Below, piece after piece: positions 1-64,000 of a stretch of DNA of 64,000 bases. The notes under the pieces are model-generated. The model made no database searches, was not told the DNA's origin, and worked only from the letters and a program-made list of their open reading frames with translations. The DNA is from Thermoanaerobacterium sp. RBIITD (GTDB taxonomy: Bacteria > Bacillota > Thermoanaerobacteria > Thermoanaerobacterales > Thermoanaerobacteraceae). Positions within the stretch are counted from its first letter, which is position 1. Each line of letters starts with the position of its first letter. The DNA is taken from NCBI RefSeq assembly GCF_900205865.1, contig NZ_LT906662.1, positions 868,001 to 932,000 on the forward strand, written 5' to 3'. Made by a program: the position numbers and the translations under genes.

Positions 1-931
1 ATACCGAATTTAAATTGTTAAAACCAAGAAAATACGTAAATCCGTTTGGATGTGTTTGTACTTTATCTTTGTATTTGGCGACATAATCACCACTTATATT
101 GATTTCATCATACTGACCTGAGTCATAACTCTGTGCCGCTGTATTTAAATCTTTTATCATGTCAAAATCAATCTCATCTAATTTAACATTATCTTTATCC
201 CAATATTTATCATTCTTAACGATAACTATATTCTGCTCATGATTCCATGTCTTTAGTACAAATGGACCGCTGTATACCAAATTTTCCGGGCTTGATGCTA
301 ATTTATCACCAACTTTTTCAACAAAAGACTTTTCAACAGGCAAATATGTAATAAAAGCAGTCAAGCTTAAGAAATATGGCGTAGGTTCCTGCAACTCAAC
401 TTTCAATGTTTTATCATCCAAGGCTTTTACACCGACAGAGTCTGCACTTGCTTTTCCCGAATTATACGCTTCGGCATTTTTTATTGGGTACATGATATAA
501 GCATATTCCGATGCTGTTTTTGGATCAAGTGCTCTCTTCCATGAATATTCAAAATCCTGTGCTGTTATTGGATTTCCATCACTCCACTTAATATCATCTT
601 TTAAATGGAAAGTATATGTAAGTCCATCTGGTGAAACTTCCCAATCTTTAGCAAGCCCTGAACCTTTTTTAGCCTTTTCATTTGAATCCAATCTTACTAA
701 ACCTTCAAGTACAGCATTAAGTATTTGAAAAGAAACGCCATCTGTTGATTTTTGAGGATCAAGCATTGGTGGTTCTTCTCCAAGATTTAAATGCAGTACC
801 TTTTTATCAGATTTTTGTGAAGTCTGTCCTGTTTGATTTGATGATACTTTAGTACCATTATTACCGCAACCTGCTAAAACGCTTGTTATTAAAATAATTA
901 ATGCAAGAAAGCAAACCAAATATTTCTTCAT
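1..931 (-). CDS. Peptide/oligopeptide ABC transporter substrate-binding lipoprotein (SBP family 5), 3' part outside window
   Basis: The frame is open from an ATG at 931 down to base 1, so only about the first 310 residues are present. The N-terminus is a lipoprotein signal: two lysines, a hydrophobic stretch, then a lipobox ending Leu-Ala-Gly-Cys with Cys at residue 22, followed by an Asn/Ser/Gln-rich linker. Downstream the GEEPPMLDP and DGLTYTFHLKDDIKWSDG segments are typical of OppA/DppA-type binding proteins (family 5). It should sit on the outer face of the membrane and deliver peptides to a permease; no permease genes are visible, so the partner lies off the left edge or elsewhere. A run of six G residues just upstream of the ATG is a strong ribosome binding site. 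Substrate cannot be told from sequence. Confidence 0.85.
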   Translation of the reverse strand, partial: MKKYLVCFLALIILITSVLAGCGNNGTKVSSNQTGQTSQKSDKKVLHLNLGEEPPMLDPQKSTDGVSFQILNAVLEGLVRLDSNEKAKKGSGLAKDWEVSPDGLTYTFHLKDDIKWSDGNPITAQDFEYSWKRALDPKTASEYAYIMYPIKNAEAYNSGKASADSVGVKALDDKTLKVELQEPTPYFLSLTAFITYLPVEKSFVEKVGDKLASSPENLVYSGPFVLKTWNHEQNIVIVKNDKYWDKDNVKLDEIDFDMIKDLNTAAQSYDSGQYDEINISGDYVAKYKDKVQTHPNGFTYFLGFNNLNSV

Positions 932-1094
932 GTGTGTTCCCCCCATGTACAATTCATTAAAATTATATCATCATATGAATATTAATTCAAAGAAAATTGT
1001 TTGCTTTATTAATAATTTTTAATAATTACATATAATTTACTATAACGTTATCTAAATATCCTTTATCATAAACTAAAAATCATAAATTTAAAAG

Positions 1095-1133
1095 GCACAC
1101 AATTATACATGTATGCCTTATGAATTGGTGTGC
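1095..1133 (-). terminator. Possible terminator of the phosphate transport operon
   Basis: An imperfect inverted repeat (GCACACAATT paired with AATTGGTGTGC) lies just past the stop of the DUF47 gene on the minus strand and is followed by a short T-containing run. The loop is long and the tail is weak, so the call is tentative. Confidence 0.35.
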
Positions 1134-1148
1134 ACTCATTATTTGTCT

Positions 1149-1763
1149 TTATATATCCTTAACAAGTATATGACCAAGTATGTCACCTGCTAAATCCATT
1201 TTATCTGCACAATTGCTTAAATGCCTATATATTTCACGCATTTTTAGGATGTATTTAATGTCATCCTTCTTTAACAGCTCTGCAAGGTATTTTCTGTAGT
1301 ATGATTCCATCTCATTTTCAAGCTTTTTAGCCTTCAGAGCACATTCCATTGACAATTTTTTATCTTTATCAAGATTATATACACTTTTATTGATCAGTTC
1401 TGTACCTTTATATATAACATCTATCATTTCTTTAAGTTCCTCTGTTGGTTTAAGTTCATATATTTCCATCTCCTTAACAGTCGTTTCGCAGTAATCAAGT
1501 ATATTGTCAATCGCACTTGATAGTGCATAAATATCTTCTCTTTCAAAAGGTGTAATGAATGTGCTGTCAAGTTCATCAATAAGCTCTTTTCTCTTTCTAT
1601 CTGCTAATTTTTCTATTTGTATTACATTATTTCCGTCCTCTTCCGTACCAGTTTTCATAAACGTGACAAGTGCCTGTACACCTTTTAATGTCAAATCAGA
1701 ATGTTCCTGCAGGAGTTTATAAAAATCGACGCCTTTTGAAAATAGCCAACTTAAAATTCCCAT
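1149..1763 (-). CDS. DUF47 / PhoU-like protein, partner of Pit phosphate transporter
   Basis: A 204-residue, almost wholly helical and strongly charged protein that fits the DUF47 family (PhoU-like), which is normally co-encoded with Pit transporters and thought to modulate phosphate uptake in the cytoplasm. It is the second gene of a two-gene operon: the Pit gene ends 13 bases upstream on the same strand, and the ATG is preceded by a clear AAAGGAGG site. No catalytic motif is visible. Family assignment rests on helix-rich character, length and the Pit neighbour; the regulatory role is inferred from the family. Confidence 0.8.
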   Translation of the reverse strand: MGILSWLFSKGVDFYKLLQEHSDLTLKGVQALVTFMKTGTEEDGNNVIQIEKLADRKRKELIDELDSTFITPFEREDIYALSSAIDNILDYCETTVKEMEIYELKPTEELKEMIDVIYKGTELINKSVYNLDKDKKLSMECALKAKKLENEMESYYRKYLAELLKKDDIKYILKMREIYRHLSNCADKMDLAGDILGHILVKDI

Positions 1764-1776
1764 TCCAAGACCTCCT

Positions 1777-2775
1777 TTAAGTGAACTTTACAGCCAGATA
1801 AATTAATGATGATACTAAGAATGAAGCCGGTATTGTAACAATCCATGCCATTACCATACTTTTTGCAAATTGCCATCTGACAGCTTTTGGCCTCTCCCCC
1901 ACACCAACTCCTAATACAGATGAATTTACGATCTGTGTTCCGCTTGTAGGTGCGCCAATTATTGCAGCAGTTATAACGATAAATAAAGAAGACAATTGTG
2001 CATTAAACGAATGAAATGGTTTAACTCTGTATATTTTAGTCCCAACACTTTTAATCATCCTGAGTCCTCCAAAAATTAGTCCTGAAGATATCATCAAAGC
2101 TGATACAACCTTTGTCCATAACGGCAATTTAAAACTCTGCGTAAATCCTCCAACAAGCATAATAATGGCTATAATACCCATCGCTTTTTGTGCATCATTT
2201 GCACCTTGTCCTGCATTTAATATAAATACGGTGATATATTGTAACTTTTTTAAAATTTTATTAATACTCGGTCCCGTCGTTCTTAATATATTACTTGTTA
2301 TATTCATCACTATATATCCTATTAAAAATCCTATAATTGGTGACAAAAAAAGTGGTAATACAACCTTTATAAAAATTCCATAAATGTTTATGGAATCCAC
2401 CCCGTATTGAACTATAAATGGCCCTATTATTCCTCCTATCAACGCATGTGAAGAGCTTGATGGTATGCCGAGAAGCCATGTAATTAGGTTCCAGATAACC
2501 GCGCCAAGTAGTCCTGCAAATATCATAATATATACATCCCTAGAATTTGTCATTATATATTTATATTTTATTATATCCTTTCCCATAGTCGATGCAACAG
2601 TTGTGCCCAATATTACTGTCCCCAAAAATTGTGCTGTTGCTGCTGTAACAAATGCACTTCTAATACTTATAGATCTTGATGATATAATTGTAGCTATAAG
2701 ATTTCCTTCATCATGAAAACCTGTTATAAAAATATATATAAAAATAAATACAATAACAATATAATATAAAACCAT
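1777..2775 (-). CDS. pit: Inorganic phosphate transporter, PiT family
   Basis: A 332-residue integral membrane protein with roughly ten hydrophobic segments. It has both PiT signature repeats: GFHDEGNLIATIISSRS near residue 20, the degenerate N-terminal copy, and AGQGANDAQKAMG near residue 190. Members are low-affinity phosphate (or metal-phosphate) symporters driven by H+ or Na+. The start is preceded by GAGGTGA. It is the first gene of an operon with the DUF47 gene immediately downstream, the usual pairing in clostridia and bacilli. Length matches the short bacterial PiT subgroup. Whether it carries phosphate or sulfate is not decided by the sequence, but the PhoU-like partner favours phosphate. 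Confidence 0.88.
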   Translation of the reverse strand: MVLYYIVIVFIFIYIFITGFHDEGNLIATIISSRSISIRSAFVTAATAQFLGTVILGTTVASTMGKDIIKYKYIMTNSRDVYIMIFAGLLGAVIWNLITWLLGIPSSSSHALIGGIIGPFIVQYGVDSINIYGIFIKVVLPLFLSPIIGFLIGYIVMNITSNILRTTGPSINKILKKLQYITVFILNAGQGANDAQKAMGIIAIIMLVGGFTQSFKLPLWTKVVSALMISSGLIFGGLRMIKSVGTKIYRVKPFHSFNAQLSSLFIVITAAIIGAPTSGTQIVNSSVLGVGVGERPKAVRWQFAKSMVMAWIVTIPASFLVSSLIYLAVKFT

Positions 2776-2855
2776 TTTGTCACCTCATTAACAATATGGT
2801 ACATTATATATGTCGTAATATAACAAAATGTTAATGTACCGTCATTTAAACAGGA

Positions 2856-3728
2856 TTAAACATTATTTATTGAACAGCTGATGCTAAATGTAGCCTTTAA
2901 ATTCTCGTCTGGTTTTAATATTTGCACATCTTTACCTGTATTCATTGAATCAGGTTTTGCCATCCACGGCTCTAAACATATAAAATCTTTGCCTATTAAA
3001 GACCATATAACTACATATTTGAATATGCTATCATAATAGAGTGATATTTTAATATTTCTCTCATTGTCAAAAATACCTGATGTACCGGAAGCATCGCTAA
3101 ATATAATATTCACTTCAGGCTTCGTAAAATCAAGCTTTCCATTATAATTATGTATTTCCTTGTCAATGGTATCATAATATTGATTTGAATTTATATTAAG
3201 CTCAATATTGTTTTTATTCATTATGTAAAAATACGGGTGAAATCCTGCATAAAAAGGCATATCTACATTAGATTTATTTATATAATCTTGAAGTACACTT
3301 AATGTTCCATCCTTTAGGCTATATGTATAAATTACATCAAAATCAAATGGATATGCCTTTTTTGTCTCATCATTACTCGAAAATTTTAATGTAATTGACG
3401 CAGATTTATCTATATTTCTATCTAATACTTCCCATCTATTTAATCTTGCAATACCATGTTGCCTCATTTTGTATTCATTATTATTTATCCTATACCTTCC
3501 ATCTGCAAGATAGCCACAAATAGGAAATAATATTGGTATCCCGCCTCTTATATTTTTTTCGGTATCTAATAATGTTTCTCTATCAAGGTATAAGATATCA
3601 TTACCCTTATAACTAAATCTTGTTATTATGCCGCCACGTTCAGGTACTACTTCAAAAAATGATTCATTATTGACATCGGTTAATTTTATTGTTTCAAATT
3701 TATCATTATATTTTTCAAATTTATACAA
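2856..3728 (-). CDS. Aldose 1-epimerase family protein (LacX-like)
   Basis: A protein of about 290 residues with the galactose mutarotase-like fold: the segment VVPERGGIITRFSYKGNDILYLD at the N-terminus, FYAGFHPYF in the middle (a conserved histidine region), and LEPWMAKPDSMNTG near the C-terminus are characteristic of LacX-like aldose epimerases, which interconvert anomers of sugars or hexose phosphates in the cytoplasm. The open frame starts at a GTG at 3737, but that GTG lies inside the AGAGGTG ribosome binding site; a TTG at 3728, six bases further on, is the better start. It stands alone and is divergent from the spore protein gene. The true substrate is unknown. Confidence 0.75.
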   Translation of the reverse strand: MYKFEKYNDKFETIKLTDVNNESFFEVVPERGGIITRFSYKGNDILYLDRETLLDTEKNIRGGIPILFPICGYLADGRYRINNNEYKMRQHGIARLNRWEVLDRNIDKSASITLKFSSNDETKKAYPFDFDVIYTYSLKDGTLSVLQDYINKSNVDMPFYAGFHPYFYIMNKNNIELNINSNQYYDTIDKEIHNYNGKLDFTKPEVNIIFSDASGTSGIFDNERNIKISLYYDSIFKYVVIWSLIGKDFICLEPWMAKPDSMNTGKDVQILKPDENLKATFSISCSINNV

Positions 3729-3866
3729 TTTACACACCTCTTAAAATATTTTTCACGCAATTATTTATATTATAAGTTTATATTCTGTTTCTATTTTTTT
3801 CAATACATATTATTAAATATACAGTTCAAAATAAATATGAGAAATTATTTTAGGAGTGTGATTATT

Positions 3867-4136
3867 ATGGCTAATCAAAGCGGTCATATTTCAAAGCCTC
3901 CAAAACCAGATGACCGTTCAGATAATGTAGGAAAATTACAGGACATGATACACGACACAATTGAAAATTACAGAGAAGCCGAAGATTATTTAAAAGTACA
4001 TGCAGAAGAATTATCTCCTGAAGAAATTGCGAGAATAAAGGAGAAAAATCGTCACAGGCTTGAAAGCATCCACGGTATGAGGGACGAAATAGTTGACGAA
4101 ACAGAAGATGGAAATGGTATAAACAAAGATCGTTAA
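3867..4136 (+). CDS. tlp: Small acid-soluble spore protein Tlp
   Basis: An 89-residue hydrophilic protein containing PKPDDRSDNVGKLQDMIHDTIENYREAE and SPEEIARIKEKNRHRLESI, which match the Tlp family of minor spore proteins made in the forespore. The frame is open from 3837, but the ATG at 3867 is preceded by TAGGAGTG at the right distance and gives the usual Tlp beginning. The tail is acidic. A sigma-G promoter would be expected upstream but I could not define one. Its presence argues for a spore former. It lies alone between a divergent epimerase gene and a convergent small gene. Confidence 0.88.
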   Translation: MANQSGHISKPPKPDDRSDNVGKLQDMIHDTIENYREAEDYLKVHAEELSPEEIARIKEKNRHRLESIHGMRDEIVDETEDGNGINKDR

Positions 4137-4166
4137 TATTAACTTAAGGGCAGTTTTTGAAATTAT

Positions 4167-4421
4167 TCAAAGGCTGCCTAATTCTGTTCTTAAATATTTC
4201 ATATGTCTTAAAGAACTTTCCGCCATCTCCTTATTGCCAATTCCATCATTAATTTTTGAATAAAGAAGGTATATTCTTGCATCATTTGGATTGGTATCGC
4301 AGTTATCTATCATAAGGCCATTTATCGTTTTGCTTAAAAAATATAGGTTTATACCTAATACTGCCTTAATTACCATAATTAATATAAGCACTCCTACTTG
4401 ATAAAGCAAGTACAATAGCAT
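4167..4421 (-). CDS. Small hypothetical membrane-anchored protein
   Basis: An 84-codon frame with one strong N-terminal hydrophobic segment (residues 1-30) and a soluble tail whose NDARIYLLYSKINDGIGNKEMAESSLRHMKYLR resembles a single TPR-like helical hairpin. I do not recognise the family. The first ATG lacks a ribosome binding site; an in-frame ATG at residue 16 (base 4376) has AGGAG 14 bases upstream, so the true start is uncertain. It lies downstream of azlC-azlD on the same strand with 29 bases between, so it may be co-transcribed, but nothing links it functionally. Confidence 0.45.
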   Translation of the reverse strand: MLLYLLYQVGVLILIMVIKAVLGINLYFLSKTINGLMIDNCDTNPNDARIYLLYSKINDGIGNKEMAESSLRHMKYLRTELGSL

Positions 4422-4450
4422 TTGGAAACTGTTTAATATTATATTTAAAC

Positions 4451-4774
4451 TTATTTAATTATAAATGATATTAATACATAGCTTATAATACCTATAATGA
4501 CTGGTGAAAATAATTTTCTTGTAAAATATGCAGCAATAATTGTAGGGATGGATGCAAGCAAATATATGTTATGATAGCCTATAAAAAGATGATTGTTCTT
4601 CATAAAAATTGCTGGAAATAGCAATGCTGAAAGAACAGCTACAGGAATATATTCGAGAAAAAACTTTATAAATTGTGGTAGTTCTATTTTTGATAATCCA
4701 TATACAGGCAGAAACCTTGGCATATATGTAACAAGAAACATACCAACTACACCTATTAAGAATTTCGTACCCAT
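4451..4774 (-). CDS. azlD: Branched-chain amino acid transport protein AzlD
   Basis: A 107-residue protein with four hydrophobic segments; the segment TYMPRFLPVYGLSKIELPQFIKFFLEYIPVAVLSALLFP is typical of AzlD, the small subunit that works with AzlC to export branched-chain amino acids and analogues. Its ATG lies inside the 3' end of azlC (19-base overlap), so the two are translationally coupled. Length is normal for the family. The physiological substrate in this organism is inferred only from the family. Confidence 0.85.
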   Translation of the reverse strand: MGTKFLIGVVGMFLVTYMPRFLPVYGLSKIELPQFIKFFLEYIPVAVLSALLFPAIFMKNNHLFIGYHNIYLLASIPTIIAAYFTRKLFSPVIIGIISYVLISFIIK

Positions 4775-5457
4775 TTATCAAGCAAAACCCCCATTCCGGC
4801 CCCTATTACGGCGGCAATTATAACATTTATATTTCCGGGAAATATATACATTAAAACTATTGATAAAAAACCTGAAAATATGCTTATAAACATCTTTTTA
4901 AACCCGGATATCTGCATCATCAATAGTGCAATATACATTGCAGGCAATGCAAAATCTAATCCAACATTAGCTGAACCATCTATAAACGTGCCAGAGATAG
5001 CTCCAATAAATGACGCCGTACACCACGCAGCATATGACATAAAGAATAACTGATAAAAATACCTTTCATCGTAATTATCACTATTTTGTAAATCTGTAAT
5101 AGCAACAGCATATGTCTCATCCGTTATAAAAAAAGAGAGCAACGGTATATGATTTCTTTTTATCCGCTTCATGTACTGTGAAAGTGATGTACTGTACAGA
5201 AAATGCCTTAAATTTACTATAAATATTGTAATGATTAATGTTATCACATTTGTTCCCGCACTAAGAAGGCTTATTGCAATAAACTGTGCGGATCCCGCAT
5301 AAACAAAAAGCGATAATGCCATAACCTGTGTTATTGAAAAACCGCTTTTAACACCAAGCAGTCCATATGCAAACCCTATAGGCAAATATCCAAGTACAAT
5401 CGGAAACGCACTTTTAAATCCGCTTATATCTTTCTTGACTTCATTGTCAATTATCAT
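4756..5457 (-). CDS. azlC: Branched-chain amino acid permease AzlC
   Basis: A 233-residue membrane protein with the AzlC signature near the N-terminus (FPIVLGYLPIGFAYGLLGVKSG, then YAGSAQFIAISLL and IFIVNLRHFLYSTSL). AzlC is the large subunit of the AzlCD exporter of branched-chain amino acids. The gene is followed by azlD with overlapping ends. It lies just downstream of leuS on the same strand, separated by a hairpin, an arrangement that fits leucine-related physiology, though I see no T-box of its own. The ribosome binding site (GGTGAT) is weak. Confidence 0.87.
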   Translation of the reverse strand: MIIDNEVKKDISGFKSAFPIVLGYLPIGFAYGLLGVKSGFSITQVMALSLFVYAGSAQFIAISLLSAGTNVITLIITIFIVNLRHFLYSTSLSQYMKRIKRNHIPLLSFFITDETYAVAITDLQNSDNYDERYFYQLFFMSYAAWCTASFIGAISGTFIDGSANVGLDFALPAMYIALLMMQISGFKKMFISIFSGFLSIVLMYIFPGNINVIIAAVIGAGMGVLLDKWVRNS

Positions 5458-5521
5458 TTATATCACCAATCACTAGTTATTTTATATAGTTAATTGCCAA
5501 TAACCTAATGTTTAAATCATA

Positions 5522-5539
5522 GGCAGGGATTCCCCTGCC
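5522..5539 (-). terminator. Hairpin after leuS
   Basis: GGCAGGG and CCCTGCC form a perfect 7-bp stem with a 4-base loop three bases past the leuS stop codon. The T-tract on the minus strand is weak (TATGATTT), so termination may be partial and allow read-through into azlCD. Confidence 0.55.
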
Positions 5540-5542
5540 GAA

Positions 5543-7987
5543 TTACTTCACAACAATATTTACAAGCCTGTTTTTGACGACAATAACTTTCTTTATTTCT
5601 TTTCCTTCTACATATGATTTTACATTTTCATCCGATAGTGCGAGGTCCTGTATTTCTTTTTCATTTGCATCTGATGGAACTTCAAGTCTTCCTCTAACTT
5701 TGCCATTTACCTGTATCGCAATTTCAACTGTGTCTCTAATAAGAGCTTTTTCATCATATTGAGGCCATCTCTGATTGAATACAGAGTATTCATAACTCAT
5801 TCTATCCCACATTTCTTCTGAAAAGTGTGGCGCAAATGGTGCCAGTAGCTTTATTAAATCTGTAATTACATCTTCATAGAGCTTTATGTTTTTAGTTTCT
5901 ACATCTGAATCATACTTATATAATGCATTTACAAGCTCCATAAGTCGTGCAATTGCTGTATTAAATTGAAACTTCTCTGCATCCTCTGTCACACTCTTTA
6001 TAGTGTAATTTCTTACATAATTAAGTTCTTTTTCATCACTGCCAATGCCACTCTTGCTCGGTTTATCTTTATTTTGCAGGAATTTATCTATAAGTCTTTC
6101 AACTCTCATGATAAACCTTGACATAGCTTTAATGCCATCGTCATTCCATGGCCCACCTTCTGTAAATGCAAAACCAAACATGAGGTACATTCTAAACACA
6201 TCTGAACCGTATTCGTCTATATATTCATCAGGTGATATTGTATTTCCTCTTGATTTACTCATCTTATTTCCATCAGGGCCGAGTATTATACCCTGATGTA
6301 CCAAAGACTTAAATGGTTCATCAAAGTCAAGATATCCTAGGTCTCTTAAAGCCTTTGTTACAAACCTTGCATATAGGAGATGCATACATGCATGTTCAGC
6401 ACCACCGATATATTTATCAACAGGCAGCATTTTATCGATCAACTTCTTATTAAATGGCTCTTTATCATTTTTATTGTCAGGATACCTCAAGAAGTACCAT
6501 GATGAATCGACAAAGGTATCCAGTGTATCAGGATCCCTTAACGCCTTGCCACCGCACTTAGGACATGTCGTATTCATAAACTCGTCACTCTTTTTAAGTG
6601 GTGATTCACCATCAGGCGTAAATTTTACATTATATGGCAGCAATACTGGCAAATCTTCTTCAGGAACAGGTACTAATCCACATTGCTCGCAGTGGATAAT
6701 AGGTATCGGCGCACCCCAATATCTTTGCCTTGATACAAGCCAGTCCCTTAACCTATAGTTTATTTTTAAACTTCCTTTACCCTCTTTCTCAAGCTTTTCA
6801 ATTATTTTAATCCTTGCATCCTCTGATTTAGTTCCGGTAAATTCTCCGCTGTCTATAAGTTCACCATATTCTACAAATGGCAGGCTATCATCAATATCTC
6901 CATTACCCTTTATAACGCGCTTTATTGGCAAATCATATTTCTTAGCAAATTCATAGTCCCTTTCATCATGTGCGGGAACAGCCATTACACAGCCTGTACC
7001 ATATGTTGCAAGGACATAATCTGCTATCCATATCGGCACTTTTTCACCTGTAATAGGATGTATAGCATAGGCACCTGTGAATACACCGGTTTTTTCTTTC
7101 TCCGTTGAAAGCCTTTCTATTTCGCTCTGCTTTCTCGCATATTCTTTATAATCCTCGACATTTCTTCTATATTTTTCTGTCGTAATTTCATCAACTATTT
7201 CATTTTCAGGCGCCAAAACAACATATGTTACACCATATAGTGTATCTGCTCTTGTTGTAAATACTTTAAATGATATTTCTTTTCCATCAACTTTAAATTC
7301 TATTTCAGCACCATCAGATTTACCTATCCAGTTTCTTTGCATCATCTTTGTCTTTTCAGGCCAATCAAGATCGTCGAGCTTCTCTAAAAGCTCTTCGGCA
7401 TAATCAGTTATCTTCAAAAACCACTGTGTTAAATCTTTTTTTGTTACTTCACTTCCGCATCTTTCGCATGTGCCTTCGACGACCTGTTCATTAGCAAGAA
7501 CAGTTTTGCAGCTGGGACACCAATTTACAGGTGCTTTTTTTCTATATGCGAGTCCTTTTTTGTATAATTGAAGAAAGACCCACTGTGTCCATTTATAATA
7601 CTCTGGAAGGCATGTTACAACTTCGTAATCCCAGTCAAATGTCGCACCCATCTCTTTTAATTGTCTTTCCATTGTCTTTATATTTTGAAGTGTCGAATCC
7701 TCTGGATGTATTCCTGTCTTTATCGCATAGTTTTCAGCTGGAAGTCCAAATGCATCAAATCCCATTGGATGAAACACTTCATAACCTTGCATTCTTTTCA
7801 TTCTTGCCCAAGAATCTGCTGGTCCATAATTATACCAGTGTCCTGCATGTAATTTCGCACCAGATGGGTATGAAAACATCTCAAGGCAGTATAACTTTTT
7901 ATCAATATTTTTGGGATTAAATTTGTATAACTCCGTTTCCTCCCACTTTTTTTGCCACTTTTTATCAACCTCTCTGGAATATGTCAT
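5543..7987 (-). CDS. leuS: Leucyl-tRNA synthetase
   Basis: An 814-residue class I synthetase that charges tRNA-Leu with leucine. The HIGH-type motif appears as HAGH at residues 47-50 within [15 protein letters not shown], the zinc-binding-like CPSC...CERC segment lies near residue 160-180, the CP1 editing domain carries [12 protein letters not shown] near 245 and [16 protein letters not shown] near 330, and the KMSKS motif is at about residue 575 ([11 protein letters not shown]). Length is normal for bacterial LeuRS. The ATG follows a GGAGTGAG site. Expression is controlled by the leucine T-box directly upstream. Confidence 0.97.
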
Positions 7988-8014
7988 AATCTCACTCCTA
8001 TCAATTTTTTAGAA

Positions 8015-8243
8015 TAAAAAAGCCTTTCATCTTCAAGAGACGAAAGACTATACCTTCCGTGGTACCACTCTTATTGACATAAGTCCACTTAAATCCTATA
8101 ACGGCAGTCACCGTACATACTTTATATTTCAGTATGTATGCTCAATGGCGAGTTCAGCATCGATGGTACCTTTTCACACCTTCCAAAGGCTCTCTTTAAC
8201 ACATCTTATCCTAATACTCCATATCATAGCATTTACTATATAT
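8015..8243 (-). promoter_or_regulatory. T-box leader of leuS, leucine specifier CUC
   Basis: On the minus strand the conserved T-box core GAGTGGTACCACGG lies at 8057-8070. It is followed by a strong terminator hairpin at 8021-8049 with a run of six T (8015-8020). Upstream, the specifier loop reads GAA-CTC-GCC; CTC at 8150-8152 is the leucine codon also used by other leuS T-boxes. Uncharged tRNA-Leu should pair with the specifier and with the T-box bulge and prevent termination. The boundaries of stem I are approximate. Confidence 0.93.
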
Positions 8244-8249
8244 ACTTAT

Positions 8250-8278
8250 ATAGTATTTTATTACAAAAATATTGTAAA
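8250..8278 (-). promoter_or_regulatory. Predicted sigma-A promoter of the leuS T-box transcript
   Basis: On the minus strand TTTACA (8273-8278) and TACTAT (8250-8255) are spaced by exactly 17 bases and would start transcription near 8243, just ahead of stem I of the T-box. Confidence 0.55.
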
Positions 8279-8394
8279 TGCAACATAATTATCACTTGAT
8301 TTTTGGGGGTTGTAATTTATTGATGTGCCTAATTTTCAGAGCACCTTGTATAATGGACTTGTGTCAATAGAGTAGACACAAAAAGTTTAATTTT

Positions 8395-8548
8395 TTATGC
8401 CATTAGAAAAGCAGTTTCATAAACCTCTTGGGGGGGTCTTGTAATTAATAGCTCTATGAATCCTTCTTCGGTTGTACCAAGATTCGATATATTCAAAGAC
8501 TGCTAATCACACATCATTAAAATCATAGAATTTGTAATGATTAACCTC
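8395..8548 (-). pseudogene. Relic of an IS3-family transposase (OrfB C-terminus)
   Basis: Reading the minus strand gives EVNHYKFYDFNDV, then a TGA stop (8507-8509), then LAVFEYIESWYNRRR followed by IHRAINYKTP, the C-terminal signature of IS3-family integrase-type transposases (F-EYI--YN--R-H-AL-Y-TP). A run of seven C on that strand (8430-8436) carries one base too many; removing it restores QEVYETAFLMA and a TAA stop. Past the stop, at 8354-8378, comes a sequence that looks like an IS3 terminal inverted repeat (TGGACTTGTGTCAATAG and onward). The rest of the element is missing. It cannot be functional. Confidence 0.8.
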
Positions 8549-8890
8549 ATAACACCTCCAGTTCCAATTATATAAATAATACAAATATAACACTTATTTT
8601 TTCATTCCATTATGGTAATCGGCTTTTTATATATTATTCCTTTATCTACACTTAACCAAGTAAATTAAAAGTCCAGCGGTAAAATACCAAGAGGCGATAA
8701 AGCTAAATAAGATGAAAATTCTGAATAAAACCTGAAAAAGGTACAAAAGATAAACCTCTCACAAAAGCCTAACCTACGAATTCCAAAAACTAGGTTCCAT
8801 CGATCACGAAAAAGCCTCAGATTTCTTCGGGCGATATGTATAGCCGATTGGTCTTAAGTAGTACAAAAAACAAATTAAAATCCCTGTAAT
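8549..8890. other. Non-coding stretch, probably decayed insertion
   Basis: No open frame of useful length, RNA gene or recognisable protein relic was found on either strand. Its position between an IS3 relic and arsC suggests degraded mobile DNA, but I could not identify a family. Confidence 0.3.
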
Positions 8891-8932
8891 AAAAAATAGT
8901 ACGGCGAATATAAATAAACCGAACTATTTTTT
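8891..8932 (-). terminator. Terminator of the arsC-like gene
   Basis: AAAAAATAGT-A-CGG pairs with CCG-A-ACTATTTTTT, giving a stem with one bulged A on each side and a T-rich tail on both strands. It lies about 60 bases past the arsC-like stop codon. Confidence 0.6.
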
Positions 8933-8989
8933 TATATGAACATATTTTAATTTGCTCTTAGGGCATATAAAAAACTAATTTATAAAATT

Positions 8990-9391
8990 CTATATTTCAT
9001 TATTTTTTACTTTTAGTATTAGTTCTTTTACTTTTTCTTCTATTATATCTCTCGTTTTTCGGAATTCTTCTATAGGCTTCCCTTTGGGATCATCGAGTCC
9101 CCAGTCTTCTCTCAATCTGCATGGAATATATGGGCACTCAACATTGCAACCCATTGTTATAAGAACATCTAATTTATCCGGAATGTCTTTTAACAATTTC
9201 GGGTATTGCATGCTTATGTCAATGCCAGCTTCTTTCATAACAAGAATGGCATTCGGATTTATTTCTTCTTCAGGGTGTGTTCCAGCGCTAAAAGATTCAA
9301 AAAGTTCACTTCCATAATATTTCATAAATCCCTCTGCCATTTGGCTCCTACATGAATTACCTGTACATACAAAAGCGACTGTTTTTTTCAT
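8990..9391 (-). CDS. arsC: Arsenate reductase ArsC, thioredoxin-coupled type (low-molecular-weight phosphatase fold)
   Basis: A 133-residue protein with the phosphatase loop Cys9-X5-Arg15 (CTGNSCR) at the N-terminus. A second cysteine cluster GCNVECPYIPC gives Cys82, Cys86 and Cys91, and DDPKGK lies near residue 100. The Cys9/Cys82/Cys91 arrangement resembles the Cys10/Cys82/Cys89 relay of thioredoxin-linked ArsC, which reduces arsenate to arsenite. The closest alternative is a low-molecular-weight protein tyrosine phosphatase, but the second cysteine cluster argues against it. No arsenite pump or ArsR is next to it. The gene is preceded by AGGAGG. Confidence 0.8.
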   Translation of the reverse strand: MKKTVAFVCTGNSCRSQMAEGFMKYYGSELFESFSAGTHPEEEINPNAILVMKEAGIDISMQYPKLLKDIPDKLDVLITMGCNVECPYIPCRLREDWGLDDPKGKPIEEFRKTRDIIEEKVKELILKVKNNEI

Positions 9392-9520
9392 TAAAGCGCC
9401 TCCTAATTTTTTTGCGTGAACTATGTTTTTATATTATATGTTATAAATTATTTAAAGTCAATTATTTTAGTTATATGACTAACCTATAACTAACCGACAC
9501 AGGCAAATATCAAAAGGGTA

Positions 9521-9549
9521 TTGACATTTTAAATATAGAATAGTATAAT
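9521..9549 (+). promoter_or_regulatory. Consensus sigma-A promoter upstream of modA
   Basis: TTGACA at 9521-9526 and TATAAT at 9544-9549 are both perfect and spaced by 17 bases, the best promoter seen in the window. It points to modA, 330 bases downstream, through a leader with two hairpins and an intron-like fragment. Confidence 0.85.
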
Positions 9550-9582
9550 AAATTTTAAGGATTAATAATTTAATTTTGAACA

Positions 9583-9621
9583 GGCATGGAGGCCTATAAA
9601 TGTTTTAAACGTTTATAGGCC
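9583..9621 (+). ncRNA. Candidate structured leader hairpin of the mod operon
   Basis: Directly after the consensus promoter, GGCCTATAAA (9591-9600) pairs with TTTATAGGCC (9612-9621), with two more pairs extending the stem. It is preceded by GGCATGGA. No T-tract follows. It could be a regulatory element of the molybdate operon, but I could not match it with confidence to a known Mo/W cofactor riboswitch. Confidence 0.35.
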
Positions 9622-9658
9622 TTAATTTATTAACAATATAGAAAAATATTTATTCTTA

Positions 9659-9702
9659 ATTAGCAAAGGTGCTTATCTACATAGATAGGCACCTTTGCTA
9701 AT
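9659..9702 (+). repeat. Near-perfect 21-bp inverted repeat (terminator-like hairpin)
   Basis: The arms 9659-9679 and 9682-9702 are complementary over 21 bases with one G-T pair and a 2-base spacer. No U-tract follows, because the intron-like fragment begins at the very next base. Group IIC introns are known to insert just after terminator hairpins, so this may be their former target. Confidence 0.7.
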
Positions 9703-9838
9703 GTTTGTCCGGCATGGGCGATAACTTGTCGGTGAAAGTCAGCTATGGACTTTTAGCCAATAACAAGGATGCTTAAAATTTGTACATTAACAACGAAGGA
9801 TTCTTGTTGCAATGAGAAATCGAAGAAAAGCGGAGATA
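9703..9838 (+). ncRNA. Fragment resembling the 5' end (domain I) of a group IIC intron
   Basis: The sequence begins GTTTGTCCGGCATGGG, close to the conserved 5' end GTGTGCCCGGCATGGG of Oceanobacillus-type group IIC introns. The later landmarks come in the same order: GGTGAAAGTC, TAGCCAATAACAAGG, then AATCGAAGAAAAGCGGA against the expected AATCTGAAGGAAGCGGA. The G-T-G-Y-G start has decayed to GTTTG. After about 9838 the similarity ends and the modA ribosome binding site follows, so domains II-VI and any reverse transcriptase are missing. Identification is from memory of the family and needs a covariance search. Confidence 0.55.
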
Positions 9839-9878
9839 TCGTGAGAAAATGAAATTAATAAAGGGAGGAAAAAATGAG

Positions 9879-10691
9879 ATGAGAAATATAAAATGGATAT
9901 CTATATTGGTATGTGGATTATTGACTTTATTACTTTTTGGAGGTTGTAGTCAGGAAAAGGCAAATATACCTTCCAATAAAACGGTAAATTCAAAAAATAT
10001 AATGGTATTTGCAGGAGCAGGACTCACCGATGCACTGCCGGAGATATCAAAAAAATACAGCCAACTTCATCCCGATGTAAAAATTTCTTTCAATTTTGCA
10101 GGTCTTGGTACCCTCCAACAGCAGATTGAACAGGGAGCACCCTGTGATATATTATTAGGTCCTGGAGAAAAACAGTGGAATACTTTAAGAAGTGAAAATT
10201 TAATTGATAAAGCAACAGAAAAAAAGATTTTATCAGACAAATTGGTTCTTATTACGCCAAAAGATAGCCAGAAAGTAAAAAGCTTTGAGGACCTTGCTTT
10301 ACCGGAAGTTAATAAAATTGCCATTGGAGATCCTGCTGTCGTACCTGGTGGTGAATGGGCTAAAAAAGCTTTGACAAGCTTAGGACTTTTTGAAAAAGTA
10401 AATTCTAAATTTATTCTTGCAAAGGATGTACAGCAAGTCAGAACCTATGTAGAAACAGAAAATGTTGATGCTGGATTTATATGGAAATCAAATGCTACAA
10501 ATGATAATAAGATTAGGGTTGCTGCAGAAGTACCTGAAAATTCCTGTCCTCCTATTTTCTTTAGAGGAGCAGTTATAAATAACAGCAAAGAAAAAGAAAC
10601 AGCTCTTGATTTTTTAAACTATCTCAAAGGTCAGGAAGCATCAGAAATTTTCAAAAAATATGGATTTGTACCTTTAGACCAGAAACAATAA
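9879..10691 (+). CDS. modA: Molybdate ABC transporter substrate-binding lipoprotein ModA
   Basis: A 270-residue extracytoplasmic binding protein for molybdate or tungstate. The N-terminus has a lipoprotein signal ending Leu-Phe-Gly-Gly-Cys. The mature part begins IMVFAGAGLTDALPEISKKY, the ModA anion-binding start, then has FNFAGLGTLQQQIEQGAPCDI and FIWKSNATND. The frame is open from 9849, but the ATG at 9879 is the one served by GGGAGG. modB follows 27 bases later. The gene appears intact although the ATPase gene of the same operon is broken. Length is at the upper end of the usual 230-270. Confidence 0.9.
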   Translation: MRNIKWISILVCGLLTLLLFGGCSQEKANIPSNKTVNSKNIMVFAGAGLTDALPEISKKYSQLHPDVKISFNFAGLGTLQQQIEQGAPCDILLGPGEKQWNTLRSENLIDKATEKKILSDKLVLITPKDSQKVKSFEDLALPEVNKIAIGDPAVVPGGEWAKKALTSLGLFEKVNSKFILAKDVQQVRTYVETENVDAGFIWKSNATNDNKIRVAAEVPENSCPPIFFRGAVINNSKEKETALDFLNYLKGQEASEIFKKYGFVPLDQKQ

Positions 10692-10718
10692 ATCCAAAGT
10701 CAAAAAGAGGTGGGGCAA

Positions 10719-11399
10719 ATGATATATCCTATACTTCTGTCAATAAAAGTAGCCATCATAGCTACTCTTATATCCTTTATAGCTGGTATCTTTTTTTCCC
10801 GCCTGTTTTTTATAAAAAACTTTCCCGGAAAAGAAATCATTGAAGCCATCTTTTTTCTCCCAATGGTCTTACCTCCAACTGTTACGGGTTTTATTCTACT
10901 TATTCTTTTTGGTAAATATGGACCTTTAGGTTTTCTCATTAGGAAAATATTTAACAGTCAATTACTGTTTACCTGGTGGGCCGCTGTAATTGCTTCTTCC
11001 ATAGTCGCATTTCCTTTAATGTACCAAAGTGCCAAAGCAGCTTTTGAAAGCGTAGATATAAAGCAGGAGCGGGCTGCTCGTATTTTAGGTGCAAACGAGT
11101 TGAGGGTTTTTTGCACTGTTACGATGCCTCTTGCTTGGCCTGGTATTCTATCGGGTATTGTTCTTTCCTTTGCAAGAGCCATTGGTGAGTTTGGAGCAAC
11201 ATTGATGACTGCAGGTAATATTCCAGGCAAGACTCAAACAATTCCTATGGCAATTTATTTTGCAGTGGAAAGTGGGGATTACAAAACTGCTGTCTACTTA
11301 GTTGTTGTGATTATCTTATTTTCCTTTGGATTGATTTTTTGGTTGAACTGGTTATCAAGAAAAAAAGTTTTATATTATACAAAAAAAGAAAGACAATAA
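10719..11399 (+). CDS. modB: Molybdate ABC transporter permease ModB
   Basis: A 226-residue inner membrane protein with five or six membrane segments. The coupling segment SVDIKQERAARILGANELRVF and the motif FARAIGEFGATLMTAGNIPGKTQTIPMAIYF are classical for ModB. The ATG at 10719 follows AGAGGTGGGG; an upstream GTG at 10710 overlaps that site and is less likely. It should form the channel driven by ModC, but the modC reading frame downstream is damaged. Confidence 0.92.
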   Translation: MIYPILLSIKVAIIATLISFIAGIFFSRLFFIKNFPGKEIIEAIFFLPMVLPPTVTGFILLILFGKYGPLGFLIRKIFNSQLLFTWWAAVIASSIVAFPLMYQSAKAAFESVDIKQERAARILGANELRVFCTVTMPLAWPGILSGIVLSFARAIGEFGATLMTAGNIPGKTQTIPMAIYFAVESGDYKTAVYLVVVIILFSFGLIFWLNWLSRKKVLYYTKKERQ

Positions 11400-11452
11400 A
11401 AGGTACTAAATCGTGAATTATACATTATTCAATAAAATAAGGGGTATCAGTT

Positions 11453-11819
11453 ATGAGTTTTTATAATAATTTAAAGTCTAAGTTTAGAAAAATCGTTGAT
11501 GAAAATGGACTATTAAAAGAAAATGTAGAGGTTAAAGCCTGTATACTATCTCCTAAAGATGCCATTGGCGCTACAAAACGTACAGATTATGTCCTTTTAA
11601 AGGGTAAAGAAAGACTTATGCAGGCAGAATTTAAAGGTTCTTATGGACAGGCATTTACTGATTTATTAAATGATTTTCATGGTTCTGTTGGAGAGATACT
11701 GGAACTTCCACTTAAAAACAATTGAAAATATTTTAAAGGTTCAAAAACCCTTGATCTTTTTGGGGAGAACGGCTGCCGGGACTGCTAAGTTAATGGGATG
11801 GGAAAGATTTTGTTCTTAA
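11453..11819 (+). pseudogene. Internally deleted gene of the mod operon (DUF364-type relic)
   Basis: The 90-codon frame 11453-11725 keeps an N-terminal block with SPKDAIGATKRTDYVLLKGK and QAEFKGSYGQAFTDLLNDF, then ends early. In another frame shortly after, FLGRTAAGTAKLMGWERFC runs to a TAA at 11817-11819. That second block looks like the C-terminal end of DUF364-type proteins, which often lie beside molybdate transport genes. The simplest reading is one gene that lost most of its middle and its frame. The family identification is from memory; the truncation itself is seen in the sequence. Confidence 0.5.
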
Positions 11820-12437
11820 AGTTGACTTATTGGTTGATAAAGAAATTTTGGTTCTTGTTGGTCTTCAGGATCTGGTAAAACAACTGTTTTAGAATGTATT
11901 TCAGGTTTTCATAAGCCGGATTGGGGAGAGATAATATTAGGGGAAAAAATTCTTTTTTCTTCATCGAAGCGAATCAACCTTCCTTCATACAAACGGGGTA
12001 TTGGATATATATTTCAGGAATATGCGCTTTTTAATCATTTAACAGTAAAAGATAATATTCTTTATGGAATAAAAAATTTATTAAAAGAAGAAAAAGAAAA
12101 GCAACTCAATGAAATACTTAAACAATTTGATATATCTCATCTGGCTGAAAGATATCCAGTTCAGCTTTCAGGCGGAGAAAGACAGCGGGTAGCTATGGCA
12201 AGAACACTTATAACAAAGCCTCATTTGTTATTGCTGGATGAACCCCTTTCAGCTATGGACAGGAAGCTAAGGGAAAGGCTGCGTAAAGAAATAAAAGAAC
12301 TTCATGGACAGTGGAATATACCTTTTGTATTGGTTACACACTGCCGATGTGAAGCAGAGCTTGGTGATAAAGTTTTTAAAGCTGAAAAAGGTGAAGACAA
12401 AGGAGAAACCATAATGCGGTTTTATCAAAGTGCTTGA
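11794..12437 (+). pseudogene. modC: Frameshifted molybdate transporter ATPase ModC
   Basis: Frame 1 from 11794 reads FVLKVDLLVDKEILVLVG. At 11863-11864 the codon expected to encode the Pro of the Walker A motif has only two bases, and the reading shifts to SGSGKTTVLECISGFHKPDW. It continues without a stop through FQEYALFNHLTV, the signature LSGGERQRVAMAR, Walker B LLLLDEPLSAMD and the H-loop THCRCEAE to 12437. No ATG start is visible at the 5' end and the TOBE domain typical of longer ModC proteins is absent. A one-base deletion exactly in the P-loop makes a functional product unlikely unless it is a sequencing error. Confidence 0.8.
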
Positions 12438-12600
12438 CGGGCAATACGGTTGAAATATATTCTTTTTATTTATATTTAGACACGGAACCTTAAAAATTGA
12501 CAGCTTTAAAAACTCTAAAAAAGCAACAATTAATAAATTCACCATGTATGAAGAAAACTTGAAATAAAAAGGATTAAATTGAAGGTATTTGCTGTATCTA

Positions 12601-12747
12601 TTAAAGTAAATACTCGCTTGTTTTATTGAATACACCGTCCAGTATAACTTTTATTCTTCTTTTGTGAGCATCCTCCATGAGTTTTTTAATACATCGATTG
12701 TGCCCAACATTGGATCTATTTTAGAATAATTTGCTATAGAGCTTTCA
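12601..12747 (-). pseudogene. Relic of a GH13 alpha-amylase / neopullulanase-type gene
   Basis: The minus strand encodes IANYSKIDPMLGTIDVLK and, after loss of one A in a run of A residues, LMEDAHKRRIKVILDGVFNKTS, ending at a TAA (12601-12603). This corresponds to the segment around conserved region I of GH13 enzymes (normally D-G-V-F-N-H), here with His replaced by Lys. Only about 45 codons remain. Upstream it runs into an IS3 relic on the other strand, so the gene was probably broken by insertion and deletion. Confidence 0.65.
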
Positions 12748-12840
12748 ATTGCTGAACAGGTAGATTTATTAAGCCTTATCCGTACAAGTATTTACTACAA
12801 ACCATTACCGTCATCCGAAGAAGAGGGCTGCAAAAATTAG
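12730..12840 (+). pseudogene. Relic of an IS3-family transposase (OrfB N-terminus)
   Basis: An open stretch of 36 codons reads ELSIAEQVDLLSLIRTSIYY then KPLPSSEEE, which matches the N-terminal DNA-binding part of IS3-family OrfB (typically ...LLGISRSSLYYKP...). It ends at a TAG (12838-12840). The catalytic DDE part is absent here. It is not the same copy as the C-terminal relic near 8.4 kb unless a rearrangement separated them. Confidence 0.6.
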
Positions 12841-12960
12841 AAAAGAAATTAAAAAGACTGCAAAGACATCCTCCTTCAAACAAAAAGAAAGACAGTAATA
12901 ACAGAGAGAAAGTAAAAAAAGTTAACAAAGTTGAATGAAAAAGTAGCAAACCATAGGTAA
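12840..12960 (+). pseudogene. Relic of an IS200/IS605-type TnpB
   Basis: The plus strand encodes EKKLKRLQRHPPSNKKKDSN then NREKVKKV, and in the next frame KLNEKVANHR. This is the arginine/lysine-rich block of TnpB (KRLQR-LSRKKKGSNNREK...KLHEKVAN). It has at least one frameshift and in-frame stops, and starts directly at the end of the IS3 relic. Confidence 0.6.
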
Positions 12961-13040
12961 ATTTTCCCTTGATACAAACTTCTTAAAAAGTTTTACTTTA
13001 TATTTTTATTTTGCGTCAACAGCAATGTCCCATGGCAACC

Positions 13041-13787
13041 TTATGACACAAGCTGATGATTTCTCGTAAAGAAGCGTGTATATGATAAGAAAGCCACGGT
13101 AAAACATGCGATTGCTGTCGTTGATGCCAACATAAATGTCACCATTATTTGATACCTTACCGCATTTACAGGATCGACACCACCAAGTATTAGTCCTGTC
13201 ATCATTCCAGGTAGTTGTACTATGCCAAGTGTCTTCATATTATCTATTGAAGGCATCATGCCTGTTTTAATCGCAATCTTCAATATTTTTTGAACTGACT
13301 GCCTCGAGCTTGCTCCAAGTGATAAATATGTTTCAATCTCATGTCTCCTATTTTTCATCTCATCTTTTAGCCTCGATACTGTTAATCCCGATGAAACCAT
13401 GGCATTCCCAATAATCATTCCTGATACAGGTATTACTTCCTGTGGTCTGAAATGTATGCTGCCAAACAATAGAAGGACAGCTAATGTGATTGCAGCACCG
13501 ATTGCTATTGATATCGTTATAAAATAAAATACATATGGTATACCTTTACCTCTTTTTGCTGCATTATTCCCAGCAACGATTATCATAACAAATACCATAG
13601 CAAGTGTAAATATTACATTATTTGCCGCGAATATATAATGTAAAATATACCCTACTATTGTTAGCTGGATTACTGCCCTTATAGTGCCAATTATAACCTC
13701 TTTTTCAACACCAAGTTTTTGATAATATGATACAAATATTGATATAAGAACAAGGCTTGATGATAATGCTAATGACAATACACTCAT
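13041..13787 (-). CDS. ABC transporter permease, FetB / UPF0014 family
   Basis: A 248-residue membrane protein with about seven hydrophobic segments, containing GTIRAVIQLTIVGYILHYIF, the SGMIIGNAMVSSGLT motif and LGASSRQSV, followed by QLPGMMTGLILGG; all are characteristic of the FetB (YbbM) family, implicated in metal export or iron homeostasis. The frame is open to 13889, but the ATG at 13787 forms an ATGA overlap with the stop of the ATPase gene and is preceded by AAGGGGGAAG, so it is the likely start. With the upstream ATPase it forms a two-gene FetAB-like exporter. Substrate is inferred from the family only. Confidence 0.85.
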   Translation of the reverse strand: MSVLSLALSSSLVLISIFVSYYQKLGVEKEVIIGTIRAVIQLTIVGYILHYIFAANNVIFTLAMVFVMIIVAGNNAAKRGKGIPYVFYFITISIAIGAAITLAVLLLFGSIHFRPQEVIPVSGMIIGNAMVSSGLTVSRLKDEMKNRRHEIETYLSLGASSRQSVQKILKIAIKTGMMPSIDNMKTLGIVQLPGMMTGLILGGVDPVNAVRYQIMVTFMLASTTAIACFTVAFLSYTRFFTRNHQLVS

Positions 13788-14512
13788 GCGACTTCCCCCT
13801 TTGTAAGCTTTCCATCTATAAAAAGCTTTGATATCTCGCTCTTCGGATTTGCAAAAAATTCCTTTGTCACACCATATTCCACAAGACATCCGTTATTTAT
13901 AAATATCGTATAGTCCCCAACACGTTTTGCTTGTTCCATATTATGTGTAATCCACACGATTGTCAGCTTAAGTTTGTCTTTCAAATTCATTATTAGATCC
14001 TCTATAATCTGGGTCGACGCTGGATCAAGTGCCGATGTTGGTTCATCAAGCAACAATACTTCTGGCTCGTTTGCCAGCGCCCGAGCAATTGAAATCCTTT
14101 GCGCTTCACCGCCTGATAAATCATCAACTTTTCTATTCATATAACTTGCATCAAGTCCGACTATATCTAAATAATGTTTTACATCGATATTATTAATTCC
14201 TTTTAACATAGGGCCATATTTAATATTATCAGCAACACTGCCATCGAATAAATATGCTTGCTGAAATACCATTCCAATTCTTCTTCTAAGCTCTATTATG
14301 TTAATATCTCTTATGTCAGTATTATCAATTAGAATTCTGCCTTCTGTTGGATCTATTAACCTATTGACAAGTTTAATCAATGTTGACTTTCCTGCACCTG
14401 ATGGACCTATTATAGTGTGGATATATCCAGCCGGGATTTCCATAGTTATCCCCTTTAGAATTTCATTCTCTGCATCTTTATAACCTACGTTTATAAATTT
14501 TATTTCGTTCAT
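13784..14512 (-). CDS. ABC transporter ATP-binding protein, FetA-like
   Basis: A 242-residue ATPase with Walker A GPSGAGKST (about residue 35-43), Q-loop FQQAYLFDG, signature DDLSGGEAQR, Walker B EVLLLDEPTSALDP and the H-loop WITHN. It is most similar in style to phosphate or FetA-type ATPases. The ATG follows AGAGGTG. It is the first gene of an operon with the FetB-like permease (ends overlap by four bases). Its promoter carries a perfect 34-bp palindrome at 14525-14558, so the pair is probably under a dedicated repressor. Confidence 0.88.
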   Translation of the reverse strand: MNEIKFINVGYKDAENEILKGITMEIPAGYIHTIIGPSGAGKSTLIKLVNRLIDPTEGRILIDNTDIRDINIIELRRRIGMVFQQAYLFDGSVADNIKYGPMLKGINNIDVKHYLDIVGLDASYMNRKVDDLSGGEAQRISIARALANEPEVLLLDEPTSALDPASTQIIEDLIMNLKDKLKLTIVWITHNMEQAKRVGDYTIFINNGCLVEYGVTKEFFANPKSEISKLFIDGKLTKGEVA

Positions 14513-14524
14513 TCTAACACCTCT

Positions 14525-14558
14525 ATATAATATTGTAACAGTTGTTACAATATTATAT
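14525..14558. promoter_or_regulatory. Perfect 34-bp palindromic operator candidate
   Basis: The 16-base arms 14525-14540 and 14543-14558 are exact complements around a GT centre; the core is TGTAACA-GT-TGTTACA. It overlaps the last two bases of the predicted -10 box and the expected start site, where a dimeric repressor would block transcription. No T-tract follows, so it is not a terminator. Confidence 0.75.
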
Positions 14559-14585
14559 TGTAGTACCTATAATATTAAAAGTCAA
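14557..14585 (-). promoter_or_regulatory. Predicted promoter of the FetAB-like operon
   Basis: On the minus strand TTGACT (14580-14585) and TACAAT (14557-14562) are spaced by 17 bases, followed by the palindrome and the ATPase start at 14512. Confidence 0.7.
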
Positions 14586-14671
14586 TAATCATTCTAAACT
14601 CATTAATATTTCTATTAACATTTGAAAAAAATAGTGATAAAATGTATTTGGAAATAAAAGGAGGTGTTACT

Positions 14672-15184
14672 ATGAATAATGGTATACCATCATTTAAATT
14701 TGATGCAAAATTTATCACAAGGACAGCGATTTTATTGGCTGTCACAATCATAATTCAATTTATAAAGATGCCACAGCTTATAACAGGTTCCATTGTTAAC
14801 GCTATGCTAATCATTGCCGGTGGGATTGTTGGCATATGGTCGGGTATATCAATAGGCCTTTTAACACCGATCATAGCCTTCTTGGTAGGACTCATGGGTT
14901 TCCCTATTCTTATTCCATTCATTATGATAGGAAATGTTATATATGTCTTACTTTTTTCAGCGATAAAAAATAATATCATTGGAATGGCAGTTGGCGCAAT
15001 TGTCAAATTCCTATGGTTAGCAGCATCTGTAAAATACATACTTCTATGGTTTAATGTCAAAGTGCCATTAAAGATTGTACAAGCATTCACATTACCACAA
15101 CTAATAACAGCAATTATCGGTGGCATCATAGGATTATTCTTTGTATTTATTCTAAGTAATTATTTTAAAAAAACAATTGAGTAG
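14672..15184 (+). CDS. ECF transporter S component-like membrane protein
   Basis: A 170-residue hydrophobic protein with about five or six membrane helices and the N-terminal RTAILLAVTIIIQFI pattern common in substrate-capture (S) components of ECF vitamin transporters, plus GSIVNAMLIIAGGIVGIWSGI. The ATG at 14672 follows a perfect AAAGGAGGTG; an upstream ATG at 14642 has none. No ECF energy-coupling module lies nearby, as expected for group II systems that share a common module. I cannot name the ligand. Confidence 0.7.
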   Translation: MNNGIPSFKFDAKFITRTAILLAVTIIIQFIKMPQLITGSIVNAMLIIAGGIVGIWSGISIGLLTPIIAFLVGLMGFPILIPFIMIGNVIYVLLFSAIKNNIIGMAVGAIVKFLWLAASVKYILLWFNVKVPLKIVQAFTLPQLITAIIGGIIGLFFVFILSNYFKKTIE

Positions 15185-15205
15185 GAGAAATCCTCCTACT
15201 CAATT
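15175..15205. terminator. Bidirectional terminator between convergent genes
   Basis: AATTGAGTAGGAG and CTCCTACTCAATT form a perfect stem with a 5-base loop, overlapping the stop of the S-component gene. On the minus strand it is followed by TTGTTTTTTT, serving the peptidase gene. Confidence 0.85.
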
Positions 15206-15214
15206 ATACTTCTT

Positions 15215-16390
15215 TTAATTATGTTCGCTTATTCTTTTTGAAACTCTCAAAATGTATTCTATAAGAAAACTTTCTTCATACCTCAGCAATTTTGTATCAA
15301 CATTATTAAGCGTGTCTGTATACCAATGATAATTTTTTAACCTTCCTTTCTCATCCATTGAAAGAAATGATATTGCATTAAATCCGTTTGCCATAACAGG
15401 CAGGGCATCCGTCGGTAAAAGAAGGTTTTTCATTCTTTGTACTAATCCGTTCGGATACTGATTTTTCATTTCATCTGCAACATTAAGAAGAATTTCACCA
15501 GCTTTTTTATAAAATATCATGCCCTCTCCTTCAAGATACGTTAAATTTCCTGCACCAAGATTATCAAGTATGATAAACAGTGTATCATCATTTAAAAGCT
15601 TTTTATGCCGCTTTAGGAAATTTTTCATACCTCTTTCACCGGTTTCCTCACTTCCCGTAAACAAAAATACTATATCTACATCTTGAGGAAAATCATTTTT
15701 ATTGTTGATATAATAATTTGCTAGGGCCATTGCAAGTGCCGTCCCAGATCCGTTATCATTTGCACCATTAGTATATTTCCCACTTATCTCACATATGAGC
15801 ATAAATACAATCATAAAGAAGGTTATTGTAAGACCAATTCCTTGAATGATATATGATACTAAATGTAAGTGAAAAAGCTCAAAAATGATACCTACCGGAA
15901 TCAATGCATATCCAAAATATCCTATATTGTAAATTGTGTTAAGTTTATCAACTATTTTCGGGCTAAACATTATACTGCCCTTTTGCGTATCATAGTGAGC
16001 AGAGACAAATATTTTCTTTTTATTATTTTTCTCAAACTTAGTAAAGACATTTTTAGATAGATGCCGCGGCATTAAACTTGTTTCAAAATATTTACCGCTA
16101 AGTTCTAACAATAAAAGACCTATAGCAAGAAGGCTTATAATGAATTCTATAATATTGAGATATTCATCATATACAAGTGAAGCAGCACCCATTACAAAAA
16201 GTAGGATGCCAAACTGCAATGGCAAAATATAAAGATTATCGCGGGTTGTCATAAATTCCTGTTTTATAACATCGTATCCCATGTCTTTTAACTCGCCTGC
16301 AATATAATCAGCAGCTTTTCTTTCGTTTTTCGTAGCAGAACCACGATGCTCAAATTTTGAAAGCTCTTTTAGATAATCTAAACTTTTCAT
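15215..16390 (-). CDS. Membrane-associated M28 family zinc peptidase
   Basis: A 391-residue protein. The N-terminal SKFEHRGSATKNERKAADYI is followed by two hydrophobic segments near residues 55-100, then the metal ligands of M28 aminopeptidases: HYDTQKGS near 135, GANDNGSGTA near 210, TGSEETGERG near 245 and NYHWYTDTLNN near 355. Another pair of membrane segments lies near 155-200, between the first two metal motifs. The four-helix insertion is unusual compared with soluble M28 aminopeptidases and suggests a membrane-bound enzyme. The ATG follows AAGGGGGCG. Substrate unknown. Confidence 0.8.
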   Translation of the reverse strand: MKSLDYLKELSKFEHRGSATKNERKAADYIAGELKDMGYDVIKQEFMTTRDNLYILPLQFGILLFVMGAASLVYDEYLNIIEFIISLLAIGLLLLELSGKYFETSLMPRHLSKNVFTKFEKNNKKKIFVSAHYDTQKGSIMFSPKIVDKLNTIYNIGYFGYALIPVGIIFELFHLHLVSYIIQGIGLTITFFMIVFMLICEISGKYTNGANDNGSGTALAMALANYYINNKNDFPQDVDIVFLFTGSEETGERGMKNFLKRHKKLLNDDTLFIILDNLGAGNLTYLEGEGMIFYKKAGEILLNVADEMKNQYPNGLVQRMKNLLLPTDALPVMANGFNAISFLSMDEKGRLKNYHWYTDTLNNVDTKLLRYEESFLIEYILRVSKRISEHN

Positions 16391-16449
16391 AGTAAACGCC
16401 CCCTTACATATATATTTCTACACCGATATTAGTTTTCCTTCAATAATTT

Positions 16450-18720
16450 TTACCTGTTTTTAAATCTATATACATTTCCATCACAAGAATACATATAGAG
16501 GTACATGCCATCATCACTAATCGCTATATCACTAATACCCGTTTTTGTGTAATAATTGTAAAGCACATTTCCCTTTAAATCATATAATGTGACACGATTA
16601 GCATTATTTAATATATTTTCGTATTCCTTAGATAATATCGCAATGTATCTGACGTCGTCTGATTCACATGCTTTTTCTATGATCCAGTCAAATGATACCT
16701 TTTTTGCTACTTTGAATCCATTTATGAAAGTGAGTTCATATTTACCCGATTTCATATTATATCCTTCAATAAATGCATCACCATTATCAGATATATAAGA
16801 ATTCCTAATACTTAGATTATTCTCTAAAGCAATATTTATTATTTTACTATTATTATATAATCTATTACCAGAGCTCGTTTTAGTAAAAAATGTATTGCCA
16901 TCATCAGATTGTTTTATATATACTTCTTTATCATTATCTCGTTTATCAATTTTTACATTTCCATCAAGACCTATGACAATATAGCCATTTTGTTTACCAT
17001 TATAACTTGCTGATACATATTCTTTTATAATATTTAAACTATAAACGTCATCACCTTTTAACTTCTGCTCCCACAACATGTAACCCATTTCGTTAAAAAG
17101 GTCAATAAATGAGCCATTTTCTTTATCATCTGGTGTTGATACAGCATATGCAAAATGTTTTCCATCTGTAGATATAGCAAGTGACGTTACTGAGTGTCCT
17201 TTTTTAATGTATTTATGTGCAGTAATCATGCCGTTTTTATCGAATTTTATCACTTCAAATACCCCATTATTGTTTGATGAAATTAAGGATTCTCCATTTT
17301 GCGATACTGCTAAGTTTTCAATATTTCCTTTTACATTGTTAATCCAGAATCTATTGCCATTTTTGCTATACTTTTCTAGCATATTATCATGTGCAATATA
17401 AATATTTTCACTCTCATCAAGCTTTATTAGTGCTTTTCCACCATAATCTAAGCCGATATTCTTTTGCCAAATTTTCTCCGGGAACCTACCATTAACTGGC
17501 TTAACAATAGTATCAACACTTCCTTTTGAATAATCATATACATATATTCCATTTGATGATTGACCTAACAGCCTTTTCCCATCTTTCGAAAATTTTAATA
17601 TAGCTATAATATCATATGTTTTTGATGTCCATATCAGGCTTCCATTTTCATTCATCACACCTATATAATCCTTGCCATTGTTTTTAGGAACAGTAGTCCC
17701 ATTTATAGCAAAATATGCTTTTTCTCCTGAAAAGAAAACATCATTTATTATTCCATAGTTAACCACAATACTATCTGATAATTTATTATTTTTGTATATA
17801 TATGTAACGCCATAATTGCCTGTTATTATCTTGCTTCCATCATCATTAATATAATACTTGCCACCGTATACCACATATTCGTAATGTGTCCCATCTTCTT
17901 TATATATATACAATTTTCCAGAGCTGGTTGTCTTAGAATTGTTAGTAGTAAATAAAATTGTTTTCCCATCTACTGATAACCAAGCATTTTCATTAATGTC
18001 TTTATTGTTTAAGACATTATTTGCATTATTATCAATAGTATACTTATTTAAGGTTACCCCATTTGTATCCGTTACGTACATATCATATCTACTAGGATTA
18101 TTTATATCAATATAAAGAAACTTCTTTCCGTCTTTGCTGAAATTACATATTAATGGTGCTACATTTTCATTACTGTATTTAAGTTTTTCATTTTCATATA
18201 TTTTAAGCATACCCTTCTTTATTTGGCTTTTATTATCATAATAAATATTTGATACAACGAGAAGATCAGATTCTGGAGATAAAATGCCATTAATATAAAC
18301 ATTATTATTTTTGTTGTTCGCCATATCAATGTCTAAAATTAAACTTAAGTTACTATCAAATAGCAATAACTCGTCATTTCCTTTTCTTAAAAGTATCCGC
18401 TTATTATTGCATGATATAATTCTATAATTGGGTTCTTTGCCTAGTTCTCTTTCTTTGACCAGTTTCCCACTTTGATAAAATCCAATATACACCAATTTAT
18501 TCTTATAAATAAGAGTTGCGATTGTATCATTCCCTATAAATTCTGTATCTAAAAACCTTTCATCATTTCCCCTTATCGAATAAATCGGTAAATTATCATT
18601 CTTTAATGCCCTTGTTTGTGTATGTACTGGAGGAGTAATTGCTTGTCTTGGAGTATAAAAATTACATCCGTAAATGAATAAAGTAAAGATTATGATAAAC
18701 AATAAATAAACTTTTTTCAC
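16450..18720 (-). CDS. Large beta-propeller-like lipoprotein of unknown function
   Basis: About 756 residues with a lipoprotein signal: VKKVYLLF, a hydrophobic run, then lipobox Phe-Ile-Tyr-Gly-Cys. The rest is repetitive in character, with recurring strands of the type FSKDGKRLL, ISTDGKHFAYA and ISDDGMYLYMYSCDG, as in WD40/PQQ-like propellers, spaced so that ten or more blades are possible. The ATG at 18735 lies within the GGAGG ribosome binding site; a GTG at 18720, eight bases downstream of that site, is the better start. It lies downstream of the penicillin-binding protein on the same strand, separated by a terminator. I do not recognise a specific family. Confidence 0.65.
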   Translation of the reverse strand: MKKVYLLFIIIFTLFIYGCNFYTPRQAITPPVHTQTRALKNDNLPIYSIRGNDERFLDTEFIGNDTIATLIYKNKLVYIGFYQSGKLVKERELGKEPNYRIISCNNKRILLRKGNDELLLFDSNLSLILDIDMANNKNNNVYINGILSPESDLLVVSNIYYDNKSQIKKGMLKIYENEKLKYSNENVAPLICNFSKDGKKFLYIDINNPSRYDMYVTDTNGVTLNKYTIDNNANNVLNNKDINENAWLSVDGKTILFTTNNSKTTSSGKLYIYKEDGTHYEYVVYGGKYYINDDGSKIITGNYGVTYIYKNNKLSDSIVVNYGIINDVFFSGEKAYFAINGTTVPKNNGKDYIGVMNENGSLIWTSKTYDIIAILKFSKDGKRLLGQSSNGIYVYDYSKGSVDTIVKPVNGRFPEKIWQKNIGLDYGGKALIKLDESENIYIAHDNMLEKYSKNGNRFWINNVKGNIENLAVSQNGESLISSNNNGVFEVIKFDKNGMITAHKYIKKGHSVTSLAISTDGKHFAYAVSTPDDKENGSFIDLFNEMGYMLWEQKLKGDDVYSLNIIKEYVSASYNGKQNGYIVIGLDGNVKIDKRDNDKEVYIKQSDDGNTFFTKTSSGNRLYNNSKIINIALENNLSIRNSYISDNGDAFIEGYNMKSGKYELTFINGFKVAKKVSFDWIIEKACESDDVRYIAILSKEYENILNNANRVTLYDLKGNVLYNYYTKTGISDIAISDDGMYLYMYSCDGNVYRFKNR

Positions 18721-18792
18721 AATATATACCTCCATTTCCTTACATATATAATATCACAAATTTAAATAAATTAGTTAACAATAATAAGAAAG

Positions 18793-18824
18793 AAAGGCTA
18801 TACTTCTTTATAAGTATAGCCTTT
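18793..18824 (-). terminator. Terminator after the penicillin-binding protein gene
   Basis: AAAGGCTATACTT and AAGTATAGCCTTT form a 13-bp stem four bases beyond the stop, with a T-rich tail on the minus strand. Confidence 0.8.
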
Positions 18825-18827
18825 TGT

Positions 18828-21413
18828 CTAATTACCAAGTATTGAATTTAATATATTTTGCCCAATTCCTTGGTTATTCTTACTTTTGCTTTGTGTAGTT
18901 CCACTTGTATTATTTTGCACACCATTATTCTGTCCATCGGAACTATTTTGAGCACCATTAGTATTTGTGCCATTGTTATTTCCATTACTGTTATTCTGCC
19001 CGGTGTTATCGCTAGTATTACCTGGTACCGTTCCATTCACAGGTGCTGTACCACCATTATCATTTCCGGATGGATTGCCATTTTGATTGTCACTAGGCTG
19101 TCTTTGGCTGCTATCATCAACGGCCGTTGGTACAACGTATTTGCCATCTGCGGCATGTGCATTCTGTTCCGGTGTCCTGCCTGGGGGATTGATAAATACC
19201 TCTTCTTTTACAAGGAATGGCAATGTCCACCGTGATGCAAGTTTTCCTGTTAATGTATTTATCTTGGCTGTGACGTGTACCGTACAAAAGCTTGTTGGCT
19301 GTGTGCCATCAACAAACATTTCAGTATATGTCCTGTCACCTCTCGGGTCTTGCCTACATAGGTCTGTCGGTAAATCTCCGGAATCCTTACATACTGTTTC
19401 ATATACTATTCCAGACGGCTTATCTGTAAAGTCTTTTGGGGGAAGGTTTTGATGTATCTGTAGCATTACAGTTCTCCACATATTTGCAGGGAATGTACCG
19501 CCGACGACAGGAGAACCATAATTTTTTACAGGTATGTTGCCTGATTTATACCCCATCCATACAGTTCCGACATAGTACGGTGTAAACCCAGAAAACCATA
19601 CATTTCCTGATCCTTCTGAAGTACCAGTTTTCCCAGCAACAGCCATATTAGGTAGTCTAGCCGCTGTACCTGTACCTTGATTAATGACATCTTGCATCAT
19701 TGATCTTAATATATATGCATTTTGTTCACTTAAAACAACGTGCTTATTTGGTATATTATCAATTAAAGTCTTACCTTGTGCATCTTTAACCTCTGTAAAT
19801 GTAATAGGGCTTATATACATTCCTTTATTTGCAATCGCACCATATCCTGCAGCTTCTTGAAGTGGTGATATACCTTTTGTCATTCCTCCAAGTGCTAGGG
19901 CAGGAAGGTACATATCATCTTTTGTTATATTTAGTCCAAATTTTTTTCCATAATTTGCAGAGACATTTATGCCTATTTTATTTACCACTTGTACCGCCGG
20001 TACATTCAGTGAATCTGTTATAGCTTCTCTTAAAGTTACAAGCCCATGATAATAATTACTTTCATAATTGTGTGGTGTATATGGTTTTGACCCCGGTACC
20101 TGAAATGTAGTTGGCACGTCATCGACAACCGTTGCGGCAGTAAGGCCGCTTTCAAGTGCCGGACCATATACAGTCAAAGGCTTTATAGACGATCCAGGCT
20201 GTCTATATGAATCTGTAGCCAAATTTAGTCCCCTTGTAGTTACCTTAAAGTCATTTGTATCCCTTCCACCAACTATGCCCTTTACTTCCCCAGTTTTCCA
20301 ATCCATAATGACCATAGCACCTTGCACTGCTTCTTTTCTCGTTGGATCAACAGGAAACAACTTTGGGTTTTTAAATGCATCCTCCATTATTGACTGTATT
20401 TTTGGATCCATCGTTGCATAAATCCTTAGTCCGCCGTTATATATCATATTTAATGCGTCACCATTTGAAATATTCAGCTTTTGGCTAAGAGAACTTGCTA
20501 CATCATTTATAACTTTGTCAATGAAGGATTTATGGTTATAGTTCGTAAGATTTAGATTATTAAAAGAATAATTAAGTTTCTCATTTATAGCCTTATTATA
20601 TTCATCTTGTGTTATATATCCTTGTTTAAGCATTTCACTTAATACAAGATGCTGCCTTTCAGTTGCTTGCTCTTTATTAGAATCCGGTGAATAAATAGAA
20701 GGATTGTTCGTAATACCAGCTATCATGGCAGATTCCGCAAGGTCTAACTGGCTGACATCCTTCCCAAAGTATTGTAACGCTGCTGCCTGCACACCATACG
20801 CATTTATATGGGGGCCACCAAGATAAATGGTATTTAAATATGCTTCAAGTATTTGCTGTTTTGAGTATTTCTGTTCAAGCTTCCAAGCCAATACTGCTTC
20901 TTGTATTTTTCTTGTTAAAGTTTTTTCGTTTGAAAGCATAGTATTCTTTACAAGTTGCTGTGTTATCGTGCTTGCACCTTCAACAGGTTTACCACCTGCT
21001 TTTAAATCTGTTACCAATGCACCAGCGATCCTCTTTGGATCTATGCCGAGATTATTCTTATAAAATCTTTGGTCCTCTATTGCAACAACTGCATTTTGAA
21101 GATTTTTTGGAATCTTATCAATTGATACCCATAATCTATTGTCTGCACCATGTAAGATAGCCGCTTTATCCCATTCACCATTATCATTTTTGACATATAT
21201 AATTGACGATTGCTTCATCTTTGTCAATGCATCCTGTGATAGTGGCGGTGTGTTTTTAATGATTGCTAATACTTTTCCACCAACAGCACCAACGCCTGCT
21301 AAAAATACGATTAAAATAGTCCAAAAGATAGCGGTAAATACTTTTTTAACAGTACCTTTCTTTTTTGTCCTTTTATTTCTATCACTTCGCTTAACGTTTG
21401 TGTTATTTTCCAT
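18828..21413 (-). CDS. Bifunctional class A penicillin-binding protein (PBP1A type)
   Basis: About 861 residues with a basic N-terminus, one membrane anchor (near residues 30-55), a GT51 glycosyltransferase domain (EDQRFYKNNLG near 120, STITQQLVKNTML near 160) and a transpeptidase domain with the active-site SSIK in RQPGSSIKP near 405, the SLN motif in DSLNVPAV and the KTGTSEGSG box near 605. It polymerises and crosslinks peptidoglycan outside the membrane. The C-terminal tail of about 100 residues is low-complexity Asn/Gly/Gln/Thr-rich. The longer frame starts with a TTG at 21428 inside the GAGGGG site; the ATG at 21413 is preferred. Confidence 0.93.
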   Translation of the reverse strand: MENNTNVKRSDRNKRTKKKGTVKKVFTAIFWTILIVFLAGVGAVGGKVLAIIKNTPPLSQDALTKMKQSSIIYVKNDNGEWDKAAILHGADNRLWVSIDKIPKNLQNAVVAIEDQRFYKNNLGIDPKRIAGALVTDLKAGGKPVEGASTITQQLVKNTMLSNEKTLTRKIQEAVLAWKLEQKYSKQQILEAYLNTIYLGGPHINAYGVQAAALQYFGKDVSQLDLAESAMIAGITNNPSIYSPDSNKEQATERQHLVLSEMLKQGYITQDEYNKAINEKLNYSFNNLNLTNYNHKSFIDKVINDVASSLSQKLNISNGDALNMIYNGGLRIYATMDPKIQSIMEDAFKNPKLFPVDPTRKEAVQGAMVIMDWKTGEVKGIVGGRDTNDFKVTTRGLNLATDSYRQPGSSIKPLTVYGPALESGLTAATVVDDVPTTFQVPGSKPYTPHNYESNYYHGLVTLREAITDSLNVPAVQVVNKIGINVSANYGKKFGLNITKDDMYLPALALGGMTKGISPLQEAAGYGAIANKGMYISPITFTEVKDAQGKTLIDNIPNKHVVLSEQNAYILRSMMQDVINQGTGTAARLPNMAVAGKTGTSEGSGNVWFSGFTPYYVGTVWMGYKSGNIPVKNYGSPVVGGTFPANMWRTVMLQIHQNLPPKDFTDKPSGIVYETVCKDSGDLPTDLCRQDPRGDRTYTEMFVDGTQPTSFCTVHVTAKINTLTGKLASRWTLPFLVKEEVFINPPGRTPEQNAHAADGKYVVPTAVDDSSQRQPSDNQNGNPSGNDNGGTAPVNGTVPGNTSDNTGQNNSNGNNNGTNTNGAQNSSDGQNNGVQNNTSGTTQSKSKNNQGIGQNILNSILGN

Positions 21414-21535
21414 AACATATCCCCTCAAAAAATAGTTATATTAATATTATACCATATCATATTATATCATAAATTATATACATACCTTATGTCAAAATTA
21501 TTAAGAAAAAATAAAGAATATATAAATCAATAATT

Positions 21536-21574
21536 AAAAAAGCATGGAACATATACTAATCATAGCTCCATGCT
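21536..21574 (-). terminator. Terminator after the aminotransferase gene
   Basis: AGCATGGA (21541-21548) pairs with TCCATGCT (21567-21574); on the minus strand the stem is followed by six T. Confidence 0.8.
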
Positions 21575-21589
21575 ACATTTAATTCATAT

Positions 21590-22756
21590 TTAAAACTGCT
21601 TCATGAATTTTTCTATTCTTTTTACTGATTCCTTAAGATTATCCATAGAAGTAGCATATGCCATTCTGATATACCCCTCACCATGTTCACCGAATGCATT
21701 ACCAGGTACTACTGCAACTTTTGCATCATATAGCAATCTCTTTGCGAAATCAGTTGATGTAAGCCCCGTTTTCTTAATAGAAGGAAATATATAAAATGCA
21801 CCTTTTGGTTCAAAACAAGAAAAGCCTAAATCTCTCAAACTGCGGAGCAAGAACTTTCTCCTTTTATCATACTCCTCTTTCATATGTTCTATGTCACTAT
21901 CGCCATTTTTCATTGCTTCTATACCAGCATACTGTGACTGTGTAGAAGCTGCTGTCACATCATATTGGTGTACCTTTGTCATATGTTTTATAAAATACTC
22001 TGGTGCAGCTATATATCCAAGCCTCCAGCCTGTCATAGCATAAGATTTCGAAAATCCGTTAATAGTAATAGTTCTTTCCCACATGTTTGGTAATGATGCA
22101 AAACTTGTGTGTTTAAATCCGCCATAGACAAGCTCAGAATATATCTCATCCGTTATTACGATTAGATCATGTTTCTTTACAGTATCAGCTATTTTTATCA
22201 TATCTTCATATGGTAATACTGCACCTGTTGGGTTATTCGGGTATGGAAGTATTAAAACTTTTGACTTATTAGTTATGTATTTTTCTAAAACCTCTGCTTT
22301 TAATATGAAATTATCTTCCTCATATGTAGGAACAAAAACCGATTTGCCTCCGGCAAGCTTTGTACATGGGTCATAGGCGACAAAAGACGGTTCTGGTATT
22401 AATACTTCATCGCCTTCTTCAACAAGGGTATTTATAGCTATATAAATTGCCTCTGTTGCACCTATTGTGACAAGTATCTCTCCATCAGGCTTATAACTAA
22501 TGTTATACCTTTTTTTTAGATATTTAGCTATCTCTTCTCTTAACTCTATGAGTCCAGGATTTACAGTATAACCTGTTCTCCCCTCATTAAGTGATTTTAC
22601 ACAAGCTTCCACTATGTGCTTTGGTGTAATAAAATCAGGCTCACCTATTGTAAGGGATATGGCCCCTGGAACATCCTTTACCATATTAAAGAAATACCTT
22701 ATTGTAGATATCTCAATTGATTTCGCACGTTTTGCAACTCTGTCTTCGTAATTCAT
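21590..22756 (-). CDS. PLP-dependent class I/II aminotransferase
   Basis: A 388-residue cytosolic aminotransferase of fold type I. The PLP lysine is in SKSYAMTGWRLGYIAAP near residue 235, the NPTGAV motif lies near 170, ITDEIYSELVYGG near 200, and the C-terminal arginine segment GEGYIRMAYATS near 365. Features fit the PatA/AspC-like subgroup that acts on aspartate, aromatic or N-acetyl-diaminopimelate-type substrates; the sequence alone does not settle which. The ATG follows GAGGGAG. It is monocistronic, ending in a strong terminator. Confidence 0.88.
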   Translation of the reverse strand: MNYEDRVAKRAKSIEISTIRYFFNMVKDVPGAISLTIGEPDFITPKHIVEACVKSLNEGRTGYTVNPGLIELREEIAKYLKKRYNISYKPDGEILVTIGATEAIYIAINTLVEEGDEVLIPEPSFVAYDPCTKLAGGKSVFVPTYEEDNFILKAEVLEKYITNKSKVLILPYPNNPTGAVLPYEDMIKIADTVKKHDLIVITDEIYSELVYGGFKHTSFASLPNMWERTITINGFSKSYAMTGWRLGYIAAPEYFIKHMTKVHQYDVTAASTQSQYAGIEAMKNGDSDIEHMKEEYDKRRKFLLRSLRDLGFSCFEPKGAFYIFPSIKKTGLTSTDFAKRLLYDAKVAVVPGNAFGEHGEGYIRMAYATSMDNLKESVKRIEKFMKQF

Positions 22757-22978
22757 AATAACTCCCTCACTTCATTATTATTAATATTATATATTTTCTA
22801 TATTAATACAAAAAATTCTACATTTCAAATAACTGTATGATATAAATATTTTTAGCTCTTTTATTGAAAGGAAATGATACCATGAGTAGACATAGTTGAG
22901 AAACATCATGTTTTACCTTTGTACAATTTTTTTTATATTATAAAAGTCTATTTTGTAAATATGTAAAATCCATATAAA

Positions 22979-23959
22979 TTAAAAAAATAATTCTAATAAA
23001 TTTTTCTCACTTATATTAGAAAAATAATCTTCTATTTTAAAACTTTCTAACACACCTTTTATATCATCCTCTTTATGCCTTATACCAATTAAAGCTTTTT
23101 CTATTTCAGATACATCATTTTTGCTGAAAAAGTCACCATAAAAATACACATCCTTTATAATTCCCCTTTCAACATTGAGAAACAATTCCACATTTCCGCC
23201 ATCAAATTTTTTCTCATTTTTAAAACTGTACTTAGGCGATGCTCCAAAATTCCATTCCCATGTGCTATATTTCTCTTCTGTCAATTTCTCAATCGACTTT
23301 ATATCGGATTCATTAAATTCATAAAGGTTATTTCCTCCGTATTGTTTTATAATGTGTTTCATAATCAAGTCTATAAAATCCTCTATTGACATAGGTTTTA
23401 TTAAATGCTCTTCTATGTTAGTCACTCTGCTCTTAACCGATTTAACACTTTTCCCTTCAAACTTCGACGGTTTGACATTTAATGCTGCGGACAGATCCAC
23501 CATATTCGAAGAAAATAGTAGTGTACCATGATGTAGTAGTTTGCCTTTATAGCTATATTGGGCATTGCCTGAAATTTTCTTTCCATCTATTGTTATGTCA
23601 TTTCTTCCTTCAAATTTAGCATCAATAGATAGGCCTTTTAAAACATCTATTATAGGTATTGTAAATTTCTTAAAATCGCTGAAATTTTCACTGCCATCTT
23701 TTAGGATAAAAGTAAAATTAAGATTTCCAAGGTCATGAAATACAGCACCACCGCCTGATAATCTTCTAACTACTATAATATTATTATCTTTCACATAGTT
23801 TAAATTAATTTCAGATAAGGTATTCTGATTTTTGCCGACAACTATACAAGGAGCATTTCTCCAAAGCATAAATATATCTTCATCAAAATTCTTTAAAAGG
23901 TACTCCTCTGTTGCCAAATTGAAATATGGATTTGTACTCTTATTGTATATGTACAGCAT
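22979..23959 (-). CDS. lplA: Lipoate-protein ligase A
   Basis: A 326-residue enzyme with the LplA signature: NPYFNLATEEYLLKN at the N-terminus, VVGKNQNTLSEIN, the RRLSGGGAVFHDLGNLNFTF loop near residue 75, and KISGNAQYSYKGKLLHHGTLLF near 130 with the active-site lysine. A C-terminal accessory domain begins around residue 240. It activates free lipoate and attaches it to lipoyl domains. Its placement divergent from the gcv operon strongly suggests that GcvH, encoded 1.5 kb away, is its target. The ATG follows GATGGAGG. Confidence 0.93.
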   Translation of the reverse strand: MLYIYNKSTNPYFNLATEEYLLKNFDEDIFMLWRNAPCIVVGKNQNTLSEINLNYVKDNNIIVVRRLSGGGAVFHDLGNLNFTFILKDGSENFSDFKKFTIPIIDVLKGLSIDAKFEGRNDITIDGKKISGNAQYSYKGKLLHHGTLLFSSNMVDLSAALNVKPSKFEGKSVKSVKSRVTNIEEHLIKPMSIEDFIDLIMKHIIKQYGGNNLYEFNESDIKSIEKLTEEKYSTWEWNFGASPKYSFKNEKKFDGGNVELFLNVERGIIKDVYFYGDFFSKNDVSEIEKALIGIRHKEDDIKGVLESFKIEDYFSNISEKNLLELFF

Positions 23960-23976
23960 AAAAATTCCTCCATCAT

Positions 23977-24007
23977 TATTGAACTAATATTTTTATTATA
24001 ATATAAT
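23977..24007 (+). promoter_or_regulatory. Probable promoter of the gcv transcript
   Basis: TTGAAC at 23977-23982 is followed by overlapping TATAAT-like hexamers (best at 24002-24007, spacing 19, or TATATA at 24000-24005, spacing 17), about 40 bases before the riboswitch. The exact -10 is unclear. Confidence 0.45.
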
Positions 24008-24044
24008 ATATTAGTAGTGTAAAATTTAATATTTCCAGATGAAA

Positions 24045-24207
24045 ATAGCGAGAGACACCCATAGGTGGCCGAAGGAGCAATATGAAATATGTCATAATTT
24101 CATAAAATCTCTCAGGCAAATCAATCGCTATTTGATGGGTCTCTGGAAAGCCTTATGGCACCGAAGGAGCAATACACAATAGTGTAGAATCTCTCAGGTA
24201 AACATAC
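24045..24207 (+). promoter_or_regulatory. Tandem glycine riboswitch (two aptamers)
   Basis: Aptamer 1 is closed by AATAGCG (from 24044) with CGCTATT (24126-24132), and aptamer 2 covers about 24134-24207. Each contains the hallmark GGCCGAAGGAGCAA or GCACCGAAGGAGCAA block and the ATCTCTCAGG block, joined by a very short linker. Such tandem glycine aptamers switch on the glycine cleavage genes cooperatively when glycine is high. Confidence 0.96.
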
Positions 24208-24249
24208 AGAGGAGTATGATGACATTATGTCTTCATATTCCTCTTTTTT
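24208..24249 (+). terminator. Riboswitch expression platform terminator
   Basis: AGAGGAGTATGATGAC (24208-24223) pairs with GTCTTCATATTCCTCT (24229-24244) with one mismatch, followed by six or more T. It starts right at the end of aptamer 2, so glycine binding can plausibly prevent it. Confidence 0.88.
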
Positions 24250-24299
24250 AGTACGAAAGCGTGATATTTCATTGACACAATATGAAAGGAATGATTTTG

Positions 24300-25400
24300 A
24301 TGGATAATTTAAAGAAAACCTCTCTTTATGAAACACATATAAAATATGGCGGCAAAATAATTGATTTTGCCGGTTGGGCATTGCCTGTTCAATACGAAGG
24401 AATATTAAAAGAACATGAAACTGTAAGGACAAAAGCAGGCCTTTTTGATGTATCACATATGGGTGAAATAAAAATTACTGGTCCCGATGCCGAAAAATTC
24501 ATACAATATTTAGTTACCAATGACATATCAAAACTTGCATCGAATCAAGTTATATACACACCTATGTGTTATCAAAACGGTGGGACTGTAGACGACCTTT
24601 TAGTCTATAAATTTTCACATGATGATTTTCTGTTAGTTGTAAATGCCAGCAATACTGATAAGGATTATAACTGGATACTTGATAATAAAAATGGATACAA
24701 TATGAAAATCGAAAACATATCTGATAATATAACGGAATTAGCTTTACAAGGTCCAAAGGCTCAAGAAATACTTCAATCTTTGACAGATTACAATCTTGAT
24801 AACATAAAATTTTTCTGTTTCGAAAAAATACACGTAAAGGGTGTAAAATGCCTTGTCTCAAGGACAGGATATACCGGTGAAGATGGATTTGAAATATATG
24901 CGAAAAATGAATATGGACCATTTATATGGGAGCAAATAATGGAAAAAGGCAAAGAATTAGGTCTTACGCCTGCAGGACTTGGTGCAAGGGATACTTTGAG
25001 ATTTGAAGCAGGATTGCCACTTTACGGCAATGAACTTTCTAAGGATATATCGCCACTTGAAGCAGGACTCAGTTTCTTTGTTAAATTTGATAAAAATTTT
25101 ATTGGCAAAAATGCATTACAAAATCAAAAACAAGATGGAATAAAAAGAAAGCTTATTGGATTTGAAATGATAGACAACGGCATACCGAGGCATGGTTATG
25201 AAGTAGCAATAAATGGCGATATTATAGGTTTTGTTACAACTGGATATTTTTCACCGACATTAAATAAAAACATTGGTCTTGCATTGATTGGCTCTCGATT
25301 TGCCAAAGTTGGCAATGAGATAGAAATACTTATAAGAAAAAAGCCTTTAAAAGCAGTATTGACAGGCAAAAACTTTTATAAGAAAAATTACAAAAAATAG
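24300..25400 (+). CDS. gcvT: Glycine cleavage system aminomethyltransferase (T protein)
   Basis: A 366-residue, tetrahydrofolate-dependent enzyme that releases ammonia and methylene-THF from the aminomethyl-lipoyl H protein. The start [28 protein letters not shown], the FDVSHMGEI motif, [15 protein letters not shown] and the tail [19 protein letters not shown] are classical GcvT. The frame is open from 24282, but the ATG at 24300 is preceded by AAAGGA at the right distance. First gene of the riboswitch-controlled operon; gcvH follows 13 bases later. Confidence 0.95.
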
Positions 25401-25413
25401 GAGGTATTTTATT

Positions 25414-25797
25414 ATGAAGATTGAAGAAGGACTTTATTACTCAAAAGACCATGAATGGGTAAGGGTTGAAGATGACAAAGCATACATCGGGATAACCGAT
25501 TTTGCACAGCATTCCCTTGGTGACATCGTATATGTTGAATTACCTGAAATCGACACGCTGCTTAATGCAGGTGATACACTTGGTGTTGTAGAATCCGTCA
25601 AGGCTGCATCAGATGTTTATACACCTATAAGTGGAAAAGTTATTGAAATAAATAAAGCACTAATCGATGACCCTTCATTATTAAACAGTGCCCCATACGA
25701 TAACTGGATGATATGTCTTATATTAGATGACTGCAGCGAGTTGGATAACTTAATGTCGTCACATGATTACAAGGAATACTGTGAAAATGAAGCATAA
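25414..25797 (+). CDS. gcvH: Glycine cleavage system H protein
   Basis: A 127-residue lipoyl carrier that shuttles the aminomethyl group between P and T proteins. The lipoylated lysine is Lys63 in the motif [18 protein letters not shown]. The N-terminal [12 protein letters not shown] is typical. The ATG follows GGAGG. The nearby divergent lplA probably provides the lipoylation. Confidence 0.96.
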
Positions 25798-25833
25798 TTC
25801 AAAAAAACATTAATAAATGAAAGGAGTGACATC

Positions 25834-27177
25834 ATGTTTCCATATATTCCAGCAACAAATGATGAACAAAATGAAATGCTAAAAGCGATAGGCGCTAATT
25901 CAATAGATGATTTATTTAAAGATATACCAGAAAAAATACGCTTAAAGCGGGATCTAAATTTAAATAAGCCAATATCAGAGCCAGAACTTTTAAACAATAT
26001 AAATCAATTAACAAATGAGATAGTGTCCACAGATGTGCTTATATGCTTTTTAGGCGCTGGTGTATATGACCATTATATCCCATCAGTTGTTAAGCATATT
26101 GTGTCAAGACCAGAATTTTATACTTCCTATACGCCATATCAGGCCGAAATAAGCCAAGGCACATTACAGGCAATTTTTGAGTATCAGACGATGATATGCA
26201 ATCTCACTAGAATGGATGTGTCAAATGCGTCCATGTATGATGGTGCAACAGCATGCAGCGAAGCGGCAAAAATGGCTGTAAGTGTAACACATCGAAGAAG
26301 CATTGTTGTATCTTCAAATGTAAATCCAGAGGTAAAAAATGTTTTAAAAACATACATGAGATTTAGCGACGTCGAATTAGTTGAACTTGAAGACCGTGAT
26401 GGTACTATCGATCTTGATGCACTAAAATCATCATTAAATTCTAACGTTGCAGCATTAATAGTGCAAAATCCCAACTTTTTTGGCATTATCGAGGATTTAA
26501 AAGAGGTTGAAGAGATAGTACACAAAAACAAGTCACTCTTAATAATGTATGTTGATCCAATATCATTAGCACTATTGAAAACACCTGGTGAGATTGGTGC
26601 AGATATCGCTGTCGGCGACGGTCAGCCTCTCGGAAATCCGCTAAATTACGGCGGACCACACTTAGGATTTATGGCAACAACAAATAAGCTTATGCGAAAG
26701 ATGCCAGGAAGAATAATCGGTGAAACAAGTGACGTTGATGGTAAAAGAGGCTTCGTGCTTACACTTCAGGCAAGGGAGCAGCATATTAGAAGGGAAAAAG
26801 CTACATCAAATATCTGCACAAATAATTCGCTAAATGCTTTGGCTTCCGCAGTTTACATGACAGCACTTGGCAAAAAAGGACTTTATGATGTTGCGTCACA
26901 GTGTTTAAATAAGGCTCATTATGCTTTTAGCACCCTTGTTAATTCTGGCAAATTTAAGCCAGTCTTTAAAAAACCATTTTTTATGGAATTTGCGTTAAGA
27001 TGCGATACAAGTGTTGATTCAATAAATGAAATCCTGCTTAAATATAATATACTTGGCGGATATAATTTAGAAAAAGTATATCCGAAATATAAAGATACTA
27101 TGCTTCTATGTGTCACAGAAAAGCGGACAAAAGACGAAATTTACAAATTAGTAAATATATTGGAGGGAATAGCATGA
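25834..27177 (+). CDS. gcvPA: Glycine dehydrogenase (decarboxylating) subunit 1
   Basis: A 447-residue alpha subunit of the two-subunit P protein, which decarboxylates glycine with PLP and passes the aminomethyl group to GcvH. It begins [16 protein letters not shown] and carries [40 protein letters not shown] and the C-terminal [15 protein letters not shown] segment. The PLP lysine is on the partner subunit. Its TGA overlaps the ATG of gcvPB (ATGA), a sign of coupled synthesis. The ATG follows AAAGGAGTG. Confidence 0.95.
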
Positions 27178-28625
27178 GTTATGATAAATTGATATTTGAA
27201 GTCTCCAAAAAAGGTCATACTGCATATTCTCTTCCACCTTTAGATGTAAAAGAGACTAGTCTAGATGATATGATCCCAAAGGATTTATTGAGAGAAGATG
27301 AACTAGATCTTCCAGAGGTTAGCGAACTTGAGTTAACCAGACATTATGTAAATCTTTCATATAAAAATTACAGTGTTGATAAGGGATTTTATCCACTTGG
27401 TTCCTGTACAATGAAATACAACCCAAAGGTTAATGAAGATATAGCAAATTTAAAAGATTTTACAGACATACATCCATTACAGAATGAAAATACAGTACAG
27501 GGCGCGCTTAAACTTATGTATAATCTTCAGAATATGTTAAAAGAGATAACTGGAATGGACAAAGTTACACTACAGCCAGCTGCCGGTGCACATGGTGAAC
27601 TTACTGGAATGATGATAATAAGGGCGTATTTTGAAAACCGTGGTGATCATAAAAGAAAGAAAATGATAGTACCTGATTCAGCACATGGTACAAATCCTGC
27701 CAGTGCAACAACAGCAGGTTTTGATGTAGTTGAAATAAAGTCTGGTAAGGACGGTTTAATTGACATTGACTCATTAAAAGCTGTTTTAAATGATGAAGTC
27801 GCCGGGCTAATGCTTACAAATCCTAACACATTAGGTCTATTTGAGAAAAACATCTGTGAAATAGCAAACTTAATTCATGATGCTGGTGGACTTTTGTATT
27901 ACGATGGAGCGAACATGAATGCTAATATGGGTATTACAAGACCGGGTGATATGGGATTTGATATAGTGCACCTAAATCTCCACAAAACTTTCTCAACACC
28001 CCATGGCGGTGGTGGTCCAGGAAGCGGTCCCGTCGGTGTCAAAGGCGATTTAGTAGATTTCTTACCTGTTCCTGTCGTTGAAAAAGTTAATGATAAATAT
28101 GTTTTAAATTATGATATACCATACACAATCGGAAAGGTAAGAAGCTATTATGGCAACTTCGGTGTTATGGTACGAGCATATGCGTATATACTTTCAATGG
28201 GTGCAGAAGGTCTTAAAAAAGCCAGTGAAACAGCCGTACTTAATGCCAATTATATAAAAGAAATGCTTAAAGCTTATTATGACCTTCCTTTTGATTGTGT
28301 ATGTAAACATGAATTTGTCTTCAGCGGGATTAAAGATAAGCAAAGCAATATATCGACATTGGATATAGCAAAAAGATTAATAGACTATGGATTTCATCCA
28401 CCGACAATATATTTCCCACTCATAGTAGACAACGCACTTATGATTGAGCCAACAGAAACCGAAAGTATAGAAACGCTAAACGAATTTATAGATGCTATGA
28501 AATCTATCGCAAAAGAAGCTAAGGAAAATCCAGAATCACTCAAAGAAGCGCCACATGAACCCTATATGAGAAGGCTTGATGAAGTAAAAGCAGCAAGAAA
28601 ACCGGTGCTTAAATATTCTAAATAA
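27174..28625 (+). CDS. gcvPB: Glycine dehydrogenase (decarboxylating) subunit 2
   Basis: A 483-residue beta subunit with the PLP-binding lysine in [19 protein letters not shown] near residue 270, preceded by [14 protein letters not shown] and [12 protein letters not shown]. The frame is open further upstream (27108), but the ATG at 27174 overlaps the gcvPA stop and is preceded by GGAGGGAA. Last gene of the operon; the L protein (dihydrolipoamide dehydrogenase) is not encoded here and must come from elsewhere. Confidence 0.95.
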
Positions 28626-28644
28626 GCACTCATAAGTTAGCCTA

Positions 28645-28674
28645 AAAACCGGCAAATAATATAATGCCGGTTTT
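28645..28674. terminator. Bidirectional terminator between gcvPB and glgP
   Basis: AAAACCGGCA and TGCCGGTTTT form a 10-bp stem with T-tracts usable on both strands; the glgP stop begins at the next base. Confidence 0.85.
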
Positions 28675-31086
28675 CTATACATTCCAGATTTCATCTGCAT
28701 ATTTTTTTATAGAGTTATCGCTTGAAAACCTGCCAGAACATGCAATATTGATTATCGACATCTCATTCCATCTTTTTCTATCACGGTACAGCTTGTCTAT
28801 GATCTCTTGTGCTTTTACATATGAGTCGAAATCTTTAAGAACAAAAAACTCATCATTGTATTTGAGTAAATGATAATATATTTCCATAAATTCATTTCCA
28901 GATACGTTAAAAAATCCATTTGTCAGCTCATCTACAACCTTTTTAATTCTCTCGTCGCTATTATAAAGGTCCATAGAATTATATCCGCCATTTTTATAGA
29001 AATTTAAAACTTCCTCAGATTTAAGGCCAAATATGACTATATTGTCATCACCTACCGCCTCTTTGATTTCAACATTTGCACCATCAAGTGTACCCAATGT
29101 TATTGCACCATTCATCATGAACTTCATGTTTCCTGTTCCTGATGCTTCCTTTGATGCAGTAGAAATCTGTTCGCTTACTTCTGCAGCCGGCATAATTTTC
29201 TCTGCCAATGACACACCATAGTTTTCTAGAAAAACTACTTTAATCTTATCTTTAATTATCTTATCATTGTTTATCTTGTATGATACAGTATTTATTAGTT
29301 TTATAATCTGCTTTGCAAGATGATAGCCAGGTGCCGCTTTTGCACTAAATATAAATGTTCTTGGATATACATCTATATTAGGGTTTTCTAGTAATCTATT
29401 ATATAGAAACATTATGTGAAAAACATTTAAAAGCTGCCTTTTATAGGCGTGAAGCCTCTTTGCTTGTACATCAAATATGGAGTCAGGATTTATGTCAATT
29501 GAATATCTTTCTTTTATATAATTAATAAGTTTTTGCTTGTTTTTAAATTTTACGTTCTCGATCTCATCTTGGAATCCTAAGTCTTTTGAATATTTTTTAA
29601 GCTCTATTAGTTTCTCAGGTTCCTTTACCCATGATGAACCTATTGCATCATCTATTAGATTTACAAGGTCAGGATTAATCTTTAAAAGCCATCTTCTATG
29701 TGTTATTCCATTCGTGACATTCTTAAATTTATCTGGTGTAATAGCATAAAAATCTGATAAAACTTGATTTTTAAGTATATCTGTGTGAAGCTTTGAAACA
29801 CCGTTGACAGAATGACTGCCGACGACAGATAAAAATGCCATTTTAACAGATCCATCTTTTATTATGGATAATCTATCGGCAAGTGCCGTATCACCGTGAT
29901 ATTTATCCAAAATCTCAATTATAAAGCGCCTGTTTATTTCCTCTATTATAGAATATATCCTGGGTAAGAGTGACCTCACCATATCGACTGGCCATATCTC
30001 CAATGCTTCCTGCATTATGGTATGGTTAGTGTATGAAACTACTTTTGTTGTTATGTTCCATGATTCTTCCCATGACAGGTCCTCTTCATCAATCAATATC
30101 CTCATAAGCTCAGGTATGACAAGTGACGGATGCGTATCATTTATGTGTATCGCAACATATTTATACAAATCCTGTATTGGCCTTTTTTTCTTCTTAAATG
30201 TCCTTATTATGCTTTGTACACCTGCACTTACAAAGAAATATTCTTGTTTTAACCTTAAAAATTTATTGTTGTAGTTTGAATCATCTGGATATAAAACCTG
30301 TGTAATTGCCTCAACCGAATATTTATACTCTATTGCTTTTATATAATCACCTGATGAGAAGGATGATAGGTCAAACTCTCTCTCAATAGGCTCAGCATTC
30401 CAAAGCCTCAATGTATTGACTGTATCACAGCCATAACCGATAATCGGTATATCAAATGGTACAGCAAGAACCGTTTCATATCCTTCGTGGTATACTTTCA
30501 ATTTTCCATTGACCTGTTCCATTCGAAGATACCCACCAAAGCGTACCTTCAAAGCTTGGTCACTTCTCCTGACTTCCCATACATAATCGTCTTTAAGCCA
30601 GTCATCAGGCACTTCAACTTGATATCCATTAACAATCTTCTGATTAAAAAATCCATACTTATACCTTATTCCATTGCCATGCCCTGGAATACTTAAAGAT
30701 GCCATTGAATCAATAAAGCAAGCAGCTAACCTTCCAAGGCCACCATTACCAAGACCTGCATCTTTTTCAGCTTGCAGGAGTTCATCAAGATCTATACCCA
30801 TTTCCAGTAGAGCTTCTTTGCAAACATCCCTTATCCCGAGGTTTATAAGGTTACTCTCTAATAACCTTCCTAGCAAAAATTCTACGGAAAAATAATAGAC
30901 CTGCTTAACATCGTCATATATATAATGTTTATTTGTTTTCATCCAATTTTCAAATGTATATTGTTTTATTACCTCTGATAGTGCATAATACTTGTGGTTT
31001 CTTGTGGCCTCTTTGACATCCTCTGCATAAAGCGATATCAAGCTGTTTTTAAAATCTTTTTTTATCTTCTCTTTATCAAAATTCAT
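28675..31086 (-). CDS. glgP: Glycogen (alpha-glucan) phosphorylase
   Basis: An 803-residue GT35 enzyme that releases glucose-1-phosphate from glycogen. The PLP-binding lysine is Lys655 in the motif EASGTGNMKFMMNGA. Other blocks are YYFSVEFLLGRLLESNL near 67, DAGLGNGGLGRLAACFIDSMA near 108 and THTNHTIMQEALE-like near 355. Length is normal for bacterial phosphorylases. It is the last gene of the glg operon, 21 bases past glgA, so synthesis and degradation enzymes share a transcript. Confidence 0.95.
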   Translation of the reverse strand: MNFDKEKIKKDFKNSLISLYAEDVKEATRNHKYYALSEVIKQYTFENWMKTNKHYIYDDVKQVYYFSVEFLLGRLLESNLINLGIRDVCKEALLEMGIDLDELLQAEKDAGLGNGGLGRLAACFIDSMASLSIPGHGNGIRYKYGFFNQKIVNGYQVEVPDDWLKDDYVWEVRRSDQALKVRFGGYLRMEQVNGKLKVYHEGYETVLAVPFDIPIIGYGCDTVNTLRLWNAEPIEREFDLSSFSSGDYIKAIEYKYSVEAITQVLYPDDSNYNNKFLRLKQEYFFVSAGVQSIIRTFKKKKRPIQDLYKYVAIHINDTHPSLVIPELMRILIDEEDLSWEESWNITTKVVSYTNHTIMQEALEIWPVDMVRSLLPRIYSIIEEINRRFIIEILDKYHGDTALADRLSIIKDGSVKMAFLSVVGSHSVNGVSKLHTDILKNQVLSDFYAITPDKFKNVTNGITHRRWLLKINPDLVNLIDDAIGSSWVKEPEKLIELKKYSKDLGFQDEIENVKFKNKQKLINYIKERYSIDINPDSIFDVQAKRLHAYKRQLLNVFHIMFLYNRLLENPNIDVYPRTFIFSAKAAPGYHLAKQIIKLINTVSYKINNDKIIKDKIKVVFLENYGVSLAEKIMPAAEVSEQISTASKEASGTGNMKFMMNGAITLGTLDGANVEIKEAVGDDNIVIFGLKSEEVLNFYKNGGYNSMDLYNSDERIKKVVDELTNGFFNVSGNEFMEIYYHLLKYNDEFFVLKDFDSYVKAQEIIDKLYRDRKRWNEMSIINIACSGRFSSDNSIKKYADEIWNV

Positions 31087-31107
31087 CGTAGCCTCCTTGT
31101 CCTTTCA

Positions 31108-32535
31108 CTAGACATTATCGTATAAATTTTTATACTCTAAAGCGGAGCTATCCCAACTCGAGTCCTTCTTCATAGCCTGTCTTATAATCTTTGTCCATGT
31201 TCCTTTGTCTCTAAATATATCAAGGGCATATTTTATTACATTAAGCATGTCATGTGCATTGTAATTAGCAAAGGAAAATCCATTTCCTTCTCCTGTATAA
31301 CGATTATAAGGCTTAACGGTATCTTTAAGTCCACCTGTCTCTCTTACTATTGGCAAACTTCCATACCTCTGAGCAATTAATTGGCTTATTCCACAAGGTT
31401 CAAAAAGTGATGGCATCAAAAACATATCTGATGCAGCATATATCTTCCTTGCCATTGAATCGCTAAAATAAATATTAGCGGAAAATCTGGATGGATATAT
31501 TCTAGAATAATATCTGAATATGTCCTCAAAATATTTTTCTCCTGTGCCAAGTACTGCTATTTGCACATCTAATTTTAAAATATCTTCAATTACCGCTGTA
31601 ATTAAATCAATGCCTTTCTGACCCGTAAGTCTCGTCACGATTCCTAATAGAGGTATATCAAAATCTATATTAAGTTTTAATTCTCTTTGTAGCTCAATTT
31701 TATTCTTTAGCTTCTCATTTATGCTATCAATTTCGTAATTGTTGTATATTGCTTTATCCGTCTTTGGATTGTACATCTCATAGTCTATTCCATTCACAAT
31801 ACCTACTAATTTATTTCCAATCCCTTGGAGAAGACCATGAAGTCCTTCTCCATAAAAGGGACTCTTTATTTCATCTGCATAGCTTTTACTAACTGTCGTC
31901 ACTTTATCAGAATAGATTATTCCGCCCTTCATAAAGGATATTCCGTCGTAATATTTCAGTTTTTGCTCATCATAGTATTCATCGCTAAGTGAAAGTAGAT
32001 CACCTATTACCTGCCTACCGAAAATACCCTGATATTTTAAATTGTGTATCGTAAATACTGTCTTTATCTTACTATGTACAGGACTATTTCTATAATGTGC
32101 CTTTAATAACACGGGAACTATACCCGTATGCCAATCATTACAATGGATAATATCGGGAATAAAATCATCTAAATAGTAGATTGATTCAGGTATAGCACGG
32201 CTAAAAAATGCGAAACGCTCACCATCATCATAATATCCGTAGTATCCATGTCTTTTAAAATAATATTCATTATCTATAAGATAAAATGGAATACCATCAT
32301 ACTCAATATATTCTATACCGCAATATTGATTTCTCCAGCCGACTGGTACATTAAAATTTTTAAGGTGCTTCATCTTGTTTTTATAATTATTCGGTATCTC
32401 TCCGTATTTAGGCATCATAACACGAACATCTACACCTATTTTCCTCAAGGCCTTCGGAAGTGAATAGGATACATCCGAAAGTCCCCCAACTCTTGCAAAA
32501 GGATATGCTTCAGACGTGACAAACAAAACCTTCAT
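31108..32535 (-). CDS. glgA: Glycogen synthase (ADP-glucose dependent)
   Basis: A 475-residue GT5 enzyme that extends alpha-1,4-glucan from ADP-glucose. The N-terminal KVGG motif appears as RVGGLSDVSYSLPKAL, in which the usual Lys is Arg; DWHTGIVPVLLKAHY and the C-terminal EPCGISQLIAQRYGSLPIVRETGGLKDTV are characteristic. The ATG lies two bases past the glgD stop, with its GGGGGAGC site inside glgD, so translation is probably coupled. The Arg for Lys in the first motif is worth noting but occurs in functional homologues. Confidence 0.94.
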   Translation of the reverse strand: MKVLFVTSEAYPFARVGGLSDVSYSLPKALRKIGVDVRVMMPKYGEIPNNYKNKMKHLKNFNVPVGWRNQYCGIEYIEYDGIPFYLIDNEYYFKRHGYYGYYDDGERFAFFSRAIPESIYYLDDFIPDIIHCNDWHTGIVPVLLKAHYRNSPVHSKIKTVFTIHNLKYQGIFGRQVIGDLLSLSDEYYDEQKLKYYDGISFMKGGIIYSDKVTTVSKSYADEIKSPFYGEGLHGLLQGIGNKLVGIVNGIDYEMYNPKTDKAIYNNYEIDSINEKLKNKIELQRELKLNIDFDIPLLGIVTRLTGQKGIDLITAVIEDILKLDVQIAVLGTGEKYFEDIFRYYSRIYPSRFSANIYFSDSMARKIYAASDMFLMPSLFEPCGISQLIAQRYGSLPIVRETGGLKDTVKPYNRYTGEGNGFSFANYNAHDMLNVIKYALDIFRDKGTWTKIIRQAMKKDSSWDSSALEYKNLYDNV

Positions 32536-32537
32536 GT

Positions 32538-33677
32538 TTATGCTCCCCCTACTTTTTTGAGTAAATTTTTTACAATTTCGCCTTTTTCTATAACAATCGG
32601 AAACTTCTTGTCACCTATGAGGTTCCTTCCTTCCTCAATAATGACGTTTTTATCAAGAATGACGTTTTTTAGTACAACATCTCTTTCGATTATACAATTC
32701 CCAAATATTATAGAATCTTCAACAACCGCATTTTCATCTATCTTAACAGCTCTTGATATAATGCTGTTTTTTACAATTCCTTTAATTACACATCCATTAG
32801 ATATAATAGAATTTTTGACATCAGATCCATTACAATATTTCGCAGGCGGTGAATCATTTGTTTTTGTATATACGCTTCCATTCTTAAAAAACAAATCTCT
32901 CATAACATCAGTATCGAGAACTTCCATAGACGTTTTATAATACGATTTAATAGAATTAATACAACTTAAATATCCCTTATATTCATAACCACCTATATTT
33001 AAATTTTCTGCATTGCTGTATATATAATCCTTTAATGAATCATAACCACTTTTCTCAATACTTTTATAAATACAATCGATTAAAATATCCTTTTTCATTA
33101 TAAATATCTCCATAGAGATATCTACATTGCGGTTCAATCCAATGATTTTTCCAACACTTAAAATCCTTTTTTTATCATCCATATTTATAACATCGCAATT
33201 TAAAAATGTATCATCGTCACCCTTTACGCTCTTATACACAATCGTTATATCATTACCGGATTTTTCATGATACTGTGCCACTTTTTCAAGGTCAATTTTG
33301 CAAATCATCCTTGAAGTTGCTAATATAACATTCTCACCCTTGCTTCTGTAGAAAAACTCCATATTATTTTTAAATAATTTAACATCACTTATTGGTGGAT
33401 TATTCAATGAATAATTGAATATGAATAATCCTCCTACCTTTCTATTTAGATCCCACGGTTTTCCTGTCCCAAGATGGTCAATAAGTGACCTAGAATGATA
33501 TTGCCCAAATATTCCCACAGCCTTTATACCTGCATTCACCATGTTTGATAAAACGAAATCTATTATGCGGTATCTGCCAAATATCGGTATGGATGCTAAT
33601 GGTCTATTTAAAGTAAGACTTTTAATCCCGCTTTCATCTTCGTTTAAGCTTAATATTCCTATATAATTGTTTAACAT
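32538..33677 (-). CDS. glgD: Glucose-1-phosphate adenylyltransferase subunit GlgD
   Basis: A 379-residue paralogue of GlgC. It keeps the nucleotidyltransferase fold (YRIIDFVLSNMVNAGIKAVGIFGQYHSRSLIDHLGTGKPWDL) and the C-terminal left-handed helix of hexapeptide repeats (VVEDSIIFGNCIIERDVVLKN). The N-terminal GGxGSRL nucleotide loop of GlgC is replaced by LNEDESGIKSLTLNRPLASI. GlgD is therefore best seen as the regulatory partner of a heteromeric ADP-glucose pyrophosphorylase, as in other Firmicutes. It sits between glgC and glgA. Confidence 0.93.
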   Translation of the reverse strand: MLNNYIGILSLNEDESGIKSLTLNRPLASIPIFGRYRIIDFVLSNMVNAGIKAVGIFGQYHSRSLIDHLGTGKPWDLNRKVGGLFIFNYSLNNPPISDVKLFKNNMEFFYRSKGENVILATSRMICKIDLEKVAQYHEKSGNDITIVYKSVKGDDDTFLNCDVINMDDKKRILSVGKIIGLNRNVDISMEIFIMKKDILIDCIYKSIEKSGYDSLKDYIYSNAENLNIGGYEYKGYLSCINSIKSYYKTSMEVLDTDVMRDLFFKNGSVYTKTNDSPPAKYCNGSDVKNSIISNGCVIKGIVKNSIISRAVKIDENAVVEDSIIFGNCIIERDVVLKNVILDKNVIIEEGRNLIGDKKFPIVIEKGEIVKNLLKKVGGA

Positions 33678-33695
33678 GGTAATACCCCTCTCTAA

Positions 33696-34859
33696 CTATT
33701 CATTTACATATTCACCATCCACGGTTTTTTTCTCTGAAACAACCGTTATATTTCTATTACTGCCGACTTTTGAGCCTCCTTTTATCTTTGCTTTAGAACA
33801 GACAATGCTATTTACAACATAAGCATTATCTTCAATTATTGCATCTGACATTATTACAGAATTTTCTATAACCGAATTTTTACCTACGTTAACACCATAT
33901 GATAATACAGAATTCTCGACATTTCCGAGTACAATACATCCCTCAACAATGAGTGAATTTTTCACATTTGCATCGCTTCCAATATATTGTGGTGGATATG
34001 CCAATGAAGAACTGTAGATTTTCCAATCATCATCAAAAAGATTAAGTTCATTGCTGTTGATTTTAGTGTGCACGTCCTCCCTTAAAAGGTCCATGCTAGA
34101 TTCCCAATAACTATCTATTGTACCAACATCTTTCCAGTATCCTTTAAATAAATATGCATACATTTTAAAGCCGTTATTAAGCATAGTTGGAATTATGTTT
34201 TTGCCAAAATCATGTGCAGAATTTTCATCTTTAGCATCTTCTATCAAAGCTTTCTTCAATTTGCTCCATTTAAAAATATATATGCCCATAGAAGCCAATG
34301 TACTTTTAGGCTTAGTTGGCTTTTCTTCAAATTCATATATTCTAAAGTCATCTTCCGTATTCATTATCCCAAATCTGTTTGCTTCCTCTATTGGAACTTG
34401 TGTTACTGCTATCGTTACATCAGCACCTTTCTCTTTGTGATAATTTAGCATCTTGAGATAATCCATCTTATATATGTGGTCACCTGATAGTACAAGAAGG
34501 TATTCTGGTTGGTATCTATCAACAAAATGTGCATTCTGCAAAACAGCATCGGCCGTTCCTTTATACCAACTGCCACCGGTATCTGACATATACGGTGGTA
34601 GTATTGTTACACCACCATTTACTCTGTCAAGGTCCCAAGGTATGCCTAATCCTATATGGGAATTTAAGATAAGTGGCTGATACTGTGTCAATACACCGAC
34701 AACATCGATCGCAGAATTAGCACAATTGCTTAATGTAAAATCTATGATCCTATATTTACCACCGAATTCTACAGCAGGTTTCGCATTATTTTTTGTTAAC
34801 GATTTAAGCCTACTCCCCTGTCCTCCTGCTAGTATCAGCGCTATTATCTCCTTTTTCAT
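33696..34859 (-). CDS. glgC: Glucose-1-phosphate adenylyltransferase (catalytic)
   Basis: A 387-residue enzyme that makes ADP-glucose from ATP and glucose-1-phosphate, the committed step of glycogen synthesis. Motifs: [34 protein letters not shown] at the N-terminus, [23 protein letters not shown] and the FEEKP loop, then a hexapeptide-repeat beta-helix. The ATG at 34859 follows GAGGTG; the longer frame starts at a GTG within that site. The first 50 bases overlap the end of glgB in another frame. Confidence 0.95.
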
Positions 34860-36762
34860 CAATTTCACCTCTTTTATTATTTAATGGTTTTAATATAAGT
34901 GTTGAAAGAGCTGGGATTTTTATAACGATACTATAGGGCTTGCCATGCATAGGTTTATTATATGACTTTATAGTGCCGCTATTTAAAACTCCTTTGCCGC
35001 CATACTCGCTATTATCGCTATTTAGTATTTCAATATAATCTGTGTTTTCTGGTACTCCAATTCGATATATATCATAGTGTACTTTACTGAAATTGCATAT
35101 TGTAATAAGGAAATCTTGCTTTTCTTTTGCATAACGTATAAAAGATATGATACTTTGATTGTTGTTATTTGCATCAATCCATAAGAAACCTTCATCTTTA
35201 TGATCTTGTTGCCATAATGCTTCATTCTGTAGATATAAATGGTTTAAATCTTTAACATACTTTTGCATATTCTTGTGCATAGGATAATCTAATAGAAACC
35301 AGTCAAGCTGTTTTTGAAAATCCCATTCGATGAATTGCCCAAATTCACCTCCCATAAAGAGTAGTTTCTTCCCTGGATGGCATATCATATATCCATATAA
35401 AAGCCTGAGATTGGCGAATTTTTCATCATACTCCCCAGGCATTTTATCAAGCAGCGATTTTTTCCCATGGACGACTTCATCGTGAGAAAATGGTAAAATA
35501 AAGTTTTCTGAATATGCATACATCATTGAAAAAGTTATAAGATTATGATTCCATTTTCTATCATCTGGATATAATTGCATGTATTTTAAGGTATCGTTCA
35601 TCCAACCCATATCCCATTTATAGTTGAAACCAAGTCCTCCAAGATATGCAGGATATGTAACAAGTGGATACGCACTGGATTCCTCTGCTATCATTAGGGG
35701 GTTTGGGATTTTTTCAAATACAACTTTATTAAACTTTTGTATAAATTCTACTATACTTTTATTATTATTATCGGGACTTCCAGCTCTATTTTTGAGGTAG
35801 AGTATATTTGATACAGCATCTGTCCTGAGGCCATCAATATGATATTCTTTAAGCCAAAATAGAGCACTTGATATGAGAAAACTTTGTACACCGGGTTTTT
35901 CTATATCAAAATTTGCCGTTCCCCAATCGCCATTTTCTCTTAATGAAATATCATTGTACTCATATAGATATGTCCCATCGAAACAGTAAAGTCCATGTTC
36001 ATCCTTGCAAAAATGTCCTGGTGCCCAATCCATAATAACGCCTATGTCATTTTGATGTAGCAAATCAACCATATACATAAAATCTTCCGGTTCACCAAAA
36101 CGACTTGTTACTGAGAAATATCCTGTCGCTTGATATCCCCATGACATATCAAGCGGATGTTCTAATAGTGGTAAAAATTCAACATATGTATATCCCATAT
36201 CTTTTATGTACGGTACAAGCATATTTGCTATGTCTCTGTAATTATATAGTGTTCCGTCATCTTTACGCTTCCATGAGCCAAGATGCAGTTCATATATGTT
36301 TATAGGACTTTCATAAAGGTTAACAGTCTTTCTTTTTAGCATCCAGTCATCATCATGCCATACATATTGTGGTAAATTTTTAACAATTGATGCAGTATGT
36401 GGTCTCACTTCAGAAAAATATGCGTACGGGTCTGCTTTTAGTATTACTCTCCCGTCCTTTGTATGTATTTCATATTTGTAGAGGTCTCCTTCTTTTAAAC
36501 CTTCAATGAATTTCCACCACATACCAGCATCTTTTACTGGTAACATCATATGGTCTTTTGCGTTCCAGCCATTGAAATCACCAGCAACACCAACTTTTTC
36601 AGCATTCGGTGCCCACACGCAGAACACTACACCATCTTTCCCTCTGTAATTTAAAAATCTGCTTCCAAGCATCTTGTATGACTCATAGTTTTCTCCCCTT
36701 AGAAATTTCTTTATGTCAGATGCATAAATAGTTGAAGTTACAGTATTGCTTTTGTTTTTCAT
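34810..36762 (-). CDS. glgB: 1,4-alpha-glucan branching enzyme
   Basis: A 650-residue GH13 enzyme that introduces alpha-1,6 branches. An N-terminal CBM48 domain ([21 protein letters not shown]) is followed by the catalytic barrel with [15 protein letters not shown], the nucleophile Asp in [12 protein letters not shown] near residue 315, the acid Glu in [10 protein letters not shown] near 360 and [13 protein letters not shown] near 425. It is the first gene of the glycogen operon. Its C-terminal tail extends about 50 bases into glgC; the tail is hydrophilic and not needed for the fold. Confidence 0.94.
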
Positions 36763-37145
36763 ATTCTCACCCCTTCAAATTGTCCTAAGTTATTGAATAT
36801 ACCTTTTAATTATAAGATATCATTTAAAATTTTATATTGTGTTATTAATACGTCAAATTTTTGTTAATTAATCATATGTCGGAATTTTCTGTGTTAGATT
36901 TATATGTATTTTAGAAATCAATTATTACAATTAATGGTATATTTAATAGCGTAAATTAAGTTTGATAAAAAGCAACAATTTTTATAATCTAACAAAATTT
37001 GAATTTATAAATTGTACAAATTTCATTCTTAAATATAGTATATCATTATTTAAAATTTAGTCAATACCAAATAATATGAGTTATCGTTTTTATTTTCATT
37101 CCAGTAAAAAATTTTTTTGCTTAAATTTTAGAAATTGTTTGCACA
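36763..37145. other. AT-rich upstream region of the glycogen operon
   Basis: No gene or recognisable RNA was seen. The minus strand has a TTGACG at about 36848-36853 and a TATAAT-like box at about 36818-36823, which do not have ideal spacing to each other, so the glg promoter is not defined. The stretch is extremely A/T-rich, as is common ahead of strongly expressed operons. Confidence 0.3.
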
Positions 37146-37174
37146 AAAAATAAAAAAGGCCTTTTAAGGTCTTT
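37146..37174 (-). terminator. Terminator downstream of the sugar ABC relic
   Basis: AAAGGCCTT pairs with AAGGTCTTT; on the minus strand the stem is followed by TTTTTTATTTTTT. It marks the former end of the degraded transporter operon. Confidence 0.65.
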
Positions 37175-37232
37175 AAAATAAAATTTTTTAATTAAAAAAA
37201 TTTCAGTACATACTATATCTATAGCTATTCAA

Positions 37233-37571
37233 CTATCCTCTTTTCTTTGTTGATATATCAACCCATACAGCTAATACAAGAACAAGTCCTTTTACAATCG
37301 TTAATATAGAATAATCTATATTCATAAGACTCATTCCATTATCTATGCTTGCCATAATTAATGCACCAAGTATCCCACCAGGGACAGTACCTTCACAGCC
37401 AAGTGTACTTGCGCCACCAATTATAGCGGATGCTATCGCATCAAGTTCAAACAAATTCCCAGCACTTTTTGTAGCTGCATTAAGCCTTGATATTATAAAA
37501 ATACCTACTATATGTCAATATTATCCATATTCCAAGCAATGCAAATATCATTGTATATCTCATTTTTGCAC
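37233..37571 (-). pseudogene. Relic of a sugar ABC transporter permease (XylH/RbsC type)
   Basis: The C-terminal 85 or so codons are open and read VGIFIISRLNAATKSAGNLF ELDAIASAIIGGASTLG, then the final membrane helix to a stop at 37233, matching the conserved end of XylH/RbsC-type permeases. In another frame further upstream, GYSAKMRYTMIFALLGIWII matches an earlier membrane segment. Most of the gene between is deleted. The nearest intact frame would be only 73 codons and could not form a permease. Confidence 0.75.
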
Positions 37572-37735
37572 TATACCCCTTGTAGGATCAAGAAAAAGTG
37601 TTTTCGGGTTCGACATTAGCCATTTTCCAAGAACAACCTTTTGTTAGTTACCTACGCTTAAGTTTCCAATTCTCTGTCTTAATGATGGCGTTTTTATACG
37701 TAATTCCCTAACATACTTTTCATCATACTATGTTT
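37572..37735 (-). pseudogene. Relic of a sugar ABC transporter ATPase (XylG/RbsA type)
   Basis: The minus strand encodes KYVRELRIKTPSLRQRIGNL SVGN, then a TAA stop, then QKVVLGKWLMSNPKTLFLDP TRGI. This matches the second nucleotide-binding domain of sugar ATPases around the signature LSGGNQQKV and Walker B ILDEPTRGID. The stop replaces the first Gln of the signature, and the catalytic Glu codon of Walker B is deleted (Asp-Pro instead of Asp-Glu-Pro). It runs directly into the permease relic. Confidence 0.8.
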
Positions 37736-37912
37736 TAGCATTGTTATTTATTATACTTAATAAATTTAATAAATAATTTTATCGTTTTCAATAATATAAT
37801 AAAACCCCTTTCTTTACAATATCCTTATGTAATAATAGCTTACAAAAAAATATTTTACAAAAAAATATTAAACATTTTTCGTATTAAGATATATATTAAT
37901 TCTACGTAAATC

Positions 37913-37949
37913 AAAAAAATCCTCTTATTAATTTTAAGAGGATTTTTTT
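37913..37949 (-). terminator. Terminator after trpP
   Basis: AAAAAAATCCTCTTA pairs with TAAGAGGATTTTTTT; a perfect stem with a long T-tract on the minus strand, 24 bases past the trpP stop. Confidence 0.88.
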
Positions 37950-37972
37950 ATTAAATCTTAATACAAGATTTT

Positions 37973-38506
37973 TTATTTCTTTGCTAATGATGTTGACCTT
38001 GATAGCTGTTTAACTATATAATAACCTATAACTGTAACAACTGTATTTATTGCTGCTGCCGGGAGTACTACAGTAAGCATTAATACAGTAAAAGCACTGT
38101 TATTAGGTAATCCGGCAACAATAGATACAACTCCTAAGAATACTGCACCTGATATTATAGTTCCAATTATTCCAACAATTGCTGCTAATATTCCATCATT
38201 TATTCTATTCTTTAGTAATCTTATTAATAATATCAATATAGTTGCTGTAACAAGTTTATCTATCGGATTTGCAATCTGTCCGCCAGGCATTGATCCTGTA
38301 ATGGCTGTAAAAATTCCTGCAATAATCGCTGTAACATAGTCGACTTTCAAATCGTCAACGATCATCAATGATATAAAAAGCATAGCCAACATAAAGTCAG
38401 GTCTCATATTAAACATAAATGCCGGTGTTATAAAATGAAGTACTAAGCCTAACGCCATAAGAAGTGCGCAAAGAATAAATTCTCTCAATGTCTTCCTTGA
38501 TTCCAC
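37973..38506 (-). CDS. trpP: Tryptophan transporter TrpP
   Basis: A 177-residue membrane protein with about five helices. FILCALLMALGLVLHFITPAFMFNMRPDF near the N-terminus and GSMPGGQIANPIDKLVTA near residue 95 match TrpP (YhaG) of bacilli, a tryptophan uptake protein. The frame starts at a GTG at 38515 inside the ribosome binding site; a GTG at 38506, eight bases past GGAGG, is more likely. The tryptophan T-box upstream (specifier UGG) independently supports tryptophan as substrate. Confidence 0.92.
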   Translation of the reverse strand: MESRKTLREFILCALLMALGLVLHFITPAFMFNMRPDFMLAMLFISLMIVDDLKVDYVTAIIAGIFTAITGSMPGGQIANPIDKLVTATILILLIRLLKNRINDGILAAIVGIIGTIISGAVFLGVVSIVAGLPNNSAFTVLMLTVVLPAAAINTVVTVIGYYIVKQLSRSTSLAKK

Positions 38507-38511
38507 TTCTT

Positions 38512-38568
38512 TCACCTCCTTTCAATATGACAGGTGAAGGTTCTTTTTCCGATATCCCAACCTCCCAT
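38512..38568 (-). other. Possible short leader ORF overlapping the trpP ribosome binding site
   Basis: An 18-codon frame (MGGWDIGKRTFTCHIERR) ends with a TGA inside the AAAGGAGGTGA site of trpP. It has one Trp codon at position 4 but no good ribosome binding site of its own. A 7-bp hairpin (TTCACCT 38511-38517 with AGGTGAA 38532-38538) could hide the trpP site; translation of this frame would open it. Speculative. Confidence 0.25.
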
Positions 38569-38670
38569 TTTTATTCAGCTATAGGACATGGGACAATACT
38601 TTGTTCCACTGCCCTATTATTATTCAATTTTATAATCATTTTGAAATAAATTGTGAATATAAAAAATGAA

Positions 38671-38943
38671 TATAAAAAAGCCTTACAACCCCATTGTAGG
38701 GGCGAAAGGCTTTACTTTCACGGTACCACCCTTATTAAGACACATGTCTTATCTCATTAAGCACACAAACATGTGCATCACATATAACGGTGCTTACCGG
38801 CTCGGCTACTATAATTTCACCTTGCATCTCGCAGGCCCATTCACAAAAGCTATAATAATCAGGCTTCCACTATCCCCGAATCGCTTATATTCATCACTTT
38901 TGCTACTATTCCTGTTCATCGAACAAAAAATATTTCTTTATTT
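38671..38943 (-). promoter_or_regulatory. T-box leader of trpP, tryptophan specifier UGG
   Basis: The T-box core AAGGGTGGTACCGTGAA lies at 38716-38732 on the minus strand, followed by a terminator hairpin (AAAGCCTT...AAGGCTTT, with CCCC/GGGG inside, 38677-38713) and a T-run. The specifier loop reads GAA-TGG-GCC, with TGG, the Trp codon, at 38837-38839, in the same GAA-NNN-GCC frame as the leuS T-box of this window. Uncharged tRNA-Trp should allow read-through into trpP. Confidence 0.93.
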
Positions 38944-38949
38944 AATACC

Positions 38950-38977
38950 ATTATATAACATTAAATATCTTTGTCAA
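38950..38977 (-). promoter_or_regulatory. Promoter of the trpP T-box transcript
   Basis: On the minus strand a perfect TTGACA (38972-38977) and perfect TATAAT (38950-38955) are spaced by 16 bases, placing the start just ahead of the T-box. Confidence 0.8.
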
Positions 38978-39007
38978 TAGATTTTTTTAATTTTTGCTTG
39001 TACTTTT

Positions 39008-42000
39008 TTACTCTGCCAATTTTATGTGAATTAACGCACCCATATGATTTTTGTCTATCTCAAGTGTCTTTTTGAAATATTTTACTGCATCGTCCTTATT
39101 CCCTAGTCCAAGATGCCCAAGTCCAATCAAGTAGTAACAAAATGCCTGATTTTTCTTGTTTAAGTCCTCATCAAATATCAAGAAGTCTGGAAGTGATACA
39201 GCAAAATAATCGATTTTTACATCATCGAATATATGCTTCTCACCGTAAGTTAAAAGCTTATTGAACTTTGACTTTGCTTTATCATCATTTCCAAGCTTCA
39301 AATATGCTAAACCCTGATAGAAAATCATGTCTGCAGGTTGGTCATTGTAATACATTGCACCTGCTGGCTCTTCCATGCCCATAGTTGCTTCTTCAAAATA
39401 TTCTCTTGCCTTGACCTTTTCTCCAAGGCCTTCATAACAGCATCCTAAATAATAGTTAATATTGTTATCATGTGCGATTATAAGCTTACCCTCACCTAAA
39501 TTCTCCGGATAAACCTTAGCTTTTGCAAGCTCTTCTATTGCATTTTTATACTCACCATTTTCAATATATCTTTTAGCTATCTCAACATGTGATAGAACAT
39601 ATTGACCAGTAACTTTTCCTTCTCCACCTTCCCATGGGTGGAATTTTCTCACCTCTAATAGCTTAAGCGCTCTATCGAATTCGCCTTTTTGATTTATCAA
39701 TGTTATATATTCTATATATAGGTCATCTCTTTCTTCCACAAGCTCTATATTATCTTCTAAATTTTTAAGCCTAAAATCAACATCATAGCCTAATTTTTTA
39801 TAAAGCTGGTCAAGCTCTAAAAGAACTCTTGAATCCTTTTTATCAAGCTCAAATGCCCTTTCTAGATGTTTTAAAGCCTTTTCGTGGTCATGGGCTTTAT
39901 TGTAGTAATACAATGCTAGATTTCTATGCGCTGTAGGGAAGCTCGGATTTTTTTCAATGGACTTTTCAAAGCACCATTTTGCATCTTCATATTGCTTTTT
40001 GTCATACCACAGCATCCCAAGATAATAATATGCAAAGCTATCATCTGGATTTATCTCAATCGCATTCTTTAATGCTTTAATATCCTCTATTTTATTTGGG
40101 AAGCAATAGCTATACTTAACACTTGCAGCTTTTTTAGCGTAATCTAAAGCTTTATCATTGTTACCTTTTTGTGCTTCAAAATAGCTTATATAGTAATATG
40201 CCATCGGGTTAACATTATCTTCATCAATATTACTTACATATCTTTTCAAAACCTCTATTGCTTCATCATAAAGATATGCATTTGCATAATCAAGTGCTAA
40301 GTTTATATAGTTATATGCATCATCTCTCATAATTCTATTTAACTCATTTAATATTATCTCAGCCTCTTCATTTTCTCTATTTTGCATTGATACAAGATAT
40401 AGTTCATTTCTATTTCCAAAATCAAGCAAATCTATTTTTTGCGTTTCATATGCGTAATTCTTAGCTTCATCAAGTCTACCAAGTTTTCTCAATATAGCCG
40501 TTTTTAAATTTCTCGCTTTAATATCATGATAATTTTTTATTATTGACTTTTCTATAAAATCCAGTGCTAAACAATAATTTCTCTTTTCACAGGCAATTTG
40601 TGCTAATGCGAAATATCCACTATTCTGCCATGCATTATTCCATGTGCTTTTATAAAAGGCGTCATATGCCGAATCAAATTTCCCTTGAAATTTAAGTGAA
40701 AGGCCAAGGTTGTAGTATGGCTCACCATCATATGGATTTGGGTTATGCCTTGTTATGCTTTTAATTGCCCGTCTGAAATATTTCTCGCTTTCTTCAAATT
40801 TTCCACGCCTCAAAAGCAAAAGCCCATATGCATTGTTTATCCTTATATCATCTGGATCTCTTTTTAGTCCTTCAAGATAATAATCATCTGGTTCATATGT
40901 TGCATGTCTATACTGCTCAAGATGTAACCCTGCAAGATATAATGCTTCATTCGTCTTTAATTCGGCAGGTTCCGGTATTGCTTTAGCTGGATCAGGTATC
41001 TTCTCTATCTCCTCTTTGATTGGTTTATAACTTACAAGGAGATTTCCTAAATTATCATAAACCGTGATTTTTAAATTATAATATTCATCATCCACATCTA
41101 CTACATTAGAATAAGGTTTTACAGGACTCAAATTCATTGTTGTATTTAAATAGATTTTATTCACACCCTCAAGCTTTATGGTAGCATTATCAAAAACCTG
41201 TGTTGCATACACATCAACATATACCTTGTTGTCTTTAACTTCTAAATTAACCGCAGCATTTATAGTAGCATTTTTTACAATACCTATTTCCTTATATGGC
41301 ATAAAATATTGCTTAAATGTCTTTTCTTCACCAGGCATAAGCCACGAAAAATCCGGTTGATTATCTGTATAAACACCTGTCATAAGTTCTATATATGGTC
41401 CATCTTCATCTGTTAAGTTTCTCTCCCAGGCCTTACCGAAGTCGCCGTTTCCCCATGTCCACTGCTTTTTCCCAGGTGAAACATGATGGTCAGCAATATG
41501 AAGTATACCTGCTTTCTTTGAATGATCATACCCACCCACAAAATCAAAATCAGAGCGGTATGCCATATATGATGTAGGCACAGGAATATTTTTATACCTT
41601 GATATGTCAACACCCTTTGAATAATCGATTTTGTAGTATTCTCCTGTTGCTATAGGAAATCTCGATACATCTCTTTTACCATGGTCAAATACTGCATGGA
41701 CATCCGGAGGAAATACTGATTGATAATCATCATTTACGGCAACTGCGGGATTTGCCCACCATAAAAATGTCTGTGGGAACTCTGTCCTGTTGTAAAGCTG
41801 TCCTTTTATTTCAAGATATGCTTTTCCGGGATACAGTGTAAAACCTGCCATACCCTTTGTACCGTACATTTTATCTATTTCACTCACCCAAACAGTCTTG
41901 CTGCCATCCTCATTTTCTTTTAGGTAATACTCTACAGGTCCAAATGTATTTGGTCTATGATGTTGTGGCCAGTTGAATTCAATACCGCCAGAAATCCAAG

Positions 42001-42334
42001 GCCCCGCAAGGCCAACAAGAGCCGGCTTAATAACTCTATTATAGTAAATAAAATCATAGTTATTAGTTTTGTCGAGTGCTCTATATATTCTACCGCCAAG
42101 TTCCGGCATTATTTCTATCAATAAATACTCGTTTTCAAGGCAGACGATCTTATATTTCTTCATGACTTTCTCATCATAAATTTTGTCAATTACCGGATAT
42201 GGATAGACTTTACCTGAACTTCCTTGATATACACGCTTTTCAAGAAACATCGGATTTTTATTAGGTTTACCTATTGGATATGTGGGTATTTCGACTTCTT
42301 CTTCCCACATCTTTACCACAGCATTATCATTCAT
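39008..42334 (-). CDS. Very large DUF5107 + TPR repeat protein, probably carbohydrate-related
   Basis: About 1108 residues, no signal peptide. The N-terminal 400 residues carry ENEYLLIEIMPELGGRIYRALDKTNNYDFIYYN and ISGGIEFNWPQHHRPNTFGPVEYYL, characteristic of DUF5107, a galactose-mutarotase-like beta-sandwich. From about residue 470 onwards there are many tetratricopeptide repeats (for example FAYYYLGMLWYDKKQYEDAKWCFEKSIEKNP and HLGLGNKDDAVKYFKKTLEID). Such fusions sit near glycoside catabolism genes, but no activity is established to my knowledge. Two ATGs lie after GGAGGT; the second (42334) has the better spacing. It is divergent from an AraC-type regulator. Confidence 0.75.
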   Translation of the reverse strand: MNDNAVVKMWEEEVEIPTYPIGKPNKNPMFLEKRVYQGSSGKVYPYPVIDKIYDEKVMKKYKIVCLENEYLLIEIMPELGGRIYRALDKTNNYDFIYYNRVIKPALVGLAGPWISGGIEFNWPQHHRPNTFGPVEYYLKENEDGSKTVWVSEIDKMYGTKGMAGFTLYPGKAYLEIKGQLYNRTEFPQTFLWWANPAVAVNDDYQSVFPPDVHAVFDHGKRDVSRFPIATGEYYKIDYSKGVDISRYKNIPVPTSYMAYRSDFDFVGGYDHSKKAGILHIADHHVSPGKKQWTWGNGDFGKAWERNLTDEDGPYIELMTGVYTDNQPDFSWLMPGEEKTFKQYFMPYKEIGIVKNATINAAVNLEVKDNKVYVDVYATQVFDNATIKLEGVNKIYLNTTMNLSPVKPYSNVVDVDDEYYNLKITVYDNLGNLLVSYKPIKEEIEKIPDPAKAIPEPAELKTNEALYLAGLHLEQYRHATYEPDDYYLEGLKRDPDDIRINNAYGLLLLRRGKFEESEKYFRRAIKSITRHNPNPYDGEPYYNLGLSLKFQGKFDSAYDAFYKSTWNNAWQNSGYFALAQIACEKRNYCLALDFIEKSIIKNYHDIKARNLKTAILRKLGRLDEAKNYAYETQKIDLLDFGNRNELYLVSMQNRENEEAEIILNELNRIMRDDAYNYINLALDYANAYLYDEAIEVLKRYVSNIDEDNVNPMAYYYISYFEAQKGNNDKALDYAKKAASVKYSYCFPNKIEDIKALKNAIEINPDDSFAYYYLGMLWYDKKQYEDAKWCFEKSIEKNPSFPTAHRNLALYYYNKAHDHEKALKHLERAFELDKKDSRVLLELDQLYKKLGYDVDFRLKNLEDNIELVEERDDLYIEYITLINQKGEFDRALKLLEVRKFHPWEGGEGKVTGQYVLSHVEIAKRYIENGEYKNAIEELAKAKVYPENLGEGKLIIAHDNNINYYLGCCYEGLGEKVKAREYFEEATMGMEEPAGAMYYNDQPADMIFYQGLAYLKLGNDDKAKSKFNKLLTYGEKHIFDDVKIDYFAVSLPDFLIFDEDLNKKNQAFCYYLIGLGHLGLGNKDDAVKYFKKTLEIDKNHMGALIHIKLAE

Positions 42335-42481
42335 CATCAATACCTCCTTAATTTATAAATATTGCTTAAATTCTATTTATATTTTATAATATATTTATTA
42401 AGTTATCATTATCGATTCTTGCCATAGTTTTTATAAATATTGCTGTTTAAATATCGTTTACTATAAAGGAGATTGTATATA

Positions 42482-43327
42482 ATGCATGTTAATGAAAAAG
42501 GCGTCCTTGAAAATTCAGAAGCATATTTTCATACACCTAGTAGCTTAGCTAAATCATTGTTCTTTTATTTTATCTGTGCAGGGCATTTCTACTGCGATGA
42601 CAAATATTCTGTAAAGCGCAATAATTATAATAGCTACCTTTTAATGTATATAAAAGATGGTGAGGGCCAAATATTCTTTGACCAAAAAGCATTTCAAGCT
42701 AAGGCTAATGATGTTGTCTTACTCAATTGTCATGAGCCACATGCATATACAACTAAAAAGTGGGAGACATACTGGATACATTTTGATGGAAACATGAGTA
42801 AAGAATTCTTTGACCTTTTGTATAGTAGATATGGAGTCGTATTTCCTTTAAATGGCTCTATAATTATTCCAAAATATTTAAAAGAGATTATTGAGGATTA
42901 CCAAAATTCAAAAATCCCCAATGAAGCCCTTGTATCATGCTATATACAGAGAATGCTGACAGAATTATTGTTTATATCAAGCGAAACAAATGCAGCAGAT
43001 GATCTTAAATCAAATCAAATTCAAGATGCAATAAACTTTATCAGGCTTAACTACAAAGATAAACTTACAATAGATACGATATCACAGCATGCATCTATGA
43101 GCCCATTTCACTTCAGCAGGGTTTTTAAAAAAGAAACAGGGTATTCGCCATATGAGTATTTGACTATGATACGTTTAAATAAAGCAAAAACCCTTTTAAA
43201 AAGCACAAAGATGAGCATAAAAGAAATCGCAAATGAGGTGGGATATAATAGCGAGTCCAATTTCGTCACAAATTTTAAAGAACATAACAAAATGACACCA
43301 ACTGAATTTAGAAAGACGTCTTTTTAA
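42482..43327 (+). CDS. AraC family transcriptional regulator with cupin sensor domain
   Basis: A 281-residue regulator: an N-terminal cupin-like ligand domain (NSYLLMYIKDGEGQIFFDQKAFQAKANDVVLLNCHEPHAY) and a C-terminal pair of AraC helix-turn-helix motifs (LTIDTISQHASMSPFHFSRVFKKETGYSPYEYLTMIRL and SIKEIANEVGYNSESNFVTNFKEHNKMTP). The ATG at 42482 follows AAGGAGAT by nine bases; the open frame begins at a TTG nine bases earlier. It is divergent from the DUF5107/TPR gene across a 147-base gap and most likely activates it in response to a sugar. Confidence 0.88.
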   Translation: MHVNEKGVLENSEAYFHTPSSLAKSLFFYFICAGHFYCDDKYSVKRNNYNSYLLMYIKDGEGQIFFDQKAFQAKANDVVLLNCHEPHAYTTKKWETYWIHFDGNMSKEFFDLLYSRYGVVFPLNGSIIIPKYLKEIIEDYQNSKIPNEALVSCYIQRMLTELLFISSETNAADDLKSNQIQDAINFIRLNYKDKLTIDTISQHASMSPFHFSRVFKKETGYSPYEYLTMIRLNKAKTLLKSTKMSIKEIANEVGYNSESNFVTNFKEHNKMTPTEFRKTSF

Positions 43328-43663
43328 ATTAAAGTTACCGTCATTTATCAAATTAATTTAGTCAAAAACTCCATATTTTTCTCAGATTATATTTCCTGAT
43401 AATAAATTTATTGTTAATATAAAATTATATTAATTGTCAAATTATTTTAGCAATAACAAAGGGATATAAAAGTGCCATTTTCAATATTATCCAGAATTAA
43501 TAGTTAAATATATTAATTGGTACATTAAACCAAAAACAATCCAGTATTGGCTAAGTTCATGCCTAAAAGACGGTATAAGGCATTAAAACTAGGTCGCAAA
43601 CGACAGAGGCAAGTACAGAAAAATGTATAAAATTTTTATAAAAATTAATATCTTGCAATATAA
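43328..43663. other. Intergenic region without identified gene
   Basis: No gene was recognised. A 31-codon plus-strand stretch near 43525-43630 is rich in Lys and Arg (FMPKRRYKALKLGRKRQRQ) and may be a fragment of something, but I cannot assign it. Confidence 0.3.
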
Positions 43664-44593
43664 CTATTTTAAACTAATCTTAATGTCAAAGTCTAATTCC
43701 TTTCCACCTTCAAGATAGAATAATCTATTTTTATTCTTTGCAATATCTATGCTGTCATAAAATCCGTTAGTAGGTTCAAATGCGCAGTTATAGTCTCCTC
43801 TAAATCCTCCCTCTGTCACCCAAAATCCTAAATATGGAAGCTTTTCTTTGTCAAATTCGACTACATATTTTACATCTTTAGAAGGATAATAAACATTACA
43901 GTATCCGTTTATAACTTTATCATTTACATAATATTTTTCTGTATTGTTTGAACTTAACGGTAACACTCTATCGAGATGGTATTCCTCATCATTTATGTCC
44001 TTTGTTACAGGATAGCTATGTACCGTGTCGACAGCCCCTAACCTTTTGCTTTTCTGGACATTCACAACATCTTTTGTACCATCAGGAAAATTTACTTCCA
44101 TATCTTCTTCGCAATTTATTAAGCAGTGCATTGCCCATATGCATGGAAATGCTTCTCTTCTATTGTTTTTTATATTGTAATGAATATTTAATTTCTCTCC
44201 ATCAATTGATATGGTCTTTTCGTATCTATATGGCAGTATAACACTATCAAACCAAAGCTTTAATATATCTCCAACCGCTTCATAATTAAAACTTGACGAC
44301 CATACTTCGCCATGATCTGGATATACAACATCTTTACCATCATATCTAACAACACATTTATCGATTGTCGGAAATGCGTCATCAAAACCAGATGCATCAA
44401 ATTTTGAAAAATCATCATAAATTTTAGCTTTTATATATGCATCTCCTTTGTTCTGAAAAAGGAGCTCAAAGTCCTTGTTCTTATTATATATTGAAGCTAT
44501 CTTGCCTCCAATAGTAGGTAAAACTAAAACTCTTAAGATATCATCCTCAAATTTTATCGCTTCTGTACCTTTAAAAATGGTCTTTTCTATCAT
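43664..44593 (-). CDS. Aldose epimerase-like protein
   Basis: A 309-residue cytosolic protein with the mutarotase-like pattern: DILRVLVLPTIGGKIASIYNK at the start, SGFDDAFPTIDKC near 70, YPDHGEVWSS near 90 (a histidine that may be catalytic) and CAFEPTNGFYDSI near 280. It is distant from the LacX-like protein at 2.9 kb. It follows the sugar transporter operon on the same strand after a terminator, so it probably acts on the imported sugar. Substrate is not determinable here. Confidence 0.7.
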   Translation of the reverse strand: MIEKTIFKGTEAIKFEDDILRVLVLPTIGGKIASIYNKNKDFELLFQNKGDAYIKAKIYDDFSKFDASGFDDAFPTIDKCVVRYDGKDVVYPDHGEVWSSSFNYEAVGDILKLWFDSVILPYRYEKTISIDGEKLNIHYNIKNNRREAFPCIWAMHCLINCEEDMEVNFPDGTKDVVNVQKSKRLGAVDTVHSYPVTKDINDEEYHLDRVLPLSSNNTEKYYVNDKVINGYCNVYYPSKDVKYVVEFDKEKLPYLGFWVTEGGFRGDYNCAFEPTNGFYDSIDIAKNKNRLFYLEGGKELDFDIKISLK

Positions 44594-44680
44594 GCGAGTT
44601 ATTCCTTTCTTTTTTTATTTATACGTTACATAAATTTGCAATATCGTCTTTTAAATAAACTTATTAATTTTTTAGATATT

Positions 44681-44719
44681 AAAAAGGCATATAATGTTTT
44701 ATACTATATATGCCTTTTT
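44681..44719 (-). terminator. Terminator after the sugar-binding protein gene
   Basis: AAAAAGGCATATA pairs with TATATGCCTTTTT, a 13-bp stem with T-rich tail on the minus strand, 15 bases past the stop. Confidence 0.82.
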
Positions 44720-44733
44720 ATACTATTATTTAA

Positions 44734-45771
44734 CTAATCAGCATATTTCCCCATAACTTGTTTGTAATTATCTTTTGTAACTATAATAGCTTTTACAGCA
44801 ACTTCCTTAGGAATAGGTGTGCCATACAGTAAATAATTCATCATCTCTTTAGCAGCTGTTGCTCCTACATCATCAGCTGAAAAATATGTTGCAGCTTTCA
44901 TTGCTGAATATGGTTTCTTAAACTCATCTTTTGCCATATATGCTCCCATTCCAATTACTACTGATTGTTTATCCAATCCTGCCTGTTCCAATGCTCTTGT
45001 TGCACCAACAGCTCCCTCCTCATTAGCTGTCATAACCATCCACTTTTTAATTTCAGGATGCGCTGTAAATATAGGTGCAGCCGCATTAAATCCTTTCTCT
45101 GTTTGCCCATCATAATCTGCTTTAAATATTCTTGAATCTGGGAAATCTGGTATAATTTCCTTAAACTTTTCCAATTCACCTTTTGTTCTAGGTACGCAGC
45201 TAGAAACCGTATCCATTGTTAATATAAGAAGTCCAGCTTCTTTATCCTTGTCCAAACCATTTTGCTTTGCATAGTTTGCCATCCATTCACCATTTGTTTT
45301 TCCAATGTTATATGCATCAATACCCACCCATGGAACTAATTTATTGCCGTTTTCATCTTGCAATGCATCATCTACTGCTATTACTGGTATGTTGGCAGCT
45401 TTAAGTTTATCAACTACTGCCTTCGAAAGCTTTTGATCTGGTGTGCATGTCAATACTCCTGACACCTTTTGCGCAATTACATTATCTATGTCCTGTAAAT
45501 ATGTGTCTGGATTCATCTTTGCATCAATAAACATGAATTTACTTGCACCCATTTGTTTTGCAGCAGCCTCAGACGCTTTCCCTTCATTTATAAACCAAGT
45601 TTGATCACCTGCTTTATAAATTCCAGCGATAACAATATTCTTTTTATCAGATGTTTGTGATGAGGATTGGTTATTTTTTGTTTTGCCTCCATTACTTGAT
45701 CCACACCCAACAAGTAGCGAAATTATTAAGATCATGACAATGCCAAGCTGCAATAAACCTTTCCCTTTCAT
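44734..45771 (-). CDS. Sugar ABC transporter substrate-binding lipoprotein (AraF-like)
   Basis: A 345-residue type I periplasmic-binding-fold lipoprotein. The signal ends in Leu-Leu-Val-Gly-Cys, followed by a Ser/Asn/Lys/Gln linker. The mature part has AGIYKAGDQTWFINEGKASEAAAKQMGA, GVLTCTPDQKLSKAVVDKLKAANIPVIAVDDALQ and PRTKGELEKFKE, which recall L-arabinose-binding protein AraF rather than RbsB. It delivers a pentose or hexose to the AraH/AraG-like permease and ATPase encoded just upstream. L-arabinose is a reasoned guess. Confidence 0.83.
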   Translation of the reverse strand: MKGKGLLQLGIVMILIISLLVGCGSSNGGKTKNNQSSSQTSDKKNIVIAGIYKAGDQTWFINEGKASEAAAKQMGASKFMFIDAKMNPDTYLQDIDNVIAQKVSGVLTCTPDQKLSKAVVDKLKAANIPVIAVDDALQDENGNKLVPWVGIDAYNIGKTNGEWMANYAKQNGLDKDKEAGLLILTMDTVSSCVPRTKGELEKFKEIIPDFPDSRIFKADYDGQTEKGFNAAAPIFTAHPEIKKWMVMTANEEGAVGATRALEQAGLDKQSVVIGMGAYMAKDEFKKPYSAMKAATYFSADDVGATAAKEMMNYLLYGTPIPKEVAVKAIIVTKDNYKQVMGKYAD

Positions 45772-45866
45772 AGATAATCCTCCTCGTTTTTATATTTTTT
45801 ATTTAATTCACCCTTAATTAGGGAAAACTTTATTCTTATTTTTGTATTTATAAAAATTTTACTGCA

Positions 45867-46853
45867 TTATCCCTTTATACTAGCTTCCAATAGCTTTTTC
45901 TCTCTACTTTGTTTTCTGAAGTAGTCAAATGTTAGAGCAATTAATAAGAGTAAGCCCCTTGCTACATACTGCCAAAATACCGGTACATTCAGCATAATTA
46001 ATCCTGTATTAAATCCTTGAAGTATAAAAACACCAAGTACAGTGCCGAAAATGGTTCCAACACCGCCGCTCATTGCTGCACCACCCAAAACAGCTGCCGT
46101 TATTGCATCAAATTCAAGACCATTAGCAGCTGCAGGCTGTCCGGAACTCATTCGTGCTGCAAGAACAATACCACCTATCGAACACAATACCCCTGTTATT
46201 ATATATAGCATTAATGTAATGCGCTCAGGATTTAGGCCGGCTAATCTTGCCGCTTCTTTATTTCCACCTATGACATAGACACTTCTTCCAAATCTCGTTT
46301 TTGACAATATTATTCCAAATATAACAAATGCTAGTATTAATATTATAACAGGAATTTGTATACCCATTATTTTGTTTTTCCCGAAATTAATAGTTATTTG
46401 ATCCATGATATATATTGGCAAACCACCGGATAGGATATATGCAAATCCTCTCATTATAGACATTGTTGCTAGTGTTGCAATAAATGGTTCTAATTTAATT
46501 TTATTTATTGCATAAGCATTTATTATGCCGACCAATGCGCCAGTAATCAATACTACTATTACTGTTGGAAAGAAGCTAAAACCTCTTTGTAACAATACTG
46601 CGGTTAATACGCTCGCGAAAGCAACAACAGAACCAGCAGATAGGTCAATAAGCAGTGCTATAATTAAATATGTTTCACCAATTGCTACTAAACCTGTTAC
46701 GGATGCTGCTACAAGGACATTCATTAAATTTGTTGTACTAAAATAATTATTATTAAGTATCGAAAATACTGCAATAATAGCAATTAGCGCGATAATCAGC
46801 CCTAATCTATCAGCTGGTACATATGAAAAGAAATTACTAAATTTTTTCTTCAT
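45867..46853 (-). CDS. Sugar ABC transporter permease (AraH/RbsC type)
   Basis: About 328 residues with eight to ten membrane helices. It has the family signature GGNKEAARLAGLNPERITLMLYIITG near 205 and AARMSSGQPAAANGLEFDAITAAVLGGAAMSGGVGT near 240. The ATG at 46853 overlaps the end of the ATPase gene by 17 bases; an upstream GTG at 46865 lies within its ribosome binding site. Middle gene of the ATPase-permease-binding protein operon. Confidence 0.9.
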   Translation of the reverse strand: MKKKFSNFFSYVPADRLGLIIALIAIIAVFSILNNNYFSTTNLMNVLVAASVTGLVAIGETYLIIALLIDLSAGSVVAFASVLTAVLLQRGFSFFPTVIVVLITGALVGIINAYAINKIKLEPFIATLATMSIMRGFAYILSGGLPIYIMDQITINFGKNKIMGIQIPVIILILAFVIFGIILSKTRFGRSVYVIGGNKEAARLAGLNPERITLMLYIITGVLCSIGGIVLAARMSSGQPAAANGLEFDAITAAVLGGAAMSGGVGTIFGTVLGVFILQGFNTGLIMLNVPVFWQYVARGLLLLIALTFDYFRKQSREKKLLEASIKG

Positions 46854-48357
46854 ATAGATCCCCACTTTCTTCTAACATAGCAAATGATAATACTCTTTCT
46901 TCACTTGCATCTTTTCTTAAAACTTCACCGGTTATTTTCCCTGATTTCATGACTATAATACGATCACATAGTCCAATGACTTCCGGTAATTCAGAAGAGA
47001 TAACTATAATCCCCATTCCTCTTTTAGAAAGTTCACATATTAAATGATAAAGCTCTGATTTTGCACCTACATCTATACCTTTTGTTGGTTCATCAAGTAT
47101 CAATACTTTCGGATTTGTTACAAGACCCCTTGCTACAATAGCTTTTTGCTGATTTCCACCGCTTAGTTCTACTATTTTTTTATCTTGATCAGGTGTTTTA
47201 ATTTTAAAATTCAAGATATTGTCTTCAGCAATTTTAGTTTCTTTTGCATTACTAATAAACCCAAATTTATTACAGATTTCTTTCATAATTGATATAGTAA
47301 TATTTCTACCGACACTTAAATTAGGAATAATTCCTTGTGTTTTTCTATCCTCTGGAACCAATACAATGCCATTCTCAAGCGCATCATTCGGTGAATGATT
47401 GACTATTTTCTTACCATCTAGGTATATCTCACCACCTCTTAATCTATCAGCACCAACAATTGCCCTCATTACCTCTGTTCTTCCTGCACCAACAAGCCCT
47501 GAAAAACCAAGTATTTCACCCTTTCTAAGAGAAAAAGATATGTTTCTGATATAATCAGAACTGATGTTTTTAACTTCAAGTAATGTTTCACCAATATCTT
47601 TATTTCTATCAAGCTCATTGAAAATATCCCCAAGGTCACGTCCAACCATCAATTTAATCAGTTCTCTTTCAGTAAGTTCACCATTATCAACTACTTTTAC
47701 TAATCTACCATCTTTAAATATCGCAATTTTATCAGCTATCTCTTTTAATTCTTCCATCCTGTGTGAAACATACAAAATAACTTTTCCTTCTTTTTTAAGT
47801 TTTCTGATTGTTTTAAAAAGTATCTCGATTTCGTTATCTGATAAGCTAGCTGTCGGTTCATCAAATGCTATAACTTTTGATTCCCTTATATAAGATTTCA
47901 TTATCTCGACCATTTGCTGGTGTGCGACACTTATATTTTTTACTTTTGACCTTGGATTAATAGGTAATCCGAATTCATCAATTACTTTTTGTGTATCATC
48001 ATACAGCTTTTTCACATCAATTAACTTGTTGCTTTTTATTGGTAGATGACCTAAAAAAATGTTTTCAGCCACGCTAAGCTCTTTTAATACTTGTCTTTCC
48101 TGATAAATAACACTTATGCCTGCTTCTATTGCTTCATTCGGAGTACTAAAATGTTTTACTTCCCCATTTAACAAATATTGACCATATGTTGGCTGATAAT
48201 CTCCATTTAGGATTTTTAATAATGTTGATTTTCCAGCACCATTTTCGCCGAGCAGTGCTAAAACTTCACCTCCATATGCTGTAAAGCTAATATTGTCTAG
48301 TGCTTTAACACCTGGAAAATATTTTGTTATATTCTTAAATTCAAGAGTATTGTTCAT
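46837..48357 (-). CDS. Sugar ABC transporter ATP-binding protein with two nucleotide-binding domains (AraG/RbsA type)
   Basis: A 506-residue tandem ATPase. The first domain has a canonical Walker A GENGAGKST near residue 37 and Walker B VIAFDEPTASLS, with a degenerate signature (ISVAHQQMVEI). The second has a degenerate P-loop GLVGAGRTEVMRAI lacking the Lys, a normal signature LSGGNQQKAIVARGL and Walker B LILDEPTKGIDVG; this asymmetry is usual in the family. First gene of the operon, directly downstream of the YesMN-type two-component genes. Confidence 0.92.
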   Translation of the reverse strand: MNNTLEFKNITKYFPGVKALDNISFTAYGGEVLALLGENGAGKSTLLKILNGDYQPTYGQYLLNGEVKHFSTPNEAIEAGISVIYQERQVLKELSVAENIFLGHLPIKSNKLIDVKKLYDDTQKVIDEFGLPINPRSKVKNISVAHQQMVEIMKSYIRESKVIAFDEPTASLSDNEIEILFKTIRKLKKEGKVILYVSHRMEELKEIADKIAIFKDGRLVKVVDNGELTERELIKLMVGRDLGDIFNELDRNKDIGETLLEVKNISSDYIRNISFSLRKGEILGFSGLVGAGRTEVMRAIVGADRLRGGEIYLDGKKIVNHSPNDALENGIVLVPEDRKTQGIIPNLSVGRNITISIMKEICNKFGFISNAKETKIAEDNILNFKIKTPDQDKKIVELSGGNQQKAIVARGLVTNPKVLILDEPTKGIDVGAKSELYHLICELSKRGMGIIVISSELPEVIGLCDRIIVMKSGKITGEVLRKDASEERVLSFAMLEESGDLYEEKI

Positions 48358-48559
48358 GGTTTCCCCCCTTTTAGGTTTTTATTTTGACAATAGTTTTTAA
48401 GTAATCCTTTAACTATTAATACTTGCTTATTACGATATTATTTTATGATAGTATAGTAAAAAGTGGAATTTAATATTTTAACTTTTTTTATCTTATATTA
48501 ACCAAAGATGAAAATAAAAATTATATAATATTAACATTTCTTATACTTTTTTAACTTAA

Positions 48560-48588
48560 AAAGCTGGCACTTATATATTGCCAGCTTT
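48560..48588 (-). terminator. Terminator overlapping the end of the response regulator gene
   Basis: AAAGCTGGCA (48560-48569) and TGCCAGCTTT (48579-48588) form the stem; the stop codon of the regulator lies in the loop. On the minus strand TTTTTAAG follows. Confidence 0.75.
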
Positions 48589-50220
48589 GCGGATATTTGA
48601 GCTTTCTCTATATTCAATAGGAGTTTTACCTGTTATTTTTCTGAATTTTAGACTGAAATATTGTGCATTTGAGAAGCCAACTTTTTCAGCTATTTCATAT
48701 AGTTTATCATTAGTTGTAACAATAAGCTTTTTTGCTTTTTCTATCCTATAATTAATTATATAGTCTGTTATATTTACACCTGTTTCCTGCTTAAATAATC
48801 TACATAAATACCCCTTATGGAGTCCTATTTCATCAGATATTTCTTCAAGGCTTATATCCTTGTTATAGTTTTTCTCGATATATTCAATTGCTTCCTTAAT
48901 TCTAAAACTATATTTTTTATCATCCTTATTGAGCTGTAAATTAATCATTTTAACCAATATTTGAGAAAACCATTCACAGATTTCCTGTACAGTTTCAAAC
49001 TCATCAGGTTTTTCCACAGGCAAATAATTGCATTCAAATAGGTCTATATAATTTATGCCATGTTCTTTACAGTTTTCCATGATGATATTAAACAAGCAAG
49101 AATTAATGTATTTTAAATAATTATACTGCATAAAACCACTTAAATTATTGTTATAAAGAACTTCAACTTCTTTTTTAGTCTTCTCAATATCACTTTTATC
49201 AATAAGCTCTTTAAGTTCATCCAATTTTTTGTCCAAAGCACCCATATCTATGTTTGACACTTTTGCAATATTGGTATTATAAAATATCGTTTTACCTTTT
49301 CCCATGAAAATTCTAAGTTTTGCAGCATTTAATGCTTCATTATAGTATTTATTGATATTTTTTAGATCATGAAAGCTTTCGCTAACACCGATTGTAAGCT
49401 TTAAGTCCATATATTTTGTCATACCTTTCCTAATTCTTTGGCATATTGTATGACTGTCTGCATAAAACTTAAGTTGACTCGTAATGCTTTCCAAACAAAC
49501 AATGGCAACAAATTGTCCATTTTCGTTGTAGAAACATTCACCGCCAAAATAGCCATCTATGGATTCATTTATAATTTTTTTTATCTGATAGTTAAATATC
49601 TTTAATTCAGTATATTTCATTTCTTCAGTTAATTTTTTATAATCATCAATAAATATACATAAAACTAAAAAATAACTCGTTCTAAAATTCAGATTGAATT
49701 TGTCAATATAGTTATTCATTTCCTCCATCGTCATATTTTCAAAAGTTAGAGACTTAAGTGCAATATTCTTTAATTCTTCCTTATAATTATAATCACTTGT
49801 GTCAAACACCACTTTATTGTAATTCGTAAATTTTTCTTTTTCCTCTTCAAGTTCCCTCTTTACTTTTTCTAAAAGTTCATATAAGTCATTGGATGTCAGC
49901 AGATCCTTTAAAAGGTAGTCACTGGCACCTAATTTTATAGCTTCTTTTGCATAATAAAAGTTTTCGTGGCAACTCAAGATAACAAACTTCTGGTTTCTTT
50001 TTAACATACGCACTTCCCTTATAAACTCAAGTCCATCCATTACAGGCATTTGTATATCTGTTATTATTAAGTCAGGTTTATACTTAATGTATTTATCAAG
50101 GGCTTCCTTGCCATTTTTTGCACTGTCAACAATCACAAAAGATGTCTTTTCCCAATCAATGAGGTAATTGAGTGTTTCCCTTGCAGGTTTTTCATCATCA
50201 ACAACCATTACTTTATACAA
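48571..50220 (-). CDS. Response regulator with AraC-type DNA-binding domain (YesN-like)
   Basis: About 549 residues. The receiver domain has MVVDDEKPARE at the start and the phosphoacceptor Asp in ITDIQMPVMDGLEFIREV near residue 55. A long central region follows, then the AraC double helix-turn-helix (DISLEEISDEIGLHKGYLCRLFKQETGVNITDYI and LYEIAEKVGFSNAQYFSLKFRKITGKTPIEYR). The frame starts at GTG 50229, too close to the ribosome binding site; TTG at 50220, seven bases past AGGAG, is preferred. It is paired with the kinase upstream and probably switches on the adjacent sugar transporter. Confidence 0.88.
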   Translation of the reverse strand: MYKVMVVDDEKPARETLNYLIDWEKTSFVIVDSAKNGKEALDKYIKYKPDLIITDIQMPVMDGLEFIREVRMLKRNQKFVILSCHENFYYAKEAIKLGASDYLLKDLLTSNDLYELLEKVKRELEEEKEKFTNYNKVVFDTSDYNYKEELKNIALKSLTFENMTMEEMNNYIDKFNLNFRTSYFLVLCIFIDDYKKLTEEMKYTELKIFNYQIKKIINESIDGYFGGECFYNENGQFVAIVCLESITSQLKFYADSHTICQRIRKGMTKYMDLKLTIGVSESFHDLKNINKYYNEALNAAKLRIFMGKGKTIFYNTNIAKVSNIDMGALDKKLDELKELIDKSDIEKTKKEVEVLYNNNLSGFMQYNYLKYINSCLFNIIMENCKEHGINYIDLFECNYLPVEKPDEFETVQEICEWFSQILVKMINLQLNKDDKKYSFRIKEAIEYIEKNYNKDISLEEISDEIGLHKGYLCRLFKQETGVNITDYIINYRIEKAKKLIVTTNDKLYEIAEKVGFSNAQYFSLKFRKITGKTPIEYRESSNIRKAGNI

Positions 50221-50240
50221 AGTAATCACTCCTACTCAAA

Positions 50241-52031
50241 TTATTCTATATTTGGAATATAGAAACTAATACATGTACCAATACCGATTTTACTAAATAT
50301 CTTCAATCTAAACTCATCGCCATAATATAGCTTAAGCCGTTCATCAACATTTACTAAACCTATTTTATTAAAACTTCTTTTATTCTCCAATGGCACGTTT
50401 TTCATTATATTTTGTATTTCATCTTCACTCATCCCAACTCCATCATCGATAACTGCAACAGATATTTTATCATCAACACATTTAAATCTAACAATGATAG
50501 TACCATGTGAGTCCTTTGGTGCAATACCATGAAATAGCGAATTCTCCACAAGTGGCTGAAGTATAAGTTTAGGAATTTTTTTATATTTAAGTTCTTCAGG
50601 TAAATCATAGGTAAAATCTGCTATCTTATCATATCTGCATTCTTGTATTTTTAGATAACTTTTAACCAAAGAGATTTCTTCTTCAATAGTAATAAATTGT
50701 TTTCCAACTGACATACTGGCTCTTAAAAGTATATTAAATGACTGTATCATTTCTCTTATGTCATTTGCTCCATCTTTAAGGGCAAGATATTCTATCGAAT
50801 TTAAAGTATTATACATAAAGTGGGGATTTATCTGTGATTGCAGTGAGTCTAACTGATACTGTAAGGCCATCACCTCAGCTTTTTTCTTCTCCTCCTGCTC
50901 TTTATATATATCATTTATTAAACTTTTTATGCTTTCAACCATTCTATTAAAACCCGTTGCAAGGTGTTTTAACTCGTCATTTGTATTTGCCTTTACTTTT
51001 TCCGGCCATACACCATCTTCCAATTTCTTCATAGCATTTCCAATATCTAGTATAGGGTCTGTAATCTTTTTAGAAATAAGAAAACCTATAATCGCAACCA
51101 TAATTATGCACAAAATACCTATTCCGTATATTATCATATTCATTAACCACAATTTTTCTGTAAGCCTTTGTTTTGATACCAGTCCTATTGCAAGCCAGTC
51201 GGGATAACCATTTAATTCCTTACTATATGCCAAATAATTCTTATTATTAATATTTATTGAGTTAACACTGTTGCCTATCACCGTAGTATCCATTTTATCA
51301 ATTTTTGCAATATCATGCTTGTAAGGTATATCACCTATACTATATATTAATTGACCGCTCTTATCAACTATAAATGTTGCATCGAATGTATCAGTACAAA
51401 ATGGTTTGATATCACTAAATAAATCTTCTTTTTTTAGATTAATCAGTATATAGCCAAGTTTACCGTAGTCTTTATTGCTTAAATACTCTGCATAGTATGT
51501 GATAGTCATGTTTTCTTCTTGATCCGTTGGAAATGTAATAGGTGTAGAAAATCTGCTAAAATAATCACCATTAACAAAATTTTTATAATTCTTATTATCT
51601 ATTATCATATCTCTATATTGTTTTATTGAATAGAGTGGATTTAATACATGGTTATCAGCGCTTACTGCTATAATATTGCTTACAAGGCTATTTCCATATA
51701 AGTATTTGCTTGATAATATATTTGAAATATTTAATGCTTTACTCTTTTCATCATCGTCTGTATACGTCCTCATAGCCATTAAATTTTGTACATTTTGGTC
51801 ATTTCTTATATAAGTAAATAAAGTCTTTACATCATTCAGCCTTCTATCAATGTCCCGTGTAATAATGCTCATCTTTTGCTCGACTATATTATTTGTCAAA
51901 TCAATAAACTGCTTTGAAAAAATTGTAATAATTGTGAAGCTAATCGCTATTATAATTAAAATTATAAGCAATGAATAGTATATAGCAATCCTATTTCTAA
52001 TATGTTTAATCCTTATTAATTTTAATTTCAA
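50241..52031 (-). CDS. Sensor histidine kinase, YesM type
   Basis: A 596-residue membrane kinase: helix near residues 15-40, a Cache-like extracellular sensor of about 240 residues, a second helix near 290-315, HAMP (DILDIGNAMKKLEDGVWP-type region), the LytS/YesM-type phosphoacceptor block QINPHFMYNTLNSIEYLAL near 400, and a HATPase domain with LILQPLVENSLFHGI and DDGVGM. The start is a TTG after GCAGGTG. This class senses extracellular sugars, often together with the solute-binding protein; the regulator gene follows 11-20 bases downstream. Confidence 0.9.
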   Translation of the reverse strand: MKLKLIRIKHIRNRIAIYYSLLIILIIIAISFTIITIFSKQFIDLTNNIVEQKMSIITRDIDRRLNDVKTLFTYIRNDQNVQNLMAMRTYTDDDEKSKALNISNILSSKYLYGNSLVSNIIAVSADNHVLNPLYSIKQYRDMIIDNKNYKNFVNGDYFSRFSTPITFPTDQEENMTITYYAEYLSNKDYGKLGYILINLKKEDLFSDIKPFCTDTFDATFIVDKSGQLIYSIGDIPYKHDIAKIDKMDTTVIGNSVNSININNKNYLAYSKELNGYPDWLAIGLVSKQRLTEKLWLMNMIIYGIGILCIIMVAIIGFLISKKITDPILDIGNAMKKLEDGVWPEKVKANTNDELKHLATGFNRMVESIKSLINDIYKEQEEKKKAEVMALQYQLDSLQSQINPHFMYNTLNSIEYLALKDGANDIREMIQSFNILLRASMSVGKQFITIEEEISLVKSYLKIQECRYDKIADFTYDLPEELKYKKIPKLILQPLVENSLFHGIAPKDSHGTIIVRFKCVDDKISVAVIDDGVGMSEDEIQNIMKNVPLENKRSFNKIGLVNVDERLKLYYGDEFRLKIFSKIGIGTCISFYIPNIE

Positions 52032-52254
52032 TAAACTTACACCTGCCTATAATGAAATCCTTAATCTCATTAAAAACTCACTAATAATAATTATATATTC
52101 TATATTAGATTCGCGAATTCCTGCTTTTATTGCAAAAAATATGATAAATCCTATACTAAAATAACTTTTGAGGTCCTCTTTGCATACATTAAATTGTGTT
52201 TACGTTAACATATAAATTAAAAAAAGTGGTATACATCAATATATACCATTTTTA

Positions 52255-53595
52255 TCAAAGGACTTTAGCCGCAAGTTCTGCAACTTCCGATCTTTCGCCT
52301 TTTATCAATGTCACATGACCTGCAATTTTATACTCTTTGAATTTATCTACAACCTGTGTTAAGCCGTTACTTGTCGAATCAAGATACGGGTTATCTATTT
52401 GCTCTGGATCTCCTATTAGCACTATCTTGCTTTCTTCTCCTACCCTTGATATTATGGTTTTTATTTCATGCCGTGTTAAATTTTGAGCTTCGTCTATTAT
52501 AATAAACTGCTTTGGTATGCTTCTACCCCTTATATATGTGAGAGCTTCTATTTCAATATTTTTTATTCCTGCTATTATATCTTCTATATTTGTGCTGCTT
52601 TTCCTTCCTCTAAAAAGATATTCAAAATTATCATAAATCGGCTTCATCCATGGCTTTAATTTTTCATCTTTATCACCTGGAAGATACCCAATATCATTTC
52701 CCATTGGAACTATAGGCCTCGCAATCAATAATTTATTGTATTTTCTTTCATCCTGTGTCTTAAAAAGCCCGCAGGCAAGTGCTAACAAAGTTTTACCTGT
52801 CCCTGCTTTGCCTGTTAATGTTACTATAGGTATATCATCTCTTAGTAAAAGATCTATCGCCATCTTTTGTTGGACATTTCGCGGTGTGACATCCCATATG
52901 GATTCAGGCGAATAAAGATGTTCAAAGGTATTGTCCGTAGCATTGTATCTTGAAACGGCAGATTTATTGCTACCAAATATATCTTTAAATATGACATATT
53001 CATTAGGATAAATATTTTGTATATATTTTAACTGCTCTATATCATCTTTATTTAAATATTTTTCTATATAAAAAGAATCTATAAGAGATGGATGAACATT
53101 TACAGTTATAAATCCCGTATATAGTTCATCATAATTAACAATCTTGTCTGATAGATAATCTTGTGAAGTGAGTCCAAGAGATTCGGCTTTAACTCTCATA
53201 ATAACATCTTTTGACACAAGGATTACAGGCATGGGATCATCTTTACGCATTTCTTCAAGATATATATTAAGTGCAACAGCAAGTATCCTGTTGTCATTAG
53301 TTACATCAACAAAATGCTGTCTTATAGAATCCATAGAGATATGGTTTAACTCGATTTTTAAAGTGCCACCATTTCCAAGATCTACGCCTTCATTAAGTTT
53401 CCCATTTTTTCTTAAGTCATCAAGAATTCTCGCAGTATGCCTCGCATTTCTGCCGACTTCGTCCTGATACCTCTTTTTGTCATCTATTTCCTCAACAACG
53501 ACTGCCGGAATTATCACCTCATTATCCTCGAAGTTATATATTGACATTGGATCGTGTAATAAGACATTAGTATCGAGAATATATTTCTTCTTCAA
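52255..53595 (-). CDS. PhoH family protein with N-terminal PIN domain
   Basis: A 446-residue protein: an N-terminal PIN ribonuclease-like domain (KKYILDTNVLLHDP, with EEIDDKKR near residue 35) and a C-terminal PhoH ATPase with Walker A LTGKAGTGKTLLALACG near 265 and Walker B FIIIDEAQNLTRHEIKT near 370. Such YlaK-type proteins are thought to act in RNA metabolism. The start is a TTG following AAGGGGG. Monocistronic, no obvious partner nearby. Confidence 0.9.
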   Translation of the reverse strand: MKKKYILDTNVLLHDPMSIYNFEDNEVIIPAVVVEEIDDKKRYQDEVGRNARHTARILDDLRKNGKLNEGVDLGNGGTLKIELNHISMDSIRQHFVDVTNDNRILAVALNIYLEEMRKDDPMPVILVSKDVIMRVKAESLGLTSQDYLSDKIVNYDELYTGFITVNVHPSLIDSFYIEKYLNKDDIEQLKYIQNIYPNEYVIFKDIFGSNKSAVSRYNATDNTFEHLYSPESIWDVTPRNVQQKMAIDLLLRDDIPIVTLTGKAGTGKTLLALACGLFKTQDERKYNKLLIARPIVPMGNDIGYLPGDKDEKLKPWMKPIYDNFEYLFRGRKSSTNIEDIIAGIKNIEIEALTYIRGRSIPKQFIIIDEAQNLTRHEIKTIISRVGEESKIVLIGDPEQIDNPYLDSTSNGLTQVVDKFKEYKIAGHVTLIKGERSEVAELAAKVL

Positions 53596-53763
53596 GGAAT
53601 TACCCCCTTATGCAAAAAAGTAATATGTACCTTTATTATAATTTTATCATTTATTAATCTCGATTAATATATTTATATGTTAAATCATTGTAAAAATGTA
53701 TTTATTATATGATCCGGACAAAGCAATATTTAATTTACTTTTATGTAAAAAGTTGATAAAAAA

Positions 53764-53780
53764 ACCTGCAGAATGCAGGT
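53764..53780 (-). terminator. Terminator after the LysM gene
   Basis: ACCTGCA and TGCAGGT form a short perfect stem with a 3-base loop; on the minus strand seven T follow. Confidence 0.8.
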
Positions 53781-53791
53781 AAAATCATATA

Positions 53792-54151
53792 TTATTTTCC
53801 TGGTATTGGCAGGCATATTACTTGCCCAACTTGCAAATAATTTGGATTTACATACGGATTTAGTGCTAATATTTTATCCACCGTTGTTCCAACGGTCTGT
53901 GCAATACTGTACAATGTATCACCAGGAGCAACTTCCCAGTAAACACCTGTAGGACACTCAGGTGTTTTGCCATATGGTATTATAGGCGGAAGGCATATTA
54001 CTTGACCTATCTGTAGATTATTGGGATTTATGCCGGGATTTGCTTTTATTATATCATCAACAGTACTTCCTGTCTTTTGCGCTATGAGCCATAATGTATC
54101 ACCTGGGCCAATAGTGTAGTACCTCCCCGATGGGCAATATGAATATGGCAT
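53792..54151 (-). CDS. Protein with two LysM domains
   Basis: A 119-residue protein made almost entirely of two LysM repeats: YYTIGPGDTLWLIAQKTGSTVDDIIKANPGINPNNLQIGQVICLP and a second copy from about residue 70. No signal peptide is visible; small double-LysM proteins of spore formers lacking one are often spore-coat or cortex-associated (SafA-like), but this is inference. The ATG follows AAGGAGTG. Its start lies just outside the IS110 element, so the insertion may have changed its promoter region. Confidence 0.85.
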   Translation of the reverse strand: MPYSYCPSGRYYTIGPGDTLWLIAQKTGSTVDDIIKANPGINPNNLQIGQVICLPPIIPYGKTPECPTGVYWEVAPGDTLYSIAQTVGTTVDKILALNPYVNPNYLQVGQVICLPIPGK

Positions 54152-54245
54152 TATATCACTCCTTGTATAATATATTTAGGTTAATAAAGGCAACCTATAA
54201 TCCTTTTTTAGCTGATAAATTATACTTAAAATTGTATAATTAAGT

Positions 54246-54418
54246 TATTAGATAGAGTATTGTCGTTCACTCCTTGAGATTGAAAGCTCGTACTTGAAAG
54301 ACTGACACCTCTGTCTGATAAACTGATTACGAATAAGTTGGATGTTGACTAACTCGATTAGTACTTCGAATGTAGAACAAGGCAGTAACGTTTATCAGTT
54401 TAGAGGAACTATCTAAAA
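54246..54418 (+). ncRNA. Candidate IS110 bridge RNA
   Basis: After a TATAAT (54235-54240), the outer stem TTAGATAG (54248-54255) pairs with CTATCTAA (54409-54416). An inner stem TAAACTGAT (54319-54327) pairs with ATCAGTTTA (54394-54402) and encloses a loop of about 58 bases that would be the donor-binding loop. The 5' half (54256-54318) has further short helices, for example AGAC...GTCT, and would contain the target-binding loop. About 170 bases in total, the size of known bridge RNAs. Confidence 0.65.
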
Positions 54419-54442
54419 TACATTGATTATGGGTGATTAAAA

Positions 54443-55636
54443 ATGTTTTATTTAGGTATTGATATCGGGAAAAACAATCATGTAGCTTCTTTAATTGATG
54501 AAAAATGTAAAATCCTCTTTAAAGCTTTCTCTTTCCCAAACTCTTACGTTGGTGGTGATAGCTTACTTGATAAGCTTGCTTCCTTTAACATCTCTGTTAA
54601 TAATGTTGAAATTGGTATGGAAGCTACGGGCCACTATTGGTTATCTATTTATTCTTTTCTTGTTGAAAAAGGTTTTGTTATTCATGTTATTAATCCTATT
54701 CAAACTGATGGTTGGCGTAAAGGAACTGAAATCAGAAAGCGCAAAACCGACATCATCGATTCTATACTAATTGCAGATCTTATTCGCTACGGTGATTTCT
54801 TAGAAACTTCTTTAGCCAACGAAGATACTATCTCTCTTCGCAATCTTTCTCGTTTTAGAAATTACCTCATCAATTCTATAGGTGACCTTAAGCGTAAGAC
54901 CGTTTGTGTTTTAGATCAAGTTTTCCCCGAATATCAATCTATCTTTTCTAATATCTTTGGACAAACGTCTAAGGAAATCTTACTCCACTTTAATACGCCG
55001 GATGATTTTGAAAATATTTCTTCTGAACAATTGCAGCAGGTTTTGTCTGAAATTACTATGAAAAAATTTGCTATGGATAAAATCAATGAAATTTCTTCTG
55101 CTGCTAAAAAATCTTTTGGTATTAAGTTTTGTTTGGATAGTTTTTCTCTGCAATTAAGATTATTAATTGAGCAAATTAATTTTATCGAAAAACAGGTCAC
55201 AGATGTTGAAGAGCAGATATCAGTTTTACTTGATAAAATCAATTCTCCTATTACTACAATACCTGGCATTGGCAATGTAACAGCTGCAACAATTTTAGGA
55301 GAAATAGGAGATATTTCAAGGTTTAAAAATCCATCAAAGCTTGTAGCTTATGCCGGTATTGATGCTTCTATATCACAATCAGGAGAATATAACAGTACAA
55401 ATAACAAAATGAGTAAGCGAGGTTCTCCTTATCTTAGGAAAGCTCTTTTTAGTGCTGCATTAGTTGCTTCTAATTGTGACCCTGTTTTTAAGGCTTTTTA
55501 CCAAAAGAAACGTTCAGAAGGCAAACATCACCTTACAGCTATTGGAGCTGTAGCACGCAAGCTTTGCTATACTATTTGTGCTATTTTAAAAAACAACTGT
55601 GCTTATGAAGTAAAACTTCCTAAAAATGATTGTTAG
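54443..55636 (+). CDS. IS110-family transposase (DEDD recombinase)
   Basis: A 397-residue recombinase. The N-terminal RuvC-like domain keeps all four acidic residues: Asp7 in FYLGIDIGKNNH, Glu60 in GMEATGHYW, and Asp103 and Asp106 in KTDIIDS. The C-terminal Transposase_20 domain contains IPGIGNVTAATILGEIGDI and AYAGIDASISQSGEY (residues 303-317) with candidate catalytic serines at 309, 311 and 313. It appears intact and could be active with the RNA encoded just upstream. Codon use is less A-ending (more C/T-ending) than its neighbours, consistent with recent arrival. Confidence 0.95.
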   Translation: MFYLGIDIGKNNHVASLIDEKCKILFKAFSFPNSYVGGDSLLDKLASFNISVNNVEIGMEATGHYWLSIYSFLVEKGFVIHVINPIQTDGWRKGTEIRKRKTDIIDSILIADLIRYGDFLETSLANEDTISLRNLSRFRNYLINSIGDLKRKTVCVLDQVFPEYQSIFSNIFGQTSKEILLHFNTPDDFENISSEQLQQVLSEITMKKFAMDKINEISSAAKKSFGIKFCLDSFSLQLRLLIEQINFIEKQVTDVEEQISVLLDKINSPITTIPGIGNVTAATILGEIGDISRFKNPSKLVAYAGIDASISQSGEYNSTNNKMSKRGSPYLRKALFSAALVASNCDPVFKAFYQKKRSEGKHHLTAIGAVARKLCYTICAILKNNCAYEVKLPKNDC

Positions 55637-55705
55637 TAAATCATACTAATTACATATATTTACTTTTAACTTGGTATTACCAGGTTTATTTGTCATGCAT
55701 TTTTA

Positions 55706-55856
55706 TTCACCCTCTTGGCAAAATTTTTTTATTTTTTTCTATTGACTTTTTATAGTTGGTCTTTCACCATTTGTTAATATAATATGCAATGTAAAATTTA
55801 TGGTGAATTTATTAGTTTATATAAATATTATTGTGGTATAATTGTTATAGGGTGAA
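55706..55856. repeat. Nested inverted repeats upstream of the PPC-domain gene
   Basis: TTCACCCT (55706-55713) is mirrored by AGGGTGAA (55849-55856), and inside it TTCACCAT (55763-55770) is mirrored by ATGGTGAA (55800-55807). The outer right arm lies just downstream of a TATAAT box (55837-55842). They could be operator half-sites for the PPC gene or traces of an element end. Confidence 0.4.
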
Positions 55857-55896
55857 AATTTATGAAAAATTTAAATAATTATTAAGGAGTGTAATT

Positions 55897-56325
55897 ATGG
55901 GATACATAAATATCGATGTGAAAAGAAGATTGATGGGTCGGTTTCAGTATGATAATGATTTGTTGCAAGAGATTAATAAACTCATTATAAATGAAAATAT
56001 ACGCTCGGGTGAAATAAGGCTTATAGGTGCAGTTAAAAAAGCAAGATTTGGCTTCTTTGATCAAGCCACAAGGGAATACAAATTCATCGAAAAAAATGAA
56101 CACATGGAGATATTAAGTGCAATAGGCAATATTTCAATAAAAGATGGAAAGCCATTTCCACATGTACATATTGCACTCGCTGATAAAAATGGAAATGTGC
56201 ATGGTGGTCACCTCATGGAGGGAACAAAGATATTTGCAGCAGAGTTTGTTGTCGTCGATTACGGTGAAAATAAGCTTGAAAGAATTGATGACGAATTTAC
56301 AGGATTACAGCTTTGGAATCTATAA
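55897..56325 (+). CDS. PPC (DUF296) domain protein
   Basis: A 142-residue protein with the PPC/DUF296 fold: GRFQYDNDLLQEINKLIINENIRSGEIRLIGAV near the start and the conserved PFPHVHIALADKNGNVHGGHLMEGT near residue 85, including the histidines that bind metal in bacterial homologues. Related domains occur in plant AT-hook proteins; the bacterial single-domain form has no firm function. The ATG follows TTAAGGAGTG. It stands alone next to the IS110 element. Confidence 0.87.
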   Translation: MGYINIDVKRRLMGRFQYDNDLLQEINKLIINENIRSGEIRLIGAVKKARFGFFDQATREYKFIEKNEHMEILSAIGNISIKDGKPFPHVHIALADKNGNVHGGHLMEGTKIFAAEFVVVDYGENKLERIDDEFTGLQLWNL

Positions 56326-56351
56326 TACGGATAAATTTAAATAACTTAATT

Positions 56352-56377
56352 AAAAGGCATCCTTTGTGGTGCCTTTT
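56352..56377. terminator. Terminator between the PPC gene and the flavoprotein gene
   Basis: AAAAGGCA pairs with TGCCTTTT around a 10-base loop, with T-runs on either side making it usable in both directions. Confidence 0.75.
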
Positions 56378-56421
56378 AAATTTGTATCAGCAACCATTTC
56401 TTTTTACTATCACTTAATAAT

Positions 56422-57486
56422 CTATTTTAATATCCGAATAATTGGGTGTGCGTATTTTATTACATTTATATTTGACCCATAGATGACATTTCTTATAATA
56501 GGCAAACCAAGCAGTCTTATAAATCTATCATAGTCCTTGTTTTGAAGTTTATCTATAAATGTTCTATAGTTTGTAAGGATCTCAACTTTTTTTACAATTT
56601 TTTTAACCATCTTCTCATAGTCCTTACCCATTGCAATCGACCTTGCTGCAAAGATGCCACTTTCTATTGCATGAAACGCTCCGAGTCCTAGAAGCGGGTC
56701 AATAAAACCTGCTGCATTTCCAACAAAGTATATATTATTTACCTTATGCTCTTTTGCGATGCCTGTATCGACATCCAGCTCAAATGTCTCAATAATTTCA
56801 TAATTTAGTCCTTCATTGTGTAAAAATAGATTCCATAAATCATCGAGTTCACCATGCTGTGCATATGTCGTTATAAGAGCAAGTGTTGCTCTATGTTGGT
56901 CGAATGGCATAAGATATCCATATCCAGACCTAGCATAGTCTGTATTAAACCACAATACAGCTGTATACGGGTCAAAATCGCCAAGTACCGTCGCACCTTT
57001 TACCCAAGTCGTTATAGTTGTTTTCCACTCAGAAAGCTGCTCGATAATACTGCTATTTCCTGTTGCTACAACTACAAAGTCATAATCATTTGCAAGCTCT
57101 CTATAGTCGGGATTTACATTATAATTTATCTTTGAAGTCACAGATCTAACTAATTGATTTTCTAATGAATTAACGTCCTGACTTCTTAAAATAAAATATC
57201 CGAGATTACCTCTTACTGTTGCTTGATATTTGGGAGAGTGCATTATAACAGTGCTCATCCTTCTCACAGGTTCTAATGAAATGCCGTACATGCACCTTAA
57301 ATAATTAAATGGGTCTTTAATCGGTCTATCTTCAATCTGAAAAAATGCCCCAATATTGTTTTGTATTGTCCCTGTCATGTTCTTCCTCTCAAATATAACA
57401 CAAGGTATACCAAGCCTTTCAAGCTCATGTGCACATGCAAGCCCGGCCAGTCCTGCTCCCATTATTGCCACCCTCATATGCTTCAT
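56422..57486 (-). CDS. FAD/NAD(P)-dependent oxidoreductase, paralogue 1
   Basis: About 354 residues. An N-terminal dinucleotide-binding fold (VAIMGAGLAGLACAHELERLG ending in Glu at VIFER) and a C-terminal FAD-binding block YFVGNAAGFIDPLLGLGAFHAIESG near residue 260 place it with geranylgeranyl-reductase/monooxygenase-like flavoproteins. The ATG at 57486 has AGGA-AAGGAA in front; the open frame reaches to 57564, overlapping the previous gene. It resembles the next protein along its whole length (for example RPIKDPFNYL versus RPIKDPLDYI), so the two are tandem duplicates. Substrate unknown. Confidence 0.75.
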   Translation of the reverse strand: MKHMRVAIMGAGLAGLACAHELERLGIPCVIFERKNMTGTIQNNIGAFFQIEDRPIKDPFNYLRCMYGISLEPVRRMSTVIMHSPKYQATVRGNLGYFILRSQDVNSLENQLVRSVTSKINYNVNPDYRELANDYDFVVVATGNSSIIEQLSEWKTTITTWVKGATVLGDFDPYTAVLWFNTDYARSGYGYLMPFDQHRATLALITTYAQHGELDDLWNLFLHNEGLNYEIIETFELDVDTGIAKEHKVNNIYFVGNAAGFIDPLLGLGAFHAIESGIFAARSIAMGKDYEKMVKKIVKKVEILTNYRTFIDKLQNKDYDRFIRLLGLPIIRNVIYGSNINVIKYAHPIIRILK

Positions 57487-57517
57487 TTCCTTTCCTGAAG
57501 AAATAGCACTTTTCGTT

Positions 57518-58612
57518 TTATTCCAATTTTTTGAATGGTTTATAGAATATTTCATTTGCTGCATATTTTGTAAAGATTGAAGAGTGTTTAATCACATTAA
57601 AATTCGTATCGTACACCAATTGTTTAATTAAAGGCGCCGACAGAATCTTTATCAATCTGTCATATTTATCATTGTCCATAGTATCAATGGCTTTTCTAAG
57701 CTCCAACATATTAATATTTTGATTAGACAACTGAAGCATCTCTTTCTCAAAATCACTGCCCGTTGCTATGCTTTTAGCAGCTAATGCCCCACTCATTATT
57801 GATGCAAACTGTCCGAATCCTAAAAAAGGCTCTATTGCTCCACCAGCATTGCCTATAAAATACAAATTTTCAAATCTATGTGGAAAACAATTGCCTGAAA
57901 TATGCTCATAATCGTATATATTTACAATATCCATATTAATTTTTTCTATTCTTAAAAAATTATTCCAATACTTTGCAACTTCCTCTCTTGTAACATAGGG
58001 CACTATTAGCACAAGTACTGCTCTTTTATCATCAAACGGTGCTAAATATACATATCCGCTTTTACAATAGGCAGTATTTAACCACATTATCAATGAAGTA
58101 GGATCAAATTTACCTATTACTTCAGCTATTTTTAGCCTTGTCTCAACGAAATTTTGCCAGCACCCAACTTCTTTTGGTATTTGCTGATTTCCGGTCGCAA
58201 TTAGAACATAGTCATACTCGCTTTTTAGCTTTTTATAATCTGCATGGACATTGAAATTTATATTTGTCTTTAATTTTTCATAAAGCTGATTTTCTGCAGA
58301 AGCGACATCCTGTCCTTTTATAACATAGTATCCAATTCTTCTGCTGTTTATTGTACGTGTTACAGTTGGTCCATGCATAACTACTTTATTAATTACGTTT
58401 AGTGGTACAATATTTATATCAAAATTGTTTTTTATATAATCTAACGGATCTTTTATGGGTCTATAGATAATATTTAAGAGCCCGGCGACGTGATTGAAGA
58501 CATCGCCAACTCTTGATTTTCTCTCAAATATATCAGGTTTTATGCCGTAAGCTTCAAGTCTAATTGCAGCTGTAAGACCAGATGAACCCGCACCTATTAT
58601 CGCAACTTTCAT
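57518..58612 (-). CDS. FAD/NAD(P)-dependent oxidoreductase, paralogue 2
   Basis: A 364-residue flavoprotein with VAIIGAGSSGLTAAIRLEAYG at the N-terminus, the YDYVLIATGNQQIP strand near residue 135 and LYFIGNAGGAIEPFLGFGQFASIMSG near 265. It matches its neighbour downstream along most of its length. Its ATG lies two bases past the stop of the helical protein gene and follows AAAGGGGT, so the three genes form an operon. A membrane-lipid or quinone-like substrate is conceivable from the family but not shown. Confidence 0.75.
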   Translation of the reverse strand: MKVAIIGAGSSGLTAAIRLEAYGIKPDIFERKSRVGDVFNHVAGLLNIIYRPIKDPLDYIKNNFDINIVPLNVINKVVMHGPTVTRTINSRRIGYYVIKGQDVASAENQLYEKLKTNINFNVHADYKKLKSEYDYVLIATGNQQIPKEVGCWQNFVETRLKIAEVIGKFDPTSLIMWLNTAYCKSGYVYLAPFDDKRAVLVLIVPYVTREEVAKYWNNFLRIEKINMDIVNIYDYEHISGNCFPHRFENLYFIGNAGGAIEPFLGFGQFASIMSGALAAKSIATGSDFEKEMLQLSNQNINMLELRKAIDTMDNDKYDRLIKILSAPLIKQLVYDTNFNVIKHSSIFTKYAANEIFYKPFKKLE

Positions 58613-58614
58613 GA

Positions 58615-59073
58615 TTAATACCCCTTTGGTTTCGTGTAGATTACACTATTTGGCTCTGTCGGCTTCGATTCTAAAGACTCAATATTTTGCTGTAGTATCG
58701 ATATAAACCTCATTTCCTCATCCCTCATCTCGGTAAAAATTTGTCTTATGTATGGGTTTGTTATTTTTATAAGATTCTCATTATAAAATGATTGCTGGTT
58801 AATAAGTTCCTTTACTAAATCCTGCAGTGCATCAAGTATGTCCTGCGACATATTCTTTTTTGTCAGCGAATCGATATGCGTCGTTTTTTGCGCTGTAACA
58901 ATTTTGTCAACATGATTTAATGCCATTATCTCTATCTGTTTTAATACAGCCTGAACCTGATTATCAGCTATATTTTTCCCATATTCCTTTGCTTTTTTAT
59001 GTATATTATTTTCCGACTGTTTTGCACTTATAAATGCGCTTAATATCATTTCTTGTGGTGTTATCTTTTGCAT
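58615..59073 (-). CDS. Helical protein of unknown function (ferritin-like / CotF-like appearance)
   Basis: A 152-residue, all-helical protein, with no signal peptide or membrane segment. The C-terminal part NPYIRQIFTEMRDEEMRFISILQQNIESLES resembles the last helices of ferritin-like and CotF-type spore-coat proteins, but I cannot confirm the metal ligands. It is the first gene of the operon with the two flavoproteins and begins after AAAGGTGATG. Family assignment is tentative. Confidence 0.6.
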   Translation of the reverse strand: MQKITPQEMILSAFISAKQSENNIHKKAKEYGKNIADNQVQAVLKQIEIMALNHVDKIVTAQKTTHIDSLTKKNMSQDILDALQDLVKELINQQSFYNENLIKITNPYIRQIFTEMRDEEMRFISILQQNIESLESKPTEPNSVIYTKPKGY

Positions 59074-59121
59074 TTTACATCACCTTTATATAAGTTTTCC
59101 ACTTTGCAATTTTATATTCAT

Positions 59122-59171
59122 AAAAAAAGAAGCGGTCTTCCTCATCACATGAAGATTAAACCGTTTCTTTT
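59122..59171 (-). terminator. Terminator after ldh
   Basis: AAAAGAAGCGGTCTTC pairs imperfectly with GAAGATTAAACCGTTTCTTTT; on the minus strand the stem is followed by seven T. It lies 17 bases past the ldh stop. Confidence 0.78.
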
Positions 59172-59187
59172 ACATAACAAAGAGTTG

Positions 59188-60123
59188 TCATATATCAAGC
59201 TGTTTTATTACATCTGCCATGACATTTGCAGAATGTCTAAATTTTTCAACTTCCTCATCAGCCAACGGCAGATCAAGTATCCTCGCAACGCCATTTTTAC
59301 CAACGATTGATGGTAAGCTTAAGGATACATCTTTAACATCATATTGGCCATTTAAAGGTGATGAAACTGTCAATATCGAATTTTCATCCCTTAAGATAGC
59401 TTCTACTATCCTTCTTACCGCAAGTGCTACTGCATAATATGTAGCGCCTTTCTTTTCAATTATTCTATATGCGGAATTAACCACATCATCGACAATTTCT
59501 TCTCTGAAATTGGACTCGCAAGCCTTACCACATAGATTGCAATATTCATCAATAGGTGTACCAGCTATATTTGTAATGCTCCATGCAGCAAATTCTGTAT
59601 CACCATGTTCACCTATTATCCTTCCGTGTATATTCCTCGGATCTATGTTGCAATGTTTGCTTAAAAGATACCTAAACCTCGAACTATCAAGTACTGTCCC
59701 TGATCCAAATACTCTTCCCCATGGAAGCTTTGCTATCTTATATGTTACATATGTTAGAATATCAACTGGATTTGAGACAATTAAGTATATAGCTTTATCG
59801 TTGTATTTCAAAAGTTCTGGTATCATGCTTTTGAAAATAGATGTATTCTTTTTGACAAGGTCAAGTCTCGTTTCGCCGGGTTTTTGATTAGCTCCGGCAG
59901 TTACAACTATTACGTCAGCACCTTCGACATCCTTGTAATCACCTGCATATACATTTACAGGTTTTATCAATGGTACACCATGACTTATATCCCATGCATC
60001 GCCTATAGCCTTATCTTTATTAAGGTCAACTAAAACAATATCTGTCACTGTTCCGCTTAATGCCAGTGTAAATGCAGATGTAGCACCAACAAAACCAGAA
60101 CCGATAATAGCAATTTTACTCAT
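59188..60123 (-). CDS. ldh: L-lactate dehydrogenase
   Basis: A 311-residue NAD-dependent enzyme that reduces pyruvate to L-lactate, ending glycolysis in fermenting cells. Rossmann motif IIGSGFVGAT at residues 6-15, Asp33 in LVDLN for NAD specificity, Arg86 in GETRLDL (substrate loop; Gln80 rather than Arg in the position that marks malate dehydrogenase), Arg149 and the proton-relay His173 in GEHGDTE. The ATG follows AAGGAGG. A TATAAT lies about 40 bases upstream on the minus strand. Members of this group are usually activated by fructose-1,6-bisphosphate. Confidence 0.96.
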   Translation of the reverse strand: MSKIAIIGSGFVGATSAFTLALSGTVTDIVLVDLNKDKAIGDAWDISHGVPLIKPVNVYAGDYKDVEGADVIVVTAGANQKPGETRLDLVKKNTSIFKSMIPELLKYNDKAIYLIVSNPVDILTYVTYKIAKLPWGRVFGSGTVLDSSRFRYLLSKHCNIDPRNIHGRIIGEHGDTEFAAWSITNIAGTPIDEYCNLCGKACESNFREEIVDDVVNSAYRIIEKKGATYYAVALAVRRIVEAILRDENSILTVSSPLNGQYDVKDVSLSLPSIVGKNGVARILDLPLADEEVEKFRHSANVMADVIKQLDI

Positions 60124-60538
60124 AGTAATTCCTCCTTATTGATAAATAGTTTTACTAGATAATAATATTATAACATATCATTCTTTTAAAGTTTAACTGC
60201 ATTTTCTCCCTGTCAATATAAAAATTTTTAACAACAACTTATTTTAGTAATATTAACCTAAACATTCAATGTTATTTTAACCTTATAATTTTAATATATG
60301 TTATATGAGCGATATTGATGAAATAAAAAAATTAATGGATAGATTGTCAAGTAAACAGCAACCATAAGGACTTAAATTAAAATTTTTAATGAAAAGGAAT
60401 TCGTTACTAATTTGTAATACAATATTAATATTTTTTTAATAAATTTTATTTTTGAACATGCTATATTATATATAACAGATGAAAATAAATAAGCCTGATA
60501 TAGATATTAACATTTACCCTTGGAGAGGATGAAAAGAT
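60124..60538. other. Divergent intergenic region between ldh and the DUF881 gene
   Basis: It holds the ldh promoter (TATAAT-like box about 40 bases before the ldh start, minus strand). A 20-codon frame at 60305-60367 (MSDIDEIKKLMDRLSSKQQP) has no ribosome binding site and may be a fragment. Nothing else was recognised. Confidence 0.35.
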
Positions 60539-61273
60539 ATGAAGGGAAAAGTTTTTCAGGTTGTTTCTTTGGTTTTGGTCTTCTTAGTTATGGGCTTTAT
60601 GATATCTATGCAATTTAAAACAATACAGGGTGATAGCAAGATTGCTGCTGCATCACCGAAAGATAATAGCGCAAAAGTAGATGAACTTACAAATGAACTA
60701 AAAAATATCACAAACGAAAAAAATTCACTACAAGCTCAAGTAGCAGAATTAAATCAGAAATTAAATACATTAAATAATTCTTCTTCAAAATACGGCGCTA
60801 CAATAAATGCTTTAACACAGGATGTAGATAAGTATAAAGAGCTTGCAGGTCTCACAAAAATGATAGGTCCCGGTGTCATTGTCACTGTTAATGATAGCGA
60901 CATACAGCCAAAAGATGGAGAAGATCCAAATATGTTCCTTGTTCATGACGAAGACCTATTAAAAGTCGTAAATGAATTAAGGGCAGGCGGTGCTGAGGCT
61001 ATTTCTATAAACGAACAAAGGCTTATAGCAACATCTGAAATAAGATGTGTTGGCCCGGCAATAAACATAAATTCTACAAGATATACACCACCATATGTCA
61101 TAAAAGCTATTGGTAACCCAGATACATTACAAGCATCATTAAATCTTAAAGGTGGTATTGTAGAAACACTCAGATACTACGGTATAAAAGTTGATATACA
61201 AACATCAAATAATATTGTAGTTCCCGCATATGCAGATCCAATTAATCTAAAATATGCAAAAGCAACAAAATAA
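60539..61273 (+). CDS. DUF881 family protein
   Basis: A 244-residue protein with an N-terminal membrane anchor (residues 5-25), a coiled coil near 40-85 (LTNELKNITNEKNSLQAQVAELNQKL) and the DUF881 globular domain beginning LAGLTKMIGPGVIVTVNDS and containing ELRAGGAEAISINEQRLIATSEIRCVGPAI. Homologues (YlxW/YlxX type) sit in sporulation and division gene clusters of Firmicutes; here it is alone. The ATG follows GGAGAGGATG. Confidence 0.87.
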   Translation: MKGKVFQVVSLVLVFLVMGFMISMQFKTIQGDSKIAAASPKDNSAKVDELTNELKNITNEKNSLQAQVAELNQKLNTLNNSSSKYGATINALTQDVDKYKELAGLTKMIGPGVIVTVNDSDIQPKDGEDPNMFLVHDEDLLKVVNELRAGGAEAISINEQRLIATSEIRCVGPAININSTRYTPPYVIKAIGNPDTLQASLNLKGGIVETLRYYGIKVDIQTSNNIVVPAYADPINLKYAKATK

Positions 61274-61297
61274 AATTGCCTCTTACCTTAATACAAT

Positions 61298-61333
61298 AAA
61301 AAGCAGGTTCAGTCCTCGCTGAACCTGCTTTTT
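61298..61333. terminator. Bidirectional terminator between convergent genes
   Basis: AAAAAGCAGGTTCAG pairs perfectly with CTGAACCTGCTTTTT around a 6-base loop; T-tracts serve both the DUF881 gene and the minus-strand gene, whose stop lies inside the stem. Confidence 0.88.
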
Positions 61334-62421
61334 ATCTTATTTATCAATTTGTTTTGAGCTATGATGTAATATAAATAAAATTTTCCAGCAACAGATGGGT
61401 ATGACGCAACTAAACGCATGTTTCTTTTCTTTAGCTTCGTCCAATTCGCTTTATAACTCTCATCGCCACGCAAAAAATCGTAAATTTCATCGCCAACCTC
61501 TATAGAGCGCTTAATAGACAGCCCCAATGTAACAGATCCAACGCTTAACCTGCTGTAGTCAAGGTCATAACCGCTTATATAATAATACCTTCTTCCCCCT
61601 ATATGATAGCTTAAAAGGCTTGATACAATCTTATCCTTATCTTTTAATTCAAATAAGCTTAATATTCCACGCTCAAGCATATCAAATGCAACATCTTTAT
61701 GAAAACTTCTCAGCCGCTTCGAATAAAATGCCCCAGGCATGTGCCTCTTTCTCCATCTTTTCTGATGTAATTCAATAAGCCTATCCATTGAATTATCAAT
61801 ATCATTTTCATCTGAAACACATAAAAAGTTTGCATCACATTGTTTGAAAAATCTTTTAATCTCATATTTTATGTTTCGCCTAAATTTACCGTCAAGTGAT
61901 GCTAAGTACTCATCCCATGTGTCTGGGAGCTCAATATATGGGCAAACATCCTGCACATCATAGTCATAATATAGATTACTGCCTATAATATACGGATATA
62001 TGTTGCTATCTTCTGGGATATGTTCAAGGTCAAGTACTGTAAATTGATTTATCTTTAGCTCGAGATATTTTATAAGGGACTGATAAAATATCTCCTCACA
62101 TCCATATCTAACTATAAAGTCAAGGTAATCGCTGTTATTTGAACCTATGAATTTTATCCTTCTTATAGGTAGTCCCATTTCACCAAATGTAATCATAAAT
62201 GGTGCTATGCCTATCGGCCTGTAGTCATCCATTATAAGTAATACCCAAAGCTTTTTCCCGTAACCAAAATATTTCCACCAATTTATGACCCATTCAAATG
62301 TATTAAAAGGATACATTTTTGAGTTTTCCTCAAGCTCATGCCAAATATCCTCTATACTAAGTAACGCCCTCACATTTGTAATAATCTTTATCTCTATGTC
62401 AAGTATTTTTCTTTCATCCAT
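61309..62421 (-). CDS. GNAT-superfamily acyltransferase-like protein (Acetyltransf_6 / CelD-like)
   Basis: About 370 residues. The region from residue 30 to 330 has the pattern of the BcsL/CelD-type GNAT family: NTFEWVINWWKYFG near 38, IELPDTWDEYLASLDGKFRRNIKYEIKRF near 165 and YYYISGYDLDYSRLSVGSVTLGLSIKRSIEVGDEIYDFLRGDESYKANWT near 280. The start ATG at 62421 follows GGAGG by eight bases; the longer open frame lacks a site. It overlaps the end of the DedA gene by 28 bases. Members transfer acyl groups to polysaccharides, lipids or peptides; the acceptor is unknown here. Confidence 0.72.
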   Translation of the reverse strand: MDERKILDIEIKIITNVRALLSIEDIWHELEENSKMYPFNTFEWVINWWKYFGYGKKLWVLLIMDDYRPIGIAPFMITFGEMGLPIRRIKFIGSNNSDYLDFIVRYGCEEIFYQSLIKYLELKINQFTVLDLEHIPEDSNIYPYIIGSNLYYDYDVQDVCPYIELPDTWDEYLASLDGKFRRNIKYEIKRFFKQCDANFLCVSDENDIDNSMDRLIELHQKRWRKRHMPGAFYSKRLRSFHKDVAFDMLERGILSLFELKDKDKIVSSLLSYHIGGRRYYYISGYDLDYSRLSVGSVTLGLSIKRSIEVGDEIYDFLRGDESYKANWTKLKKRNMRLVASYPSVAGKFYLYYIIAQNKLINKIKSRFSED

Positions 62422-63014
62422 AAGAACAACCTCCAGACGATATACATAAATATGATAAATCCACCCAACATTGCAAAATACCACCACCATGGATATTCTT
62501 TTCCTATTATATTTATTTTTAAGAGCTGCAATGAGGCAAGATATGAAACATATGTCCAAAACGCTGACCACAAAAGGTCCCCCATAGCCGAATAGACAAA
62601 AAATGACTTAAAATCCATGTGTGTAATGCCAGAAGCCCATATCGCCGGTGTTCTAGGTAGCCCAATAAGGCGGCTTATGAGATTCGTCATGCCTCCATAT
62701 TTTGAAAACCACTTGTCCATACCTTCCAAGTCTTTTGCTGTTATCTTTAAAATATGTCCGTATTTTTCTATAAATGGCCTGCCGCTTTTTGCCCCTATTA
62801 TATAAGCTATTGTATTGCCTACAACATTTCCAAATGCTGCTATAAGTACAACAGATATAAAATTCATCTGTCCCTTTGATATGAGATATCCTGCCGCAAA
62901 AAACAGTATTTCAACTGGGCCTGGCATGCCTGTACCTTCTATTATCAATGCTACAAAAAGAGCCAAATATCCATAATCAATTATCACTCTAAATAATATA
63001 TTTGTATTATCCAT
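62394..63014 (-). CDS. DedA family membrane protein
   Basis: About 206 residues with five or six membrane segments. It has the DedA pattern EGTGMPGPVEILFFAAGYL near 25, FGNVVGNTIAYIIGAKSGRPFIEKYG near 60 and RLIGLPRTPAIWASGITHM near 115, as in SNARE-associated (VTT-domain) proteins, which act as lipid scramblases or transporters. The frame is open to 63098; the ATG at 63014, preceded by GGATGG, gives the usual short N-terminus. Coupled by overlap to the acyltransferase gene. Confidence 0.85.
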   Translation of the reverse strand: MDNTNILFRVIIDYGYLALFVALIIEGTGMPGPVEILFFAAGYLISKGQMNFISVVLIAAFGNVVGNTIAYIIGAKSGRPFIEKYGHILKITAKDLEGMDKWFSKYGGMTNLISRLIGLPRTPAIWASGITHMDFKSFFVYSAMGDLLWSAFWTYVSYLASLQLLKINIIGKEYPWWWYFAMLGGFIIFMYIVWRLFLWMKEKYLT

Positions 63015-63137
63015 ATATACCATCCATATTTCTATTCTATTTATAGTATACAGCTTTATAAAGAAATTTAAAAGTAAAAACAAAAATTTAAGTGTCAATT
63101 GGACTGGGTTATTGACAGCAATATTTAAAAATGTAAA

Positions 63138-63163
63138 TAAGGGCTTGATAAATCAAGCCCTTA
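63138..63163 (-). terminator. Terminator after the glycosyltransferase gene
   Basis: TAAGGGCTTGAT pairs with ATCAAGCCCTTA around AA; the T-tail on the minus strand is weak (TTTACATTTTT). Confidence 0.6.
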
Positions 63164-63186
63164 CATAATTCAAACCTTGCAAAATG

Positions 63187-64000
63187 TTAAATTCTATATT
63201 TGTCAACGACATCTTGATACATATCATAAGTCTTCTTTGCTATTGACTCCCAGCTAAACATCTCTTCAACGCGCTTTCTTCCATTTTCACCAAACATCAA
63301 AGTTAAATCCTTATTATTGAGAAGCGTATTTATGTGATTAGCTAATTCTAAAGAATTACCCGGTTCAACTAAAAAGCCAGTCTCACCATCGACAACTACT
63401 TCTTTTATACCACCTGTAGCACTTGCCACGACCGGTGTCTTACATGCCATTGCCTCGAGATTTATGATACCGAATGGTTCATAAACAGACGGGCATACAA
63501 AAACTTCTGCATTGCTGTATAGTTCTATAATTTCTTCCTTTGTTACCATCTTATTAATCCAAATAATATTTGGATAAAGTTTTACCTTCTCTTCCATCTC
63601 TAGCTTTATCTCTTCTGTATCTGGTGATGATGCACATAAAACAACTTTGACATCTTTAGGAAGATATTTTACTGCATCAATGAGATGTATTATGCCCTTT
63701 TGCCTCGAAATTCTTCCAACAAAGAGAATGTATCTATCATCAATACCGTATTTTGCTCTAGCTATATTCTTATCTGTTTTCTGATACTGGTTTAAATCTA
63801 TGCCATTATAAATAACTTCAATCTTTTCTTCCGGTACATTATAGCATTTCATTATGTCATCCTTTGAACCATTTGAAACCGCTATAATCTTATCTGCCGC
63901 TTCGATCCCCGTCTTCTCCATCCACGAACTTAAATGATACCCATTTCCAAGCTGCTCTTCTTTCCAAGGGCGCAACGGCTCGAGGCTGTGAATTGTTACC
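63187..64000 (-). CDS. GT4 glycosyltransferase, Corynebacterium-type glycogen synthase / maltose-1-phosphate synthase (5' part outside window)
   Basis: The frame is open to the right edge, giving about 270 C-terminal residues. TIHSLEPLRPWKEEQLGNGYHLSSWMEKTGIEAADKIIAVSNGSKDDI at the visible start is the hallmark of the Corynebacterium-type GlgA/GlgM family, and YILFVGRISRQKG and PSVYEPFGIINLEAMACKTPVVASATGGIKEVV are the GT4 nucleotide-sugar site. It is distinct from the GT5 GlgA in the glg operon. Whether it uses ADP-glucose with glycogen or glucose-1-phosphate as acceptor cannot be told. Confidence 0.85.
   Translation of the reverse strand, partial: VTIHSLEPLRPWKEEQLGNGYHLSSWMEKTGIEAADKIIAVSNGSKDDIMKCYNVPEEKIEVIYNGIDLNQYQKTDKNIARAKYGIDDRYILFVGRISRQKGIIHLIDAVKYLPKDVKVVLCASSPDTEEIKLEMEEKVKLYPNIIWINKMVTKEEIIELYSNAEVFVCPSVYEPFGIINLEAMACKTPVVASATGGIKEVVVDGETGFLVEPGNSLELANHINTLLNNKDLTLMFGENGRKRVEEMFSWESIAKKTYDMYQDVVDKYRI

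What the first reader, a model, noticed from the sequence alone, without database searches (positions are those of the whole stretch)
54200..55740. Intact IS110 element with a foldable bridge-RNA leader
The transposase keeps all DEDD residues and the C-terminal serine region. Its upstream leader holds an outer stem (54248-54255 with 54409-54416), an inner stem (54319-54327 with 54394-54402) and a large internal loop, the architecture expected of a bridge RNA with target and donor loops. Such RNA-guided recombinases are known, but this copy, from an apparently thermophilic host, would be a new and possibly heat-stable example. The element ends and guide pairings are not resolved here.
Basis: partly seen in the sequence, partly recalled or inferred. 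Interest (0 to 1): 0.7.

Follow-up and report, generated by a model that had tools for sequence, protein, structure and literature searches.

The report
RNA-guided jumping gene at ribosome-binding sites
This is an apparently intact IS110 mobile element whose own guide RNA, now read letter by letter, matches both the element's ends and the ribosome-binding sequences it inserts into; it is a well-resolved member of a known class of RNA-guided recombinases rather than a new kind of system.

Summary
The element runs from a CT core at 54162-54163 to a CT core at 55761-55762 (1,599 bp per unit). Its host carries five copies, four of them identical over the 1,541 bp compared. The 397-aa recombinase has both IS110 Pfam domains and the IS621 catalytic set (D7, E60, D103, D106, S313). 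The leader encodes a two-arm bridge RNA: across 35 relatives its helices are 92.7% paired, with compensatory changes at 24 of 33 pairs. All four guides are resolved, and each tracks its DNA partner across relatives: target guides 54267-54274 and 54296-54300, donor guides 54336-54341 and 54377-54381. The joined ends would form a TTGACT-17-TATAAT promoter. Intact empty sites exist, one in the same genome. New detail: the target guide reads as anti-Shine-Dalgarno, and 55 of 75 family insertions abut an ORF start on the opposite strand (11% at random positions). IS900 has a published motif of the same kind. Corrections: the ends lie further out, the inner-stem register was wrong, there are two arms rather than one large loop, and heat stability is not supported. 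Verdict: a new member of a known kind, unusually well resolved; nothing shown at the bench.

The parts
54162..55762 (+). complete IS110-group element, core to core (1,599 bp per unit plus the second CT core)
   Evidence: five own-genome copies end here; flanks are contiguous in empty sites
54162..54163 (+). left core dinucleotide CT, start of left end
   Evidence: shared by target, left end and right end; same CT core as IS621
54157..54165 (-). target: Shine-Dalgarno of the LysM gene (reads CAAGGAGTG on the minus strand), kept after insertion
   Evidence: sequence
53792..54151 (-). LysM-domain gene whose Shine-Dalgarno was hit
   Evidence: ORF, Pfam LysM E 4.1e-33
54166..54171 (+). -10 box TATAAT of the junction promoter
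   Evidence: 17 nt from TTGACT when the ends are joined; ends read
54178..54424 (+). predicted bridge RNA (5' end predicted 7 nt after the -10; 3' end approximate)
   Evidence: alignment A1 of 35 relatives, covariation
54178..54196 (+). 5' stem-loop AGGTT/AACCT
   Evidence: 84.7% of cells paired
54249..54255 (+). outer stem, 5' side (with 54409-54415)
   Evidence: 95.1% paired, 4 of 7 pairs with double changes
54261..54307 (+). target-binding arm: stem 54261-54264/54304-54307, apical stem 54275-54279/54286-54290
   Evidence: 95% paired in both helices, 7 of 9 pairs with double changes
54267..54274 (+). left target guide TCACTCCT, ending in the CT core
   Evidence: tracks the left flank across 71 distinct pairs: 392 matches vs 300 +- 8 shuffled
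54296..54300 (+). right target guide GAAAG, pairs with CTTTC
   Evidence: tracks the right flank, 0 of 5000 shuffles as good
54311..54403 (+). donor-binding arm
   Evidence: helices 5-8; helix 54327-54330/54385-54388 is 100% paired
54336..54341 (+). left donor guide AGTTGG = right-end sequence 55754-55759
   Evidence: AGTTGG, AGTTAG and AGCTGG each match their own end; 0 of 5000 shuffles
54377..54381 (+). right donor guide ACAAG, pairs with left end CTTGT 54162-54166
   Evidence: ACAAG, ATAAG and ACGAG follow the end sequence; 0 of 5000 shuffles
54409..54415 (+). outer stem, 3' side
54443..55636 (+). IS110 recombinase, 397 aa, catalytic D7, E60, D103, D106, S313
55668..55686 (+). intrinsic-terminator-like hairpin after the recombinase gene
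   Evidence: one such site found, 0.9 expected by chance; weak on its own
55742..55747 (+). -35 box TTGACT of the junction promoter
   Evidence: TTGAC conserved in nearly all relatives
55761..55762 (+). right core dinucleotide CT, end of element

Best explanation
This is an IS110-group insertion sequence that moves as a bridge-RNA-guided recombinase. The element excises as a circle. Joining its ends builds a sigma-70-type promoter (TTGACT-17-TATAAT) that transcribes the left end into a roughly 245-nt bridge RNA and then the recombinase. The donor loop pairs with the element's own joined ends (AGTTGG left of the core, CTTGT from the core rightward). The target loop pairs with TCACTCCT and CTTTC around a shared CT core. 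The recombinase (RuvC-like DEDD active site plus a serine) exchanges strands at CT without a target duplication beyond the core. Because the target guide is an anti-Shine-Dalgarno sequence, the element lands on ribosome-binding sites, pointing away from the gene it hits, and leaves that gene's AGGAG intact while cutting it off from its upstream region. Shown by sequence: ends, core, empty sites, copies, RNA structure, all four guide pairings, catalytic residues. Inferred: the circle, transcription, RNP assembly, catalysis, present activity and the effect on the gene hit.
For: Five copies, four identical over 1,541 bp. Shared ends with unrelated flanks. An uninterrupted target at 99% identity over 558 bp, and 100% over the 112 bp across the junction, in the same genome. 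The window site is uninterrupted in same-genus genomes. RNA covariation score 0.470 vs 0.214 shuffled and at most 0.102 when slid. Target guide covariation, left 392 vs 300 +- 8 and right 0 of 5000. Donor guide covariation, both 0 of 5000. Protein homology to IS621 8wt6 E 4e-22 and ISCro4 9t56 E 4e-21, and full-length fold match E about 1e-15. NCBIfam IS110 RNA-guided transposase, 233 bits over the cut-off of 140. 55 of 75 insertions at an ORF start at Shine-Dalgarno spacing vs 10.75% at random positions.
Against: No RNA or activity data. No Rfam family hits the leader. The single-sequence fold is only modestly stable. The permutation tests ignore relatedness of sequences. Some relatives match their flank poorly (G005 3 of 9, L068 2 of 9, L088 3 of 9), and own copy e765 has two mismatches in the six bases next to the core.
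Confidence: 0.94

Rival explanations
1. The conserved leader is a cis-acting 5' untranslated region controlling recombinase expression, and target choice is made by the protein alone.
For: The RNA lies directly upstream of the ORF and would be co-transcribed.
Against: Loops vary together with the flanks on the target side and with the element ends on the donor side, which a plain regulatory leader does not predict. Close relatives with different left guides match their own different targets (L073 GACGGCTCC, L076 ATACTCC).
Confidence: 0.03
2. The element is a dead relic: bridge RNA and gene are present but no longer active.
For: No activity data; a degraded solo left end exists in a same-genus genome (L013); one copy has diverged to 98%.
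Against: Four identical copies at different sites, reading frame open in all five copies, all catalytic residues kept.
Confidence: 0.12
3. Landing on Shine-Dalgarno sites reflects something about translation starts (open DNA, transcription) rather than the guide.
For: 55 of 75 insertions sit at gene starts.
Against: One own-genome copy sits inside an IS21-type istA coding sequence, not at a start, where TCACTCCTT occurs by chance. The flank letters that differ between elements follow the guide.
Confidence: 0.04

Closest known systems
IS621 (E. coli, IS110 group; PDB 8wt6)
   Same: CT core; DEDD plus serine recombinase; bridge RNA in a long left end with a 5' stem-loop and two arms; two guides per arm; promoter rebuilt at the joined ends
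   Different: longer protein here (397 vs 326 aa) and longer predicted RNA (about 245 vs 177 nt); target here is a Shine-Dalgarno sequence, while IS110 elements such as IS621 are reported at repeats such as REP elements
ISCro4 (PDB 9t56)
   Same: homologous recombinase and fold
   Different: about 20% identity in the structural alignment; guides not compared
IS900 (Mycobacterium avium subsp. paratuberculosis, IS110 family)
   Same: published target motif CATGNNNNNNTCTCCTT (PMC8141618) has the same start codon / anti-Shine-Dalgarno layout as the CAT...CTCCTT flanks here
   Different: sequence relationship and bridge RNA not compared here
ISEc21 / ISEc11 seekRNA elements (PMC11187229)
   Same: a non-coding region guides target choice, and the circle junction makes a promoter
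   Different: other target sites; ISEc11 belongs to the IS1111 group with the RNA downstream of the gene
TIGR-Tas nucleases
   Same: related C-terminal domain (below the cut-off; rank 12)
   Different: not recombinases; no TIGR array was looked for or seen here

Membership tests
IS110 family (IS110 group) insertion sequence | DEDD RuvC-like N-terminal domain | tested here: met
   PF01548 E 3.9e-39; D7, E60, D103, D106 invariant
IS110 family (IS110 group) insertion sequence | C-terminal Tnp domain with conserved serine | tested here: met
   PF02371 E 1.2e-28; S313-G314 aligns with IS621 S241-G242 and is invariant
IS110 family (IS110 group) insertion sequence | short shared core and scarless insertion, no longer target duplication | tested here: met
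   core CT only; flanks rejoin to the empty-site sequence
IS110 family (IS110 group) insertion sequence | long non-coding left end (IS110 group) rather than right end (IS1111 group) | tested here: met
   left end 281 bp, right end 126 bp
bridge RNA | conserved structure: 5' stem-loop then two arms with internal loops | tested here: met
bridge RNA | target-loop guides match both sides of the insertion site | tested here: met
bridge RNA | donor-loop guides match both ends of the element | tested here: met
bridge RNA | promoter sequence rebuilt at the joined ends | tested here: met
   TTGACT-17-TATAAT read from the two ends; transcription itself not tested
bridge RNA | RNA is expressed, binds the recombinase and is needed for recombination | not testable with these tools
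   needs bench work
IS1111 group | bridge RNA and long non-coding region in the right end | tested here: not met
   RNA lies in the left end; right end is 126 bp
IS1111 group | 7-17 bp sub-terminal inverted repeats | not tested
   not searched for separately
heat-stable recombinase | thermophile-like protein composition or thermophilic host | tested here: inconclusive
   charged-polar bias -1.0 within the homologue range, 16S 54.4% G+C; host unnamed

The most novel reading that the evidence does not exclude
A whole clade of IS110 elements, found in Clostridia, Bacilli and a fusobacterium, has guides held to anti-Shine-Dalgarno sequences. The near-universal ribosome-binding signal is then a renewable set of landing sites, and because flank plus core restore AGGAG the gene that is hit keeps its start signal.
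Probability: 0.6. Interest if true: 0.5.

Novelty: new member of a known kind. Interest (0 to 1): 0.45.

Why it matters
Bridge recombinases are programmable DNA-rearrangement tools, and members with all four guides and the core read out can go straight into assays. The family offers natural guide-target pairs that covary at single positions, a ready test set for mismatch tolerance. It also links target choice to ribosome-binding sites, which makes testable how an RNA-guided element keeps a steady supply of tolerable targets.

Tried and rejected
Rfam scan of 53500-56500 gave nothing relevant. Single-sequence folding alone was not convincing and was replaced by covariation. Phage collection: no similar DNA; plasmids: only 60-80% matches, nearly all Enterococcus. 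A leftward promoter in the left end that could feed the LysM gene: none in the scan. I first took S324 as the nucleophile; the IS621 alignment puts it at S313. My automatic spacing count mixed in an internal TATAGT (31 cases read as 3); the joined ends give 17 when read directly. Heat stability was considered and not supported.

Full report
The finding was an IS110 transposase with a foldable leader. The ORF 54443-55636 is intact and matches the two IS110 Pfam domains, NCBIfam's RNA-guided IS110 transposase above its cut-off, and the solved IS621 and ISCro4 recombinases by sequence. A predicted model (mean pLDDT 74, so moderate) matches the IS621 and ISCro4 synaptic-complex chains over the whole length, Foldseek E about 1e-15, TM-score by target length about 0.67. 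Aligned on IS621, the catalytic residues D11, E60, D102, D105 and S241 (PMC11208158) are D7, E60, D103, D106 and S313 here; all five, and G314, are invariant in 28 relatives.

Exact ends. The host genome (3.40 Mb, one contig, unnamed) holds five copies: four are identical over the 1,541 bp compared and one is 98% identical. Comparing flanks puts the ends at a CT dinucleotide, 54162-54163 on the left and 55761-55762 on the right, with unrelated sequence outside. The exact base is ambiguous by one T where target and ends share it; CT is chosen because it is shared by all relatives and is the IS621 core. One copy (1885 kb) sits in the istA-like gene of an IS21-type element (ORFs; the family name is my reading of the IstA/IstB-like pair). 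Five uninterrupted copies of that gene exist in the same genome, 99% identical over 558 bp, and the two read out are identical over 112 bp across the junction TTTTTCACTCCTTCCTACAA. That is a clean before-and-after pair: insertion adds no duplication beyond the core. The window site is uninterrupted in several same-genus genomes, at about 70-75% identity.

Promoter at the joined ends. The right end carries TTGACT (55742-55747) and the left end TATAAT (54166-54171). Joining them at CT gives TTGACT, 17 nt, TATAAT. The TTGAC and TATAAT-like boxes recur throughout the relatives (the automatic spacing count there is unreliable for 31 loci because it stopped at an internal TATAGT). IS621 and ISEc11 form such promoters (PMC11208160; PMC11187229). 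This is a sequence reading; transcription was not tested.

Bridge RNA structure. A search of one genome per bacterial species returned 80 related loci, protein identity 52-81%. Thirty-five diverse leaders align end to end. RNAalifold finds 26 pairs, 20 with compensatory double changes. Counting a named structure of 33 pairs gives 92.7% standard pairs, 24 pairs with double changes and a covariation score of 0.470, against 0.214 +- 0.009 in shuffles and at most 0.102 when partners are slid. The architecture is a 5' stem-loop, an outer stem, a target arm and a donor arm, similar to the layout described for IS621 (PMC11208160).

Guides. Left target guide: 54267-54274, TCACTCCT, equal to the left flank up to and including the core. 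Over 71 distinct flank-guide pairs, 392 of 639 letters agree, versus 300 +- 8 with guides shuffled among elements (maximum 330 of 2,000 shuffles). Positions 3-6 before the core carry most of the signal, positions 4 and 5 above all. Right target guide: GAAAG 54296-54300 pairs with CTTTC; elements with other guides carry matching other flanks, e.g. Oceanivirga UAAG with CTTA, and L047 with CTTTTATTT; no shuffle of 5,000 was as good. Donor guides: AGTTGG 54336-54341 equals the right end; relatives with AGTTAG or AGCTGG have AGTTAG or AGCTGG ends (76 of 78 loci agree exactly). ACAAG 54377-54381 pairs with the left end CTTGT, and ATAAG and ACGAG variants follow CTTAT and CTCGT ends; no shuffle of 5,000 was as good for either. 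Shuffles do not remove shared ancestry, so these numbers overstate independence. The agreement of several separate variants on both sides is the stronger argument.

Target biology. On the opposite strand the target reads AAGGAGTGA, a Shine-Dalgarno sequence. In the window it is that of a LysM gene (53792-54151, minus strand). In 55 of 75 loci an ORF of at least 50 codons (or at least 30 and open to the locus end) starts 3-15 nt from AGG, against 10.75% for random positions in the same loci. The flank plus core keep AGGAG after insertion, so the gene that is hit keeps its ribosome-binding core but loses its original upstream DNA (sequence reading; the effect on expression is inference). The copy inside the istA-like gene shows that a matching sequence suffices and a true start is not needed. 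The 8-mer CACTCCTT occurs 103 times in the host genome, the element copies included, so targets are plentiful. The same layout, CATGNNNNNNTCTCCTT, is published for IS900 (PMC8141618), so insertion of an IS110-family element at such sequences is not new. The searches made here found no paper that ties it to bridge-RNA guides or describes this clade, but most subscription literature is not covered.

Heat stability. 16S G+C is 54.4%, the recombinase composition lies within the range of its homologues, and window proteins give a rough 41 C estimate (a crude index). Thermophily of the host may still be true, but nothing here shows a heat-stable enzyme.

Verdict. A real and well-resolved IS110-group bridge-RNA element, probably recently active. 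It is a new member of a known kind; the family-wide Shine-Dalgarno targeting with natural guide variation is the most interesting part.

Noticed in passing
L042 1680-1740: A relative's left flank, GATAGTTGGTCT, mimics the donor end instead of the target guide and abuts a tyrosine-recombinase-like fragment; the right flank does not seem to continue that gene. Possible insertion by donor-like pairing, or a rearrangement.
   Followed up: partly
L013 1455-1705: Solo left end with a decayed bridge RNA and no recombinase in a same-genus genome, again next to TTCTCCTTG.
   Followed up: partly
L068 and L088, left flanks: Flanks ATATACTCC-CTTG and ACTTACTCC-CTTG look shifted by one base relative to the guide (an extra C before the core), suggesting tolerated bulges or slippage.
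   Followed up: no
G000 about 5, 150, 1304, 2821, 3401 kb (L129, L134): Five uninterrupted copies of an IS21-type istA/istB-like element in the host genome; a sixth is split by the IS110 copy at 1885 kb.
   Followed up: partly
window 55884-56325: The gene right of the element encodes a PCC-domain (PF03479) protein; it points away from the element and has its own AAGGAGTG site at 55884-55891, an unused copy of the target motif.
   Followed up: no
L055 upstream of 664: A relative from an Elusimicrobiales metagenome bin lacks the usual left end upstream of the target guide, so it may be truncated or misassembled.
   Followed up: no
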